This document shows positions 1 to 64,000 of a stretch of 64,000 nucleotides of DNA, one piece after another. Made by a program: the position numbers and the translations under genes. Origin of the DNA: Gephyromycinifex aptenodytis (GTDB lineage: Bacteria > Actinomycetota > Actinomycetes > Actinomycetales > Dermatophilaceae); assembly GCF_012277275.1 (NCBI RefSeq), contig NZ_CP051155.1, positions 496,001-560,000 on the forward strand, in the 5' to 3' direction. Each line of letters opens with the position of its first letter. Within the stretch, counting starts at the first letter, position 1. A model generated the notes under the pieces. It was given only the letters and a program-made list of their open reading frames with translations, did no database searches and was not told the origin of the DNA.

Positions 1-1254
1 CGCCTCCGGGGGTGGGAGCAAGTGCGTCGGGCCGGTGCTGGGTTGCGCGCCCAGACAGATTGCCTGCAGCGCCTTCTCCCCACCGGCAACCTTCGTCAAC
101 GCTCCCCCGGTAGCCACCACCCATTCGACCGCGGTGAGGTCCTTGCCACGCACGACCTGCTTTTTACCCGTGGGGGTGTAGATGTCGTCCAAGGTGCCTG
201 CATGGCGCCGGACACCGATCTCCACCGCCTTCGTGCACAACCACTGAGTGAGCTCGATCTCGCGCTCGGCGCTCGGCATCGCACGCAGATCTGCCAACCG
301 CGCACTCCACGTCTCGTCGCCGACCGCGCGGGCGATGTTCTCGGCATTGACGAAGACCCCGAGGTCACCCTCGACCGTGCGCTTCGACCTCGGCTCCGGC
401 TCGAGCATCTTGGCCGACAACTCGATGCTGCCGTCGGTCACCGAGTGCACATCGGTGGTGGCTCCCCCGACATCGATGATGACGGCATCACCGACCGCCT
501 CGCTGAACAGTTCCGCTGCCCGCAGAACAGCCCCGGGGGTCGGCAGGATCTCAGCGTGGGTCAGCCCAGCCAGGCGCGACATGCCGGGCGCGTGCACGAT
601 GTGACGGCTGAAGACCTCATGAATGAGGTTGCGCAGCGGACCGACGTTGAGCACGTCCACATCCGGGAAGACATTGTCGGCCAGGAGAATCTCCACCCCG
701 GCCTGCTCGAAGATACGGGTGATAGGGCGAACGATGGCCTTGTTCCCGGCGTACACGACCGGCACCATGCGGGCCTCCGCGCCCAGACCCTTGGACAGCA
801 GTTCGGCCAGAAGCTCGGCGTTGCGCAGCACGATTCGCGTCTCACCGTGATCCACCCCGCCGGCGAGCAACACCATGTTCGGCGCGATCTCACGGACATC
901 GTCAAGGTCGTAGGACTCCAGCGGACCCGCGGTGACCGCGGTGACGATAGCGCCGGCCCCCAGCGAGGCCTCCCGCGCCGCGCGAGCGGTCATGCTGGCC
1001 GTCAAGCCGTGCACCGTCATGCGCAGACCACCGGCGGCGGAAGAGTTGACGAAGGTCTCCAACCCGGTCGGGTCCTCCCCCAACGCCGTTCCGACCTCCC
1101 GCAGGGCGGCGTCGACCCCGATTCCGACGTCCCCCTGGGCGACCGAGGTCGGGGCGAACCCCTGGGCGACGTGGGTGAAGACCCCGCCGCCCAGGGAGAA
1201 CGCGTTGACCTTCGTGATCGTGCTGCCGATCTCGACGGTGAGGACGTCTGCCAT
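1..1254 (-). CDS. GlmL/MutL-like protein of the ornithine aminomutase operon (partial, runs off left edge)
   Basis: An uninterrupted minus-strand frame starts at ATG 1254 and reads to base 1 (418 codons) without a stop. The N-terminus MADVLTVEIGSTITKVNAF is the ASKHA-type phosphate-binding start of the GlmL/MutL family, whose members accompany adenosylcobalamin-dependent mutases (glutamate mutase, ornithine aminomutase) and are thought to act as chaperone or reactivating factors. Members are usually about 450-470 residues, so only a short C-terminal part should be missing. It starts 2 bp after the oraE stop, so it is co-transcribed with and probably serves OraE. The family assignment is fairly firm; the reactivase role is inference. 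An ornithine racemase, needed to supply D-ornithine, could lie beyond the edge. Confidence 0.85.
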   Translation of the reverse strand, partial: MADVLTVEIGSTITKVNAFSLGGGVFTHVAQGFAPTSVAQGDVGIGVDAALREVGTALGEDPTGLETFVNSSAAGGLRMTVHGLTASMTARAAREASLGAGAIVTAVTAGPLESYDLDDVREIAPNMVLLAGGVDHGETRIVLRNAELLAELLSKGLGAEARMVPVVYAGNKAIVRPITRIFEQAGVEILLADNVFPDVDVLNVGPLRNLIHEVFSRHIVHAPGMSRLAGLTHAEILPTPGAVLRAAELFSEAVGDAVIIDVGGATTDVHSVTDGSIELSAKMLEPEPRSKRTVEGDLGVFVNAENIARAVGDETWSARLADLRAMPSAEREIELTQWLCTKAVEIGVRRHAGTLDDIYTPTGKKQVVRGKDLTAVEWVVATGGALTKVAGGEKALQAICLGAQPSTGPTHLLPPPEA

Positions 1255-1256
1255 GC

Positions 1257-3497
1257 TCACGCCCGCGCTCGCAGCGTCTTCACCATCGCGTCCACAACCT
1301 GAATGCCCTTCGTACCGCGCCCGAAGGTGGCATCCAGGCCGGTCTCGGCGGCCATGTCCCGGTTGACCTGGGTGCCGCCGGCGATGAGGACGAACCGGTC
1401 TCGAACACCCTTTTCCACGCACAGCTCAGCCAAGCGCCGCATCATCGTGCGGTGGACGTCGTTGTGGCTGATGATCGTGGAGATGAGGATGGCGTGGGCG
1501 CCCGTTTCGATGGCTGCGTCCACCAGTTTGCCCAGCGGGACCGAGGTGCCGAGGTAGTCGTACTTGACCCCGTACTTTTCGATACCGCCGTGTTTGATGT
1601 CGAGGATCTCTCGCAGCCCGACGCTGTGCTCGTCCTCGCCCACGGTGCCGGCGACCACGCGCAGACCGCGCGCCTTGGCCTCTGCTCGGAGTTCCTCCTC
1701 GGGCAGGATGATCTCCTTCTCCGGGATGTGTAGCGTGTCCCGCTGGATGTCGAAGGCGACCTTGCCCTTGACCTCGACGAAGGTGCCCTCGGCCTCGTGC
1801 ATGACCTCGACGTTGACCACCACCGGATCGGCCAGCCCCATCCGCTTGGCCATCTCCTCGGCATAGACCGGAGCGATGTCGGCGTTCTCCGGCACGAACA
1901 GCTGCACCAGCACCGTTCCGTCGCCGGCCCACTCCGCTTCGGGCTTGATCTGGCCACCGGTGCGGTAGGGCCGGGTCTTCTCCAGCCGCGTCTCGACGCT
2001 GTCGCTGGGGTCGAGTTCACCGATCCAGACGATCTTGCTGCGGTCGGTGAAGCTGTCGCCTCCGATCGCATCCTCAGGCGTGTCGATGGTGCGGCCCTGG
2101 GCTGCTTCGGCGTCGATGAGCCACTGCGGGATGGTGCTGTTACCGAAGTGCGCGCTGACCGGGGCGAAGTAGTCATCGTGCCGTTCCACGATGGACCCGG
2201 CGCCCACGCCGCCGGCGCCGTCACGGGCGATGCCATCGCCGCTGCGCTCGGGGTACTTGGCTGAGTCGACGAAGAAACCCGCCTCGACAGCAGCAAAGTA
2301 GCCGCCCACCGAGATGCACTCTTCGAGGAAAGCGACCGAGCGCACCTTCAGGTCGTGCACCATCTCACCCAACGGCCCGGCGAGGTTCAGGGACAACAGT
2401 TCGTTAATGCCGTCCAAGCCCGCCCAGGTCTGCTTGACGGTCTGCAGACCACGGATGTTGTTGTAGTGCCAAGGGACGTTACGGCCCTCGTCAGGAGTGA
2501 TCGTGGACTGGATGTCCGCATGCGTGAGCATCGAGATCAGGGTGTCGATGGTGTGGGTACGGACAGCCTCTTCGATGCTGGCCTCGATGTAACGCGTGTT
2601 CTGCTGCGCACGGAACTTGTAGTCGCTGAAGAAGTCTCGCAGCGCGATCGCGTACGGCAGGTCGTACCAGAGCTTCGGCGCAGGCGGGGAGTTCGGCGGG
2701 ACGGTAGAGAGCCCCACCAAGCTGGGTTCCATACCCACATCGGTCGAGAAGGCCGTGTTGATGGCGTGCTGCACCATCAACTCCGGCATGACCAACCAGC
2801 CCGCCTTCGCCGTCGCGTTGGCGTTGTGTGCACCGTCGATCTGGAAGATCCCGGCCGCGTTCATGACGACCTTGGCCTCGGCTGCGTCCACGAACGAGCG
2901 GTACATGTTCACGTTGCGGTACAGCACGTTGTACTGCGGGTCCTGGTGCGCGCCGTTGATGCCCTCCTCCGCGAAGAGCACCGCGACCTCAGGCCCGGCC
3001 ACCCCAGAAACGTAGGAGTGGAAGTTGATCGGGCGACCGACCTCGTCTTCGATGGCGTCCAGGGCCTTGCGGGAGGCGCGGATCTGCTTGCGGGTGATCG
3101 GCACACCGCCGACGCCCTCCGGGGTTCCCTCCAGCAGCCCGTCGATGTGGGACTGGCCTGTGGTGCGAATGACCATCAGGTGGTCGGCGCCGTGCCAGGC
3201 TGCCATCCGCATCCGGCGAATGTCGTCCTCGAAGTGCCCTGAGGCGATCTCGGTGGTGACGACCGGCTTGGGCTGGGGGTCGATGTCCTCGAAGTACTCG
3301 CTGGCGGGCAGACCGTAGGAGTTCTTCAGCGGGGCCGACATGTCACGGAAATGGAACGGACCCATGTCGACGCCACCCTCGGGCACCTCACGCCAGGTCC
3401 ACCCCTTGCGGCGCGGCTCGTACTTGTCGAGATCCTTCATGATCTCGTCGATATCGAGCTTGACGTTGCGCTCCAGCGGCGGCATCTTCGCGCTCAT
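1257..3497 (-). CDS. oraE: D-ornithine 4,5-aminomutase, large subunit OraE (adenosylcobalamin and PLP dependent)
   Basis: 746 residues, the normal OraE size. With OraS it moves the terminal amino group of D-ornithine to C4, giving 2,4-diaminopentanoate. The N-terminal two thirds form the TIM-barrel catalytic part; the C-terminal Rossmann part carries the cobalamin-binding DxHxxG motif as DEHSVG with His624. Lys635, exactly 11 residues later, matches the PLP Schiff-base lysine of the clostridial enzyme (His618/Lys629 there), so both cofactor residues are intact. The C-terminal stretch with AGGTQVNRDMA and FGRGTKGIQVVD is also family-typical. Its start overlaps the oraS stop by 4 bp (ATGA), implying translational coupling. 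It looks functional. Confidence 0.96.
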   Translation of the reverse strand: MSAKMPPLERNVKLDIDEIMKDLDKYEPRRKGWTWREVPEGGVDMGPFHFRDMSAPLKNSYGLPASEYFEDIDPQPKPVVTTEIASGHFEDDIRRMRMAAWHGADHLMVIRTTGQSHIDGLLEGTPEGVGGVPITRKQIRASRKALDAIEDEVGRPINFHSYVSGVAGPEVAVLFAEEGINGAHQDPQYNVLYRNVNMYRSFVDAAEAKVVMNAAGIFQIDGAHNANATAKAGWLVMPELMVQHAINTAFSTDVGMEPSLVGLSTVPPNSPPAPKLWYDLPYAIALRDFFSDYKFRAQQNTRYIEASIEEAVRTHTIDTLISMLTHADIQSTITPDEGRNVPWHYNNIRGLQTVKQTWAGLDGINELLSLNLAGPLGEMVHDLKVRSVAFLEECISVGGYFAAVEAGFFVDSAKYPERSGDGIARDGAGGVGAGSIVERHDDYFAPVSAHFGNSTIPQWLIDAEAAQGRTIDTPEDAIGGDSFTDRSKIVWIGELDPSDSVETRLEKTRPYRTGGQIKPEAEWAGDGTVLVQLFVPENADIAPVYAEEMAKRMGLADPVVVNVEVMHEAEGTFVEVKGKVAFDIQRDTLHIPEKEIILPEEELRAEAKARGLRVVAGTVGEDEHSVGLREILDIKHGGIEKYGVKYDYLGTSVPLGKLVDAAIETGAHAILISTIISHNDVHRTMMRRLAELCVEKGVRDRFVLIAGGTQVNRDMAAETGLDATFGRGTKGIQVVDAMVKTLRARA

Positions 3498-3877
3498 GAC
3501 TGGGCCTCCTTGATCTCGAACAACCCATCCAGGACGGTCTCGTCCGTCACGATGAGGGCGGCCGCCTCACGCAGGCTCAGACCGCGCTCGTGCGACAGCT
3601 TGAGTACGACGTGGCCGGCGCCCTTGCCCAACAGGCCCTTCTCGTAGATCTTGTCGACTACACCGTGGCTGCTCACCGAGTCGATACCCATTCGCAGCAG
3701 GACCGCCCGTTCAATGGATGGGCTGGTGTGCGTGCGTGCGAGTTCGACAACAGGGCGCATCATCTGGTGGCTCAATTCCCAGAACCTCGTCTTGAGGTCC
3801 TCGTCGGAGAGCTTCGACAGCTCCTCGACGCGCAAAGACGCCTGCGTGAGGCGGTCTGCACCCGCTTCCGGTGCCAT
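3494..3877 (-). CDS. oraS: D-ornithine 4,5-aminomutase, small subunit OraS
   Basis: 127 residues, close to the usual ~120. OraS is the small helical partner of OraE in the aminomutase heterotetramer. The body (SIERAVLLRMGIDS, then HGVVDKIYEKGLLGKGAGHVV) reads as a complete OraS domain. The start is ATG 3877, preceded by a strong AAGGAG Shine-Dalgarno. The gene overlaps oraE by 4 bp. It is separated from ortB by 118 bp that contain two inverted repeats, the only sizeable gap in an otherwise tightly packed operon, so oraSE may be set at a different level from ord-ortAB. Confidence 0.93.
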   Translation of the reverse strand: MAPEAGADRLTQASLRVEELSKLSDEDLKTRFWELSHQMMRPVVELARTHTSPSIERAVLLRMGIDSVSSHGVVDKIYEKGLLGKGAGHVVLKLSHERGLSLREAAALIVTDETVLDGLFEIKEAQS

Positions 3878-3894
3878 CGGTTACTCCTTCTTTC

Positions 3895-3990
3895 TCGTAC
3901 TGGAGCAGGTACGAAAACGCTGGCTCCAGATCACATGGGGTGGATAGGTCTGCGTGGGGGGAAACAGCCGCCGGCGACGACTGCTCCCCC
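3895..3990 (-). other. Two inverted repeats in the ortB-oraS gap
   Basis: Just after the ortB stop, GGGGGA at 3985-3990 (minus strand) can pair with TCCCCC at 3956-3961 around a GC-rich loop, and CAG/CTG extend the stem. Nearer oraS, TCGTAC (3895-3900) pairs with GTACGA (3909-3914) across 8 nt, and adjoining T and A runs could lengthen it. Neither is followed by a clear T-tract. They could be a partial terminator, a processing site or an mRNA stabiliser; the sequence alone does not decide. Confidence 0.35.
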
Positions 3991-3995
3991 ATCGT

Positions 3996-5411
3996 TCACG
4001 CGTTCATGTCCGCCAAGACGGACTCGACAAAAGCGCGGTCGCTACGGGTCTCCGCAGCCACGTACTCGTAGTCCACGTCGCTCCACTGCGCAGCAGGCAG
4101 CTGCTTGAGGCAGTTCTTGATCCGGGAGCGGCGCAACCGGTCCAGATCCTGTACCCGGCCCCGCACCTGTTCCAGCCGTTCCGGGATGACGATGCTGCGA
4201 CCCGGGACATTCTGGGCCGGGTCACCGACACGCACCTCGATGCCGTTCTCGCGAGCGAACGACAGCTGCCGGTTGTGATGCTTGCCAGCGCCGGTGTACT
4301 CGGTCTCCTGGACCACGACGATCTGGTCCTCAGCCATCTGCGCAGCCAAGGTCACAGCCGCGGTCACCGAGGTGTTTCCGGCCGGACCCCGCTCCATGCC
4401 CTCGAGTTTCGTGAGCAGCTCGGTGACATAGAAGACTTCGCCCTGGGAGACGAGTTGGTACTCGTCCATGTACCGCAGCGGCCGGGCCGCATTACGCGGC
4501 ACGTCGGCACGATCGGGCTCGGTGGTGAAAGGGACACCGAAACCGGTGTGACCGGTGGTGAAGGATTTGCGGTTGAAGTCGTGGTCAGAGGCCATCGAGA
4601 GACCGCTGAGGTCGACCGAGCAGGCCACAACGCGGGTGTCCTGCGCCCCGGCAGCGAGCAGGCCGCGGGCGGTACCGGTCAGGTTGCCGCCGCCGGCGTT
4701 CGTAGCGATGACGACGTCCGGTTCACGGCCGGCTTGATCGCGGCACTGCTGGGCAATCTCCACCCCCAGGGTCTCCACACCGCGAATACCGAATGGGGTG
4801 TAGAGCGAGGCGTTGAAGAAGCCGGTTTCCTCCAGGACGACCAGCATCTGCCAGAACAGTTCGGGCCCGACGGTGAGTTTGAGGACCTCAGCGCCGTAGG
4901 CCTCGCAGGCCCGGGACTTCTCCACGATCTCCGGCTGCCCGACGAAACGCGAGTCGTACACCTCTTGCACCACCACGCAGGCCAGCGAGCGCATGGCGGC
5001 CTGCGAGGCGACGCCGGCTCCGTAGTTACCCGAAGTGGCCGTCGCGACTCCCCGATAGCCCTTGGCCGCGGCTTCGTAACAGGCGATGGAGGCCCGGCGG
5101 GCTTTGTACGAACCGGAGGCATTCGCCGCTTCGTCCTTGACGAAGATGCGCGCACCCTTGCCTGGCTCTGCGTATCGCCGCACCGCATTGGTGAGATTAC
5201 GTAGCTCGAACAACGGTGTGCTGCCGACCTTGGTCTCGTGCTGGATCCGCGCCACGTCCTCCAAGGAGTAACCGGTGCGGCCCATCATCTTCTCGTAGTC
5301 GAACGCCAGGTCGGTCAGCTCGAACTCGTCGTAGTCGATGCCAAGCGAAGCCATCATGATCTCGTTGCGCCGGGCCATGACAGCCTCGTAGGACATATCG
5401 CGTCCACTCAT
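3996..5411 (-). CDS. ortB: 2-amino-4-oxopentanoate thiolase, PLP-dependent subunit OrtB
   Basis: 471 residues, the full family length. With OrtA it cleaves 2-amino-4-oxopentanoate with coenzyme A to acetyl-CoA and alanine, the carbon-yielding step of oxidative ornithine fermentation. The fold is PLP fold type II (threonine synthase/tryptophan synthase beta-like): the Schiff-base lysine is Lys103 in ASGSYKARRAS, and a glycine-rich phosphate-binding stretch (TNAGGGNLTGTARG) follows mid-protein. The ATG at 5411 overlaps the ortA stop by 4 bp, so the two subunits are translationally coupled. No defects were seen. Confidence 0.94.
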   Translation of the reverse strand: MSGRDMSYEAVMARRNEIMMASLGIDYDEFELTDLAFDYEKMMGRTGYSLEDVARIQHETKVGSTPLFELRNLTNAVRRYAEPGKGARIFVKDEAANASGSYKARRASIACYEAAAKGYRGVATATSGNYGAGVASQAAMRSLACVVVQEVYDSRFVGQPEIVEKSRACEAYGAEVLKLTVGPELFWQMLVVLEETGFFNASLYTPFGIRGVETLGVEIAQQCRDQAGREPDVVIATNAGGGNLTGTARGLLAAGAQDTRVVACSVDLSGLSMASDHDFNRKSFTTGHTGFGVPFTTEPDRADVPRNAARPLRYMDEYQLVSQGEVFYVTELLTKLEGMERGPAGNTSVTAAVTLAAQMAEDQIVVVQETEYTGAGKHHNRQLSFARENGIEVRVGDPAQNVPGRSIVIPERLEQVRGRVQDLDRLRRSRIKNCLKQLPAAQWSDVDYEYVAAETRSDRAFVESVLADMNA

Positions 5412-5731
5412 CGGGCGTCCTCCCGCTCCGTGATCCGCCCGATGTGCAGCAACTCCGGCACCACCGGCCCGAAGCTGTGCTCATATGCAGGGCTGGCGTC
5501 GATGAGGATGCCCTCATGCACCCGGCCGATCAGCGAGGTCACGCTCACCTGTTCGCCGACGATCCCGTCAGCGTCCAGGAAACCGCGCACCCGCATGACG
5601 AACGGGGTGGCCCGGGTGTCATCGGGAACGTTGCTCGCGCGCTCCTGCGGCTGAAGCAAGACCTTCTGGATCTCCACCCAGGTGCCGGCCGCGACCAAGG
5701 TGCCCGCTGCCCCATGCGAAGTCTGGCTCAT
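5408..5731 (-). CDS. ortA: 2-amino-4-oxopentanoate thiolase, small subunit OrtA
   Basis: 107 residues, the usual OrtA size. OrtA is the small partner required by OrtB for the thiolytic cleavage. Family-typical segments include GTWVEIQKVLLQPQERASNVPDDT and IGRVHEGILIDASPAYEHSFG..VPELLHIG. The start ATG 5731 lies 9 bp after the ord stop; the 3' end overlaps ortB. The identification rests on sequence character together with its exact position in ord-ortA-ortB-oraS-oraE, the same order as in amino-acid-fermenting clostridia. Confidence 0.92.
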   Translation of the reverse strand: MSQTSHGAAGTLVAAGTWVEIQKVLLQPQERASNVPDDTRATPFVMRVRGFLDADGIVGEQVSVTSLIGRVHEGILIDASPAYEHSFGPVVPELLHIGRITEREDAR

Positions 5732-5740
5732 CGTGGGCCT

Positions 5741-6781
5741 TCAAACCCGACGGGTGTAGGCGCTGGGGCCCATGAGCGCGCCGGGCAACGGGATGTCGAG
5801 CATGTTCTTCAAGCCCGGGCTGGCCTCGACGATCCGCGGCACGCAGTTGACCGCGATCCCCTTGGTGGCCGTTCCGCCTGCGTACTCGGGGGTGATCTGC
5901 ATCGAGATCTGCGGAGTGCCGTTGATGGTGATGTAGTCCCCGGTGCCCTGGCCTTCAAGTTCGGGCAGAACCTGCTGGGGGTGCACGAGGGTGAGTACGA
6001 CCTCGTCACCGCGGTAGCCGAGAAGGGTCTGCTTGCAGCCGGCGACCATGCCGGGTTCGATGACGATGTGCGGGGTCTCCCGGCGCACGCTGGAAATGAT
6101 CGGCTCACGCTTCTGCTCGATGCGGTCGATCCCCAAACCGAGGGCGTCGGAGATCATCTGCGCCGACTCGGGGAACCCGATGTGGCCGTCGACGCTGCCG
6201 TCCTCGACCCCGGCAAGAAACTCTTGCTCGGACAGGCCCACGCCCTGGGTACGCATCACGGTCGGGCCGTACGGAGAGAGGTCGTTGACCCGGGTGGCCT
6301 CGATCGAGGTGACCTCGTGACAACCCGCGGTGAGGGCGACCACGAGCATGTCCATCGACAGTCCGGGGTTGACACCGGTACCGATGATCGAAACGCCGTG
6401 CTCCTTGGCCAAGGCGTCCAGCTCCGCTGCCAGCTCGGGCGATTGCGCCTCCGGGGAGGCCATCTCCTCGGCGATGGACACGCAGTTGATACCGGCACGC
6501 AGAATTGTGCGCAGGTCTTCCATCTGCTCCTTGACCCACGAGGTGGTGGCTATGACCACGCAGTCCACCTGCGAGGGGTCCAGGACCGAGGCGGGGTCGT
6601 CGGTGACGTTCACGCCCAAATCGGTGTCGGTGCCGATGACCTCGTGCAGCGGTTTGCCCACGTACTCCGGGCGGTTATCAATACCGCCGACGAGTTGCAG
6701 ACCCTCCTTGCTGTCGATGAGGCGCGCCATTCCGCTGCCCATCGCGCCGAGACCCCACTGAACAACCCGCACCGATGCCAT
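5741..6781 (-). CDS. ord: 2,4-diaminopentanoate dehydrogenase
   Basis: 346 residues. It oxidatively deaminates (2R,4S)-2,4-diaminopentanoate, the OraSE product, to 2-amino-4-oxopentanoate with NAD(P)+. The N-terminus VRVVQWGLGAMGSGMARLI is a Rossmann dinucleotide-binding motif, and the protein has the dihydrodipicolinate-reductase-like layout of the Ord family. The ATG at 6781 has AGGAG about 9 bp upstream. This is the first gene of the ornithine operon proper; the 159 bp upstream, shared with the end of the thrE-like gene, probably hold the promoter and contain an imperfect palindrome at 6904-6917. Confidence 0.93.
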   Translation of the reverse strand: MASVRVVQWGLGAMGSGMARLIDSKEGLQLVGGIDNRPEYVGKPLHEVIGTDTDLGVNVTDDPASVLDPSQVDCVVIATTSWVKEQMEDLRTILRAGINCVSIAEEMASPEAQSPELAAELDALAKEHGVSIIGTGVNPGLSMDMLVVALTAGCHEVTSIEATRVNDLSPYGPTVMRTQGVGLSEQEFLAGVEDGSVDGHIGFPESAQMISDALGLGIDRIEQKREPIISSVRRETPHIVIEPGMVAGCKQTLLGYRGDEVVLTLVHPQQVLPELEGQGTGDYITINGTPQISMQITPEYAGGTATKGIAVNCVPRIVEASPGLKNMLDIPLPGALMGPSAYTRRV

Positions 6782-6903
6782 ATCCGGTTCTCCTGTTGAC
6801 GACGTTTTCGCAGACCAGGGCCACGATGAAGAATCGCGGCCCCTGCCCCCACGGTAGGTCCCGGCCTCGCGTTATGTCCTGGGATTGCCGGGATCACGGG
6901 CCG

Positions 6904-6917
6904 TAACTAGCTAATTA
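6904..6917. promoter_or_regulatory. Imperfect AT-rich palindrome upstream of ord, candidate operator
   Basis: TAACTAGCTAATTA is symmetric in 12 of 14 positions and very AT-rich against its GC-rich surroundings. It lies about 125 bp upstream of the ord start and about 25 bp from the end of the thrE-like gene, so it could be an operator or part of a promoter for the ornithine operon. No regulator gene was seen next to it. Function is inference. Confidence 0.3.
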
Positions 6918-6940
6918 GGACCGTTCAGGCCCGGTGGCCG

Positions 6941-8248
6941 TTACCGGGGGGTCTCATTGCACTGTAGAACGCCGCTTCCCAGCGGCCGATGGAAGGCCCA
7001 GCTGGGGTCTGTGATGAAGCGTGCTAGGGCCAACCCGCCCCCGATCGCCACCATCAACAGGGACGCACGGGTCGTCTCGGCGAGGAAGATGTTGATGGAG
7101 CCCGCGTTCAGGTAGTACATGGCTCGGTACAGGGCCGTACCCGGGACCATGATGATCGAGGCCGGAACCGACACCGTGATCCGCGGGATGTTTCCCCACC
7201 GGGCGGCCAGGGTGGCGAGCAGACCAATGCTCAGACCGGCCGCGAAGCTCGCCGTCTGTGCAGGTACATCTCCCGAGAGCAGAGCCAACCGCAGCAGGTT
7301 GGCCACGGCGCCGATCATCGCGGCCAGACCGACCATCTTCAACCGGGCGTCGAAGAGGATGGCGAAGCCGCCCACCCCGATCAAGGACGCCAACCCCCAG
7401 ATGGCAGCGTTCATCCACAGTGGCGCGCTCGTCTGGGGCGGCACAACGGGAACCACCCCCGCGAACGAAGAGAGCATCCACACCACACCGGTCGAGGTGC
7501 CGATGACGGCAAGGGAGTAGATGAGGCGCCCCGAGCCGGAGACCACGTCCAGATGGGCTATATCCAGCAGCGCCGTGAACAACGGGAAGCCAGGGATCAG
7601 GTAGAGCACCGCGGCCACGAAACCCGCTTCCAGGGTGCTGGTGCTGGGTCCCAGCATCGGTAGCGTCGAGGAGACCGCGATGAGACCCAGATAGAGCAGG
7701 CAGGAAACCGCCGAGCAGGCTGCCACCACGAACAACGGAGAAACATGGGCTCTTGCCAACCGGCCGCGGCACAGTTGACCCAACCCCGCCGCGATGACCA
7801 CCGCAATGGCGGCGACGATGCTGAAACCATTGAGGATCGCGAAGGCTGCGCAGCCCAGACCGGCGGCCACGGCACGTTGCGCATCCGGCCAACGGCGTTG
7901 CACCTGATCGACAGAGTTCAGCCGTCGTTTGATCTCCTCCGTCGATACCCCGCGCGGCAGCGCCTTGGCGAGCCGTTCCAACGCTGCGATCCGCCCCGCG
8001 TCCACCCCGAAGCTGGAGATTTCTCGAACGACGGTACGAAATTCGTTTCCTCGCCGGGCGGTCATCGTGATCGAGGTCATGGTGACCGCTGCGTGCAACT
8101 CATCTATCCCGACTCGACGCGCGAGGTGCTGCATCGCGCGTTTGACTCGGTAGGTGCCGGTGCCTGCGCCGGCGAGCATCGTTCCTAGCCGAAGGACCGC
8201 CTGCACGTCCTCGCCCAGGTCGCGTCCGGTACGGGAATGGGCGCTCAC
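6941..8248 (-). CDS. ThrE-type threonine/serine exporter family membrane protein
   Basis: 435 residues with the two-part architecture of the ThrE family (DUF1212 followed by DUF3815). The soluble N-terminal part has LRLGTMLAGAGTGTYRVKRAM and TMTSITMTARRGNEFRTVVREI; about ten hydrophobic segments follow from about residue 125 to the C-terminus. Characterised members export threonine and serine by proton-motive force. It runs in the same direction as ord and ends 159 bp before it, so co-expression with amino-acid fermentation is possible, but the substrate here is unknown. The start is taken as GTG 8248; no clear ribosome-binding site supports it, and ATG codons inside are too far in. Confidence 0.85.
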   Translation of the reverse strand: MSAHSRTGRDLGEDVQAVLRLGTMLAGAGTGTYRVKRAMQHLARRVGIDELHAAVTMTSITMTARRGNEFRTVVREISSFGVDAGRIAALERLAKALPRGVSTEEIKRRLNSVDQVQRRWPDAQRAVAAGLGCAAFAILNGFSIVAAIAVVIAAGLGQLCRGRLARAHVSPLFVVAACSAVSCLLYLGLIAVSSTLPMLGPSTSTLEAGFVAAVLYLIPGFPLFTALLDIAHLDVVSGSGRLIYSLAVIGTSTGVVWMLSSFAGVVPVVPPQTSAPLWMNAAIWGLASLIGVGGFAILFDARLKMVGLAAMIGAVANLLRLALLSGDVPAQTASFAAGLSIGLLATLAARWGNIPRITVSVPASIIMVPGTALYRAMYYLNAGSINIFLAETTRASLLMVAIGGGLALARFITDPSWAFHRPLGSGVLQCNETPR

Positions 8249-8280
8249 GAGTGGCCCCGGCAGGGAACGGGGACGACGCA

Positions 8281-8307
8281 GGGCCTGCCCGCAATGCGGG
8301 CAGGCCC
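8281..8307. terminator. Hairpin terminator after the SUF operon
   Basis: Perfect 12-bp GC stem (GGGCCTGCCCGC with GCGGGCAGGCCC) around a 3-nt loop, lying between the sufT-like stop and the thrE start. There is no T-tract, as is common in high-GC actinomycetes. Confidence 0.75.
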
Positions 8308-8345
8308 GGAGCCGTCGACGTCGGGGACGACCAAGATGGCGGCGC

Positions 8346-8678
8346 TCAGATGTTGAAGCCGAGAGCGCGTAGCTGCTCGCGTCCGTCGTCGGTGATCTTG
8401 TCGGGACCCCACGGGGGCATCCACACCCAGTTGATCCGGTGTGAGACGACCAGACCTTCCAGGCTTTGCCCCACCTGATCCTCGATCACATCTGTCAGCG
8501 GGCAAGCCGCGCTGGTCAGCGTCATGTCGATGACGGCGTGGTTACTTGAATCAACCGTCACTCCGTAGACGAGTCCGAGGTCGACAACATTGATCCCGAG
8601 TTCGGGGTCCACCACGTCGCGCAACGCTTCTTCTACGTCGGCGACGTTCGGAGGAGTCTGGGTCTCGGTCTCGCTCAT
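8346..8678 (-). CDS. SufT-like MIP18/DUF59 Fe-S assembly factor
   Basis: 110 residues, a single MIP18/DUF59 domain. The conserved features are DVVDPELGINVVDLGLVYGV near residue 20 and the reactive cysteine in TSAACPLTD near residue 56. Members assist maturation of Fe-S proteins and commonly close actinobacterial suf operons. The start is ATG 8678, overlapping the sufU stop as TGATG; a GTG three bases upstream is also possible. It is the last gene of the operon, followed by a hairpin terminator. Confidence 0.9.
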   Translation of the reverse strand: MSETETQTPPNVADVEEALRDVVDPELGINVVDLGLVYGVTVDSSNHAVIDMTLTSAACPLTDVIEDQVGQSLEGLVVSHRINWVWMPPWGPDKITDDGREQLRALGFNI

Positions 8679-9195
8679 CACTTCTCCGCTTTGTCGAGGT
8701 GGTTGCCCACCAGGGCAGGACTAGGGGGGCTGGTCTCGGCGTCTGTCGAGGTGTCAGCACCGGATCGGGCCAGGGCATCGAGCAAGGCCGACCAGCCGAG
8801 CAGCGCGCACTTCACCCGCGCGGGGTACTGCGCCACACCGGCCAGCGCCACACCATCGCCGATGACTTCCTCATCGCCGGGGTCGGTGCCTCGGCTGGTA
8901 AGCATGCTCTTCATCGCATCGTAGGTTGCCATCGTCTCCGCGAGGGAGCGTCCCCGACATTCCTGAGCCAGGATCGAGGTGGAGGCCATCGAGATGGAGC
9001 AGCCCAGAGCGTCGTAGGAGATGTCTTCCAGAACCGCTTCCGAGCCGGCCTGCGGGTTGGCTAGTCGCACGCGCAAAGTCAGCTCATCCCCGCAGCTGGT
9101 GTTCACGTGATGAACTTCGGCGTCGAAGGGCTCGCGCAGACCGGCATGTTGCGGGTGCTTGCTGTGGTCGAGGATGAGTTCAGCGTACAGATCCA

Positions 9196-9196
<1 letters not shown>
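8678..9196 (-). CDS. sufU: SufU, zinc-dependent sulfur-transfer partner of SufS
   Basis: 172 residues when started at ATG 9196 (MDLYAELILDHSKHPQHAG), which overlaps the sufS stop as TGATG. The frame stays open 41 codons further upstream, but that is inside sufS and lacks family similarity. The three cysteines that bind zinc and accept persulfide are present in TSCGDELTL, LGCSIS and RVKCALLGW. In Gram-positive SUF systems SufU takes sulfur from the SufS persulfide. It has a poorly conserved, Ser/Asp-rich C-terminal tail. It is coupled to both neighbours by 1-bp stop/start overlaps. Confidence 0.95.
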
Positions 9197-11339
<2,143 letters not shown>

Positions 11340-11363
11340 GGGAAGTTCTCGTTTCGGTCGGGG

Positions 11364-11690
11364 TCAGACGTTGGTCGGAGCGGTCACGTCCACGTAGACG
11401 TCACCGGCTTCGATAGTCACGGGATAGACGAGGATGGCGGCCGTCGCCGGAGGAGTGAGTGGAGCGCCGGTCAGCAGATCGAACTTGGAGCCGTGCAGCC
11501 AGCATTCGAGCGAACACCCGGAGACCTCACCTTCGGAGAGGCTGACGGAACCGTGGCTGCACTCGTCCTCCACTGCGTGGACGCTGCCGTCCGAGAGGCG
11601 AACCATCGCCACCTTCTTCCCGCCCACTTCGGCCAGGGCGGCTTGGCCTTCCACAAGGTCGTCCAGCGCACAGACGAGTTCGGCGCTCAT
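11364..11690 (-). CDS. Rieske-type non-heme ferredoxin of the SUF operon
   Basis: 108 residues. The [2Fe-2S] ligand motifs are CSHGSVSLSEG and CWLHGSKFD (CxH..CxxH), without the extra disulfide cysteines of cytochrome bc1 Rieske proteins, so it is the soluble dioxygenase-ferredoxin kind. Actinobacterial suf operons usually carry such a gene between sufD and sufC; it may supply electrons for cluster assembly, though its exact role is unsettled. ATG 11690 overlaps the sufD stop by 4 bp. Confidence 0.93.
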   Translation of the reverse strand: MSAELVCALDDLVEGQAALAEVGGKKVAMVRLSDGSVHAVEDECSHGSVSLSEGEVSGCSLECWLHGSKFDLLTGAPLTPPATAAILVYPVTIEAGDVYVDVTAPTNV

Positions 11691-12976
11691 GCGTCTTCCT
11701 GCTGATCAACCGCCCGTGGCGAACCATCGGCGAAGCTCTCGGTCAGGGTGAGCTCGGCCTCGATGGCGGTCATCAGGCGGTCGGTGATGTCCTTCACGCC
11801 GATGCGGCCGACGATGTCAGCGAAGAAGCCACGAACCACGAGGCGGCGAGCCTCGTCCTCGGGGATGCCGCGAGCCTGCAGGTAAAACAGCTGCTCGTCA
11901 TCGAAACGCCCCGTAGCACTGGCGTGACCGGCACCGGCGATTTCACCGGTCTCGATCTCCAGGTTGGGCACCGAGTCGGCGCGGGCGCCCTCGGTCAGGA
12001 GCAGGTTCCGGTTCAGCTCGTAGGTGTCAGTGCCTTCGGCCACCGCGCGGATGAGCACATCGCCCACCCAGACGGTGTGCGCACCCTGACCCTGCAGCGC
12101 GCCCTTGTACAAGACGTTGGACCGGCAGTTCGTCGCCTCGTGGTCCACGAACAGTCGGTGTTCCAGGTGTTGGCCCGCGTCGGCGAAGTAGACACCGAGT
12201 GCCTCGAAGCTTCCGCCCGGACCCGCGTAGGTGGCGTTGATCGAGAGACGAACCAGTTCACCGCCCAGGGAGACGGCCACGTGGCGCACCGAAGCGTCGC
12301 GTCCGACAACCACATCGTGCTGGCCCACGTGCACGGCGCCGTGTTCCCATTCCTGGGCCGAGACGATGGTGACGTCGGAGCTGTCACCGGCGATGACGGT
12401 CAGGAACTCACCCACGTCGCCCAGGCCGTCGTGCTCGAGCAGGATGGTCGCCTTGGCGAAGGCCCCCACCCGTACCAGGCGGGTCGAGTGGGCGACCCCT
12501 CCCTGGCCGGTCAAACGGATGCGCACCGGCTCGGTCAGGACGGCTTCGGCCGGAATGTCAACCAAGTCGATCTGCTCGCTGTTGGCCGAGGTGACCGCGG
12601 CTGAACGGTCCGCCGGGGCCAGGACACCTGCCGCGCGCCATTCGTCGCGACTTATCGACCTGCAGACCACACCTGGCGGTAGCTGGGCGTCGATCTGCAG
12701 CGCCCCCCGGCCCGGAGCATCCTCAAAAAGATGCTGCAGCTTGTTCACGGGGGTGAAACGCCAGGCTTCCTCGCGTCCACCCGGGACGGTGAAGTCATCA
12801 ACGTCGAACGAGGTCGACCACTGTCCGCGGGACTGCTCTGGAATGGTCTGCTCGACAGCTGCCCTGACGTTCTCGGCGGCGACACCCTTACCGGGGGTGC
12901 CGAGCAGCGCCTGGTCATCGGCACTGACCGGTAGCCCGGTTGCGGTATGGCTGGCGGTTTTATCGATAAGCGGCAT
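11687..12976 (-). CDS. sufD: SufD scaffold subunit
   Basis: 429 residues. The C-terminal two thirds form the right-handed beta-helix SufBD domain, ending in the family signature GHASATGRFDDEQLFYLQARGIPEDEARRLVVRGFF (read in parts). SufD pairs with SufB and SufC in the cluster scaffold. The first ~60 residues are variable. ATG 12976 overlaps the sufB stop as TGATG and the 3' end overlaps the Rieske gene, so the whole suf run is translationally linked. Confidence 0.95.
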   Translation of the reverse strand: MPLIDKTASHTATGLPVSADDQALLGTPGKGVAAENVRAAVEQTIPEQSRGQWSTSFDVDDFTVPGGREEAWRFTPVNKLQHLFEDAPGRGALQIDAQLPPGVVCRSISRDEWRAAGVLAPADRSAAVTSANSEQIDLVDIPAEAVLTEPVRIRLTGQGGVAHSTRLVRVGAFAKATILLEHDGLGDVGEFLTVIAGDSSDVTIVSAQEWEHGAVHVGQHDVVVGRDASVRHVAVSLGGELVRLSINATYAGPGGSFEALGVYFADAGQHLEHRLFVDHEATNCRSNVLYKGALQGQGAHTVWVGDVLIRAVAEGTDTYELNRNLLLTEGARADSVPNLEIETGEIAGAGHASATGRFDDEQLFYLQARGIPEDEARRLVVRGFFADIVGRIGVKDITDRLMTAIEAELTLTESFADGSPRAVDQQEDA

Positions 12977-14397
12977 CAGCCGACGGCTCCTTCCATCTGC
13001 AGCTCGATGAGGCGATTGAGTTCCAGCGCATACTCCATCGGCAGCTCACGTGCGATCGGTTCGACGAAGCCACGGACGATCATCGCCATGGCCTCCTCTT
13101 CGGTAAGCCCGCGCGACATGAGGTAGAACAGCTGGTCATCACTCACCTTAGAGACGGTGGCCTCGTGGCCGAGCTGCACGTCATCTTCACGCACGTCAAC
13201 GTAGGGGTAGGTGTCAGAACGGCTGATGGTGTCGACCAGCAGGGCATCGCAGACGACTGAACTCTTGCTGTTCTTCGCACCCTCGGCCACCTGGACCAAC
13301 CCGCGGTATGAGGTACGTCCGCCGCCTCGAGCCACCGACTTGCTCACGATCGAGCTCGATGTGTTCGGGGCGTTGTGCACCATCTTGGCGCCGGCGTCCT
13401 GGTGCTGGCCTTCGCCGGCGAAGGCGATGGACAGGGTCTCACCGCGAGCGTGCTCCCCCATGAGGAAGACGGCCGGGTACTTCATCGTCACCTTGGAGCC
13501 GATGTTGCCATCGACCCACTCCATCGTGGCTCCGGCGTCGCACATCGCGCGCTTGGTCACCAGGTTGTAGACGTTGTTCGACCAGTTCTGGATCGTCGTG
13601 TAACGCACTCGGGCGCCCTTCTTCACGACGATCTCGACCACAGCAGAGTGCAACGAGTCCGACTTGTAGATCGGGGCGGTGCAGCCCTCGACGTAGTGAA
13701 CGTAGGAACCCTCGTCGGCGATGATCAGGGTTCGCTCGAACTGGCCCATGTTCTCGGTGTTGATCCGGAAGTAGGCCTGCAGCGGGATGTCCACGTGCAC
13801 GCCCGGCGGGACGTAGATGAAACTGCCACCGGACCACACCGCTGTGTTCAGCGCCGCGAACTTGTTGTCGCCCGCCGGGATGACGGTGGCGAAGTACTCA
13901 CGGAACAGATCCTCGTGCTCGCGCAGACCGGTATCAGTGTCGACGAAGATGACACCCTTCTCCTCCAGGTCCTCCCGGATCTGGTGGTAGACCACCTCAG
14001 ATTCGTACTGCGCCGCGACCCCGGCGACCAGACGCTGCTTCTCCGCCTCCGGGATGCCGAGCTTGTCGTAGGTGGTTTTGATCTCCTCGGGCAGCTCGTC
14101 CCAGCTCGTGGCCTGTTTCTCGGTCGACTTCACGAAGTACTTGATGTTCTCGAAGTCGATTCCGGTCAGGTCGCTACCCCAGTGCGGCATGGGCTTCTTG
14201 CGGAACAGCTTCAGCGCCTTGAGCCGGGTTTCCTTCATCCATTCCGGCTCGCTCTTGCGCGCGGAGATGTCCTCCACGACTTCCTGATTGAGTCCTCGGC
14301 GGGCCGTGGAGCCGGCGACGTCGCTGTCCGCCCAGCCGTAGGCGTAGTGGCCAATGTCTTTCAGGCCCGGGTTGAGCTCTTCGATGTGTGCGCTCAT
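12976..14397 (-). CDS. sufB: SufB scaffold subunit
   Basis: 473 residues counted from ATG 14397 ([22 protein letters not shown]), the usual SufB length and N-terminus; GAGAGGA lies about 7 bp upstream as a ribosome-binding site. SufB is the main scaffold on which Fe-S clusters are built with SufC and SufD. Recognisable segments are [29 protein letters not shown] and the C-terminal [20 protein letters not shown]. Oddity: the frame upstream is open through the entire SufR domain with no stop, so translation begun at sufR would make a SufR-SufB fusion of about 727 residues. Whether SufB is made free, fused or both cannot be read from sequence. Confidence 0.95.
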
Positions 14398-15159
14398 CTC
14401 GGTGTCCTCTCGTCTGGGTGATCGCTTCTGGTCGGAGGCCCCGGCCAAGTTGCTTTTAGGTACAAATGTCGTGCAGACGTGCTCGCCGCCGGCCAGCGTT
14501 GCCAGCCGTTGAACGCGCACGCCGAGAAGTCGGGCGAACATGGCCGTCTCGGCTTCACAGAACTGCGGGAAGCGCACCGCCACGTCGTGCATCGGGCAGT
14601 GCCCCTGACATAGCTGCAAGCCAAGACCGGGGGCCGAAGCGCCACCTGCAGCAACAGGACGCGCCGAGGCAGCATAACCGTCGGCCGCCAATGCTGCCGC
14701 AAGGGCGTAGGCCCGCGCCTCAACGTCGGGGCCCGCCGCTTCCACAACCGCCGCATACCTCGCCTCTAACGGCTCCAGTCGGTCGGCAGCGAAGAGCTCC
14801 ACGGCTTTGTCACCGAGATGTTCGGCAACGAATTCCAAGGCAGCTGTCGCAATGTCGTCGTACCGACTGGATAGGCGCCGGTGCCCACGCTGGGTCACCA
14901 CGAAGGCGCGTGCTGGGCGCCCTCGCCGGCGCGGCCCGGCAGCGACCGGGGCCGCCGCGATGTCTTCGGCTTCCTCCAGCGCGTCCAGATGTCGCCGTAC
15001 CGCGGTGGGCGTCAATCCGAGGGCATCGGCCAGGTTGGCAGCCGTGACCGGACCGTTCTCGGAGATGTTCCGAAGCACGCGGTCGCGTGTTCGCGCGTCG
15101 CTCGTCTCAGCCGAGCCGGTGGCTCGACCTTCGGCGGAAGACGACGGTTCTATAAACAC
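14398..15159 (-). CDS. sufR: SufR-type Fe-S-sensing repressor domain, in frame with sufB
   Basis: 254 residues upstream of and in the same frame as SufB. The N-terminal winged helix has [25 protein letters not shown] and [11 protein letters not shown]; the C-terminal part has three cluster-binding cysteines in the pattern C-x3-C-x12-C ([19 protein letters not shown]) and ends CTTFVPKSN. SufR represses suf operons when it holds a cluster. The start is taken as GTG 15159 because TAAGAT sits 7 nt upstream, giving a leaderless mRNA; an earlier GTG at 15243 would run into the divergent promoter. There is no stop before sufB, so the end given here marks the sufB ATG, not a terminus. Confidence 0.85.
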
Positions 15160-15177
15160 AACACAAATCTTACCTAA
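15160..15177 (-). promoter_or_regulatory. Leaderless sufR-suf promoter with a half iron-box-like element
   Basis: On the minus strand, TAAGAT (15167-15172) is a TANNNT -10 element and the GTG start lies exactly 7 nt further, so the transcript should begin at the start codon. TTAGGTAAG (15169-15177) overlaps the -10 and matches 8 of 9 bases of one half of the DtxR/IdeR iron-box consensus; the other half is not recognisable. Regulation by SufR itself or by an iron regulator is inference. Confidence 0.6.
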
Positions 15178-15230
15178 TTCATCTGGGGTTGCGCGAACGG
15201 GGTCCGCTGCGGGCCGGAACGCGGCCTTCG

Positions 15231-15236
15231 TAGACT
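15231..15236 (+). promoter_or_regulatory. -10 element of the ABC exporter gene (leaderless)
   Basis: TAGACT followed by 7 nt and then ATG 15244. It is divergent from the sufR promoter, with about 60 bp between the two -10 elements, so one bound repressor could affect both. Confidence 0.6.
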
Positions 15237-15243
15237 CGCGCAC

Positions 15244-15963
15244 ATGGCCTCACCCGAAAGCACCGTCCAGGTGCGGGCCTTGACCCGGCGCTTCGGCGCG
15301 GTCGAGGCTGTCAGCGATATGTCGTGGTCGGCGAATGCGGGCCAGATCACGGCAGTCCTCGGCCCGAACGGCGCCGGAAAGACCACCACCATCGCCTGCC
15401 TGGAAGGCCTCCTGCGCCCGGATGCCGGAGAGGTGCGGGTACTCGGCACGAATCCCTGGCGGGCGGACGCAACACATCGAGCACGGGTGGGTGTCATGCT
15501 GCAAGACGGCGGACTGCCCACCACGAGCACGCCCCGGCGGCTGCTCGCGCACCTGGTCGATCTGTATGCGCGCCCACTCGATCTGCCCGCCTTGGTGACC
15601 CGCTTGGGCATCGACTCATTCGAACGGACACCGGTCCGCCGGCTCTCCGGCGGCCAGCGCCAACGCGTGGCGCTGGCAGCTGCACTCATCGGCGATCCCG
15701 AAGTCCTGTTCCTGGATGAGCCCTCCGCCGGACTCGACCCGCACGCCCGCCGCGAGGTCTGGGACCTCATTCGGGAAACGCGGGAACGCGGACGCACTCT
15801 GGTCGTCACCACCCATTCCTTCGAGGAAGCCGAGCGGCTGGCCGACCGCATCGTCGTCGTCGCCGGTGGGCGGGCTGTGGCAGAAGGGAGCCTGGAACAG
15901 GTCTCCCGGGGTTCCAACCTCGAATCCGTGTACTTCGATCTCACTTCGGGAAGACGCTCGTGA
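15244..15963 (+). CDS. ABC transporter ATP-binding protein (DrrA/CcmA type)
   Basis: 239 residues. Walker A is [10 protein letters not shown] near residue 38, the signature is [16 protein letters not shown], Walker B is [12 protein letters not shown], and the switch His is in [11 protein letters not shown]. It pairs with the permease that follows (GTGA overlap) to form an ABC-2 exporter. The ATPase-permease-ctaA trio divergent from sufR is conserved in actinobacteria, including mycobacteria; the transported substrate is not known. The start ATG 15244 is supported by the -10 element 7 nt upstream. Confidence 0.9.
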
Positions 15964-16748
15964 CTGCTAGGACCGCGCCGCGAGGCGCCAACGCCGCGGA
16001 CAACGCCTGGGCCGCACCGCCGGCTCGCCGGATCGGCTCACACGCCCGTTTCGAGACCGGGGTTCTGCTGCGAAACGGTGAGCAACTGCTTGTGGCGATC
16101 GTGCTCCCAGCGCTGGCCCTGTTCGCACTGCTCTACGCGCCGGTACCAGGCTTCACCGGCAGCCGCCGGATCGACCTGGCGATGCCGGGCATCCTTGCCC
16201 TGGCGGTGATCTCCACCGCCTTCACCGGGCAGGCGATCTCGGTCGGCTTCGACCGTCGCTACGGAGTCCTTCGGCTGCTCGGCACGACCCCGCTGGGACG
16301 CGACGGATTGCTCGCAGCCAAGGGCTTGGCAGTGCTGGTGGTCGAGGCGATCCAGGTGCTGGTGCTCGGCGGACTCGGCCTCATCCTGGGTTGGCGACCG
16401 AACCTGCTCGGCCTGCTCAGCAGTCTTCCGCTGATCCTCTTGGGCACGTGGGCGTTCGTCGCGTTAGCGCTCTTACTGGCCGGCACGATGCGCGCGGAGG
16501 CGGTCCTGGCGCTGGCAAACCTGATCTGGGTGCTGCTGTTGGGCGCGGGCGGGGTGATCCTGCCCACTTCGACGATGCCCGCCCCGCTGTCCAAGATCAC
16601 CACGTTCCTGCCCTCGGGGGCTCTCGGCGACGGTTTACGGACGGCCCTGACGACCGGAACGCTGGACCTCGGGGCATTGCTGGTACTGACCGTCTGGGCG
16701 GTCTTGGCCACCCTGCTCGCCGCGCGGGTCTTCCGGTGGAGCGATTGA
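15960..16748 (+). CDS. ABC-2 type transporter permease
   Basis: 262 residues with six hydrophobic segments between about residue 45 and the C-terminus (LLVAIVLPALALFALLYAP, GILALAVISTAFTGQAI, VLVVEAIQVLVLGGLGLIL and so on), the normal ABC-2 permease layout. It starts at GTG 15960 inside the ATPase stop (GTGA) and therefore forms one transport unit with it. The position next to ctaA suggests a link to heme or respiratory-chain assembly, but nothing in the sequence defines the cargo. Confidence 0.85.
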   Translation: MTARTAPRGANAADNAWAAPPARRIGSHARFETGVLLRNGEQLLVAIVLPALALFALLYAPVPGFTGSRRIDLAMPGILALAVISTAFTGQAISVGFDRRYGVLRLLGTTPLGRDGLLAAKGLAVLVVEAIQVLVLGGLGLILGWRPNLLGLLSSLPLILLGTWAFVALALLLAGTMRAEAVLALANLIWVLLLGAGGVILPTSTMPAPLSKITTFLPSGALGDGLRTALTTGTLDLGALLVLTVWAVLATLLAARVFRWSD

Positions 16749-16757
16749 GCCAGTGGA

Positions 16758-16763
16758 TAGCAT
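16758..16763 (+). promoter_or_regulatory. -10 element of ctaA (leaderless)
   Basis: TAGCAT, then 7 nt, then GTG 16771. It lies 10 bp after the permease stop and decides the ctaA start in favour of GTG 16771 rather than GTG 16753. Confidence 0.55.
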
Positions 16764-16770
16764 CAGAGGC

Positions 16771-17763
16771 GTGACCGACTCCTCCGCAAGGCCCGCTGCT
16801 CACGCCGTTCCTGGAACCGCACTCCCGTCGGGGAATGTGCCCCGCAAGGTGCGGTCGATCTTCATCGTCAACCTCGTGGTGGAGATCGGGATCATCGTCA
16901 CCGGTGGGCTGGTCCGCCTCACCAAGTCCGGGCTGGGTTGCCCCACCTGGCCGCAGTGCGTCCCGGGATCCTTCGTTCCTACCGGAGATCAGGCCGAGGG
17001 CATTCACAAGGTCATCGAGTTCGGTAACCGCACGTTGAGTTTCGTGGTGGCGGCAGCCGCGATCGCGCTGCTGTGGGCGGTGTACAAGAAGATCCCGCAC
17101 CGTCGTGCGCTTCGCCTTCCGGCGTGGGGCGTGCTGGGCGGCATCCTCTTCCAAGCAGTTCTCGGCGGCATCACGGTGCGGATGGCGCTGAACCCGGTGA
17201 CCGTCTCGCTGCATTTCCTCGCTTCAGCGTTCCTGGTCGCACTGTCCACCTATCTGCTGGTCCGCCTCGATGAGGGCGACGGTCCCGCCCGGGCGCTCGC
17301 TCCCCCGATCGTCATGCACCTGTCGAAGGCCACGGCGGCCCTGTTCGCCGTCGTTCTCGTGCTCGGCACCATCGTCACCGGGGCGGGTCCGCACTCCGGA
17401 GACGCTGACATGCCGGTCCGATACGGACTGGACCTGCGCGTCGTCTCCTGGCTCCACGCCGACTCGGTGATGGTCTTCGTCGGTCTCGTCGTCGCCCTGT
17501 GGATCGCCTGCCACCTCGTCGAGGGTGCGCAGAAGGGCGCCCACGCCTGGCGGGTGGTCTTCTTCCTCTCGGTGACCCAAGGGGCACTCGGGTTCGTGCA
17601 GTACGCACTGGGGCTGTACGAGGTCCTCGTGCTCGCACACATGCTGCTGGCCTCGCTGTTGGTGGCCACGATCACCTGGGCCACGCTCTCGTTGCGCCAC
17701 CGTGAGGTCGTGCCGACGACGTCGGCAGGCGCAGTCGTGCAGGACGAGGCCGATCGCCACTGA
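16771..17763 (+). CDS. ctaA: Heme A synthase (CtaA/COX15)
   Basis: 330 residues, an eight-helix membrane enzyme that oxidises the C8 methyl of heme O to the formyl group of heme A for aa3-type cytochrome oxidase. The cysteine pair of Gram-positive CtaA is visible in KSGLGCPTWPQCVPG, followed by helix histidines in EGIHKVIEFGNR and VSLHFLASAF, and later LHADSVMV and LAHMLLASLL. With ctaB at 19280-20236 it implies aerobic respiration. The start GTG 16771 is favoured by TAGCAT 7 nt upstream; GTG 16753 is the alternative. The C-terminal tail is charged and cytoplasmic. Confidence 0.93.
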   Translation: MTDSSARPAAHAVPGTALPSGNVPRKVRSIFIVNLVVEIGIIVTGGLVRLTKSGLGCPTWPQCVPGSFVPTGDQAEGIHKVIEFGNRTLSFVVAAAAIALLWAVYKKIPHRRALRLPAWGVLGGILFQAVLGGITVRMALNPVTVSLHFLASAFLVALSTYLLVRLDEGDGPARALAPPIVMHLSKATAALFAVVLVLGTIVTGAGPHSGDADMPVRYGLDLRVVSWLHADSVMVFVGLVVALWIACHLVEGAQKGAHAWRVVFFLSVTQGALGFVQYALGLYEVLVLAHMLLASLLVATITWATLSLRHREVVPTTSAGAVVQDEADRH

Positions 17764-17854
17764 CGGCGCTCAGCGGCGTTGATTCGAAGGTTGCAGCTGC
17801 CGCACATCGCGCACGTAGCCTCAATCCCACGAAGGCGAGAATGGAGTGGGGACG

Positions 17855-18388
17855 ATGAACGTTTTGAGCCTTCACCACGCCGTCTACGAGAGCGAGCTCA
17901 TCGACGGCAAGATCGTGCGGCAGCATCAGTCGCACTATCTAGACTTCCACGTCGACGGTCGCCCGCTACGCGACTGGTTCGACCACCCCGACAGCGTCAT
18001 CACGGCGCTGAACCGCCCCTGGCTCCACATGCTCGACGAGGGCATCGCTGAGCTCACCGGTCGCCGCCCCGACCCCCGCCTGCCTGCCGGACGCATCCCC
18101 CTGCTGCGGTGCGCCGACTGCGGTGATCTCGGCTGCGGCGCCATCACCGCCCGGCTGGACATCACAGCCCAAGCCCTCACCTGGTCGGACTTCGCCTGGG
18201 AGAACGACGACGACGAGCCAGTGCCGCAGCATCCCGGGCTGGACTTCGTCTTCGACCTGGACGCGTACCTGAGGACGATCGAGTCCTGCCGCGCGCGCGT
18301 CGCGGCCTTCCCCTATGACCCGCTGGCCCACCACGGCCGAGACTTCCTATGGCCGTGGCAGTGGGGCTGGCGACTCCCCAGACGCTGA
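17855..18388 (+). CDS. Hypothetical protein with a CxxC..C cluster
   Basis: 177 residues from ATG 17855, which has GGAG about 9 bp upstream; an in-frame GTG at 17846 is the alternative. I do not recognise a named family. It has no signal peptide or membrane segment, is acidic in the middle (WENDDDEPVPQHPG) and ends with an aromatic-rich stretch (FLWPWQWGWRLP). CADCGDLGCGAITARL near residues 87-102 could bind a metal. GC-rich third positions indicate a real gene. It stands alone between ctaA and deoD. Confidence 0.75.
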   Translation: MNVLSLHHAVYESELIDGKIVRQHQSHYLDFHVDGRPLRDWFDHPDSVITALNRPWLHMLDEGIAELTGRRPDPRLPAGRIPLLRCADCGDLGCGAITARLDITAQALTWSDFAWENDDDEPVPQHPGLDFVFDLDAYLRTIESCRARVAAFPYDPLAHHGRDFLWPWQWGWRLPRR

Positions 18389-18543
18389 CGTTCCAGCCCT
18401 CAACCGGACGAGCGCTCGTACCGCGCTGAGAGCGGCTACTCGCCCTTCATGACGCTGCTGAAGGATCAGACACTGCTGAGATCAAGTGCGCCTGGCACGC
18501 TGACATCTTCGATGGGATCCCGACGCGTACATCGGCTCCTGGC

Positions 18544-19254
18544 CTAGTGCAGGGCTGCAGCAACCGCCAGGCGCAGAGCGTCGCCGAAGTGCTGCTCTCG
18601 CTGCTGGCTGTCCATCTCGACCTGAGGCCGAAGCAGGTGGTTGGAGACGGTGAGCACCGCTAGCGCCTCTGCCGAGAATTCGGCGGCGCAGCCATAAAGC
18701 GCGGCCGCCTCCATCTCAACAGCCAGGACACCGTAGGAACCCAGGCGTTGCACGTCATCAGCGCTGCGCTCGAGATAGAAGTGGTCCTTGGACACGATCG
18801 TCCCAACGTGCAGTGCGCATCGTTGATCGTGAGCCTCCACCGCCGCGCGGGCCAGATCGAAACTTGCGATCGCCGAGAAGAAATAGCCGGGAAGTCGCTG
18901 CTGGTTCATCCCCGAATCGGTGTGCGCGCCGGTGGCCACGACGACATCGCCGATCTGCACCTGCGGTGCGATGCCACCGGCAGTGCCCACCCGCACGATC
19001 CGTTGCACGCCGTACTCGCGGTAGAGCTCGGTGGCGTAGATGGTGGCCGAGGGCATCCCCATTCCGGAGCCCATGACGCTCAACGGTTTGCCCTCATGGG
19101 TTCCGGTGAATCCCAACATCCCGCGGACGTCGGTGACCAAGCGTGCGTCCGGCATCAGGGCGTGCGCCATCCGCTCAGCACGACGAGGGTCCCCGGGAAG
19201 GATTACGGCCGGTGCGATGTCGCCCCGCTCGGCTCGGATATGGGCAGTCGGCAT
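18544..19254 (-). CDS. deoD: DeoD-type purine nucleoside phosphorylase with Asn at the catalytic Asp position
   Basis: 236 residues, the hexameric PNP family: VILPGDPRRAERMA near the N-terminus, GSGMGMPSATIYATELY, VGTAGGI and the ribose-binding VEMEAAALY. It splits purine nucleosides with phosphate into base and ribose-1-phosphate. The E. coli catalytic Asp204 (VSDH) is Asn205 here (VSNHLLRP, codon AAC), while the partner Arg is still present downstream. Asn at this point would weaken N7 protonation and could favour 6-oxopurines, as in the trimeric enzymes; that is inference. The start ATG 19254 has GGAGAG upstream. It lies 25 bp after ctaB in the same direction. Confidence 0.88.
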   Translation of the reverse strand: MPTAHIRAERGDIAPAVILPGDPRRAERMAHALMPDARLVTDVRGMLGFTGTHEGKPLSVMGSGMGMPSATIYATELYREYGVQRIVRVGTAGGIAPQVQIGDVVVATGAHTDSGMNQQRLPGYFFSAIASFDLARAAVEAHDQRCALHVGTIVSKDHFYLERSADDVQRLGSYGVLAVEMEAAALYGCAAEFSAEALAVLTVSNHLLRPQVEMDSQQREQHFGDALRLAVAAALH

Positions 19255-19279
19255 CAGTCAGCTCTCCCCTGGCCAGAAC

Positions 19280-20236
19280 TCAGAACGGCAACGGCAGGTG
19301 GACCAGTGGGTCGATCGCCACGGCGACGAACAAGATCGTCAGGTAGCTGATCGAATAGTGGAACAACCGCATCGGCTTCAGCGAGGCAAGAGTCGAGTTG
19401 GCTGGATCCTTGGCCCGCCGCGACAACTGGTGTGCCTCGTACACGAAGACGCCGCCCGCGAGCAGGGCCACGATGGTGTAGATCCACCCCATGTCCGCCG
19501 CAGGCACCAGGGCCAGCGAGGTTGCCGCGGTGGCCCAGGAGTAGATCACGATGCGCCGAGCAACGGCAGTGTCCTCGGCGACCACGGGCAACATTGGGAT
19601 TCCAGCGGCGGCGTAATCGTCCTTGAACCGCATCGACAGCGGCCAGTAGTGCGGCGGTGTCCAGAAGAACACAACGAGGAACAACACCACGGGCGCCCAG
19701 GCCAAAGACTCAGTCACGGCTGCCCAGCCGATGAGCACCGGCATACAGCCGGCAGCGCCGCCCCAGACGATGTTCTGAGCGGTGCGACGTTTCAAGATGA
19801 TCGTGTAAAAGATCACGTACAGCGCGACAGCGCCCAGGGACAGGCTTGCGGCCAGGGTGTTGACGAACACCTGCAGGACCAGCACCGAGGCCACACACAG
19901 CAGGGTGGCGAAGATGACCGCCCGCCGGACGGTGATGATGCCGGTCACCAGCGGTCGATCTTGGGTGCGATGCATCAACCGGTCGATGTCACGATCCAGG
20001 ATGCAATTGAAGGCGTTCGCGCTCGCAGCCGACAAGGTGCCACCCACCAGGGTGGCAATGATCAGACCAGGCGGCGGAAAACCGCGCTGAGCAAGGAACA
20101 TCACCGGAAACGTCGTGATGAGCAACAGTTCGATGATGCGCGGCTTCACCAGGGCGACGTAATCACGGACTCCCGCCCGACGGTCGAGATGACCGGGCGT
20201 GTGAAGGCCGGCCCGGCGAGGCTGGAGAGCAGTCAC
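19280..20236 (-). CDS. ctaB: Protoheme IX farnesyltransferase (heme O synthase)
   Basis: 318 residues, an UbiA-superfamily membrane prenyltransferase that adds farnesyl to heme B giving heme O, the substrate of CtaA. The Asp-rich prenyl-diphosphate motif is NAFNCILDRDIDRLMHRTQDRP, and a second one lies near RFKDDYAAAGIPMLP. Nine hydrophobic segments fit the family. The start is GTG 20236, with a weak AAGGA upstream. It is divergent from tkt, as in most actinobacteria. Confidence 0.95.
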   Translation of the reverse strand: MTALQPRRAGLHTPGHLDRRAGVRDYVALVKPRIIELLLITTFPVMFLAQRGFPPPGLIIATLVGGTLSAASANAFNCILDRDIDRLMHRTQDRPLVTGIITVRRAVIFATLLCVASVLVLQVFVNTLAASLSLGAVALYVIFYTIILKRRTAQNIVWGGAAGCMPVLIGWAAVTESLAWAPVVLFLVVFFWTPPHYWPLSMRFKDDYAAAGIPMLPVVAEDTAVARRIVIYSWATAATSLALVPAADMGWIYTIVALLAGGVFVYEAHQLSRRAKDPANSTLASLKPMRLFHYSISYLTILFVAVAIDPLVHLPLPF

Positions 20237-20314
20237 GTTGTCCTTCGCGTCGGATCCTGCATGGGCTGAGTGCTTGACGTCCTGCCAGCACCCGAAGATG
20301 CCGATATGGACACC

Positions 20315-20320
20315 AGTCTA
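20315..20320 (-). promoter_or_regulatory. Candidate -10 element for ctaB
   Basis: TAGACT on the minus strand would start transcription about 70 nt before ctaB. There is no good -35, so support is modest. Confidence 0.35.
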
Positions 20321-20403
20321 AGCGCCCAGGGTGCCGATCGGCAGGCCCGGGGCCCTGGGCCCGCTCAGGCCCGAGGCGAAGTCGCGTCCAGAACGCGGAC
20401 AGA

Positions 20404-20409
20404 TAGGCT
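20404..20409 (+). promoter_or_regulatory. Candidate -10 element for tkt-tal
   Basis: TAGGCT, giving a leader of about 95 nt before tkt. The leader holds a small hairpin (GTCGGC 20464-20469 with GCCGAC 20476-20481) upstream of the GAGGAG ribosome-binding site. Confidence 0.35.
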
Positions 20410-20509
20410 CATACCGTCACAGGGCCCTGCTCTTTAGGGGCGATCGATGAGATCGGGTGACCGGTCGGCGGAGATGCCGACGTAGCGAGAACTTTCGAGG
20501 AGAACGCCC

Positions 20510-22639
20510 ATGACCAATCAGCCAACACCGCGGGATGCCTCCCTCGCCGCACCCATCTGCGAAAAGGTCGGGTGGAGCGAGCTGGACGTACGCGCCGTCG
20601 ATCTGGCGCGGGTGCTCGCCGCCGACGCGGTGCAGAAGGCCGGCAACGGCCACCCAGGGACCGCGATGAGCCTGGCCCCACTGGCCTACCTGCTCTTCCA
20701 AAATGTCATGCGTATCGACCCCGGTGACCAGCACTGGCTCGGACGCGACCGCTTCGTTCTGTCAGCGGGCCACAGCAGCCTCACCCAGTACCTGCAGCTC
20801 TACCTGTCCGGCTACGGCATGGAACTGGACGACCTCAAGGCTTTGCGCACCTTCGGATCCCAGACCCCTGGCCACCCCGAGGTGCACCACACGACCGGCG
20901 TGGAGATCACCACCGGACCGCTCGGCTCCGGATTCGCCAGCGCGGTCGGCATGGCAATGGCCCAACGGCGCCAGCGCGGAATGTTCGACCCGCAGGCACC
21001 GGCCGGGCAGAGCCCCTTCGATCACCACGTGTACGTGATCGCCTCCGACGGTGACCTCATGGAGGGTGTGACCTCCGAGGCCAGCTCACTCGCGGGGCAC
21101 CAGCAGCTCGGAAACCTCACCGCCATCTACGACCAGAACTTCATCTCGATCGAGGACGACACCGAGATCTCGTTCAGCGAGGATGTCGTCGCGCGCTACA
21201 AGGCCTACGGCTGGCATGTCGAGGTCGTGGACTGGCGCGCCGGACAGGAGTACGTCGAGGACATCGACGCCCTCTACGCGGCCCTGAAGCGGGGCGAGGA
21301 GATCACCGACAAGCCCACCCTGGTGGTGCTCAGGACGATCATCGCCTGGCCCGCACCGACCCTGCGCGACACCGGAAAATCGCACGGTTCGGCGCTGGGC
21401 GCCGACGAAGTCGCCGCTACCAAGAAGCTGCTCGGTTTCGACCCGGAGGTCTCCTTCCCCCAGGAGCCCGAAGTGCTGGCCCACGCCCGCCGAGTGGCCG
21501 ACCGCGGCGCGCAAGCGCGCGCCGAGTGGGAGACCCGCTTCACGGCCTGGCGCGAAGCCAACCCCGAGCAGGCCGAACTCCTGGACCGGGTGCGTGAGCA
21601 CAAGCTGCCCGCAGGTCTGGACGAGGCGCTCCCCCAGTTCCCGGCCGACCCCAAGGGGATGGCCACCCGCACCGCCAGCGGCGAGGTTCTCAGCGCACTG
21701 GCCCCGGTGATGCCCGAGTTGTGGGGCGGTTCGGCAGATCTGGCCGGATCGAACAACACCACGATGAAGGGTGAGCCCAGCTTCATCCCGCAGGAGCGCC
21801 AGACCGACATGTGGTCCGGTGGCCCCTACGGCCGCGTCCTGCACTTCGGGATCCGCGAGAACGCGATGGGCATGGCGCTGAACGGGATGGCGTTGGAGGG
21901 GCTCACCCGACCCTACGGCGGGACCTTCCTGGTGTTCTCGGACTACATGCGCCCGGCCGTACGCCTGGCCGCCATCCAAGAGCTCGGGGTGACCTTCGTC
22001 TGGACCCACGACTCGATCGGGCTCGGCGAAGACGGCCCCACACACCAGCCGATCGAGCACCTGCCCTCGCTGCGGGCGATCCCTGACCTGGACGTCGTCC
22101 GGCCGGCGGACGCCAATGAGACGGCCATCGCGTGGCGCACCATTCTGGAGCGTCACAACCGCCCGGCCGCATTGGCGCTCAGCCGGCAGAACCTGCCCGT
22201 CTTGGACCGCTCGGTCTACGCCCCCGCGGAGCACGTGGCCAAGGGTGGATATGTCCTGGCTGACACCGAGGGAACCCCTGACGTGATCATCATCGCCACC
22301 GGTTCCGAAGTCTCACTCGCACTCGAGGCCCGTGAGCAACTCGCGGCCGAAGACGTAGCCGCGCGAGTTGTCTCGATGCCGTGCCTGGAGTGGTTCGAAG
22401 AACAGGACGAGTCCTACCGCCACGAGGTCCTACCGCCGCAGGTGCGGGCCCGTGTCGCCGTGGAGGCTGCCCACCCGATGACCTGGTACCGCTATGTCGG
22501 CGACGCCGGCCGCGTCGTGGGTCTCGATCACTTCGGCGCCTCCGCGGACGCCACCACACTGTTCACCGAGTTCGGTTTCACCCCGGAGGATGTTGCCTCC
22601 GAGGCCAAGGCCTCACTCGCCACCGTTCGGAAGGGCTGA
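20510..22639 (+). CDS. tkt: Transketolase
   Basis: 709 residues, full length. It transfers two-carbon units between pentose and triose/tetrose phosphates using thiamine diphosphate. The N-terminal TPP domain has [19 protein letters not shown] and [18 protein letters not shown]-like binding ([16 protein letters not shown]); the pyrimidine domain has [16 protein letters not shown] and [19 protein letters not shown]; the C-terminal domain follows from about residue 560. ATG 20510 has GAGGAG upstream. It is followed after 5 bp by tal, so the two non-oxidative pentose phosphate enzymes are co-expressed. Confidence 0.97.
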
Positions 22640-22644
22640 TCACC

Positions 22645-23757
22645 GTGGCAACAAACCCCCGTCTCGACTCGCTGGCTGCGGCCGGAGTCTCCATCTGGCT
22701 GGACGATCTCAACCGCGCGATGCTCACCTCGGGTGACCTGGAGCGTCTGGTGCGCGAAATGGGCGTGGTCGGCGTGACCACCAACCCCTCTATCTTCGCG
22801 GCAGCGTTGTCTGAGGGCAGCGCCTACGACGAACAGATGGACAAGCTCGCCGCGGACGGTGCCAGCGTGGAGGACGCGGTGCTGGCTGTGACGACCGATG
22901 ACGTGCGAACGGCCTGCGACGTCCTGCTTCCGGTATATGAGCGCACCAATGGCAAGGACGGCCGGGTCTCCATCGAGGTCGACCCCCGGATGGCCCACGA
23001 CACCGAGGCGACGGTGGAGGCGGCCCGCATTCTGTGGCAGACCGTGGACCGGCCGAACTGCCTCATCAAGATCCCGGCCACCACCGAGGGGCTGCCCGCG
23101 ATCACCCGCGTCATCGCCGAGGGGATCAGCGTCAATGTCACGCTTATCTTCTCCCTGGACCGCTACCGCGGCGTGATGAACGCCTACCTCACCGGTCTCG
23201 AGCAGGCCCGCGAGGCAGGCTTGGACCTGTCCCAGATTCACTCGGTGGCGTCCTTCTTCGTCTCACGGGTGGACAGCGAGGTCGACGGACGCCTGAACCA
23301 GATCGACGGCGAGGAGTCCAGTGCGTTGCGCGGCAAGGCGGGGCTCGCCAACGCCCGTCTGGCCTACCACGCGTTCACCGAGGTGTTCGACACCCCGCGC
23401 TGGGCCAACCTCGCTGACGGTGGGGCGCACCCGCAGCGTCCGTTGTGGGCCTCCACCGGCGTGAAGGATCCGGCCTACCCGGACACCCTGTACGTCACCG
23501 GCCTGGTGGTTCAGGACTCGGTCAACACCATGCCGCCGTCCACCCTGGAAGCCTTCGCCGACCACGGTGAGGTGCAAGGCGACACCGTCACCGCCACTGA
23601 CGCGACCTCCAGCGACATCCTCGATGACTTGGAGCGGCTGGGTATCGGCTACCAGGAAGTCGTGGACAAGCTCGAACGCGAAGGCGTGAGCAAGTTCGAA
23701 GCCGCCTGGGGCGAGTTGCTCGACTCAGTCCAGAGCGAGCTCACCCGGCGCCGCTGA
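22645..23757 (+). CDS. tal: Transaldolase
   Basis: 370 residues from GTG 22645 ([22 protein letters not shown]). It moves a dihydroxyacetone unit between sedoheptulose-7-phosphate and glyceraldehyde-3-phosphate. The Schiff-base lysine is Lys141 in [22 protein letters not shown] and GVTTNPSIF are the N-terminal signatures of the actinobacterial type. The frame is open upstream inside tkt but is not coding there. In many actinobacteria zwf, opcA and pgl follow tal; here a strong terminator and rbpA follow instead. Confidence 0.96.
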
Positions 23758-23773
23758 GCGCCGCAGGACACAG

Positions 23774-23813
23774 AACTGCCCCGCAGACTCCAGAGGGAGG
23801 CTGCGGGGCAGTT
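23774..23813. terminator. Bidirectional terminator between tal and rbpA
   Basis: Perfect 13-bp stem (AACTGCCCCGCAG with CTGCGGGGCAGTT), loop of 14 nt, followed by a T-rich stretch on the plus strand. It serves the convergent tal and rbpA genes. Confidence 0.85.
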
Positions 23814-23854
23814 TCGGTGCTTTGGAGCGTGCGCGATCCTGCCGGGCGCTGGTG

Positions 23855-24199
23855 TCAGCGGATGACGCCGCGGCTACGCAGCGAACTCAACGCCTCATCC
23901 AGCAGAGCCTCGCCGTCCTCTTCGGTGCGGCGTTCCTTCACGTAAGCCAAGTGCGTCTTGTACGGCTCGTGACGATGGGCCGGCGGCGGGTTCGCTGAGT
24001 CCTGCCCTGCGGGCGAACCGCAGCGAGGGCACTCCCACAACTCCGGCACCACACCCTCGGCGGAGAATTGCGGTGAACTCACGTGCCCGTTGGCGCACCA
24101 GTACTGCACAGTGACGCGATCAGCGGGCTGACCCCGCTCAGCCTCCCCCATCGGTCCAGCGCCGACGCGGCTGCCTTTGATGACGCTCGTTCCTGCCAT
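23855..24199 (-). CDS. rbpA: RNA polymerase-binding protein RbpA
   Basis: 114 residues from ATG 24199 (MAGTSVIKGSRVGAGPMGEAERG), with GGGGAG upstream; an upstream extension of the frame has no RbpA similarity. RbpA is an actinobacterial transcription factor that binds sigma and core RNA polymerase and stabilises open complexes. The zinc-binding core is visible as YWCANGH..SPQFSAE and WECPRCGSPAG; the C-terminal sigma-interacting part has PYKTHLAYVKERR. It lies downstream of secG in the same direction. Confidence 0.95.
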   Translation of the reverse strand: MAGTSVIKGSRVGAGPMGEAERGQPADRVTVQYWCANGHVSSPQFSAEGVVPELWECPRCGSPAGQDSANPPPAHRHEPYKTHLAYVKERRTEEDGEALLDEALSSLRSRGVIR

Positions 24200-24251
24200 G
24201 AGGTCTCCCCTGCGAGATGGGCGACACAGTTGTCGCCGAGCACGAGCCCGG

Positions 24252-24497
24252 TCAGCTCGTGAAGCGAACGACGAGCCCGAGCCCGACGATGCAGATGAAC
24301 CACACGAGCGCAACCGTGATGGTGATGCGGTTGAGGTTACGCTCTGCAACCGAAGAACCGCCCATTGTGCTCGACATACTTCCGCCGAACATGTCGGACA
24401 TGCCACCGCCCTTGCCCTTGTGCATGAGGATGAGCAGCACTAGGAACAGGCCGGACATGACCAGCAGAACCTGCAGCACGATCTGAATGATGTTCAC
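24252..24497 (-). CDS. secG: SecG, preprotein translocase subunit
   Basis: 81 residues with two transmembrane helices (about 3-25 and 57-78) flanking a glycine- and methionine-rich cytoplasmic loop (HKGKGGGMSDMFGGSMSS), exactly the SecG layout. It assists SecYE in protein export. It stands between tpiA and rbpA as in other actinobacteria, separated from tpiA by a strong terminator. Confidence 0.96.
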   Translation of the reverse strand: MNIIQIVLQVLLVMSGLFLVLLILMHKGKGGGMSDMFGGSMSSTMGGSSVAERNLNRITITVALVWFICIVGLGLVVRFTS

Positions 24498-24659
24498 TAC
24501 TGGGGGCCGCCTTCCAGCGTGGTCGTCTCAACGTGGTCGCCGCGCGAGATCTGCAAAAGGTGCGAACCGGCACGGTACGCACGACTTTCCACAGTACCGG
24601 AGACTCTTGGCCGGGCACGAACGGCGCGGCGGACCCAGGCCTGCTCACCGCAGCAGGAC

Positions 24660-24692
24660 GGCCCGGGACCGCGTGAGAAGCGGTCCCGGGCC
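24660..24692. terminator. Hairpin terminator after tpiA
   Basis: Perfect 13-bp stem (GGCCCGGGACCGC with GCGGTCCCGGGCC) and 7-nt loop, 18 bp after the tpiA stop. There is no T-tract. Confidence 0.8.
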
Positions 24693-24709
24693 GTCGCCCA
24701 GCCGGTAGA

Positions 24710-25504
24710 TCAGGAAGCGGCTGACTCCTTGTAGCGCGCGATGCCCGCGAACTCCTCGGGCTTCAGGGAGGCCCCACCCACCAGTGCCCCATCGACATCA
24801 GGCTTAGTCATGAGGTCGGCGACGTTGCTGGACTTCACCGAACCCCCGTAGAGGATGCGGATGCCGTCGGCGGTCGCCTGGTCGTACAGCTCGGCGAGCT
24901 TGCCGCGAATCGCGCCACAGACCTCCTGGGCGTCCTCCGGGGTCGCTACCTCGCCGGTGCCGATGGCCCAGATGGGCTCGTAGGCGATGACGATGCTGGC
25001 GACCTGCTCTTGCGGGATGCCCGCGAGGTCGGCCTCGATCTGGGCCAGGACGTGCTCGACCTGCTTGCCCGCCTTACGGACCTCGAGCCCTTCGCCGCAG
25101 CACAGGATCGGGGTCAGCCCGTGCCGGTAGGCCGCCTGCACCTTGGCATTGAGCAGCTCGTCGCTCTCCTGGTGGTACTCACGGCGCTCGCTGTGCCCGA
25201 CAGCCACGTAGGTGCACCCGAGCTTGGCCAGGAATGCCCCGGAGATCTCCCCGGTGTAGGCCCCGTCGTCGTGCACGGACAGGTCCTGGGCGCCGTAGCG
25301 CAGGTCGAGCTTGTCGCCCTCTACGAGCGTCTGCACGGTGCGCAGATCGGTGAAGGGAGGCAGGACTGCGACCTCGACCGAGGCGTAGTCGTGCTTGGCG
25401 TCTTTCAGCGTCCAGTCCAGCTTCTGCACCAGGTGCGTCGCCTGGAGGTGGTCCAGGTTCATCTTCCAGTTCCCCGCCATGAGCGGGGTGCGGGTCTCAG
25501 CCAC
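24710..25504 (-). CDS. tpiA: Triosephosphate isomerase
   Basis: 264 residues from GTG 25504 ([16 protein letters not shown]), which has GGAG 8 bp upstream; the frame extends further up but overlaps pgk. It interconverts dihydroxyacetone phosphate and glyceraldehyde-3-phosphate. The active-site lysine is in AGNWKMN, the catalytic His in [10 protein letters not shown] and the catalytic Glu in [12 protein letters not shown]; the phosphate loop is YGGSVKSSN. It is the last gene of the pgk-tpiA pair (37 bp apart). Confidence 0.97.
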
Positions 25505-25541
25505 GATTTGTTCTCCGTCGTCTAGGTGAGCAGGTTCAGGT

Positions 25542-26753
25542 TCAGGCGTCGAGGATTTCGATGCCCGGGAGGGTCTTGCCCTCCAGGTACTCCAGGCTCG
25601 CTCCGCCACCGGTGCTGATGTGGCCGAACTGGTCGTCGGTGAAGCCCAACTGACGCACGGCAGCAGCCGAGTCGCCGCCACCGACCACGGTCAGAGCGCC
25701 CTTGCTGGTGGCGTCCACCAGCGCCGCGGCGACGGCCTTGGTGCCGGCGGAGTAGGGGGCCATCTCGAAGGCACCCATCGGACCGTTCCAGAAGACCGTC
25801 TTGCACTCGCTGATCTTGTCGGCGAAGAGCTTTGCGGATTCGGGGCCGATGTCCAGGCCCATCTGGTCACTGGGGATGGCATCGGAGGCCACCACCTTGG
25901 TCTCGACCTTGTCGGAGAACTCCGGGGCGATCACGGTGTCGACCGGCAGGATGATCTCGACGCCCTTGGCCTCGGCCTCCTTGAGGTACTGGGCGCAGGT
26001 GTCGATCTTTTCCTGGTCCAACAGCGACGTGCCGACCTCGTAGCCCTTGGCCGCGAGGAAGGTGTAAGCCATCCCGCCCCCGATGATGAGCCGGTCGGCG
26101 GCCGTCATCAGGTTCGCGATCACGGCGAGCTTGTCGGCGACCTTGGCGCCGCCCAGAACGACGGCGTACGGTCGCTGCGGGTCCTGGGTGAGTCGCTTGA
26201 GCACCTCGACCTCGGTGCCCACAAGGGCGCCGGCGAAGTGCGGCAACCGGGTGGCGACGTCGTAGACACTGGCCTGCTTGCGGTGCACGACCCCGAAGCC
26301 GTCGGAGACGTAGTAGTCGGCCAGGGCAGCGAGCTGGTCGGCGAACGCGCCGCGCTCCGCCTCGTCCTTGCTCGTCTCACCGGCGTTGAAGCGCAAGTTC
26401 TCCAGCAAAGCCACGTCGCCGTCGTTCAGGTTCGCCACGACGGACTTGGCCGATTCGCCGACGGTGTCCTCGGCGAAGGCGACCGGCTTGCCGATCAGTT
26501 CCGAAAGCCGCCCGACTACCGGACGCAGGGAATACTTCTCCTCCGGGGTCCCCTTGGGGCGACCCAGGTGAGCCACAACAAGAACCTTCGCCCCGGCCTC
26601 AGAAAGCTCTTTGATGGTGGGAGCTGACGCGCGCAGGCGCCCGTCGTCGGTGATGTTGCGCTGCTCATCGAGCGGGACGTTCAGGTCGCTACGGACAAGT
26701 ACGCGCTTACCACGCAGGTTTTCATCGGAAACCAGGTCGGCCGTCGTCTTCAT
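25542..26753 (-). CDS. pgk: Phosphoglycerate kinase
   Basis: 403 residues from ATG 26753 ([29 protein letters not shown]), preceded by AAGGAG; an earlier in-frame start is not supported. It makes ATP from 1,3-bisphosphoglycerate. N-domain substrate residues are in [18 protein letters not shown] and LLENLRF; the C-domain nucleotide site has GGAKVADKL and [10 protein letters not shown] very strong hairpin lies between gap and pgk, so pgk-tpiA may have their own promoter or receive reduced readthrough. Confidence 0.97.
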
Positions 26754-26850
26754 AAAAAAGAGCTCCTTCGTCGAGGTCACGCTTGGGCGCTGCGCCGCAA
26801 AACAAAGGCTGAGCTGCCCGGGATACACGGTGGTTCAGGCGGGAAAAGCG

Positions 26851-26890
26851 CGTACGCCGGGCGGCCGGGTGTCCGGCCGCCCGGCGTACG
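26851..26890 (-). terminator. 18-bp perfect-stem terminator between gap and pgk
   Basis: CGTACGCCGGGCGGCCGG pairs perfectly with its complement across a 4-nt loop, 16 bp after the gap stop. In the direction of gap transcription it is followed by CGCTTTTC. It is the longest perfect stem I noticed in the window. Confidence 0.88.
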
Positions 26891-26905
26891 GGGAGAACGT
26901 GTTGA

Positions 26906-28030
<1,125 letters not shown>

Positions 28031-28115
28031 CTATGCGATTACGCGACCGAACGGCACCTCAGGGGGCCTTTTATCGCGTGCTTGTGCCCAATGTCAGGAC
28101 CTGGGTCCCGAGTTG

Positions 28116-29096
28116 TCAGGCGTCGAGCATGTCTTCGGTGAGGTTTGCTTCCGTCCCGGGGATGCCGAGTTCGGCCGCGCGCTTGTCCGCCATGGCCAAC
28201 AAACGGCGAATCCGACCGGCGACGGCATCCTTGGTCATCGGCACCTCGGCAAGTGCGCCGAGCTCCTCCAGACTGGCCTGCCGGTGCTCCAGACGAAGCT
28301 CTCCGGCGACCCGCAGGTGCTCGGGGACGTCCTCACCCAGGATCTCCAGCGCGCGCTGCACCCGCGCCCCGGCTGCCACTGCTGCCCGCGCCGATCGGCG
28401 CAGGTTGGCGTCGTCGAAGTTGGCCAGCCGGTTGGCGGTGGCGCGCACCTCGCGACGCACGCGGCGCTCCTCCCAGGCCAGCACCGCGTCATGCGCGCCC
28501 AGTCGAGTGAGCATGGCGCCGATGGCGTCCCCGTCGCGGATGACGACGCGGTCTACGCCGCGAACCTCGCGCGCCTTGGCCGACAGCTCCAACCGGCGGG
28601 CGGCGCCCACCAGCGCCAGTGCCACCTCGGGGCCGGGGCAGGTGACTTCCATCGAGCAGGATCGACCCGGTTCGGTGAGGGATCCGTGGGCCAGGAAGGC
28701 ACCCCTCCATGCCGCCTCGGCATCGCACACAGCCCCGTTGACCACGCGCGGTGGCAGACCTCGGACAGGTCGGCCCCGCAGATCCACAAGGCCGGTCTGG
28801 CGCGCCAGTGCCTCGCCGTCCTGGGTGACGCGCACGACATAACGGCTGGTGCGGCGCAACCCGCCCGCGGCCAGCACCATGAGGTCGGAGGGTTGGCCGT
28901 ACATGTCCTGGATGTGGGCGCGCAGGCGGCGGGCGGCGGCTGCGGTATCGAGTTCGGCCTCCACGACGATGCGTCCGCCCACTATGTGCAGGCCGCCGGC
29001 GAAGCGCAGCATCGACGACACCTCGGCCTTGCGGCAGCACGGCCTGGTCACATTCAGACGGCTCAGCTCGTCCTTCACCCTTGCGGTCATCGCCAT
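28116..29096 (-). CDS. whiA: WhiA, sporulation/cell-division regulator
   Basis: 326 residues from ATG 29096 ([17 protein letters not shown] 29090 is also possible). WhiA has an N-terminal LAGLIDADG homing-endonuclease-like domain and a C-terminal helix-turn-helix (about residues 240-310, [27 protein letters not shown]) and controls growth and division genes. The early cysteine pair ([20 protein letters not shown]) is family-typical. It completes the conserved uvrC-rapZ-yvcK-whiA-gap order. Confidence 0.95.
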
Positions 29097-29170
29097 AGGC
29101 CTATCCTGCCGCATCCTTGGCGCGAACCGGGCAGCGGCCGAATTCCCTTGCGGGCAAAGGAACTGGCTGC

Positions 29171-30109
29171 CTAGCCGAAGATGTCGCGGTATGCGGCCGC
29201 CAGCCGCAGCGCATCATGACGCCCCGGGTGATCCGGCTGCGAAACCTCGGCGAGCACGACCTCGGCCCCCAGTCGGGCAGCCGAGCGTTCCAGACGTTTC
29301 CGGTCGTCGACGACCTGCGGGTCCGCGAGCACCACATCCAGATGCAGGTCGGGCGCGTGAGCCCGCAAGGACTCCAGGTGGCGCTCAGCCGAATACCCCT
29401 GAGTCTCGGTGGTGTGCATCTCCAAGTTGAGCGTGAGCAGCCGCCTGCCCGGGGTGTTCTGCAAAGCCAGGTTCAGCTCCGGCACCAGAAGATGCGGCAT
29501 GACGGAGGTGAACCAGGATCCCGGGCCCAGGACCACCCATTCGGCCTCGCTGATGGCGCTCAAGGCGTCTGGGCAGGCCGGCGGCTCGGCAGGGTCTAGC
29601 CGCACCGAGAGCACTTCACCGCGGGTCGTGGCGACGGCGACCTGGCCACGCACCACTTCCACCTCGTTGGGCCGCTCCGGACGCAGGCCTTTGACCTCGG
29701 CGGTGATCGCCAACGGGACCGAGGCCATCGGCAGCACCCGGCCGCGGGCGCCGAGCAGGCGGCCGACCATCTCCAGACCGGGCACGGTGTCTCCTAACAG
29801 GTCCCACAGGCCCAGGATCAGCAGGTTGCCCAAGGCGTGCCCGCCGAGCTCGCCGTTGCCGGGAAAGCGGTGCTGCAGGACGTCTCGCCACAGATGTCCC
29901 CATTCGGAGTCGTCGCACAGGGCCGCCAACGCCATCCGTAGATCCCCGGGCGGGAGCACGTCGTACTGCTCTCGCAGGCGACCGCTGGATCCGCCGTCGT
30001 CGGCCACGGTGACGATGGCCGTCACGTTCTCGGTGAGCAGCCGCAGCGAGGACAGGGAAGCCGCCAGACCGTGGCCTCCCCCCAGCGCGACGACCGGGCG
30101 CGAGATCAC
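29171..30109 (-). CDS. yvcK: YvcK-type gluconeogenesis factor (CofD-like, UDP-sugar binding)
   Basis: 312 residues. The N-terminal [18 protein letters not shown] and [13 protein letters not shown] match the YvcK/CofD family, whose members bind UDP-GlcNAc-type sugars and control carbon flow to peptidoglycan. [12 protein letters not shown] and [12 protein letters not shown] are also typical. The start GTG 30109 overlaps the rapZ stop (GTGA), so the two are translated together. Confidence 0.93.
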
Positions 30110-30981
30110 TCGCGCCCCAAGTCGCGGTGGAAGAGCAAGGTTGCGATGGCATCGGTGTCCAAGCGCTTGGCGAGTTGCTCGGCAACGGCCACGGACCGGT
30201 GTTTACCGCCGGTGCAGCCGACGGCGATGGTGATGTAGCGCCGCCCTTCCTGCAGATACCCGGCCAGCATCGGCTCCATCAGGTCGAGGGCGCGTTCGAT
30301 GAACTCTTGCGCCTCCGGCTTGGACAACACGTAAGCAGCTACCTGCGGGTCCCGCCCGGTGAAGGGGCGCAACTCGGGAATCCAATACGGGTTGGGCAGA
30401 AACCGCATGTCGAAGACGATGTCCGCGTCCAGCGGCACCCCGTACTTGAAGCCGAAGGACACGATGGCGATCCGCAACCGGGTAGAGGCTCCCCCGCCCA
30501 ACATCTGGCGCACCTTGGCTGTGAGCTGGTGCACGTTCAGACCGGAGGTGTCCACCAGCAGGTCGGCGTCGGAACGCAGGTCGGCGAGCATGGCCCGCTC
30601 CTGCTGGATGCCGTCGAGCAGGCGCCCATCGCCCTGCAACGGGTGCGGGCGGCGTACACTCTCGAACCGGCGCACCAACGACTCGTCGTTGGCATCGACG
30701 AAAATCACCCGCGGTGCGTGCCCGGCAGCATGTAGGTCGGCCAAGGCCTGGGTGAAGGCGGCGAAGAAACCACGACTACGCACGTCGACCACGGCGGCCA
30801 GCCGCGGCACCCCGCCGTGTTCACGGGCGAGTTCGGCGAGGTGGACCAGCATGGCCGGCGGCAGGTTGTCCACCACGTACCAACCGAGGTCCTCCATCGC
30901 GTGGACGGCCGTGCTGCGGCCTGCGCCGCTCATGCCCGTGAGAACGACGAACTCGTCATTCTCGGGGCTGTGCTCGCTCAT
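30106..30981 (-). CDS. rapZ: RapZ/YvcJ-type nucleotide-binding protein
   Basis: 291 residues from ATG 30981 (MSEHSPENDEFVVLTGMSGAG), with AGGAG upstream; the frame extends upstream into uvrC without similarity. Walker A is GMSGAGRST (Arg for Lys, as I recall for actinobacterial members). Further motifs are DNLPPAMLVHL, FVDANDESLVRRFESVRRPHPL, FGFKYGVPLDADIVFDMRFLPNPY and the C-terminal IAVGCTGGKHRSVAVAEQLA. In E. coli RapZ controls GlmS via small RNAs; here the role is unknown but probably linked to cell-wall precursor control with YvcK. Confidence 0.94.
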   Translation of the reverse strand: MSEHSPENDEFVVLTGMSGAGRSTAVHAMEDLGWYVVDNLPPAMLVHLAELAREHGGVPRLAAVVDVRSRGFFAAFTQALADLHAAGHAPRVIFVDANDESLVRRFESVRRPHPLQGDGRLLDGIQQERAMLADLRSDADLLVDTSGLNVHQLTAKVRQMLGGGASTRLRIAIVSFGFKYGVPLDADIVFDMRFLPNPYWIPELRPFTGRDPQVAAYVLSKPEAQEFIERALDLMEPMLAGYLQEGRRYITIAVGCTGGKHRSVAVAEQLAKRLDTDAIATLLFHRDLGRE

Positions 30982-31057
30982 GGCTTCGCTCCTGTCGCTG
31001 CCTGGAACGGGCGATGCCCGCCTACCTTGCACCCATCGTGCACCCCCGTGCCGTGTT

Positions 31058-33091
31058 TCACTCCCGAACCTCCCCTGTTGCGGGGTCGACCGCGATCGGA
31101 GCCTGTTCTGCGGCGAGACGGTCGTGCACAGTCTGGGCGAGTGCGGGGCCGATTCCCGGGACCGCAATCAACTCTTCGACCGATGCGGCCCGCATCTTCT
31201 TCACCGAGCCGAATTGTTTGAGGAGAGCGGCTCGGCGGGCCGGGCCCAAGCCTGGGACCTCGTCCAAAACGCTGAGCGTCATTGCCTTACTGCGTCGCTG
31301 GCGGTGGAAGGTGATGGCGAAGCGGTGCGCCTCGTCTCGCAGCCGTTGCAGTAGGAACAAACCTTCGCTGCTGCGCGGCAGGATGACCGGGAAGTCCTCA
31401 CCGGGCACCCACACCTCCTCCAACCGCTTTGCGAGCCCGACGACGGCGACGTCCTGCACCCCCACCGCCTGCAGGGCGGCGCTGGCGGCGTTCACCTGCG
31501 GAAGCCCGCCATCGACGACGACAAGCTGGGGCGGATAGGCGAAGCGCTGCGGACGCCCGGTGCGCGGGTCGATGCCGAGTGGAACCTCCACCTCACCGGA
31601 GCCGGCCTCCGGCGAGGGCTGTTCGGCGTCGGCGAGGTGTCGCCGGAAGCGCCTGGTGAGCACCTCGTGCATGGCGGCGGTGTCGTCCACTCGAATCTCA
31701 CCCTCGGCCGAGCTCGCGGTGGCGCTCGCCTCCGTTGCTGCGGCGCCGACCTTGCCCGTCTCACCGCGGATGATGAACCGGCGGTAGTCGGACTTGCGCG
31801 GCAGCCCGTCCTCGAACACCACCATCGAGGCGACGACGTTGGTGCCCTGCACATGCGAGACGTCGTAACACTCGATCCGAAGCGGCGCCTCCGGCAGGCC
31901 CAGTGCCTCCTGCAGCTCCGAGAGTGCCTGTCCGCGGGCTGTCAGATCGCCTGCTCGGCTCACCTTGTGCCGGGCCAGGGACTGTTCGGCGTTGCGACGC
32001 ACAGTCTCGGCGAGCGCTTTCTTGTCTCCGCGCTGGGGTACCCGCACATCGACGGCCGAGCCGCGTCGCTTGCTCAACCACGCCGAGACGGTGTCCAGGT
32101 CGGGTGGGAGTACCGGCAGCAGTACCTCGCGGGGCACCGCTTCGCCTGATTCACCGCCGTACACGCCGATGAGGAGTTGCTCGATCAAGGCGGAGTCGTC
32201 TTCCCCGGAGGCCGTGGCGCGATCCAGCACCCAGCCTCGTTGCCCGCGGATCCGCCCGCCACGGACGTGGAAGACCTGGACGGCCGCCTCCAGTTCGTCA
32301 CCGGCCAGCGCGAACACGTCGGCGTCGGTGGCATCCGGGAGCACCACTGCGCTGCGTTCCAGCGCCTTCTGCAGGGCCCCCAGGTCGTCTCGCAGCCGAG
32401 CGGCCCGTTCGAAGTCCAATTCACTCGCAGCGGCCTTCATCGCCCGCTCCAACCGGGCCACGAATCGGCCCGTTTGACCCGCCATGAAATCGCAGAACTC
32501 CTCGGCGATCGCACGATGTTGGGACTCATCCACCCGACCCACACACGGCGCAGAACACTTGTCGATGTAGCCCAACAAGCACGGCCGCCCCGATTGCTGA
32601 GCGCGGTTGAACACGCCCTTACTGCAGGTGCGTATCGGGAAGACCCGCAGCAACAGATCGAGCGTCTCTCGGATCGCCCAGGCGTGGGTGTACGGCCCGA
32701 AATAGCGCGTTCCGGCTCGTTTACTGCCGCGCAGGACCATGGCGCGGGGAAAGGCTTCCCCCATGGTCACGGCCAGATAGGGGTAGGACTTGTCGTCGCG
32801 ATATTTGACGTTGAAACGCGGGTCGTACTCCTTGATCCAGGAGTACTCCAGTTGCAGGGCCTCAACCTCGGTGCTCACCACCGTCCACTCCACCCGGGAG
32901 GCGGCAAAGACCATCCGGCGGGTGCGTGGGTGCAGGTGGGCTACGTCTTGGAAGTAGGAAGAGAGCCGGGACCGAAGCGACTTGGCCTTGCCCACATAGA
33001 TGACCCGCCCCTGCTGATCCAGGAAACGGTAGACACCCGGATCGGTCGGGATCTCCCCTGGGCGAGGTCGGTACGTCGAGGGATCAGCCAC
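31058..33091 (-). CDS. uvrC: Excinuclease ABC subunit C
   Basis: 677 residues. It makes both incisions in nucleotide excision repair. The GIY-YIG nuclease is at residues ~15-95 ([21 protein letters not shown]), the zinc-less cysteine group near residues 150-180, the UVR helix around residue 205-235 ([18 protein letters not shown]), the RNase H-like second nuclease in the middle ([24 protein letters not shown]) and a C-terminal helix-hairpin-helix ([19 protein letters not shown]). GTG 33091 starts 6 nt after a -10 element, so the mRNA is probably leaderless and damage-induced (see promoter at 33098-33120). Confidence 0.96.
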
Positions 33092-33097
33092 GACGCA

Positions 33098-33120
33098 ACC
33101 CTAGACGTGCCCACCGACAA
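33098..33120 (-). promoter_or_regulatory. RecA-independent DNA-damage (RecA-NDp/PafBC type) promoter of uvrC
   Basis: TTGTCGGTG, exactly 8 nt, then TAGGGT: a full match to the mycobacterial RecA-NDp consensus TTGTCRGTG-N8-TANNNT, known to be activated by PafBC. The uvrC GTG lies 6 nt further on. Confidence 0.85.
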
Positions 33121-33173
33121 GCGGGTCCGCGGCGTGGACGCCCCGCGGCCCCACACCGCAGTGACGGGGTGCT

Positions 33174-33605
33174 TCAGGCTGGGGACGGAGTGGCTGTGGG
33201 TGCAAGGGAATCGAGGCCACGCGGGGAGGGCCCGGCCTTGACCGCGCCGGTAGCCGGATCGAAGACACTGCCGTGCAGGACGCAGACCAGGTCCCCGGTG
33301 TCGGGGTCGACGCGACTGACGCGACCGTTCGCGTGGTGGCACACATCAGAGAAGACCTTGTAGTCACCGGCTGTCGGCTGGGTCACGACCGCCTTGACGT
33401 CCTCGAGGAAGGCGGCGCCGCCGACCGGGACCTCGCCCGCAGCCACCGCAGCATCCGCAGCGGCCCGGATCTGTTCGATATCGACCTCTGTGGCGGGGCT
33501 GCTTTCTCCGCGCGAAGAGCAACCGGCGACGACGGTCAGCGTGGCCACGACCCCGGCCGCCTTGAGCAGCACTCGACGGTTGACCACTGGAGAGACATCG
33601 CCCAT
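33174..33605 (-). CDS. Tat-exported Rieske [2Fe-2S] lipoprotein, copy 1
   Basis: 143 residues. The N-terminus has a twin-arginine signal (VNRRVLLKAAG) and a lipobox (TVVAGC), so a folded protein is exported and lipid-anchored outside the membrane. The Rieske ligands are CHHANGRV and CVLHGSVFD with 16 residues between; the extra disulfide cysteines of bc1 Rieske proteins are missing. The C-terminal tail is Pro/Thr/Ala-rich. The electron partner is unknown. It is a tandem paralogue of the gene at 33694-34122. ATG 33605 has GAGGT upstream. Confidence 0.88.
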   Translation of the reverse strand: MGDVSPVVNRRVLLKAAGVVATLTVVAGCSSRGESSPATEVDIEQIRAAADAAVAAGEVPVGGAAFLEDVKAVVTQPTAGDYKVFSDVCHHANGRVSRVDPDTGDLVCVLHGSVFDPATGAVKAGPSPRGLDSLAPTATPSPA

Positions 33606-33693
33606 TACCTGGACCTCTTTCTACGTCACGTATCGAATATCGCGGCCGGTGGCGCCGATCGGCAGCCGGCCGAGGAGGAGCGCTCGAGGTCGC

Positions 33694-34122
33694 TCAGCCG
33701 GTGCTTCCGCTCACCGGTACCTCCACCGGGGTCAGTCCGGTTGAGGCTGGACCCACCTCGGCTGCGCCCGTGGCCGGGTTGAACTGGCTGCCGTGCAGGG
33801 CACACACCAGGCGCCCAGTTCCTTTGTCGACGATAGATACTCGGCCGTTCTGGTGCGGGCACACGTCGGAGAAGACCCGGTAATCGCCCTTCGTCGGTTG
33901 AGTGACGACCACGCCTGCGTCGCTGAGGAACTGTGCGCCTCCGACGGGGACCGTTCCGGCGCTGACCGCCTTCTCGACCGCGGCGCGCACTTCTGCGGTG
34001 TCAATCGGCGCAGCAGCGCTGTCGTTTCCTTGCCCCCCGCAACCGGCCAGGAAGGTCACGGTCACGGCGGCGCCTGCCACCTTGAGGACCATTCGGCGAC
34101 TGGGTGCCTTGTTCTGCTCCAT
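33694..34122 (-). CDS. Tat-exported Rieske [2Fe-2S] lipoprotein, copy 2
   Basis: 142 residues from ATG 34122, which has AAGGAG 9 bp upstream; a TTG seven codons earlier is less likely. Tat motif SRRMVLKVAG, lipobox TFLAGC, Rieske ligands CPHQNGRV and CALHGSQFN. The body (VPVGGAQFLSDAGVVVTQPTKGDYRVFSDVC, in parts) is clearly related to copy 1, so the pair arose by duplication. A candidate -10 TAGAGT lies at 34180-34185. The two genes sit between uvrC and uvrA with no visible functional link to repair. Confidence 0.88.
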   Translation of the reverse strand: MEQNKAPSRRMVLKVAGAAVTVTFLAGCGGQGNDSAAAPIDTAEVRAAVEKAVSAGTVPVGGAQFLSDAGVVVTQPTKGDYRVFSDVCPHQNGRVSIVDKGTGRLVCALHGSQFNPATGAAEVGPASTGLTPVEVPVSGSTG

Positions 34123-34198
34123 CACGTTCGGCTCCTTCGCCAAGGATCGGCCGCTCCGGGCGTAGTGGAGCGTCCTGTCACTCTATTGCTTCGACTCC

Positions 34199-34238
34199 GG
34201 GGACCGGACCTGCACCCCGAACGCGGACCAAGGTCCCC
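34199..34238. terminator. Possible hairpin terminator after uvrA
   Basis: GGGGACC (34199-34205) can pair with GGTCCCC (34232-34238) across a 26-nt loop, 35 bp after the uvrA stop. The loop is long and there is no T-tract. Confidence 0.35.
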
Positions 34239-34272
34239 CGAGTTGGGTGGATCAGCCGAGGGCCGGCATCTG

Positions 34273-37200
34273 TCAGGAACGTTTCGCTGCCGCTGCGGCC
34301 TTGCGGGACCGCTTCGGGGGCGCGGCCGCCTTCTTACCGGCCTTAGCGGCCCGCGCCGCGCGCGGATCGAGCACGGCCGCGGCCGGTGCACCTACCTGCG
34401 GCACATGGTCGGCCCGCTGCAGCACCGGCCCGAGGTAGCGGCCGGTGTGACTGGCAGGGTCGGCCGCAATATCCTCCGGGGTTCCGATGCTCACCACGCG
34501 GCCGCCGCCACTGCCACCCTCCGGGCCCATGTCGATGACCCAGTCGGCGTTCTTGATCACGTCAAGGTTGTGCTCGATGACGATGACGGTGTTGCCCTTG
34601 TCGACCAGCCCTTGCAGGACCGCGAGCAGCTTGCGGATGTCCTCGAAGTGCAGTCCGGTCGTGGGCTCGTCCAGGACGTACACCGACCGGCCGCTGCTGC
34701 GTTTCTGCAACTCTGTGGCGAGCTTGACCCGTTGGGCCTCCCCGCCGGAGAGGGTGGTGGCGGGCTGCCCAAGGCGCACATAGCCCAAGCCCACGTCGTT
34801 CAGGGTGCGCATGTGGCGTGCGATCGCCGGGACCGCCGCGAAGAAGTCGGCCGCCTCCTCGATGGGCATGTCCAGAACCTCAGCGATGGTCTTGCCCTTG
34901 AAACGCACCTCTAAGGTCTCGCGGTTATAGCGCGCGCCGTGGCAGACCTCGCAGGGGACGTACACGTCCGGCAGGAAGTTCATCTCGATCTTCAAGGTCC
35001 CGTCGCCGGAACAGGCGTCGCACCTGCCGCCCTTGACGTTGAAGGAGAACCGACCCGGCTGGTAGCCGCGTATCTTCGCCTCGGTCGTCTCGGCGAACAG
35101 GCGACGGACGTGGTCGAAGACGCCGGTGTAGGTGGCCGCGTTGGAGCGCGGCGTACGCCCGATCGGGCTTTGGTCGACGTGGATGACCTTGTCGAGGTGC
35201 TCCAGCCCGGTGACGGTCTTGTGCCGTCCGGGGACCCGGCGTGCCCCGTTGAGTTTGTTCGCCAGCACGTTGTACAGGATGTCGTTGACCAGGGTGGATT
35301 TGCCTGAACCTGACACGCCGGTCACGGCGACCAGGGTGCCCAGGGGGAAGCTGACATCGACTCCGTCCAGGTTGTTCTGGCGGGCCCCGAAGACTTTCAG
35401 CTGCCGCTGCGGGTCGACTCCCCTGCGCTGCTGCGGGACAGGAATGCTCGCCCGTCCCGCCAGATAGGCGCCGGTCAGGGAGTCCTTGTTCTTCAGTAAC
35501 CCCTCCAGCGAGCCCGAATGCACCACGGCACCGCCGTGTTCGCCCGCGCCAGGGCCGATGTCGACGATCCAATCGGCCGAGTGGATGGTGTCTTCGTCGT
35601 GCTCAACCACGATGAGGGTGTTTCCCAGGTCCCGCAGCCGCGTCAGGGTTCCGATGAGCCGATGGTTGTCGCGCTGGTGGAGACCGATGGACGGCTCGTC
35701 CAGCACATACAGGACGCCGACCAGGCCGGAACCGATCTGGGTGGCCAGCCGGATGCGTTGGGCCTCACCGCCGGAGAGGGTGCCCGCCGGGCGATCCATC
35801 GAGAGGTACTCCAGGCCGACGTCGAGCAGGAAACCCAGACGCATCTCGATCTCTTTGACGACCCGCTCGGCGATCGCCGCTTCACGGGAGGTCAGCTCCA
35901 CCTCCTTGAGGAAGCGCGCGCATTCCCCGATGGACAGGGCACACACCTGCGCGATGTTGCGCCCGCCCAGCAGCACCGCCAACGATTCGGGTTTCAGCCG
36001 TGCACCCTTGCACGCCGGGCAGGGGATCTCGCGCATGTATCCCTCGTACCGCTCGCGCGAGGAGTCCGAGTCAGTCTCGGCGTGCCGGCGACGCACGTAA
36101 GGGATGACTCCTTCGAAGCCGGTGGAGTACTGACGATCCCGCCCCCACCGGTTGCGGTACTTGACGTGCACCTTGTGCTTGTGACCTTCGAGGATGGCGG
36201 TCTTGGCCCGTTGCGGCAGGGAGTGCCAGGGCTGGTCCAAGGTGAAGGTGAGGTCTTCGGCGAGCGCGGTCAGTACCCGCAGAAAGTAGTCAGCCACGCC
36301 GGTGGACTGCGACCACGGGGCGATGGCGCCTTCGCGAATTGAGAGGTCCTCATCGGGAATGACCAGTTCGGAGTCCACCTCCAGCTCGGTGCCGATACCG
36401 GTACAGACCGGGCAGGCGCCGAAGGGGCTGTTGAACGAGAACGATCGCGGCTCGATCTCATCGACGTTCAGCGGGTGCTCATTGGGACAGGCCATCTTCT
36501 CCGAGAAGCGCCGCTCGGAGGGTAGTGCGCGCGGGTCTTCGGCCAACTGTTCCGGGGTCGGGTCCTCAGCGATATCGACGAAGTCGATGAGCACGACTCC
36601 CCCAGCCAGCCCCAAGGCGGTCTCGACCGAGTCGGTCAACCGCTGTTTGGCCGATGCGTCCCCGCCCTTGGCGACCAACCGGTCGACGACCACTTCGATG
36701 GTGTGTTTCTTCTGCTTCTCCAGCGTGGGGGGCTGCGCGAGCGAGATGACTTCGCCATCCACCCGCGCTCGGGCGAAGCCCTTGCTCTGGAGTTCGGCGA
36801 AGAGGTCGACGTACTCTCCCTTGCGCCCTCGCACCAACGGTGCCAACACCTGAAAGCGGGTTCTCTCCGGCAATTCCAGCAGTCGATCCACGATCTGTTG
36901 GGGGCTCTGCCGAGTGATCGGTTCCCCGCAGGTGGGGCAGTGCGGTCTGCCGGCGCGAGCGTAGAGCAGCCGCAGATAGTCGTAGACCTCGGTGATCGTC
37001 CCCACCGTTGAGCGCGGGTTGCGGCTGGTGGACTTCTGGTCGATGGAGACCGCAGGCGACAACCCCTCGATGAAGTCGACATCCGGTGGGTCCATCTGCC
37101 CGAGGAACTGGCGGGCGTAGGCCGAGAGCGACTCGACGTAACGACGTTGCCCCTCCGCGAAGATCGTGTCGAAGGCCAGGGAGGATTTACCCGATCCGGA

Positions 37201-37332
37201 CAGGCCGGTGAACACGACGAGCGAATCACGCGGGATGTCGATCGAGACGTCTTTGAGATTGTGCTCGCGGGCGCCTCGAACGATGAGTCGGTCGCGGAGT
37301 CGGGAGAGGTCGGTGCCGGTCGGTGATGCCAC
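34273..37332 (-). CDS. uvrA: Excinuclease ABC subunit A
   Basis: 1019 residues from GTG 37332 ([26 protein letters not shown]). It is the damage-sensing ATPase of nucleotide excision repair. Two ABC modules are visible: Walker [10 protein letters not shown] and GVSGSGKST, signatures [15 protein letters not shown] and [15 protein letters not shown], Walker [13 protein letters not shown] and [12 protein letters not shown]. Zinc modules include [25 protein letters not shown] and CDACSGDG. The last ~45 residues are Ala/Lys-rich. The start is fixed by TACGAT 7 nt upstream, part of a DNA-damage promoter; ATG 37341 is the weaker alternative. Confidence 0.97.
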
Positions 37333-37339
37333 GCGGCAC

Positions 37340-37362
37340 ATCGTAGGTGCCACCCCTGACAA
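37340..37362 (-). promoter_or_regulatory. RecA-NDp/PafBC-type promoter of uvrA
   Basis: TTGTCAGGG, 8 nt, TACGAT; one mismatch (G for T) to TTGTCRGTG-N8-TANNNT. GTG 37332 follows after 7 nt, implying a leaderless mRNA. Confidence 0.78.
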
Positions 37363-37486
37363 CCGTTGCAGCGACAGCTCCGGGCGATCACGTATCGCCC
37401 GCAGTGCCCGGGCAGCCTCACTCGCCTGGAACGGGGATTCTCCTCCAAGATGGCCCCAGGATGATTCGCACCTCGAAGGAGCAACC

Positions 37487-38146
37487 ATGACCTATACCGG
37501 GCACGTCACCTCCGCTGGGCCCAGCCAGGTTCGTCAACTCGACGGCCTGACGATCCGTAAGGCAAGCGTGGGGTCGATGGACAACAACGCCTATCTGCTC
37601 ACCTGCACCGCCACCGGCGATCAATTGCTCATCGACGCCGCAGACGACCTGCCCCGCCTGCAGCAACTCATCGCAGAGGGCACTGGGGAATTGAGCGCAA
37701 TCCTCACCACCCACCGGCACGCTGATCACACTCGGGCGTTGACCGGCCTGGCCCAGGCAACCGGTGCCACCACTCTGGCCGGCGAATACGACGCTGATTA
37801 TCTACCGATGGCCCCCGATCGTCGACTCCGCCACGGGGAGCAGATCACCCTGGGTGAACAGCAATTGCATATCACCCATCTGCGCGGGCACACCCCGGGC
37901 GCCATCGCGGTGACATGGACCGCGCCTAACGGACAGGCGCACCTGTTCAGCGGCGACAGTCTGTTCCCCGGGGGTCCCGGCAAGACCTCCACCCCTGAAG
38001 ACTTCGCCCAACTCATGGACGATCTAGAGACCCGCCTCTTCGATGTCCTGGACGACGCCACCTGGGTCTATCCCGGCCACGGGGACGACACCACCCTGGG
38101 CGCTGAACGTCCGCACCTCCCGCAGTGGCGCGAACGCGGTTGGTAG
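37487..38146 (+). CDS. MBL-fold metallo-hydrolase (glyoxalase II-like)
   Basis: 219 residues from ATG 37487, with AAGGAG 4-9 bp upstream. The metallo-beta-lactamase fold is clear: [15 protein letters not shown], the metal motif [17 protein letters not shown] with the third His, [11 protein letters not shown] with the bridging Asp, and YPGHGDDT. It probably hydrolyses a thioester or a related small ester; the substrate cannot be told. It is divergent from uvrA, with 154 bp between the starts. Confidence 0.88.
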
Positions 38147-38189
38147 CCCCGGGCTCTCGGGGGTCGGGCCGAACTGTCACGATTCGCTG

Positions 38190-39074
38190 GTGACCCGCTA
38201 CCCCTCTCCCTCCGCTTTCCCGGTGGCGCTCGTCCTCGGGGCGGTCGTCTCGGTTCAGTTCGGGGGGGCACTCGCCGCCACGCTGCTGCCCGTGGTCGGT
38301 GTCGCCGGGTCAGTGTCGTTGCGTCTGATCTTCGCCGTCGTCATCATGCTGGCGATAGCCCGGCCCCGGCTGCGCGGCTACCACAGGGCCGACTGGGCCA
38401 CCGTGGCCGCCTTCGGTGTCGCCCTGGCCGGGATGAACGCCGCTTTCTACGCGTCGTTGACTCGACTCCCCCTCGGGGTGGCTGTCACCATCGAGTTCAT
38501 CGGGCCTCTGGTACTCGCTGCCTCCACGACCCGCCGGGTGCGCGACATCATCGCCGTGATCGTGGCGGCGACCGGCGTCATCCTCATCGCCGAGATCGCC
38601 CAGGTCAACTGGGCCCAACTCGACATTCTCGGGATTCTGCTCGCGCTGCTCGCCGGGGCCTTCTGGGCCGGCTACATCGTGCTGTCCGGGCGTGCCGGTG
38701 CACGGTTCCCGCGCCTGGACGGTTTGGCGCTGGCCCTGGTGGTCGCGGCGGTGTTGGTGACACCGTTCGGCATCCTCACCGCGGGAGACACCCTGCTGAC
38801 ACCCGAACCTCTGATCCGCGGGCTGGGGATTGCGGTGCTTTCATCCGTACTGCCCTACTCATTGGAGCTGGTGGCACTGCGCCGCCTCAGCGCCCAGGTG
38901 TTCGGCATCCTGCTCAGCCTGGAGCCTGCGGTGGCAGCCATAGCCGGGTTCTTCGTTCTCGGACAACGACTCGACCCCCTACAACTGGTCGGGATGGGGT
39001 GCGTCGTGGGCGCTTCAGCCTCGGTCACCCGCAGTGCGCAGCCTCCACCCACCCTCCCGGACACGAAACTCTGA
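38190..39074 (+). CDS. EamA/RhtA-like inner-membrane exporter
   Basis: 294 residues from GTG 38190 (VTRYPSPSAFPVALVLGAVVSVQFGGALAATL). There are ten hydrophobic segments in two EamA halves. The N-terminal PVALVLGAVVSVQFGGALAATLLPVVG resembles RhtA, the threonine/homoserine exporter, and SSVLPYSLELVALRRLSAQVFGILLSLEPAVAA (in parts) is the EamA repeat. The start is uncertain: no Shine-Dalgarno, and an earlier ATG would lie inside the preceding gene. With the ThrE-like gene it gives two amino-acid exporter types in the window. Confidence 0.82.
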   Translation: MTRYPSPSAFPVALVLGAVVSVQFGGALAATLLPVVGVAGSVSLRLIFAVVIMLAIARPRLRGYHRADWATVAAFGVALAGMNAAFYASLTRLPLGVAVTIEFIGPLVLAASTTRRVRDIIAVIVAATGVILIAEIAQVNWAQLDILGILLALLAGAFWAGYIVLSGRAGARFPRLDGLALALVVAAVLVTPFGILTAGDTLLTPEPLIRGLGIAVLSSVLPYSLELVALRRLSAQVFGILLSLEPAVAAIAGFFVLGQRLDPLQLVGMGCVVGASASVTRSAQPPPTLPDTKL

Positions 39075-39138
39075 GCCGATACCGGGACCAATGGCCGTGG
39101 CGAGCGGGGATCCGGTCCGGGACCGCCCGCCGGGACGC

Positions 39139-39175
39139 TACCGTAAATGTGCGAAGTCGCGCGGTGCACATGCAC
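39139..39175 (+). promoter_or_regulatory. Candidate promoter and operator of the CoA-transferase gene
   Basis: TACCGT (39139-39144) fits the TANNNT -10 form. About 20 nt downstream GTGCACATGCAC (39164-39175) has palindromic arms GTGCA/TGCAC, well placed for a repressor. No regulator is adjacent; the function is inference. Confidence 0.3.
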
Positions 39176-39204
39176 CTGCACGTCATTCATCGGACGGAGG
39201 AAAG

Positions 39205-40719
39205 ATGGCCAGTCGCGTCGGCAACAAGCAGATGCGGAACAAGATCATGCCCGCAGCAGATGCTGCAGCGTTCATCAAGCACGGTGACAACGTTGGCATG
39301 AGCGGTTTCACGGGGGCCGGTTACCCCAAGGCGGTGCCTGTTGCGCTCGCGACGCAGATCCGCGAGGAGACCGCAGCCGGGCGCCCCTTTGACATCGGAG
39401 TGTGGACGGGGGCCTCGACGGCTCCTGAACTCGATGGTGCGCTCGCTGAAACTGGCGGTATGAAGACCCGTCTGCCTTACCAGTCGGACCCGGTCACTCG
39501 CTCCAAGATCAACTCGGGCGAGACGGACTACATCGACATTCACCTGTCGCACCTGGGCCCGCTCGTGCGTGAAGGCTTCCTGGGGACCTTGGACACCGCC
39601 GTCATCGAGGTCACCGCCATCACCGAAGACGGGCGTTTGGTTCCCAGTTCTTCGGTGGGTAACAACAAGGTGTGGCTGGATGAGGCAGAGAAGGTCATCC
39701 TCGAGGTCAACTCGTGGCAGAGCACCGATCTCGAGGGCATGCACGACATCTACGACCGCTTCGCTCTGCCCCCTTACCGGCAGCCGGTTCAGATGCTCAA
39801 GCCCAGCGATCGGCTCGGTCAGCCGTACCTGACGGTCGACCCTGAGAAGGTCATCGCGGTTGTCGAAACCGACCAGCGGGACCGCAACACGCCGTTCAAG
39901 CCGCTGGACGAGACGTCCAAAGCCATTGCCGGGCACCTGCTGGACTTCCTTCAGCACGAGGTGAACGTGGGACGGCTTCCCAAGGAGCTGCTTCCGTTGC
40001 AGTCCGGTGTCGGCAACATCGCCAACGCCGTCCTGGCCGGGCTGCTGGACTCCCCGTTCGAGAACCTCACGTCCTACACCGAGGTCATTCAGGACGGAAT
40101 GGTCGAGCTGATCGACGCCGGCAAGGTCACGATGGCGTCGGCGACCGCGTTCTCACTCTCCCCGGATGCCGCGGAGCGCATGAACCAGAACGCCAAGACG
40201 TACCGGCGAAACATCATCCTTCGCCCGCAGGAGATCTCGAACCACCCCGAGCTCATCCGGCGTCTGGGTGTCATCGCCACGAACGGCCTCATCGAGGCCG
40301 ACATCTACGGCAACGTCAACTCGACGCACATCATGGGTAGCCGGATGCAGAACGGTATCGGCGGTTCGGGCGACTTCGCTCGTAACGCCTACATCTCGGC
40401 ATTCGTGACGCCCTCGACGGCCAAGGGTGGTGCGATCTCCTCGATCGTGCCGTTCGTCAGCCACGTCGACCACACCGAGCACGACACGCACATCCTGGTC
40501 ACCGAGCAGGGTCTTGCGGACCTGCGCGGTCTTGCGCCTCGCAAACGCGCCAAGGTGATCATCGAGAAGTGCGCCCACCCCACGTACCGTCCCCTGCTGG
40601 AGGAGTACGTGCAGCGGGCTTCCAAGGTCGCCAACGGCCAGCACACCCCGCACGATCTGGAGCAGGCGCACTCCTGGCACCGCCGGTTCCTGACCTCGGG
40701 CACGATGATGCCGAGCTGA
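39205..40719 (+). CDS. Acetyl-CoA hydrolase/transferase family protein (succinyl-CoA:acetate CoA-transferase type)
   Basis: 504 residues from ATG 39205 with GGAGG upstream. It belongs to the Ach1/AarC/Cat1 class I CoA-transferases. The thioester-forming glutamate is Glu293 in YTEVIQDGM, matching Glu294 of AarC; the second conserved loop is GIGGSGDFARNAYIS. Likely reactions are transfer of CoA between acetate and succinyl-CoA, or acetyl-CoA hydrolysis. It could help convert acetyl-CoA (also the ornithine fermentation product) to acetate. It ends at a strong convergent terminator. Confidence 0.92.
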   Translation: MASRVGNKQMRNKIMPAADAAAFIKHGDNVGMSGFTGAGYPKAVPVALATQIREETAAGRPFDIGVWTGASTAPELDGALAETGGMKTRLPYQSDPVTRSKINSGETDYIDIHLSHLGPLVREGFLGTLDTAVIEVTAITEDGRLVPSSSVGNNKVWLDEAEKVILEVNSWQSTDLEGMHDIYDRFALPPYRQPVQMLKPSDRLGQPYLTVDPEKVIAVVETDQRDRNTPFKPLDETSKAIAGHLLDFLQHEVNVGRLPKELLPLQSGVGNIANAVLAGLLDSPFENLTSYTEVIQDGMVELIDAGKVTMASATAFSLSPDAAERMNQNAKTYRRNIILRPQEISNHPELIRRLGVIATNGLIEADIYGNVNSTHIMGSRMQNGIGGSGDFARNAYISAFVTPSTAKGGAISSIVPFVSHVDHTEHDTHILVTEQGLADLRGLAPRKRAKVIIEKCAHPTYRPLLEEYVQRASKVANGQHTPHDLEQAHSWHRRFLTSGTMMPS

Positions 40720-40741
40720 GGCACCCAGGCGACAAGTAGCT

Positions 40742-40777
40742 GACAAGGGGCGGACCGCTTGCGGTCCGCCCCTTGTC
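40742..40777. terminator. Bidirectional terminator between the CoA-transferase gene and terC
   Basis: GACAAGGGGCGGACCGC pairs over 17 bp with its perfect complement; only 2 nt separate the arms, so the real loop is about 4 nt. It serves two convergent genes. Confidence 0.87.
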
Positions 40778-40811
40778 GTGCGCTGGTTTGCCTAGTGCGC
40801 CCAGCCGCACC

Positions 40812-41804
40812 TCAGTCCAGTTCAGCGCGCTGGACGCTGCGGGACTTGATGAGGCTGGCGATAGTGGTGACGCCCAGGATGGCCACGATCGCGATGAGCG
40901 AGGCCTCGATGCCGATAACGGGGACGTGCAAGCCCTGGCCGCCGTTGAGGAACGGGAGCGTGTTCTCGTGCAGGGCGTGCAGGATCAGTTTGACGCCGAT
41001 GAAGCCGAGCAGCACCGACAGCCCCAGCGACAGGTAGACCAGTCGCTTCAGCAGGCCACCGATGAGGAAGTACAACTGTCGCAACCCCATCAGGGCGAAG
41101 ATGTTCGCCGTCAATACCAGGAATGGCTCCCGCGTCAATCCGAAGATTGCCGGAATGGAGTCCAGCGCGAACATGAGGTCGGTCGAGCCGAGGGCCAGGA
41201 TGACGATGAGCATCGGGGTCATCAGCTTCTTGCCGTTTTCCAGGCCGATGAGCTTGGTGCCGTGGTCCCAGGACTGGGTGGCTGGGAAGCGACGCTCGAC
41301 GAATGCCAGGAACGCATTCTCCTTGAAATCCTCGTCCTCACCCTGGCCCATGCCTTCCTTGGCCAATTCGATGGCGGTGTAGATCAGGAAGACGCCGAAG
41401 ATATAGAAGACCCACGCGAACTGGTTGATGAGCGCGGCACCGACTCCGATGAAGATTCCGCGCAGGATCAAGGCGATGATGATGCCGACCATCAGCGCGG
41501 TCTGCTGGAAGCGCTCCGGGACTCGGAACTTCGCCATGATGATGATGAACACGAACAGGTTGTCAATCGACAAGGAGTATTCAGTCAGCCAGCCGGCGTA
41601 GAACTCTTTACCGTAGTTCCAGCCGCTGAACACCCCGACGCCGACACCGAAGAGGACTGCCGCCGAGATGAAGAAAGCCAGGTGACGTGCGCACTCTCCC
41701 ATCGATGGGCGATGCGGACGGCGGGCGATGAAAACGACGTCGACGAGAAGAAACGCGACAGTCACCGTCAAAGTGGCTATCCATACCCAGAGGGGGACGT
41801 TCAC
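40812..41804 (-). CDS. TerC/Alx family membrane protein, likely Mn2+ exporter
   Basis: 330 residues from GTG 41804 (VNVPLWVWIATLTVTVAFLLVDVVFIARR); the frame is open a further 16 codons. About nine hydrophobic segments with the TerC motifs LTEYSLSIDNLFVFIIIMAKF and LGSTDLMFALDSIPAIFGLT, whose acidic residues lie in the membrane. Related Alx, MeeF and TerC proteins export manganese, in part to supply exported enzymes. A yybP-ykoY manganese riboswitch directly upstream supports that role here. Confidence 0.92.
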   Translation of the reverse strand: MNVPLWVWIATLTVTVAFLLVDVVFIARRPHRPSMGECARHLAFFISAAVLFGVGVGVFSGWNYGKEFYAGWLTEYSLSIDNLFVFIIIMAKFRVPERFQQTALMVGIIIALILRGIFIGVGAALINQFAWVFYIFGVFLIYTAIELAKEGMGQGEDEDFKENAFLAFVERRFPATQSWDHGTKLIGLENGKKLMTPMLIVILALGSTDLMFALDSIPAIFGLTREPFLVLTANIFALMGLRQLYFLIGGLLKRLVYLSLGLSVLLGFIGVKLILHALHENTLPFLNGGQGLHVPVIGIEASLIAIVAILGVTTIASLIKSRSVQRAELD

Positions 41805-41837
41805 AGGCAGATCCGCCCTTTCACACGAGTTGCGAGT

Positions 41838-41940
41838 GGAGGTCTTTCCCACCCGTGGGGCGGACCGGTGCCCCGGGTGTCGCGCTCAGCGAAGCGCTCA
41901 ACCGTGTTGACGGGCACACCGCGTGGGGATACTCCCCTCC
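41838..41940 (-). ncRNA. yybP-ykoY manganese riboswitch in the terC leader
   Basis: On the minus strand GGAGGGGAGTA (41930-41940) carries the conserved GGGGAGTA loop, CGTCAACAC (41904-41912) the second conserved loop, and AAAGACCTCC (41838-41847) the 3' part. GGAGG and CCTCC close helix P1, and GGTG..CCC with GGGCACC fits an inner helix. It ends 33 nt before the terC start; a weak Shine-Dalgarno (GAAAGGGCGG) lies between, so translational control is plausible. Confidence 0.85.
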
Positions 41941-41988
41941 GTTGACGTCGCAGTCTTTCATATCGGCGTCGAGCAGAGCATCTTCCCC

Positions 41989-44076
<2,088 letters not shown>

Positions 44077-44083
44077 AGCGACC

Positions 44084-44106
44084 ACGGTAGACCTGACCTC
44101 CGACAA
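44084..44106 (-). promoter_or_regulatory. RecA-NDp/PafBC-type promoter of uvrB
   Basis: TTGTCGGAG, 8 nt, TACCGT; one mismatch (A for T) to the consensus TTGTCRGTG-N8-TANNNT, with ATG 44076 after 7 nt. Confidence 0.78.
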
Positions 44107-44459
44107 CCCTTCATCGGTGCGACCGCGACGGCGCCTTCAACGCACCGGCCGGCGGCAGATGACCAGGGCGTACCGGGCGAACACGGCGGAAATCACGAGC
44201 GTGACACTCCGGCCTGCGTCGGCCAGAGCCAGGGCGAGGCGAGGACGAGGACCTCCTTCACCGACTGATTGCACAACGACAGCGGTAGAGCTGCACTCCC
44301 GACAACCCCTTGTGGGTTCGGTCCTGCTCGACCTACGTCGTCGCACGCCAGGCAGATGCAGCGCTGCGAATCTCGGCCGAGGTATCCGATGCCCACACGT
44401 CGTGACCGTCGAGCTGCACCAGGTCTGCGGCCAGACGAACCCTCGCCCATCATGAAACA
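44107..44459. other. Intergenic region between uvrB and the ZinT-like gene
   Basis: About 350 bp. Short open frames exist on both strands but none has a ribosome-binding site, actinobacterial codon bias or a recognisable product. I see no repeat, tRNA or riboswitch motif. Confidence 0.5.
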
Positions 44460-44486
44460 GGTCCCCTGCCGTGACGGCAGGGGACC
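44460..44486 (-). terminator. Hairpin terminator after the ZinT-like gene
   Basis: Perfect 11-bp stem (GGTCCCCTGCC with GGCAGGGGACC) and 5-nt loop, followed in the gene's direction by CTGTTTC. Confidence 0.8.
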
Positions 44487-44508
44487 CGGTGCGTTGCGTA
44501 GCGGTGAT

Positions 44509-45192
44509 CTACTCCGAGATCTCGGCGATCAACTGCTCGGTGGTGGTGTCCGGAGAGACGACGGTGGGGAACCAGTCTTCCTTGGCCAACAGCTCATCCG
44601 GGGTGTTGCCGTACCGCATGTGGAAGTGCAGCAGGTCTTCCTCGTGATCGATCGGGAAGAACATCACCGTCGGGTACTTCGCCGCGGAGTCGGTTGCCTT
44701 GAAGGCGTACCAGGTGCGGGTCTTGCCACCGACGACGCTCTCGTAGGTCTTGTCCCAGGTGTACTCCGAGGACGAGATCTCCTTGCCGTCCTTGGACGGG
44801 AAGTTGTCCAGGAAGGTGATCTTGTCTCCATCGATCACCAGACCGCCGAAGTCGGAGGCGCGACGCTTATGCAGGGCGGCTTTCTCCTCATCGGGGGTGC
44901 TGTTGTTCTTCTTGGCAGCTGCCTCGTACCCCGGCGCGAGGGCCGGGTCGTCGAGGTAGTTGTCAATGTTGTTCCACTCACCCTTCCAACTGGACAGGGA
45001 TTGCAGCTCGGCGGGCACCGAGGCCGAGTCGGCCGCGCTGGGAGTCGAGTCGGCCGCGCCAGAGGGCGATTCAACTGCGGTGGCGGACGATTCGGCTGCG
45101 CCGGGGGTCTGCTCGTCAGCGCCGCCACATGCGCTCAGCGTCAGGGGCAAGGCAAGTGCTAGGCAGGCCGCCAGGGCACGGTGTTTCGTCAT
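44509..45192 (-). CDS. ZinT-family metal-binding lipoprotein under a cobalamin riboswitch
   Basis: 227 residues from ATG 45192, with GGAG about 6 bp upstream. The signal peptide ends in a lipobox (LTLSAC), so it is an exported lipoprotein. A Ser/Ala/Pro-rich linker (about residues 20-60) leads to a ZinT domain: SLSSWKGEWNNIDNYLDDPAL, ALHKRRASDFGGLVIDGDKITF, and the metal-site LHFHMRYGNTPDELL with DWFPTVV. ZinT proteins bind zinc and related ions and hand them to importers. A cobalamin riboswitch in its leader suggests the ion may be cobalt, or that the gene replaces a B12-dependent function; both are inference. Confidence 0.87.
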   Translation of the reverse strand: MTKHRALAACLALALPLTLSACGGADEQTPGAAESSATAVESPSGAADSTPSAADSASVPAELQSLSSWKGEWNNIDNYLDDPALAPGYEAAAKKNNSTPDEEKAALHKRRASDFGGLVIDGDKITFLDNFPSKDGKEISSSEYTWDKTYESVVGGKTRTWYAFKATDSAAKYPTVMFFPIDHEEDLLHFHMRYGNTPDELLAKEDWFPTVVSPDTTTEQLIAEISE

Positions 45193-45246
45193 CGATACTC
45201 CGATCGAATTCAGCGGGCCCATTCGCGAGGCCCGAGCGGATGAAGG

Positions 45247-45395
45247 TGTTGGCAGGTTTTCGGACTCGGAATCAACCGCTCAGGCGCCTTCCCAGCGTTC
45301 GCCAGTGGCTTCGTGCCTTCGTGTCATCCTCACCGCTGCGCGTCAGTCCTGGATTCGCACCAGGTTCCCTGACCCCACACGGGGCTGTACCAACA
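45247..45395 (-). ncRNA. Cobalamin (adenosylcobalamin) riboswitch upstream of the ZinT-like gene
   Basis: Minus strand, in order: TGTTGG (5' P1), GGGAACCTGGTGCGAATCC and GGACTGACGCGCAGCGGTG core (about 45331-45371), GAAGCCACTGG (45302-45312), the B12 box AGTCCGAAAACCTGCC (45251-45266), and CCAACA closing P1. These are the conserved blocks of the cobalamin riboswitch in correct order and spacing. It ends 54 nt before the gene. Confidence 0.93.
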
Positions 45396-45667
45396 TGCAC
45401 ACCGTACATGGGGGGGGTGCCGCGTGGCCGCCAGGGGCATACCGGGTTTCGTGTGATGTGGAGCAACGCGGACGCGCGGCTCTGCCGCCAGCGCAGGACG
45501 GTCAGGTAGGCGGTGCGCCTCAAGCTCAGCAACCGAGGGTCTCTTGATCCCCCCGCCCGCGCGAGGCGTCGCTGACCTGGCAGGCAACCCAGGCAGAGCG
45601 GTGAGCCCGCTCGCGCGGGCGAGCAGCAGCGGCCTGCTCCGCTACCGCCGCTCGACCGCCGACTATC
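45396..45667 (-). other. Promoter region upstream of the cobalamin riboswitch, and coaE 3' flank
   Basis: TACGGT at 45401-45406 (minus strand) is a TANNNT -10 whose start point, 7 nt on, falls at the first base of riboswitch helix P1. A run of eight Gs (plus strand) lies just beyond. Near the coaE end, GCCCGC (45605-45610) and GCGGGC (45615-45620) form a small stem that may terminate coaE. Nothing else is recognisable. Confidence 0.5.
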
Positions 45668-46855
45668 TCAGTCGTGCCAACCCGAGCGCTGCGCCCAGGC
45701 CTGCATTCGCGGCCACACCTCGTTGAACCAGGGTGCTTTGGCTTCGGCATAGGCGGTCGAGGAGTCGGTCTCGGCGGACAGGCGCGCTTTGACCGCCTCA
45801 TAGTCTGCTTGGCCGTCCTCGTCGGCGCGCAACCAGTCACGGAACAGCAGCGCATACTGCCACCCCGCGCTCTGCAACTCGCGGACGTGGACGTGCGCCA
45901 CCCGCCCGGGATCGCACGAACCATGGAAGCGCTTGATCCACAGCGACGGGTCCGGAACTGCGTCAGTGGGGTGATCCATCCGGTTGGAGTCCACCCGTGG
46001 GAACCCCGCCGCGGCGAGGGCCTGAATGAAGTCTGGGTCGTCGGCCTCACGTAGGTCACCGACCCCGACCTGGATGTCGATGACGTCCTTGGCGCGCATC
46101 CCCGGCACACTCGTGGAGCCCACATGCTCGATCTCGGGCGCACGCTCCCCCAACGCCCGGCCGATCCGCTCGATCAACCGGTTGGCCTGCAGATCCCAGT
46201 CGCTGCCCTCGACCAGAACCGGGGTGTCGGGACGCCGGAAAACCGTCCCGGAGGACAGGTTCGCCTCGAACGGGCGCAGCCGTTCGTTCCACAGCTTCGT
46301 CACATCGGCGGCCAAGTCTTCCTGGCTGCCGTTGTTGTCCAGCAGCACATCAGCGGCAGCGGCTCGCGCCGCGTCCGAGGCCTGGTGTGCCATCCGAGCC
46401 CGGACATCGTTCTCGTTCATCCCCCGCTCGACCGCGCGAGCCACCCGGGTCTGCGGCCGAGCATCAACAGCGACGACAAGGTGATAGCGCGAGCCCATGT
46501 TCTTCTCCACCAGCAGCGGGACATCATGGACGACGATGTCCCCCGGTCCTGCTGCCGCTAAGAGCTGGTCGGTACGCGCTGCGATGCGGGGGTGGGTGAT
46601 CCGCTCCAGGTCCTGCCGGGCCACCTCGTCACCGAAGACCTGCCCGGCCAGCGCCGCACGGTCCAGGGCACCGTCAGCGGCGAGCACCTGTGAACCGAAC
46701 CGGTCGATCACCTCGGCCAGGCCCTCGGAGCCCGCAGCCAGGACCTCACGGGCCACCGCGTCGGCGTCGATCACCACCGCACCGAGTTCACGCAAACGGC
46801 GTGCCGCCGTCGACTTGCCGGATCCGATACCGCCGGTCAGTCCTACGCTCAACAT
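45668..46855 (-). CDS. coaE: Dephospho-CoA kinase fused to a GrpB/UPF0157 domain
   Basis: 395 residues from ATG 46855 (MLSVGLTGGIGSGKSTAARRL). The N-terminal ~200 residues are CoaE, the last step of coenzyme A synthesis: P-loop GGIGSGKST, DADAVAREVL, VVHDVPLLVEKNM. The C-terminal ~180 residues are a GrpB/UPF0157 nucleotidyltransferase-like domain (IEHVGSTSVPGMRAKDVIDIQVGV, then SLWIKRFHGSCDPGR..HVHV). The same fusion is known in mycobacteria, where the second domain affects folding or activity of the kinase. TACAGT 6 nt upstream suggests a leaderless mRNA. Confidence 0.95.
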   Translation of the reverse strand: MLSVGLTGGIGSGKSTAARRLRELGAVVIDADAVAREVLAAGSEGLAEVIDRFGSQVLAADGALDRAALAGQVFGDEVARQDLERITHPRIAARTDQLLAAAGPGDIVVHDVPLLVEKNMGSRYHLVVAVDARPQTRVARAVERGMNENDVRARMAHQASDAARAAAADVLLDNNGSQEDLAADVTKLWNERLRPFEANLSSGTVFRRPDTPVLVEGSDWDLQANRLIERIGRALGERAPEIEHVGSTSVPGMRAKDVIDIQVGVGDLREADDPDFIQALAAAGFPRVDSNRMDHPTDAVPDPSLWIKRFHGSCDPGRVAHVHVRELQSAGWQYALLFRDWLRADEDGQADYEAVKARLSAETDSSTAYAEAKAPWFNEVWPRMQAWAQRSGWHD

Positions 46856-46861
46856 GACCTC

Positions 46862-46867
46862 ACTGTA
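46862..46867 (-). promoter_or_regulatory. -10 element of coaE (leaderless)
   Basis: TACAGT, then 6 nt (GAGGTC), then ATG. GAGG is only 2 nt from the ATG, too close to be a normal ribosome-binding site. Confidence 0.5.
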
Positions 46868-46933
46868 GGCGGAAGATCGCTCCCGCCGGAGGGTTCGGCC
46901 AGGCGAGCTCCACAACGGCCCGTGATGAATCTC

Positions 46934-48022
46934 CTAGCTCAGCGCGTGCGAGGTCCGTCCGAGGATGAATGACGATCGCGACTGCCGATCCCGACAATGC
47001 ACTGAGTCGGCAGTGCGCACGGCACAAACCACCGACCCGGCGCGCATCGACGAGCCGACTGCCAGGCCTGCGCTGGGTTGCGCTCCCACCCGCACCATGG
47101 GGTCCCAACCGCTGCGGTGCCACCCAGTCAGCGCCCCGCCGAGGACTGCAGCGGCGCTGTCGTCCTGAGTGGCGCAGGAGCGGCGCGCTGCGCCGTTCAC
47201 GATCGCCAGCGTGCGTCCGTAGGCTGCCGGCTCACAGCTCGAACCGGCCGGTGGAACAGCTGGCTTCCACGTCGTTTTACGGGCCGAACACCAGGACATG
47301 CCGGTCTGCATGACACAGCGAATGTTGCCGTCCGGAGTGACGAACGCGCCGGTCTCGACCACCACCTCGTGCGGCCCTGAAGAACGTCCTGCCTGCTGTA
47401 GAACGAGCGAACCGTTCACATAAGTCACGACCGCCTCGTAGGGAGTCACCGGGCCCTGCGCCGAATCGAAACCCGCCCACTCGACAACGATCTGAGCGTC
47501 CCGCACCCGCAACGAACGCACTGCGGCATGGCGTTGGCGCTGCAACGGGTCCAGGCCGGCGACGGCGATGGGGCGAGGCCCTGCGGTGTACAGCACCAGC
47601 GTGTCTGGGCCCGGCACCCCGGCCACCTCACAGGAGAGCACCACCAACGCATCCCGGGCGCCGTCACCGTCCAGGTCAACCAGCAGTGGTGGCACCGGTG
47701 GGGTGTCGGGGGTGTAGCCCTGCAGCACCTGCAGATGCGTACCGACCCCGTTCAAGCCCACCCCGCGGTAACCGCGAATCCGGTGCTCCGGCGCTCCGCA
47801 TACCGACGGCGCATACGTGGAACGAAGGTCCTGGGGGCGCAGATCTGGAGGCTTGACGACGACGGGAGCTGTGATGGGCGCCACGGTCATGACCGTGGCG
47901 GGCACCTCGGTCGGTACCGCGTAGATGATGGGCTGCTCCGGCAGCGAGTCTGGCTGCCTCGTGGCGCAACCTGCCAGGAGCGCCACCGCTACCAGCAGCG
48001 CAACGCACAGAGTGGACCTCAC
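46934..48022 (-). CDS. Predicted lipoprotein of unknown function
   Basis: 362 residues. A hydrophobic signal peptide with lipobox (ALLAGC) marks it as a lipoprotein. The middle contains LVDLDGDGARDALVVLSC, like an FG-GAP/EF-hand-type calcium loop, and the C-terminal half has AFVTPDGNIRCVMQTGMSWC and further cysteine pairs, a pattern seen in secreted actinobacterial proteins. I do not recognise a family or function. The start GTG 48022 has AGGA immediately upstream but poorly spaced. It stands between coaE and rpsA in the same direction. Confidence 0.78.
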   Translation of the reverse strand: MRSTLCVALLVAVALLAGCATRQPDSLPEQPIIYAVPTEVPATVMTVAPITAPVVVKPPDLRPQDLRSTYAPSVCGAPEHRIRGYRGVGLNGVGTHLQVLQGYTPDTPPVPPLLVDLDGDGARDALVVLSCEVAGVPGPDTLVLYTAGPRPIAVAGLDPLQRQRHAAVRSLRVRDAQIVVEWAGFDSAQGPVTPYEAVVTYVNGSLVLQQAGRSSGPHEVVVETGAFVTPDGNIRCVMQTGMSWCSARKTTWKPAVPPAGSSCEPAAYGRTLAIVNGAARRSCATQDDSAAAVLGGALTGWHRSGWDPMVRVGAQPSAGLAVGSSMRAGSVVCAVRTADSVHCRDRQSRSSFILGRTSHALS

Positions 48023-48122
48023 TCCTACCCCAACGGCCTCCCATGCCGCATCCTGAGCGAATCACGCTCTGCTGCGCCGCACTTGACGGGCGCAGCGGCG
48101 TCATCCCGTGGGGGTACGCGGC

Positions 48123-48155
48123 GGCGGCCCGCCCCCGGTGAGGGGACGGACCGCC
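48123..48155 (-). terminator. Probable hairpin terminator after rpsA
   Basis: GGCGG at one end pairs with CCGCC at the other, with CCG/CGG and CCC/GGG inside around a 5-nt loop; two internal mismatches. It lies 25 bp after the rpsA stop. Confidence 0.5.
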
Positions 48156-48179
48156 GTGATCGCGCTCAAACAGGATGAA

Positions 48180-49646
48180 TCAGTTGCCGGTGAGCTTCTC
48201 GCGCAGCGCAGCCAGCGCCTCGTCGGAGGCCAGGGTGCCCTCGTGGCTGGTCGCCTCCGGGGACTCCGTGGTGCCACCGGAGGAGTAGGTCGTCGGAGCC
48301 TCGACGGTGCCGCCGGTAGCGACTGCCTCGGCGTCGGCCTTGAGGGCCTCCTCGACCTGCGTGCGGTGGGACTCCCAACGAGCGTGGGCCTCGGCGTACT
48401 GCCGCTCCCACTTCTCGCGCTGCTCCTCGTGCCCCTCGAGCCATTCGTTGGTCTCGGGGTCGAAGCCCTCGGGGTACTTGTAGTTGCCCTGCTCGTCGTA
48501 CTCGGCAGCCATGCCGTAGAGGGTCGGGTCGAACTCGGCCCCGGCCACTGCGGCATCGTTGGCCTGCTTCAGCGACAGCGAGATGCGACGACGCTCCAGG
48601 TCGATGTCGATGACCTTGACGAAGATCTCGGTGCCGACCGTGACGACCTGCTCCGGCAGCTCGACGTGACGCTCTGCCAACTCGGAGATGTGCACCAGGC
48701 CCTCGATGCCGTCGTCGACGCGAACGAACGCACCGAACGGGACGAGCTTGGTGACCTTACCCGGCACGACCTGCCCGATCGCGTGGGTACGGGCGAAGTG
48801 CTGCCACGGGTCTTCCTGAGTCGCCTTGAGCGAGAGCGAAACCCGCTCGCGGTCCATGTCGACGTCGAGAACCTCGACGGTGACTTCCTGGCCGACCTCG
48901 ACAACCTCGGAGGGGTGGTCGATGTGCTTCCAGGACAGCTCCGAGACGTGAACCAGACCGTCGACGCCGCCGAGGTCGACGAACGCACCGAAGTTGACGA
49001 TCGAGGAAACGACACCCGTGCGGACCTGGCCCTTGCCGAGTTCCTTCAAGAAGCTCGTGCGGACCTCGGACTGGGTCTGCTCCAACCATGCGCGACGCGA
49101 CAGGACCACGTTGTTCCGGTTCTTGTCGAGCTCGATGATCTTGGCCTCGATCTCCTTGCCGACGTACGGCTGGAGGTCGCGGACACGACGCATCTCCACC
49201 AAGGAAGCAGGAAGGAAGCCGCGCAGCCCGATGTCGAGGATGAGGCCGCCCTTGACGACCTCGATGACGGTACCGGTAACGACGCCGTCTTCCTCCTTGA
49301 GCCGCTCGATGGTGCCCCACGCGCGCTCGTACTGAGCGCGCTTCTTGCTCAGGATGAGTCGGCCTTCCTTATCCTCCTTCTGAAGGACAAGTGCCTCGAC
49401 CTGGTCACCGACGCCGACGACCTCGTTGGGGTCTACGTCGTGCTTGATCGACAGCTCGCGGGAGGGGATAACGCCCTCCGTCTTGTAGCCGATGTCGAGG
49501 AGGACCTCGTCACGGTCGACCTTGACGATGATTCCTTCGACGATGTCGCCATCGTTGAAGTGCTTGATCGTCGCGTCGATGAGGGCAAGAAGCTCTTCCT
49601 CAGATCCGATGTCGTTAATCGCGACCTGCGGGTTGCTGACAGTCAT
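48180..49646 (-). CDS. rpsA: 30S ribosomal protein S1
   Basis: 488 residues with four S1 RNA-binding domains (around 35-105, 120-190, 205-275 and 290-360), the actinobacterial form. Domain 3 has VRTGVVSSIVNFGAFVDLGGVDGLVHVSELSW and domain 4 VVPGKVTKLVPFGAFVRVDDGIEGLVHISEL (each read in parts). The C-terminal ~110 residues are an acidic, low-complexity tail. S1 binds mRNA on the small subunit. The start ATG 49646 has only a weak ribosome-binding site (GAAAG, 11 bp away). Confidence 0.96.
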   Translation of the reverse strand: MTVSNPQVAINDIGSEEELLALIDATIKHFNDGDIVEGIIVKVDRDEVLLDIGYKTEGVIPSRELSIKHDVDPNEVVGVGDQVEALVLQKEDKEGRLILSKKRAQYERAWGTIERLKEEDGVVTGTVIEVVKGGLILDIGLRGFLPASLVEMRRVRDLQPYVGKEIEAKIIELDKNRNNVVLSRRAWLEQTQSEVRTSFLKELGKGQVRTGVVSSIVNFGAFVDLGGVDGLVHVSELSWKHIDHPSEVVEVGQEVTVEVLDVDMDRERVSLSLKATQEDPWQHFARTHAIGQVVPGKVTKLVPFGAFVRVDDGIEGLVHISELAERHVELPEQVVTVGTEIFVKVIDIDLERRRISLSLKQANDAAVAGAEFDPTLYGMAAEYDEQGNYKYPEGFDPETNEWLEGHEEQREKWERQYAEAHARWESHRTQVEEALKADAEAVATGGTVEAPTTYSSGGTTESPEATSHEGTLASDEALAALREKLTGN

Positions 49647-49992
49647 GTAGTGGGGACTTTCGATTGTGGACAGTAGGTCGGGGGGCCCGAACCGGGTGCT
49701 CGAACCCCGTTGTACAGGTACTCGTCTGCCACCAGGCCGACGGTTTCCGAACGAGGCGCGCCAGAGGTGCTCTTCATTCGTTCACGTGCCGACAAAGTGC
49801 CTCGTAGCCGTTCGAGACGGTATCGAGGAGCAGACCCGCGTCTGGCTGACCGGCAGGACACTGCGTCGACTTGATGCCAGCGGGGTGAAACGCCCATCGC
49901 AGGCACGCCATCGGCGTCCAACAGGTAGACCATACGCAAGCCTCAGACTACCCAGCCGATATGTGCCGAGTAAAGCCGGGCAGACTGGTGCG
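49647..49992 (-). promoter_or_regulatory. rpsA leader and promoter region
   Basis: A -35/-10 pair on the minus strand, TTTACT (49969-49974), 18 nt, TAGTCT (49945-49950), would give a leader of about 290 nt before rpsA, enough for autoregulation by S1. A 96-98 codon frame in the leader ends with a TGA overlapping the rpsA ATG (ATGA), but its codon use is weak, so I do not call it a gene. Confidence 0.45.
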
Positions 49993-50886
49993 ATGACACG
50001 GCCGGTACCATCACCTCCACCCGAGCACCATCACCAGGGCGCTGCCCCCGCACTCGATGCGCTCCCCCAGGAAGTCGTGGCGGTTTCCACCGACGCGTTG
50101 GCGGCCGGATTCCATGAGGTCGACGCCACCTCGACGGTGCAAGCGAACCGGCAGTGGTGGGACATCGAGGCCGAGTCGTACTACCAGGAGCACGGCGAGT
50201 TCCTCGGCGACGCCGAGCTCGTCTGGGGACCGGAGGGCTGGACCGAGCGCGAGTTGGGGCTGCTCGGTGAGCTGCAAGACACGCTCAGCCTGGAGGTCGG
50301 GGCGGGCGCAGCACAGGGATCACGCTATGTGCGCTCGCAGGGCGCGCGCGCTATCGCCTCCGACATCTCGGGTGGAATGTTGGGTAAGAGTCGACAGATC
50401 GACGCCGACCTCGGCCAGCCACCATTGCCTCTGGTGCTCGCCGACGGCTGCGCACTGCCGTTCGCCGATGAGACGTTCGACTTGGTCTTCTCGGCCTACG
50501 GCGCGGTGCCGTTTGTCGCGGACTCGGCGCTGTTGATGCGCGAGTGCGCCCGCGTGCTGCGCCCTGGCGGGCGGTTCGTCTTCTCTACGACCCACCCGAT
50601 CCGCTGGGCGTTTCCGGATTCACCTGGGCCGGACGGCCTGACCGCCACCATGTCGTATTTCAACCGGACGCCCTATGTCGAGACCGCAGACGGCGAATTG
50701 GTGTACGCCGAGCACCACCGCACGCTGGGCGACCGGGTCCGCGAGATCATCGCTGCCGGTCTGCGACTGGTGGATCTGGTGGAGCCGGAATGGCCGGAGC
50801 GGACCACGTCCTCCTGGGGCGGGTGGAGTCCGCTGCGGGGTCAGTCAATCCCGGGAACGGCCATCTTCGTGTGCACCCGGGAGTGA
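49993..50886 (+). CDS. SAM-dependent methyltransferase (class I)
   Basis: 297 residues from ATG 49993. After a Pro/His-rich N-terminus comes VQANRQWWDIEAESYYQEHGEFLGDAELVWGPEGW, then the SAM-binding motif I LSLEVGAGAAQGSRYV, motif with SDISGGMLG, LPLVLADGCALPFADETFDLVFSAYGAVPF and LRPGGRFVFSTTHPIRWAF (each in parts). That is the Methyltransf_11 arrangement. The substrate is unknown. CAGACT lies 6 nt before the ATG, a near-TANNNT element, so the transcript may be leaderless. Confidence 0.87.
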   Translation: MTRPVPSPPPEHHHQGAAPALDALPQEVVAVSTDALAAGFHEVDATSTVQANRQWWDIEAESYYQEHGEFLGDAELVWGPEGWTERELGLLGELQDTLSLEVGAGAAQGSRYVRSQGARAIASDISGGMLGKSRQIDADLGQPPLPLVLADGCALPFADETFDLVFSAYGAVPFVADSALLMRECARVLRPGGRFVFSTTHPIRWAFPDSPGPDGLTATMSYFNRTPYVETADGELVYAEHHRTLGDRVREIIAAGLRLVDLVEPEWPERTTSSWGGWSPLRGQSIPGTAIFVCTRE

Positions 50887-50938
50887 CGAAGCGACAGAAC
50901 ATCACCCAAAACGCCCGCATCACCCGTCAACCTGAGTG

Positions 50939-52654
50939 ATGATGACGGCCGTGAGTAAATCTTTCCCGTCCGACCTTGAGATCGCCCGCGCGGCTGATCT
51001 CGCGCCCATCGCCGCCGTCGCTGAAGCGGCTGGCCTGCATGAAGAGCTGCTGGAGCCATACGGACGTCATGTGGCCAAGGTCAGCGAGCGTGCTGTCGAT
51101 GAACTCAAAGGCCGACCCAAGGCCAAGTACGTTGTTGTCACCGCCATCACCCCCACACCGCTGGGTGAGGGCAAGACGACCACGGCCGTCGGTCTAGCCC
51201 AGGGGTTGGCCAAGGAGGGGCGTACCGCCACTCTGGCGCTACGGCAACCTTCGATGGGACCGACCTTCGGCATCAAGGGCGGCGCGGCCGGCGCCGGCTA
51301 CAGCCAGGTCGTCCCGATGGAGACGCTGAACCTGCACCTCACCGGCGACTTCCACGCCATCACCGCAGCCCACAACCTGCTGGCCGCGATGCTGGACAAT
51401 CACCTGCACCACGGCAACGAGCTCGGTATCGACTCCCGCACGATCTCCTGGCGTCGCGTGATCGACATGAACGACCGGGCCCTGCGCAACATCGTCGTCG
51501 GCTTGGGCGCCCGAGTCGACGGTGTGCCCCGCCAGAGCGGCTTCGACATCACCGCTGCCAGCGAGGTCGGCGTCGCGCTGGCGCTGGCGACCTCGCTGGC
51601 CGACCTGCGTGAGCGCTTGGGACGGATTGTCGTCGGCTACACCTTCGACGGTCGCCCGGTGAGCGCGGATGACCTCAAAGCCGGCGGCGCCATGACCGTC
51701 ATCATGCGCGACGCGATCAAGCCCAACCTCATGCAGACCCTCGAGCACACCCCGGTGCTCATCCACGCCGGTCCGTTCGGCAACATCGCCACGGGTAACT
51801 CCTCGGTCATCGCCGACAAGGTCGGCATCGGCATGAGCGACTACCTCATCACCGAGGCCGGTTTCGGCGCGGACATGGGCGCCGAGCGTTTCTTCAACCT
51901 CAAGTGCCGGGTCTCCGGGCTGCAGCCGGATGCGGCAGTCCTGGTCGTGACGGTGCGCGCGCTCAAGGCGCACTCAGGTCGCTACAAGGTAGTCGCGGGT
52001 AAGCCGTTGCCGCCGCAGATGTTGGAGGAGAACCCGGCCGATGTTCGCGCCGGCGCCGCCAACCTGCGCAAACACATCGAAATCGTGCGCAGCTTCGGGG
52101 TCTCCCCCGTCGTGGCCATCAACGCCTTCCCCGGCGACTTCGACAGCGAACACGAGGTCATCAAGCAGATCGCCCAGGTCGCCGGAGCTCACGTGGCAGT
52201 CAGCACCCATGTCCGCGACGGCGGCGACGGCGCCAGGGAATTGGCGCACGTCGTGGAGAAGGCCTGCTCCGAGGCAACCGACTTCATGTACACCTACGAA
52301 CTCGACGCGCCGCTGAAGGACAAGCTGCACGCCATCGCCACCAAGGTGTACGGAGCCGACCACGTCGCCTACGCTCCCTCGGCCGAGCGAGACCTGGCCC
52401 GGTTCGAGGTCCTCGGCTACAGCCAGTTCCCTGTCGTCATCGCCAAGACGCATCTGTCCATCTCCAGCGACCCGAGCTTGAAGGGCGCCCCCACCGGCTG
52501 GACCTTGCCGGTGCGTGAGGTGCGCGTCGCGGCCGGAGCGGGCTACGTGTACGCCATCGCCGGAGAGATGCGCACGATGCCCGGCCTGGCGAAGTCACCC
52601 GCGGCCGAACGCATCGACATCGACGCAGACGGCAACATCGTCGGCCTGTTCTGA
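50939..52654 (+). CDS. fhs: Formate-tetrahydrofolate ligase
   Basis: 571 residues. It makes 10-formyltetrahydrofolate from formate, tetrahydrofolate and ATP. The P-loop is TPLGEGKTTTAVGLAQGL near residue 70; RQPSMGPTFGIKGGAAGAGYSQVVPMET and GAERFFNLKCR (in parts) are also diagnostic. Three starts are possible: GTG 50936, ATG 50939 and ATG 50942; there is no Shine-Dalgarno. The gene ends at a strong terminator. It could use formate as a one-carbon source for purines and serine. Confidence 0.96.
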   Translation: MMTAVSKSFPSDLEIARAADLAPIAAVAEAAGLHEELLEPYGRHVAKVSERAVDELKGRPKAKYVVVTAITPTPLGEGKTTTAVGLAQGLAKEGRTATLALRQPSMGPTFGIKGGAAGAGYSQVVPMETLNLHLTGDFHAITAAHNLLAAMLDNHLHHGNELGIDSRTISWRRVIDMNDRALRNIVVGLGARVDGVPRQSGFDITAASEVGVALALATSLADLRERLGRIVVGYTFDGRPVSADDLKAGGAMTVIMRDAIKPNLMQTLEHTPVLIHAGPFGNIATGNSSVIADKVGIGMSDYLITEAGFGADMGAERFFNLKCRVSGLQPDAAVLVVTVRALKAHSGRYKVVAGKPLPPQMLEENPADVRAGAANLRKHIEIVRSFGVSPVVAINAFPGDFDSEHEVIKQIAQVAGAHVAVSTHVRDGGDGARELAHVVEKACSEATDFMYTYELDAPLKDKLHAIATKVYGADHVAYAPSAERDLARFEVLGYSQFPVVIAKTHLSISSDPSLKGAPTGWTLPVREVRVAAGAGYVYAIAGEMRTMPGLAKSPAAERIDIDADGNIVGLF

Positions 52655-52681
52655 TCGCTGCGCACCACCCGATAGCGCACC

Positions 52682-52717
52682 GGAGCCCCGCACCGATTCA
52701 TTTCGGTGCGGGGCTCC
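52682..52717. terminator. Bidirectional terminator between fhs and polA
   Basis: Perfect 14-bp stem (GGAGCCCCGCACCG with CGGTGCGGGGCTCC) and 8-nt loop between convergent genes. Confidence 0.85.
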
Positions 52718-52968
52718 TGCGGTGCCTGCCTCAGCGCCCACCTGTTCCGCGGCCCTGACGCGGGTCGGTTCTGAGTCGAGTGTGCCGGTGCTCCTGTCTG
52801 GCGGTGCGCCAGCGGATGCAGCCGGGCTGGGTGCTGTGGACCCTGTGAGCATGTCCTCGGGCCCTCGCGGATGGCCCGCACTCAACGGGACGGATCCTGC
52901 CATGCCCCACCGTGGCGCTGATGGCGAAAGAGCCCCGGGGCCACGATGGGGTCAGCTGAGGGTTCGGC
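52718..52968. other. Intergenic region between the fhs terminator and polA
   Basis: About 250 GC-rich bases between convergent genes. No frame with a ribosome-binding site, repeat or RNA motif was recognised. Confidence 0.5.
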
Positions 52969-55638
52969 TCAGTGTTCGGCGTCCTGCCAGGAGCGACCGG
53001 TCCCGATGTTGACCTCGAGGGGTACGGCAAGGTCAGCGGCGGCACCCATGCGGTCGCGCACGAGGTCGGTGACGGTCTCGAGCTCACCCGGCGCGACCTC
53101 GAGGACGAGTTCGTCGTGTACCTGCAGCAGCACTCGCGACGCGAGCCCGGCCTCGCGCAGTCCCGCGTCGACGCCGAGCATAGCGATCTTGATGATGTCG
53201 GCTGCCGAGCCCTGGATGGGGGCGTTGAGCGCCATCCGTTCAGCCATGTCGCGGCGCTGTCGGTTGCCGGAATCGAGGTCGGGCAGGTAACGGCGGCGGC
53301 CGAACATCGTCTCGGTGTAGCCCACTGCGCGAGCATCGGCGACGATCTGCTGCAGATAGTCACGCACTCCCCCGAACCGCAGGAAGTATTCGTCCATGAG
53401 GCCCTTGGCTTCGGCGGTGCTGATTGCCAACTGCTTGGACAGCCCATACGCGGACAACCCGTACGCCAGCCCGTAGGACATCGCCTTGACCTTGCTTCGC
53501 ATCGCCGGGGTGACCTCACCCGGTTCGACGCCGAACACCTTGGAGCCGACGAATCGGTGCAGGTCCTCCCCGCTTTGGTAGGCCTCGATGAGCCCCTCGT
53601 CACCCGAGAGGTGAGCCATGATCCGCATCTCGATCTGGCTGTAGTCGGCCGACATGAGCGTCTCGTAACCCGAGCCCACCACGAAGACCGACCGGATACG
53701 ACGCCCTTCATCGGTGCGGATCGGGATGTTCTGCAGGTTGGGATCCGTGGAGGATAGCCGACCGGTGGCCGCGATGGTCTGCTGGTAGGTCGTGTGGATG
53801 CGCCCGTCGTCGGCAACCGACTTGATCAGTCCCTCGACGGTGACCCGAAGGCGGCTCGCGTCCCGGTGCCGCAGCAGCGCCTCCAGGAAGGGATGTTCGG
53901 TCTTGGCGTACAGGTCGCCCAGCGCATCGGCATCCGTGGTGTAGCCGGTCTTGGTGCGCTTGGTCTTGGGCATCGAGAGCTCGTCGAAGAGCACCACCTG
54001 CAACTGTTTGGGCGAACCGAGGTTGACCTCATGACCGATCGCGGCGAAGGCGTCGGCTTGCGCTTGCCCGACCTGGTCGGCGAAATGGCCTTCCAGATGT
54101 TGCAGGGCCTCAGCATCGGCCGCGATTCCCACCCGCTCCATCCGGGCCAGGACTTCTGTCAGGGGTAGTTCGATGTCGCGCAGCAGCTCAGCCCCGTTGG
54201 ACTTCTGGACGTCTTCATCGAGTGCCGCCGAGAGGTCGAGGACGGCTTGGGCGCGGCTCATCGATGTTTGTGCCTGGATCGACCCGCCTTCGCAACCGAG
54301 AGCAAGATCCAGGGTGCCCTGGCCTTGCTGTTGGGAGGCCGGCGTCAGTTCGCGGCGCAGGTGGCGCATCGCCAAGTCCGCCAAGTCGTAACTGCGCTGA
54401 TCAGGACGGGCTAGATAGGCGGCCAGCGCCGTGTCCGAGACGATGCCGTGCACCTGCCATCCCCGCTCCGCTGCGGACTGCACCTGACGTTTGGCATCGT
54501 GCAGCGCCTTCGGGCGTTGCGGGTCGGCCAACCAGTCGGCAAGGGCCCGCTCGTCCGCGGTGTCCATGTCGGCGACGGCGATGTAGGCGCCCTGTCCATC
54601 GACTGCAATCGACACCGATTCCACGTCGCCGGTGCCCCGCGCCCAGGTGCCGACGATCTCGACACCGCTACGCCCCGAGGAATGCTCCTGCAGCCACGCC
54701 TGGACCTGGCCCGGTTCCAGCACCTGACCCTCGACGGCGACCGCCCCCTCGGCCTCAGGCTCTGGGGCCTCCAGAGTGCTGAACAGCCGGTCCCGCAGGA
54801 TTCGGAACTCCAGGCCGTCGAAGACCCGGTGCACCTCGTCGCGATCCCAGCTCACGCGCTCCAGGTCATCGACGCTGTGCGGTAGCGGCACATCCAGGAC
54901 CAGCGCGTTGAGACGGCGGTTGCGCAGCACTGAATCCAGGTGGGCGCGCAGCGATTCGCCCGCTTTGCCTTTGATCTGGTCGACGTGGGCGACGACCCCG
55001 GTCAGGTCGCCGTACTGCCCCAGCCACTTGGCTGCCGTCTTGGGCCCGACACCGGGCACCCCGGGCAAGTTGTCAGAGGCTTCACCGACCAGTGCTGCCA
55101 GATCGGGGTAGCGCTCGGGAAGAACGCCGTACTTGGCCTCGACGGCACTGGGGGTCATGCGGCTGAGTTCCGAGACCCCCTTGACGGGGTAGAGCAGCGT
55201 CACTCGTTCGTCGACCAGTTGCAGGGCGTCTCGGTCACCGGAGACGACGAGCACTTCCATCCCCTGCTGGGCGGCCTGGGTCGACAGCGTGGCCAGGATG
55301 TCGTCTGCTTCGTACCCGTCCAGCTCCAGATGGGTGATCCGCAGCGCGTCCAGCACCTCTTTGAGCAACGAAACCTGACCGCGGAACTCATCCGGTGTCG
55401 TGGCCCGGCCGGCCTTGTATTCGGCGTACTCCTCGGTGCGGAATGTCTGGCGAGAGACGTCGAAGGCGACGGCCAAGTGGGTCGGCTGCTCATCACGCAA
55501 CAGGTTGATGAGCATGGCAGTAAACCCGTAGACCGCGTTCGTCGTCTGCCCGGTGCTCGTCGAGAAGTTCTCGGCAGGCAGGGCGAAGAAGGCGCGATAG
55601 GCCAGCGAGTGTCCGTCGAGGAGAAGAAGTCGGCTCAC
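52969..55638 (-). CDS. polA: DNA polymerase I
   Basis: 889 residues. The N-terminal 5'-nuclease domain (residues ~1-300) has LLLLDGHSLAYRAFFALP, VVSGDRDALQLV and GVPGVGPKTAAKWL. The middle 3'-5' exonuclease fold lacks the metal-binding acidic residues (no DTET-like motif), so proofreading is probably absent, as in mycobacteria. The polymerase domain has motif A MSADYSQIEMRIMAHLSGD, motif B YGLAYGLSAYGLSKQL and motif C LLQVHDELVLE. GTG 55638 is supported by TAGGCT 7 nt upstream within a damage-type promoter. It acts in gap filling, including after UvrABC excision. Confidence 0.96.
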   Translation of the reverse strand: MSRLLLLDGHSLAYRAFFALPAENFSTSTGQTTNAVYGFTAMLINLLRDEQPTHLAVAFDVSRQTFRTEEYAEYKAGRATTPDEFRGQVSLLKEVLDALRITHLELDGYEADDILATLSTQAAQQGMEVLVVSGDRDALQLVDERVTLLYPVKGVSELSRMTPSAVEAKYGVLPERYPDLAALVGEASDNLPGVPGVGPKTAAKWLGQYGDLTGVVAHVDQIKGKAGESLRAHLDSVLRNRRLNALVLDVPLPHSVDDLERVSWDRDEVHRVFDGLEFRILRDRLFSTLEAPEPEAEGAVAVEGQVLEPGQVQAWLQEHSSGRSGVEIVGTWARGTGDVESVSIAVDGQGAYIAVADMDTADERALADWLADPQRPKALHDAKRQVQSAAERGWQVHGIVSDTALAAYLARPDQRSYDLADLAMRHLRRELTPASQQQGQGTLDLALGCEGGSIQAQTSMSRAQAVLDLSAALDEDVQKSNGAELLRDIELPLTEVLARMERVGIAADAEALQHLEGHFADQVGQAQADAFAAIGHEVNLGSPKQLQVVLFDELSMPKTKRTKTGYTTDADALGDLYAKTEHPFLEALLRHRDASRLRVTVEGLIKSVADDGRIHTTYQQTIAATGRLSSTDPNLQNIPIRTDEGRRIRSVFVVGSGYETLMSADYSQIEMRIMAHLSGDEGLIEAYQSGEDLHRFVGSKVFGVEPGEVTPAMRSKVKAMSYGLAYGLSAYGLSKQLAISTAEAKGLMDEYFLRFGGVRDYLQQIVADARAVGYTETMFGRRRYLPDLDSGNRQRRDMAERMALNAPIQGSAADIIKIAMLGVDAGLREAGLASRVLLQVHDELVLEVAPGELETVTDLVRDRMGAAADLAVPLEVNIGTGRSWQDAEH

Positions 55639-55645
55639 GCATGGC

Positions 55646-55668
55646 AGCCTAGGCCCAGCTACTGACAG
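55646..55668 (-). promoter_or_regulatory. RecA-NDp/PafBC-like promoter of polA
   Basis: CTGTCAGTA, 8 nt, TAGGCT; seven of nine bases match TTGTCRGTG, spacing and -10 are exact, and GTG 55638 follows after 7 nt. It is weaker than the uvrABC sites. Confidence 0.6.
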
Positions 55669-55711
55669 CGCCCCACCCGAGCGCGGTCAACCCGCAGTCG
55701 AAAGGTGAAAG

Positions 55712-56173
55712 ATGTCTGAGAAGCCGACCGAAGGCGCCCGCGGCGGGCTGCACGCCCTGACCGAACTGGGCCAGCACGTCAAGGGTGACGGGGTCGCCGG
55801 AACCCTGATGGAGCGGATGGGGATCGAGATCACCCACGTCGGCCCGGAGGGTGCCCGCGGCACCATGCCGGTGGAGGGCAACGTCCAGCCGTACGGGATC
55901 CTGCACGGCGGCGCGAACGCGGTCCTGGCCGAGACGCTCGGCTCTTACGCCGCCTCGGTGCATGCCGGCGCGAACCGCGCCAGCGTCGGCATCGAGCTGA
56001 GCTGCACCCACCACCGCGCCGCCCGCGAAGGGATCGTCACCGGCGAAGCCCGGGCGATTCACCTGGGCAGGAGCCTGGCAACCTACGAGATCGTCATCGA
56101 GGACGACCAGCAGCGTCGACTGTGCACGGCCCGCCTCACCTGTTTGTTGCGCGAACGCCCGCCGGGCGCCTGA
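55712..56173 (+). CDS. PaaI-type hotdog thioesterase
   Basis: 153 residues from ATG 55712, with GAAAGG upstream. The hotdog fold is shown by PYGILHGGANAVLAETLGSYAA, with the HGG loop and the catalytic acidic residue (Glu in VLAETLGS), and by ASVGIELSCTHHRAAREGIVTGEAR. Members hydrolyse aromatic or other acyl-CoA thioesters. It is divergent from polA and ends at a hairpin terminator. Confidence 0.9.
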   Translation: MSEKPTEGARGGLHALTELGQHVKGDGVAGTLMERMGIEITHVGPEGARGTMPVEGNVQPYGILHGGANAVLAETLGSYAASVHAGANRASVGIELSCTHHRAAREGIVTGEARAIHLGRSLATYEIVIEDDQQRRLCTARLTCLLRERPPGA

Positions 56174-56183
56174 GATACGAAAA

Positions 56184-56211
56184 CGGCCCCGCGGCGTGCG
56201 CTGCGGGGCCG
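56184..56211. terminator. Hairpin terminator after the thioesterase gene
   Basis: CGGCCCCGC pairs with GCGGGGCCG (9 bp) around a 10-nt loop, followed by CTTTC; A residues on the other side allow use in both directions. Confidence 0.8.
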
Positions 56212-56248
56212 CTTTCATCTCGTGGGAATGACGCGGTGTAGCGCGGCC

Positions 56249-56974
56249 TCACCGAGCCAACGCGCTGCCTTCGGCCAGTGCCCGCGATCTTGACAGTCGG
56301 CGTCGGCGCTGGATGAGCACCTGGTCGATGGTGCCGTGCTGCTCCGGTCCGCGCAGCCGACGCAGCAACCCGTTCGTCGGAGCCACCCGGCGGGTGTAAG
56401 CGGCAGCGAAACCCAACCGGGCCAGCGCCCGGTTTGCATCCCGAGCTTGAGAGGGCACCGAACACGTGATCTGTTCCACGCCCCCACGCTGAGCCGTCGA
56501 GGCGGCCGCTGCCAGCAAGGAGCGTCCTACCCCGTTGCCGCGGTACTCGGGCAGCACGAAGAGGTCGTCGATCGACATCGAGGGCGCGTCCAGGTTGGCG
56601 CTCCATGGCTGCTTGGTGGTCCAGGCGTAGCCGGCGTACTCGCCGTTGTGGTAGGCGAGAAGAACGATGACGTGGTCCCGGAAGGCCACCTCAGCCAGTC
56701 GGCCGTCGGCAACAGCTCGACGCGCGCCCTCTGCAGACAGACCTGAGGCGACACGTCGGGACACCCAGATCTGCGCGAAGTGGGAGAAAGCTTCGGGATC
56801 TTCGGGTTCCAGCGGTACGACGGATGGCAGGCCACGCGCCACGATGAGCCTCCTGAGGCGGTCGGACACGACACGCCCCGGGCTAGGTCCCAGAACCGGG
56901 CGCATCGTTGAGCGCGCCAGGGAGGCAGGAGGGGCCGCACGAGCCAGGGGTGCACGTGCTGATGGGCCGAGCAT
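56249..56974 (-). CDS. GNAT family N-acetyltransferase
   Basis: 241 residues if started at ATG 56974; ATG 56905 (MRPVLGPSPGRVV) is also possible and would give about 218. The GNAT core is clear: DHVIVLLAYHNGEYAGYAWT, SIDDLFVLPEYRGNGVGRSLLAAAASTA with the acetyl-CoA loop RGNGVG, and ANRALARLGFAAAY. The substrate is unknown. The region before residue 30 is Ala/Pro-rich and may not be translated. Confidence 0.85.
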   Translation of the reverse strand: MLGPSARAPLARAAPPASLARSTMRPVLGPSPGRVVSDRLRRLIVARGLPSVVPLEPEDPEAFSHFAQIWVSRRVASGLSAEGARRAVADGRLAEVAFRDHVIVLLAYHNGEYAGYAWTTKQPWSANLDAPSMSIDDLFVLPEYRGNGVGRSLLAAAASTAQRGGVEQITCSVPSQARDANRALARLGFAAAYTRRVAPTNGLLRRLRGPEQHGTIDQVLIQRRRRLSRSRALAEGSALAR

Positions 56975-57028
56975 AGGCCAGGAGTGCTCCTGCGGGAAGC
57001 TGTGCGGGGTTCCTGTGAAATTCACCTC

Positions 57029-57034
57029 TACGCT
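57029..57034 (+). promoter_or_regulatory. -10 element of the DUF554 gene (leaderless)
   Basis: TACGCT, then 6 nt, then GTG 57041. It favours that start over an in-frame codon at 56984. Confidence 0.5.
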
Positions 57035-57040
57035 GTGGCG

Positions 57041-57796
57041 GTGGATGCAGCCTTCCCCGGAGTCGGAACTCTCATCAACAGCGCGACGGTGGTCGCCGGC
57101 GCTTTGCTCGGTATGGCTGCTGGACATCGGCTGCCGCAACGCACCCGTTCCGTAGTGACCGACTGTCTGGGCCTGGTCACCCTGCTCATGGCGGGGTTGT
57201 CCATCACCAGCGTCAACGACGTTTCGCTGCGGGCTGCAGTGGGTGGCTCCGCCCCCGTGCTCATCGTGCTGGGCAGCTTGCTGATCGGCGGGATCGCCGG
57301 ATCACTGCTGCGCATCGAGGACCGACTCAACGCTCTGGCCGGGGCCGTTCAAGCCACATTCGCCCGCGATGACAGCGAAGAAGGCCGAGAACGTTTCCTC
57401 GAAGGGTGGCTGACCGCGACCCTGCTGTTCTGCGTCGGTCCCCTGACGATCCTGGGTTCCCTCAGCGATGGGTTGGGCCGTGGCATTGACCAGTTGGCCG
57501 TGAAATCCGTCCTGGACTTCTTCGCCTCCATCGCGTTCGCCGCCTCCTTCGGGGTCGGCGTGCTGCTGGCTGCCGGTTCGGTCCTGGTCGTCCAAGGCGC
57601 GCTCACCCTCGTCGGGGTGCTGCTCGGGGCGGTGATGCCAGAAGCTCAGATCGCAGCATTGAGCGCCACCGGGGGCCTGATGCTGCTCGGGATCGCGTTC
57701 CGGCTCCTGCGCATCCGCGACATCCCCGTCGGTGACCTGCTACCGGCGCTCCTCGTGGCGCCGCTGCTGGTTCAAGCGGTCACCTGGCTGCGCTGA
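57041..57796 (+). CDS. DUF554 family membrane protein (YdfK/YqgA type)
   Basis: 251 residues with seven hydrophobic segments. The N-terminal PGVGTLINSATVVAGALLGMAAGHRLPQR and the FLEGWLTATLLFCVGPLTILGSLSDGL and SVLDFFASIAFAASFGVGVLLAA segments (in parts) are the DUF554 hallmarks. The function is unproven; it is thought to be a small-molecule transporter or channel. The start GTG 57041 is chosen from the -10 spacing. Confidence 0.88.
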   Translation: MDAAFPGVGTLINSATVVAGALLGMAAGHRLPQRTRSVVTDCLGLVTLLMAGLSITSVNDVSLRAAVGGSAPVLIVLGSLLIGGIAGSLLRIEDRLNALAGAVQATFARDDSEEGRERFLEGWLTATLLFCVGPLTILGSLSDGLGRGIDQLAVKSVLDFFASIAFAASFGVGVLLAAGSVLVVQGALTLVGVLLGAVMPEAQIAALSATGGLMLLGIAFRLLRIRDIPVGDLLPALLVAPLLVQAVTWLR

Positions 57797-57922
57797 GGCG
57801 CCAGGGACCGAGGCTGGGAGGTTCACCACGCAGCTGCGGGGCTCATGGCCGGCCAGCTGCCTCTGACGGCCCCGGTGAGGGCCTGGGAAGCGGCACGGCA
57901 GGAGTGGGGGGCTGGCACGGGT

Positions 57923-57961
57923 GCTGCCGGGCGCTGCTGGGCCAGCCGAGCACCCGGCAGC
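57923..57961. terminator. Nested hairpin between the DUF554 and response-regulator genes
   Basis: GCTGCCGGG (57923-57931) pairs with CCCGGCAGC (57953-57961); the 21-nt loop holds an inner CTGG/CCAG stem. It lies between convergent genes. Confidence 0.6.
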
Positions 57962-57998
57962 CCATGGCAATCCGCCGCAGAGCGGTGCTGTTGCCGGT

Positions 57999-58655
57999 TC
58001 AGGCCTTCTTGCCGGGTAGCCCGGTGATGACGGCCTCAGCGACCTCACGCATGCCCAGTCGGCGGTCCATAGCCGTCTTCTGGATCCAGCGGAACGCCTC
58101 CTGTTCGCTCAGCTTCAACTGAGACATCAGGACGCCCTTGGCCCGGTCCACCGCCTTGCGGGTTTCCAACCGCTCGCTCAAGTCGGCGATCTCGGACTCC
58201 AGCGTGTGCCACTCCACCCAGCGGGAACGGGCGATGTCGATGGCCGGCCGCAGGTCGTCGATGGTGAACGGCTTGACCACGTAGGCCATAACGCCGGCGT
58301 CGCGAGCCCGCTCGACGAGGTCCTTGTCGCTGAAGGCGGTGAGCATAACCACCGGGGCCAACCGTTCCTGGCCGATGGTCGAGGCCGCGGTGATGCCGTC
58401 CATGACGGGCATCTTCACGTCCATGATGATCAGGTCCGGGTGGTGCTCCCGGGCGGCCTCGATGGCCTGCTGCCCGTCGCCGACCTGGGCGACGACCTCA
58501 TATCCGGCCTCGGCCAGCATCTCGGCCAGGTCAAGGCGGATGAGCGCTTCGTCTTCAGCGACGACGATGCGCAAGCTCTCCGGCTTTCCACCTTCGGGGC
58601 TCGGGGTGCTGTTCGTGTCGGGAAGGGGCTGGGGGGCGGCCTGGTCTGAAGTCAC
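57999..58655 (-). CDS. pdtaR: ANTAR-domain response regulator (PdtaR-like)
   Basis: 218 residues. The receiver domain (about 27-145) has the acidic pocket VVAEDEALIRLD, the phospho-acceptor Asp79 in LIIMDVKMPVMDG, and VVKPF. The C-terminal ANTAR domain (about 150-215) has RLETRKAVDRAKGVLMSQLKLSEQEAFRWIQKTAMD (in parts), which binds RNA hairpins to prevent termination. In mycobacteria the homologue works with the PdtaS sensor kinase and sits near polA and pyk, as here; no kinase is in the window. GTG 58655 follows TATCCT (58662-58667) after 6 nt, so the mRNA is probably leaderless. Confidence 0.92.
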   Translation of the reverse strand: MTSDQAAPQPLPDTNSTPSPEGGKPESLRIVVAEDEALIRLDLAEMLAEAGYEVVAQVGDGQQAIEAAREHHPDLIIMDVKMPVMDGITAASTIGQERLAPVVMLTAFSDKDLVERARDAGVMAYVVKPFTIDDLRPAIDIARSRWVEWHTLESEIADLSERLETRKAVDRAKGVLMSQLKLSEQEAFRWIQKTAMDRRLGMREVAEAVITGLPGKKA

Positions 58656-58693
58656 CCGCTAAGGATAGACGCCCCGACCAGGGAGCTGGATGT

Positions 58694-58779
58694 TGGTGCC
58701 GGGAGCGGGACTTGAACCCGCACGACCTTTCGGCCAAAGCATTTTGAGTGCTCCGTGTCTGCCATTCCACCACCCCGGC
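58694..58779 (-). tRNA. tRNA-Leu (anticodon CAA)
   Basis: Acceptor arms GCCGGGG and TCCCGGC pair with one G-U; the anticodon loop CTCAAAA carries CAA; GGTTCAAGTCC is the T-arm; a long variable arm marks a class II tRNA. Discriminator A is followed by an encoded CCA. 86 nt including CCA. Confidence 0.95.
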
Positions 58780-58844
58780 GAGGGTGTCGCACGCCCCAAA
58801 GTGTACTGGTTCCTCGGGGCGTGCGAACACGGGTGTCTAGCGTG

Positions 58845-60263
58845 TCAGGAAGTCGACCCGCCGACTTCGTGAATCTGCAGTGCGTTCGTGGATCCCTCGA
58901 CTCCGTGCGGGGCGCCCGCAACGACGACGAGCGTATCGCCCGCGGCGGCCCAACCCCGTTCGGTGAGTTGACGATCCACTTCGGCGATCATCGCGCTGGT
59001 GTCGTCCATCTCCGGCAGCATCAGGGTGTTGATGCCCCAGGTGAGCGCCAGTCGGCGTCGGGTTACCCCGCGCTGAGAGAAGGCCAACATGGGTAGCTCG
59101 GGACGCACCCGAGACATCCGCCGTGCGGTGTCACCCGAGGTGGTGAAGGTCACCAGGAACTTTGCGTGCAGCAACGAGCCGATTTCGGCCGCTGCCCAGG
59201 TGACGGCCCCACCGGTGGTGCTGGGTCGGGTTCCCAGCGCCGGGATCCGGGACAACCCGTGGTCCTCGGTGTTCTCGATGATGCGGGCCATCGTGCGCAC
59301 CGCGAGCACCGGCCAGGAGCCGACGCTGGTCTCACCGGAGAGCATGATCGCGTCAGCGCCATCCAGGACGGCGTTGGCGCAGTCGCTGGCCTCGGCGCGG
59401 GTCGGGCGTGAGTTCTCGATCATCGACTCCAACACCTGGGTCGCCACGATGACCGGCTTGGCGTCGCGACGCGCCAGATCCACAGCCCGCTTCTGAACCA
59501 GCGGAACCTCTTCCAACGGCATCTCCACGCCCAGGTCGCCACGGGCGACCATGATGCCGTCGAAGGTGCGCACGATCTCTTCCAGATTGGCCACGGCCTG
59601 CGGCTTCTCGACCTTGGCGATGATCGGTCGACGAATGCCTTCTTCGTCCATGATCTCGTGCAGGCGGTCGATGTCGCGGGCGTCGCGCACGAAGGACAGC
59701 GCGATCCAGTCGGCACCGACGCGCAGTGCCCACCGCAGATCGTCCTCGTCCTTCTCGGACAGCGCTGGCACGCTGACTGCCACACCGGGCAGGTTGATGC
59801 CCTTGTTATTGCTGATCATTCCGCCTTCGAGGACCTCACACCGAACCTCGGTGGCGGTGACCTCGACGGCGCGCAGGCTGATTTTGCCGTCGTCGATCAG
59901 CAGGGTGTCGCCGGGGCGGACATCGCCCGGCAACCCCTTGAAGGTGGTGCCGACCCGGGTGGCATCACCGTCTACTTCGTCGGTGGTGATGGTGAATTCG
60001 GCGCCCACCGCGAGGTGGACCGGCCCGCCGGAGAAACGCCCGGTGCGAATCTTGGGCCCTTGCAGGTCGACCAGGACGGCGATAGCGCGCCCGGATTCTT
60101 CTGCTGCTTGGTGAACCCACTTGATCTGCTGCTCGTGTTCGGCATGGGAGCCGTGGGAGCGGTTGATGCGAGCCACATCTAGGCCCGCGTCGATGAGGGC
60201 CCGAATGGCTTCCTGGGAGTTCACGGCGGGACCGAGGGTACTGACAATTTTGGCTCGACGCAT
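58845..60263 (-). CDS. pyk: Pyruvate kinase
   Basis: 472 residues from ATG 60263 ([17 protein letters not shown]), fixed by TAGAAT (60271-60276) 7 nt upstream; an ATG three codons earlier overlaps that element. It makes ATP and pyruvate from phosphoenolpyruvate. Visible motifs: [24 protein letters not shown], the catalytic lysine region [46 protein letters not shown] and LSGETSVG. The potassium/substrate loop is NRSHG where NFSHG or NMSHG is usual. The C-terminal regulatory domain is complete. Confidence 0.96.
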
Positions 60264-60288
60264 GAACCCCATTCTAGAGCCCTAAAGT

Positions 60289-60327
60289 TCGACCCCCTGA
60301 ACCGCTCCGCGGCGGCCAGGGGGTCGA
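60289..60327. terminator. Hairpin terminator after gltBD
   Basis: TCGACCCCCTG and CAGGGGGTCGA form a perfect 11-bp stem; the loop contains an inner CCGC/GCGG pair. It also lies in the pyk promoter region, upstream of its -10. Confidence 0.8.
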
Positions 60328-60362
60328 GCAGGTGAACTCTGTCTGCTACAGCGAGATGATCG

Positions 60363-61817
60363 CTACACCACCAGCGGCCGATCGGTCGGTGAAATCGGCT
60401 GCGGCAGGTTTGATTCGCCGCTCAACCAGGCGTCGACGCCGGCTGCCGCCGCCCGCCCCTCAGCGATAGCCCAGACGATGAGAGATTGCCCGCGACCGGC
60501 GTCTCCGGCCACGAAGACCCCCGGCACGCTGGACATGAAGTGCTCATCGCGCACGATGTTGCTGCGGGCGTCTCGCTCCACTCCGAGCTGATCGACCAGA
60601 CCCCCGCCTTGGGGTCCGAGGAAACCCATGGCCAGCAGCACGAGTTGGGCCGGGAGCACCTTCTCGGTACCGGAAACCTCCACCGGGGCTCCGTTCTCGA
60701 AGCGGACCTCGGTCAACCGCAAACCGCTGACGTGACCGTCCTGGCCGATGAACTCTTTGGTGTTCACCGCATAGACCCGCTCACCGCCTTCCTCGTGGGC
60801 GCTGGCCACCCGGTACAGCATGGGGTAGGTCGGCCACGGATGCGCCTGGCTGCGCTCCTGCCCGGGCCGGGGCATGATCTCCAGTGAGGTCACCGAGCGT
60901 GCCCCCTGGCGGTGTGCGGTACCGATGCAGTCGGCGCCGGTGTCACCACCACCGATGACCACGACGTCCTTGCCGGTGGCGACGATCTGGTTCTCGACCT
61001 CGCCGCCGAGGGCCACCTTGTTGGCCTGCGGCAGGAAATCCATGGCCTGCACGATGCCGTCCAGCTCGCGGCCCGGAACGGGCAGGTCACGAGGCACCGT
61101 GGAGCCGATGGCCAGAACCACCGCGTCGTAACGGCGCCGCAAGTCTTCACCGGTGACGTCTACACCGATGTTGACGCCGGTACGGAAGCGGGTTCCCTCC
61201 GCGCGCATCTGGGCCAGGCGCCGGTCGATGACCGACTTCTCCAGCTTGAACTCCGGGATGCCGTAGCGCAGCAGCCCGCCGGCCTTGTCGGCGCGTTCGA
61301 AGACGGCGACGGTATGCCCGGCTCGGGTGAGTTGCTGGGCCGTGGCCAGGCCCGCAGGCCCGGAACCGACGACGGCGACCGTGCGACCCGAGAGTCGCTC
61401 CGGGATGACCGGGGTCACCCGCCCGTCGTCGAAAGCGCGGTCCACGACCGTCACCTCTACCTGCTTGATGGTCACCGCGGGCTGGTTGATCCCGAGCACG
61501 CAGGCGCTCTCGCAGGGCGCAGGGCACAACCGACCCGTGAACTCCGGGAAGTTGTTGGTGGCGTGCAGTCGCTCGATCGCCTCCGGCCAGCGGCCGTTCC
61601 AGGTGAAGGTGTTCCACTCCGGAATGAGGTTGCCCAGCGGGCACGCGCTGTGGCAAAACGGGATACCGCAGTCCATGCAGCGCCCCGCCTGCTCCTGCAG
61701 CTCCTCGGGGTCTTGCTTCTCATAGACCTCCTTCCAGTCCTTGATGCGTACCGGCACCGGGCGCCGCTGGGGGAGCTTGCGGTCACGGACCTTGAGAAAG
61801 CCCTGGGGGTCAGCCAC
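60363..61817 (-). CDS. gltD: Glutamate synthase (NADPH) small subunit
   Basis: 484 residues. It passes electrons from NADPH to GltB for making glutamate from glutamine and 2-oxoglutarate. The N-terminal Fe-S cysteines are in [17 protein letters not shown] and [12 protein letters not shown]; the FAD motif is [20 protein letters not shown], the NADPH motif [20 protein letters not shown] and the second FAD site [21 protein letters not shown] (in parts). GTG 61817 overlaps the gltB end by 8 bp and has a perfect GGAGGTGA ribosome-binding site inside gltB. Confidence 0.96.
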
Positions 61818-64000
61818 GGGTCACCTCCAAAATCTGCTCCCACACCTGGGGAGAGTCGGGTTCGAGCCCCCGTGTCGCCGCCACTTCGCGGACGTCGATA
61901 ACACGTTGGTAGGCACGAGGCAGGATGAGCGAGAAGCGGCCGCGAGCCGCCTGCCAGTCGGCCAGGAGTCCGGCCGCGACGGCCGAACCGGTTTCGTCGA
62001 CATGGCGCTGACACAGATCGCGAACGATCGCTTCGTCCCGCTCGCGCAGCGGCAGAACGTCGACGAGTTCGCGGTTGACGCGATGTTCCAGCAGATCCAG
62101 GACGTAGGCGAGTCCACCGGACATCCCGGCACCGAAGTTGCGTCCGATGCGCCCCAGGACCAGGACGGTGCCGCCGGTCATGTACTCGCACCCGTGGTCG
62201 CCCACGCCTTCGACCACAGCGATGGCGCCGGAGTTGCGCACGCAGAACCGCTCCCCTGCCATTCCGCGCAGGAAGATCTCTCCGCTGGTGGCGCCGTAGC
62301 CGACCACGTTGCCGGCGATGACGTTCGCCTCGGCCGCAACCGTGGAGCCGACCGCGGGGCGCACGATGACGCGCCCACCGGAGAGGCCCTTGCCGACGTA
62401 GTCGTTGGCTTCACCGAAGAGGCGCAAGGTGATGCCGGCCGGGATGAACGCCCCCAGGGACTGCCCTGCCTGACCGTTGAGCACTACTTCGATCGTGTCC
62501 GCGGGCAGCCCGTGGGGGTGAGCGCGGGAAACCTCGTGGCCCAACATGGTTCCCACGGTCCGGTTGACGTTACGGATCGGCGACTCGATACGTACCGGGC
62601 CGCCGCCGTCGATCGCCGAGCGGGCCTGGGCAACCAGATCGACGTCCAGGGCACGCTCCAGGCCGTGCTCCTGGCCGACTGAGCAGTACCGGGTCGTGCC
62701 GGGTGCCGGTACGGCTTCGGTGAGCAGTCCGGACAGGTCCAGCCCGCTGGCCTTCCAGTGCGCTACGGCGCCGTCGACGTCCAGGACGCCGGTCTGTCCG
62801 ACGGCCTCCTGGATGCTGCGGAAGCCCAGATCGGCGAGGATCTGACGCACCTGGGTCGCGATGTACTCGAAGAAGGTCTCCACGAATTCCGGCTTACCCG
62901 TGAAACGTTCCCGCAGTTCGGGGTTCTGGGTGGCGATGCCGACCGGGCAGGTGTCCTGATGACAGACCCGCATCATGACGCACCCGGAGACGACCAGAGG
63001 GGCGGTGGCGAATCCGAACTCCTCCGCGCCCAGCAGCGCCGCGATCACCACATCGCGACCGGTCTTCAACTGTCCGTCGGTCTGTACCACGATCCGATCC
63101 CGCAGCCCATTGAGGATGAGGGTCTGCTGGGTCTCGGCCAGTCCCAACTCCCAGGGGGCGCCGGCATGCTTCAGCGAGGTCAGTGGCGAGGCGCCGGTGC
63201 CGCCGTCGTGGCCGGAGACGAGCACCACATCGGCGCGTGCCTTGCTTACCCCGGCCGCGACGGTGCCGATGCCCACTTCGGAGACCAGTTTGACGTGCAC
63301 CCTGGCGTGCGAGTTCGCGTTCTTCAAATCGTGGATGAGCTGCGCCAGGTCCTCGATGGAATAGATGTCATGGTGCGGCGGCGGGGAGATCAGGCCGATA
63401 CCGGGTGTGCTGTGCCGGGTCTTGGCCACCCACGGGTAGACCTTGGCGCCCGGAAGCTGACCGCCCTCCCCCGGTTTGGCGCCTTGGGCCATCTTGATCT
63501 GAATATCGTCGGCGTGGGTCAGGTACAGGCTTGTCACCCCGAAGCGACCCGAGGCGACCTGCTTGATGGCGCTGCGACGTGTGGGGTCCAACAGCCGCTC
63601 GACGTCCTCGCCGCCCTCGCCGGTGTTGGACTTGGCACCCAGCCGGTTCATCGCCACGGCCAAGGTCTCATGGGCTTCTTGACTGATCGAGCCGTAACTC
63701 ATCGCGCCGGTGGAGAAGCGCTTGAGGATTTCGCTGACGGGTTCCACCTCATCCAACGGGACCGGGGCTCGCACCCCGTCGCGGAACTCGAAGAGCCCCC
63801 GCAACGTCATCAGACGTCGCGCCTGGTCATCGACGCGTTGGGTGTATTGCTCGAACACATCGAACCGGCGGTTGCGGGTCGCATGCTGCAGTCGGAAGAC
63901 CGTCTCGGGGTCGAACAGGTGCGGTTCGCCCTCCCGGCGCCACTGGTACTCCCCGCCCACGGGTAGGACCCGGTGGCTTGGGCTGATGCCGTCGCGCGGG
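61810..64000 (-). CDS. gltB: Glutamate synthase large subunit (partial, 5' end beyond right edge)
   Basis: The C-terminal ~730 residues of a protein normally near 1500; the frame is open to base 64000 ([20 protein letters not shown]), so the glutaminase domain and start are missing. Present are the FMN synthase domain ([39 protein letters not shown]), the 3Fe-4S ligands in [16 protein letters not shown], and the C-terminal beta-helix with repeated G-x-V-x-G motifs ([22 protein letters not shown]). It is coupled to gltD by an 8-bp overlap. Confidence 0.96.

Follow-up and report, generated by a model that had tools for sequence, protein, structure and literature searches.

The closest known counterpart of the promoters considered here is found in mycobacteria where, according to the portions of the literature cited, the RecA-NDp (P1) motif constitutes the target of PafBC, a regulator encoded beside the proteasome genes (PMC8223512, PMC6789036). 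As summarized in part of a review, UvrABC lies within the PafBC regulon of M. smegmatis, and recA, uvrA and uvrC of this species are under both the PafBC and the LexA regulons (PMC8223512). With regard to mechanism, excerpts of recent work indicate that single-stranded DNA binds PafBC and that PafBC acts by sigma adaptation (PMC11804915, Sci Adv 2025), and published complexes likewise show sigma adaptation to be its mode of action at the promoters it controls (PMC11804915, PMC10936776). The promoter type, the regulator and the membership of UvrABC are, as far as these partial sources go, already known for mycobacteria (PMC8223512, PMC6789036, PMC5656591).

Further relevant descriptions, again drawn from excerpts, come from other actinobacteria. 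Specifically, Streptomyces RecA-NDp promoters have been reported upstream of recA and of SCO6735, a UV-inducible macrodomain gene (PMC5087735), and in a LexA study of S. venezuelae (2022) an initial search suggested a lack of conservation of the M. smegmatis PafBC motif in that species (PMC9380542). Finally, leaderless (TA-led) actinobacterial genes are described as having TANNNT some 12 bp ahead of the start codon (PMC3160421).

Promoters of uvrC, uvrA, uvrB and polA

The window, by which is meant the whole stretch of DNA analysed, is 64 kb in length. It was searched with the mycobacterial RecA-NDp consensus TTGTCRGTG-N8-TANNNT, the letters being those of the preliminary description; this consensus reportedly originated with Gamulin 2004. 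The claim that uvrC carries a full-consensus RecA-NDp promoter, with its GTG 6 nt further on, was borne out exactly: the promoter reads TTGTCGGTG GGCACGTC TAGGGT, is followed by TGCGTC and then by the GTG at 33091-33089 (Table 1), and the exact 23-mer, present a single time in the window, is not produced by any of 100 dinucleotide shuffles. Genome-wide, the full 23-mer is found 5 times at 0 mismatches and 29 times at up to one mismatch, as compared with 5 matches at up to one mismatch for the reversed pattern. Looser forms of the 23-mer were set aside: three mismatches proved too permissive within the window (59 matches versus 32.4 expected by chance), and two mismatches genome-wide were left unused (263 versus 116 in the control).

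The genes uvrA, uvrB and polA had been placed with uvrC in one PafBC regulon, and core matches are indeed present at all three. Four matches to the core TGTCR-N11-TANNNT are present in the window, at uvrC, uvrA, uvrB and polA only, while the shuffled window contains a mean of 0.88 and only 1 of 100 shuffles reached four; the -10 box ends 6 nt before the start codon at uvrC and 7 nt before it at the other three genes. The list of open reading frames (ORFs) starts uvrA upstream at 37488 and uvrB at a TTG at 44106, and on the basis of the -10 geometry at these two genes the true starts are proposed to lie downstream of the listed ones. For uvrB, 19 of 28 loci from the order align from query residue 1.

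Table 1. Features of the window, with window coordinates
Feature	Position	Strand	Remarks
RecA-NDp / PafBC-type promoter of uvrC, TTGTCGGTG-N8-TAGGGT	33098..33120	-	0 mismatches to RecA-NDp consensus
uvrC	31058..33091	-	GTG start 6 nt past -10 box; NCBIfam NF001824, 1079 bits
uvrA promoter, TTGTCAGGG-N8-TACGAT	37340..37362	-	1 mismatch
uvrA	34273..37332	-	proposed GTG start 7 nt past -10 box, by geometry; NF001503, 1565 bits (longer ORF)
uvrB promoter, TTGTCGGAG-N8-TACCGT	44084..44106	-	1 mismatch
uvrB	41989..44076	-	proposed ATG start 7 nt past -10 box, by geometry; NF003673, 1073 bits (longer ORF)
polA promoter, CTGTCAGTA-N8-TAGGCT	55646..55668	-	2 mismatches to full consensus, 0 to core
polA	52969..55638	-	GTG start 7 nt past -10 box; NF004397, 1054 bits
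rapZ	30106..31032	-	first gene downstream of uvrC; Pfam PF03668, PF22740; GTG start chosen by position
yvcK/CofD-like gene	29171..30109	-	overlaps rapZ end; Pfam PF01933
whiA	28116..29114	-	Pfam PF10298, PF14527, PF02650

The genes that follow uvrC are widely retained: tblastn places rapZ, yvcK and whiA downstream of it and in the same orientation in 77, 78 and 76 of 80 relatives, respectively (the best 80 of 578), and rapZ is probably carried on the uvrC transcript. Should all three genes share that transcript, DNA damage would be expected to raise WhiA as well. Between uvrA and uvrC, at 33174-34143 on the minus strand, lie two similar ORFs in tandem, of 143 and 149 aa, whose starts resemble those of lipoproteins and which, as judged by eye, show a Rieske-like CxH...CxxHG pattern.

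PafBC, LexA and the genome-wide set of sites

Both pafB and pafC, whose absence from the genome had been named in the preliminary description as grounds against its reading, are present, and they lie next to the proteasome genes as had been anticipated. The PafC HTH domain (PF19187) has a single match in the genome (3.45 Mb, one contig), with an E-value of 7.7e-43, and pafB and pafC are separate genes with WYL and WCX domains at G000:C1:429105-431161, in a 20-kb stretch that also holds genes for an FKBP protein, for the Pup ligase PafA and for two subunits of the proteasome. PafB and PafC have matches to three solved chains, 6sj9, 7p5x and 9fnd (E 3e-53 to 9e-60), of which 6sj9 is A. aurescens PafBC and 7p5x is named PafBC in the excerpted sources (PMC6789036, PMC10936776).

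The excision-repair genes had also been claimed to answer to PafBC rather than to LexA. The LexA box consensus is TCGAAC-N4-GTTCGA, and this pattern was scanned upstream of start codons at up to three mismatches. No LexA-like box was found within 800 nt upstream of uvrA, uvrB, uvrC or polA at that threshold, the closest upstream matches lying at 1552 nt (uvrC), 1627 nt (uvrA), 848 nt (uvrB) and 3922 nt (polA); a match with three mismatches falls within the uvrA coding region at 37276-37291. LexA control of these genes was rejected on motif grounds only, there being no box within that distance upstream. The claim thus stands as to the lack of a LexA box near the genes, and its exclusion of LexA is to be read as a statement about boxes, from whose absence it is drawn.

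Elsewhere in the genome, the LexA core at up to one mismatch is found 276 times versus 99 in the control, per strand (the core is palindromic), and at least eight perfect cores exist, one of them upstream of recA. At recA, assigned by eye (G000:C1 754644-754746, L152/L338), a PafBC-type site lies downstream of this perfect-core LexA box. At G000:C1 184946-184989 (L331/L004), a perfect LexA core comes no more than 9 nt after a PafBC-type site, the ORF behind the pair has a SAV_6107-like HEPN domain, and the site is possibly under dual PafBC/LexA control.

A genome-wide scan for enrichment at repair genes, which had been suggested as a check, gave a positive result. The strict pattern TGTCRG-N10-TANNNT has 26 sites in the genome versus 3 for the reversed control, and at 15 of the 26 an ATG or GTG follows at a gap of 6-7 nt, an arrangement termed here the leaderless form. 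Behind 11 of these 15 lie repair or recombination genes, namely recN, a DEDD exonuclease gene, a recQ-like helicase gene, uvrC, uvrA, uvrB, polA, an alkB-like 2OG-Fe oxygenase gene, xth, recR and radA; the other four, without a clear repair role, are a 54-aa ORF, an ABC ATPase gene, a Kiwa-like gene and a penicillin-binding protein gene. Among the remaining 11 strict sites, which lack the leaderless form, are those of recA (by eye; start candidates 62-77 nt past the -10 box) and of an sbcD-like gene (35 nt), the other nine having no repair assignment. A looser form, with one letter freer and gaps of 5-8 nt, gives 20 rows representing 19 distinct sites (L145 being the same site as L144 and counted once) versus 2 in the control, and ligA, mshC and a UvrD-like helicase gene, whose matches are weaker, likewise start 6-7 nt after a -10-like box.

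The Kiwa-like gene belongs to a pair (L140, G000:C1:2208012-2211042) in which a KwaA-like gene (982-1503, minus) and a KwaB-like gene (20-1012, minus) stand directly behind the leaderless PafBC-type promoter. PADLOC matches are E 2.8e-20 for KwaA and 1.3e-13 for KwaB, both below the NCBIfam cut-offs. Such an arrangement would place phage defence under DNA-damage control.

Leaderless geometry and its conservation

Transcription usually begins 6-7 nt past the last base of the -10 box, and in a leaderless gene the distance from the end of this box to the start codon is some 6-9 nt, too short for a Shine-Dalgarno site to be transcribed. The gaps of the four window genes (6, 7, 7 and 7 nt) fall within this spacing. 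With the -10 box ending 6-7 nt ahead of it, the start codon itself is the expected point of transcription initiation, and these promoters should give leaderless mRNAs from the predicted starts, a point missing from the preliminary description. The nucleotide just before the start codon is a pyrimidine at 15 of 15 sites in the genome itself, at 34 of 35 in genomes G062 and G139 together, at 26 of 29 uvrB/polA sites of relatives and at 57 of 72 uvrC/uvrA sites of relatives (the remainder being 13 G and 2 A), versus 47% for any RTG; the resulting pyrimidine-purine step is as expected for transcription starting on the codon.

A published link between PafBC or RecA-NDp promoters and leaderless mRNA was not found in the excerpted texts of PMC7790235, PMC10936776, PMC2897130 and PMC3968373, nor do the corresponding parts of two papers on leaderless genes (PMC3898074, PMC3160421) tie uvr genes or DNA repair to such genes; coverage of leaderless genes together with DNA damage extended to parts of PMC13388538, PMC3062782 and PMC2897130. 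As far as this search reaches, with Gamulin 2004, Mueller 2018 and Mueller 2021 outside its scope, the leaderless geometry of PafBC promoters is unreported.

Conservation was followed at uvrC in the best 80 of 578 relatives, which are named loci, mostly from Micrococcales with a few from Streptomyces, Nocardioides and others (908,555 bases). In these 80 loci the two halves TGTCRG and TANNNT occur 81 times at a spacing of 10, no other spacing from 0 to 30 accounts for more than two occurrences, and twelve permuted cores at spacing 10 occur 0 or 1 times. An RTG follows at a gap of 6-7 nt in 72 of the 81 sites. Of the same 81, 39 lie at uvrC, all with this gap, and 42 lie elsewhere; among the latter, 33 have an RTG at 6-7 nt and four at 8 nt, and each of these 37 opens an ORF whose first 80 residues contain the UvrA signature GAREHNL, leaving five sites without assignment. 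At uvrC itself, a site with at most one core mismatch and a gap of 6-7 nt is present in 57 of the 80 best relatives and absent in 23, and control gaps gave 0 of 80; as the pattern was fixed for the phylum search after earlier matches had been seen, these uvrC counts are not independent of that choice. Fairer tests of the pattern are the reversed control, other genes and other genomes.

The order sample for uvrB and polA comprised 29 genomes, the genome itself included, with uvrB loci anchored by position and with weak or paralogue matches and unfetched rows left out (uvrB L239, L240 and one row; polA L268-L270 and further rows). Sites with 0-1 core mismatches and a gap of 6-7 nt are present in 22 of 28 uvrB loci (17 exact; 6 without) and 20 of 27 polA loci (14 exact; 7 without), and control gaps for both genes gave none at up to one mismatch, though three times as many were tried. 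As a promoter, that of uvrC is unexceptional within a known class, and its leaderless geometry is strongly conserved.

The wider sample consisted of 198 genomes of the phylum. PF19187 at its default cut-off gives a match in 5 of 14 control genomes as compared with 1 of 14 at E 1e-10, and genomes were therefore scored as PafC-bearing at E-values up to 1e-10. Within the class, 470 leaderless sites were counted versus 4 in the control, with at least 11 in each of 17 of 17 genomes (the genome itself, at 15 versus 0, included). Outside the class, counts were 259 versus 26 in 91 PafC-bearing genomes and 87 versus 41 in 90 genomes without a PafC match (Mann-Whitney p 1e-6, the genomes not being independent). 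At least five leaderless sites are found in 37 of 108 PafC-bearing genomes versus 3 of 90 without a PafC match, one of the three being 86% complete; fewer than five are found in the other 71 PafC-bearing genomes (71/108), so that PafC alone does not predict sites.

Seven of the 17 class genomes represent one genus and are assigned to Streptomyces, given that the best uvrC piece of each shows 83-92% DNA identity with Streptomyces sp. MMG1533. Each holds 23 to 48 leaderless sites, with 0 in the control, and nine Streptomyces uvrC loci (the seven, L103 and L123) all show at most one core mismatch and a gap of 6-7 nt, three being exact. In a sample without S. venezuelae, these counts speak against non-conservation of the motif for Streptomyces generally.

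Sites were examined singly in four genomes (15 of 15 in G062, 20 of 23 in G139, 20 of 22 in G038 and 30 of 39 in the Streptomyces-assigned G023). By BLAST against the set of the genome itself, the 30 sites of G023 gave four matches, uvrB, radA, a recQ-like gene (34%) and an ABC protein gene, and the 20 of G038 gave three, uvrB, polA and radA. Several side observations were made. Other G023 sites resemble dnaX, primase and exonuclease VII by eye. The ORFs behind leaderless sites L304, L306, L308, L310, L317 and L318 (G038), and behind L178 and L180 (G062), are alike by eye within each genome, L178 being assigned to DUF222 by Pfam. In both G062 (L185, by Pfam) and G139 (L205, by eye), a leaderless PafBC-type site precedes a gene resembling that for dihydrodipicolinate synthase, and a Cas3 HD-domain/helicase protein is encoded behind another such site in G062 (L188).

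Interpretation and comparison with known systems

Judged by motif, regulator and geometry, the uvrC site is very probably a PafBC-dependent (RecA-NDp) promoter, with transcription predicted from the GTG or ATG and a leaderless mRNA as the product; PafBC control of the excision genes in the window is well supported at the level of sequence. We infer PafBC binding, induction by damage and the real mRNA start at uvrC. The mechanism is carried over by homology from the published system: on the model of M. smegmatis, damage would generate single-stranded DNA that binds the WYL domains of PafB-PafC, the activated heterodimer would bind TGTCRGTG upstream of the -10 box, and PafBC would enable polymerase with the housekeeping sigma-A to work from a promoter that lacks a normal -35. 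Transcription would then begin on the purine of the GTG or ATG, giving a leaderless uvrC mRNA that may extend into rapZ, yvcK and whiA. The same leaderless module would serve the others of the eleven repair genes listed above, and recA and the sbcD-like gene would keep a leader.

Other readings of these data carry different weight. That the sites are a few degenerate matches arising by chance in a GC-rich genome has negligible probability: the motif does have free positions, and about half of its window matches at up to three mismatches are expected by chance (59 versus 32.4), but the exact site appears in 0 of 100 shuffles, the spacing peak is 81 versus at most 2 in the best 80 of 578 loci, and the class holds 470 sites versus 4. 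On shuffles, spacing peak and class counts this reading was rejected. It is very unlikely that the promoters, while genuinely of the damage type, depend on another activator such as ClgR with PafBC incidental. ClgR was once proposed for the RecA-independent mycobacterial promoter (Wang 2011, as relayed in part of PMC5656591), and three of 90 genomes without a PafC match hold at least five sites; against this, site number tracks PafC (37 of 108 PafC-bearing genomes versus those 3 of 90, in related genomes for which the test is not independent), and excerpts describing the published complexes have PafBC acting by sigma adaptation at its promoters (PMC11804915, PMC10936776).

The meaning of the spacing is a separate matter. 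We give an even chance to the view, compatible with a PafBC-dependent leaderless promoter at uvrC, that the geometry is a by-product of compact actinobacterial promoters without meaning for the damage response. Leaderless genes make up more than 20% in Actinobacteria according to the excerpted source (PMC3160421), and two likely targets, recA and the sbcD-like gene, have leaders; yet the leaderless share here (15 of 26) and near uvrA and uvrC (72 of 81, in the best 80 of 578 loci) is above that background, and the 6-7 nt spacing holds for orthologues across an order. The high share and the order-wide spacing support conservation, and not yet function. Beyond the PafBC-dependent promoter itself, a broader proposal is tentative and to our minds somewhat doubtful: that the PafBC regulon of the class, Streptomyces included, is leaderless by design, that repair proteins are thereby kept flowing when leader-dependent translation is poor, and that some lineages have wired in phage defence (here through the Kiwa-like pair) and the operon of rapZ, yvcK and whiA. 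In practical terms, a search of raw DNA of the class with TGTCRG-N10-TANNNT-N6/7-RTG brings up candidates for the damage regulon with very little background. The two-part pattern also indicates where uvrA, uvrB and polA start, leads to the prediction of a PafBC regulon in Streptomyces, and makes it possible to test whether leaderless translation benefits genes that damage induces.

Compared with the mycobacterial PafBC regulon, the system described here is alike in its motif, in the position of PafBC by the proteasome genes, in having UvrABC as targets and in that some genes are also under LexA; it is unlike it in that no LexA box lies near uvrA or uvrC and in that 15 of 26 strict sites stand 6-7 nt from a start codon, an arrangement not found described. 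The promoter type is that of the Streptomyces recA and SCO6735 RecA-NDp promoters. As in the LexA/SOS regulon, a damage response is concerned, and recA here has a perfect-core LexA box, but unlike members of that regulon the excision genes of the window have no LexA-like box within 800 nt upstream. Finally, like TA-led leaderless genes of Actinobacteria, these genes carry TANNNT close before the start codon; unlike TA-led genes, which the excerpted source does not tie to a damage regulon (PMC3160421), they are set apart by a TGTCRG 10 bp from the -10 box that marks one regulon.
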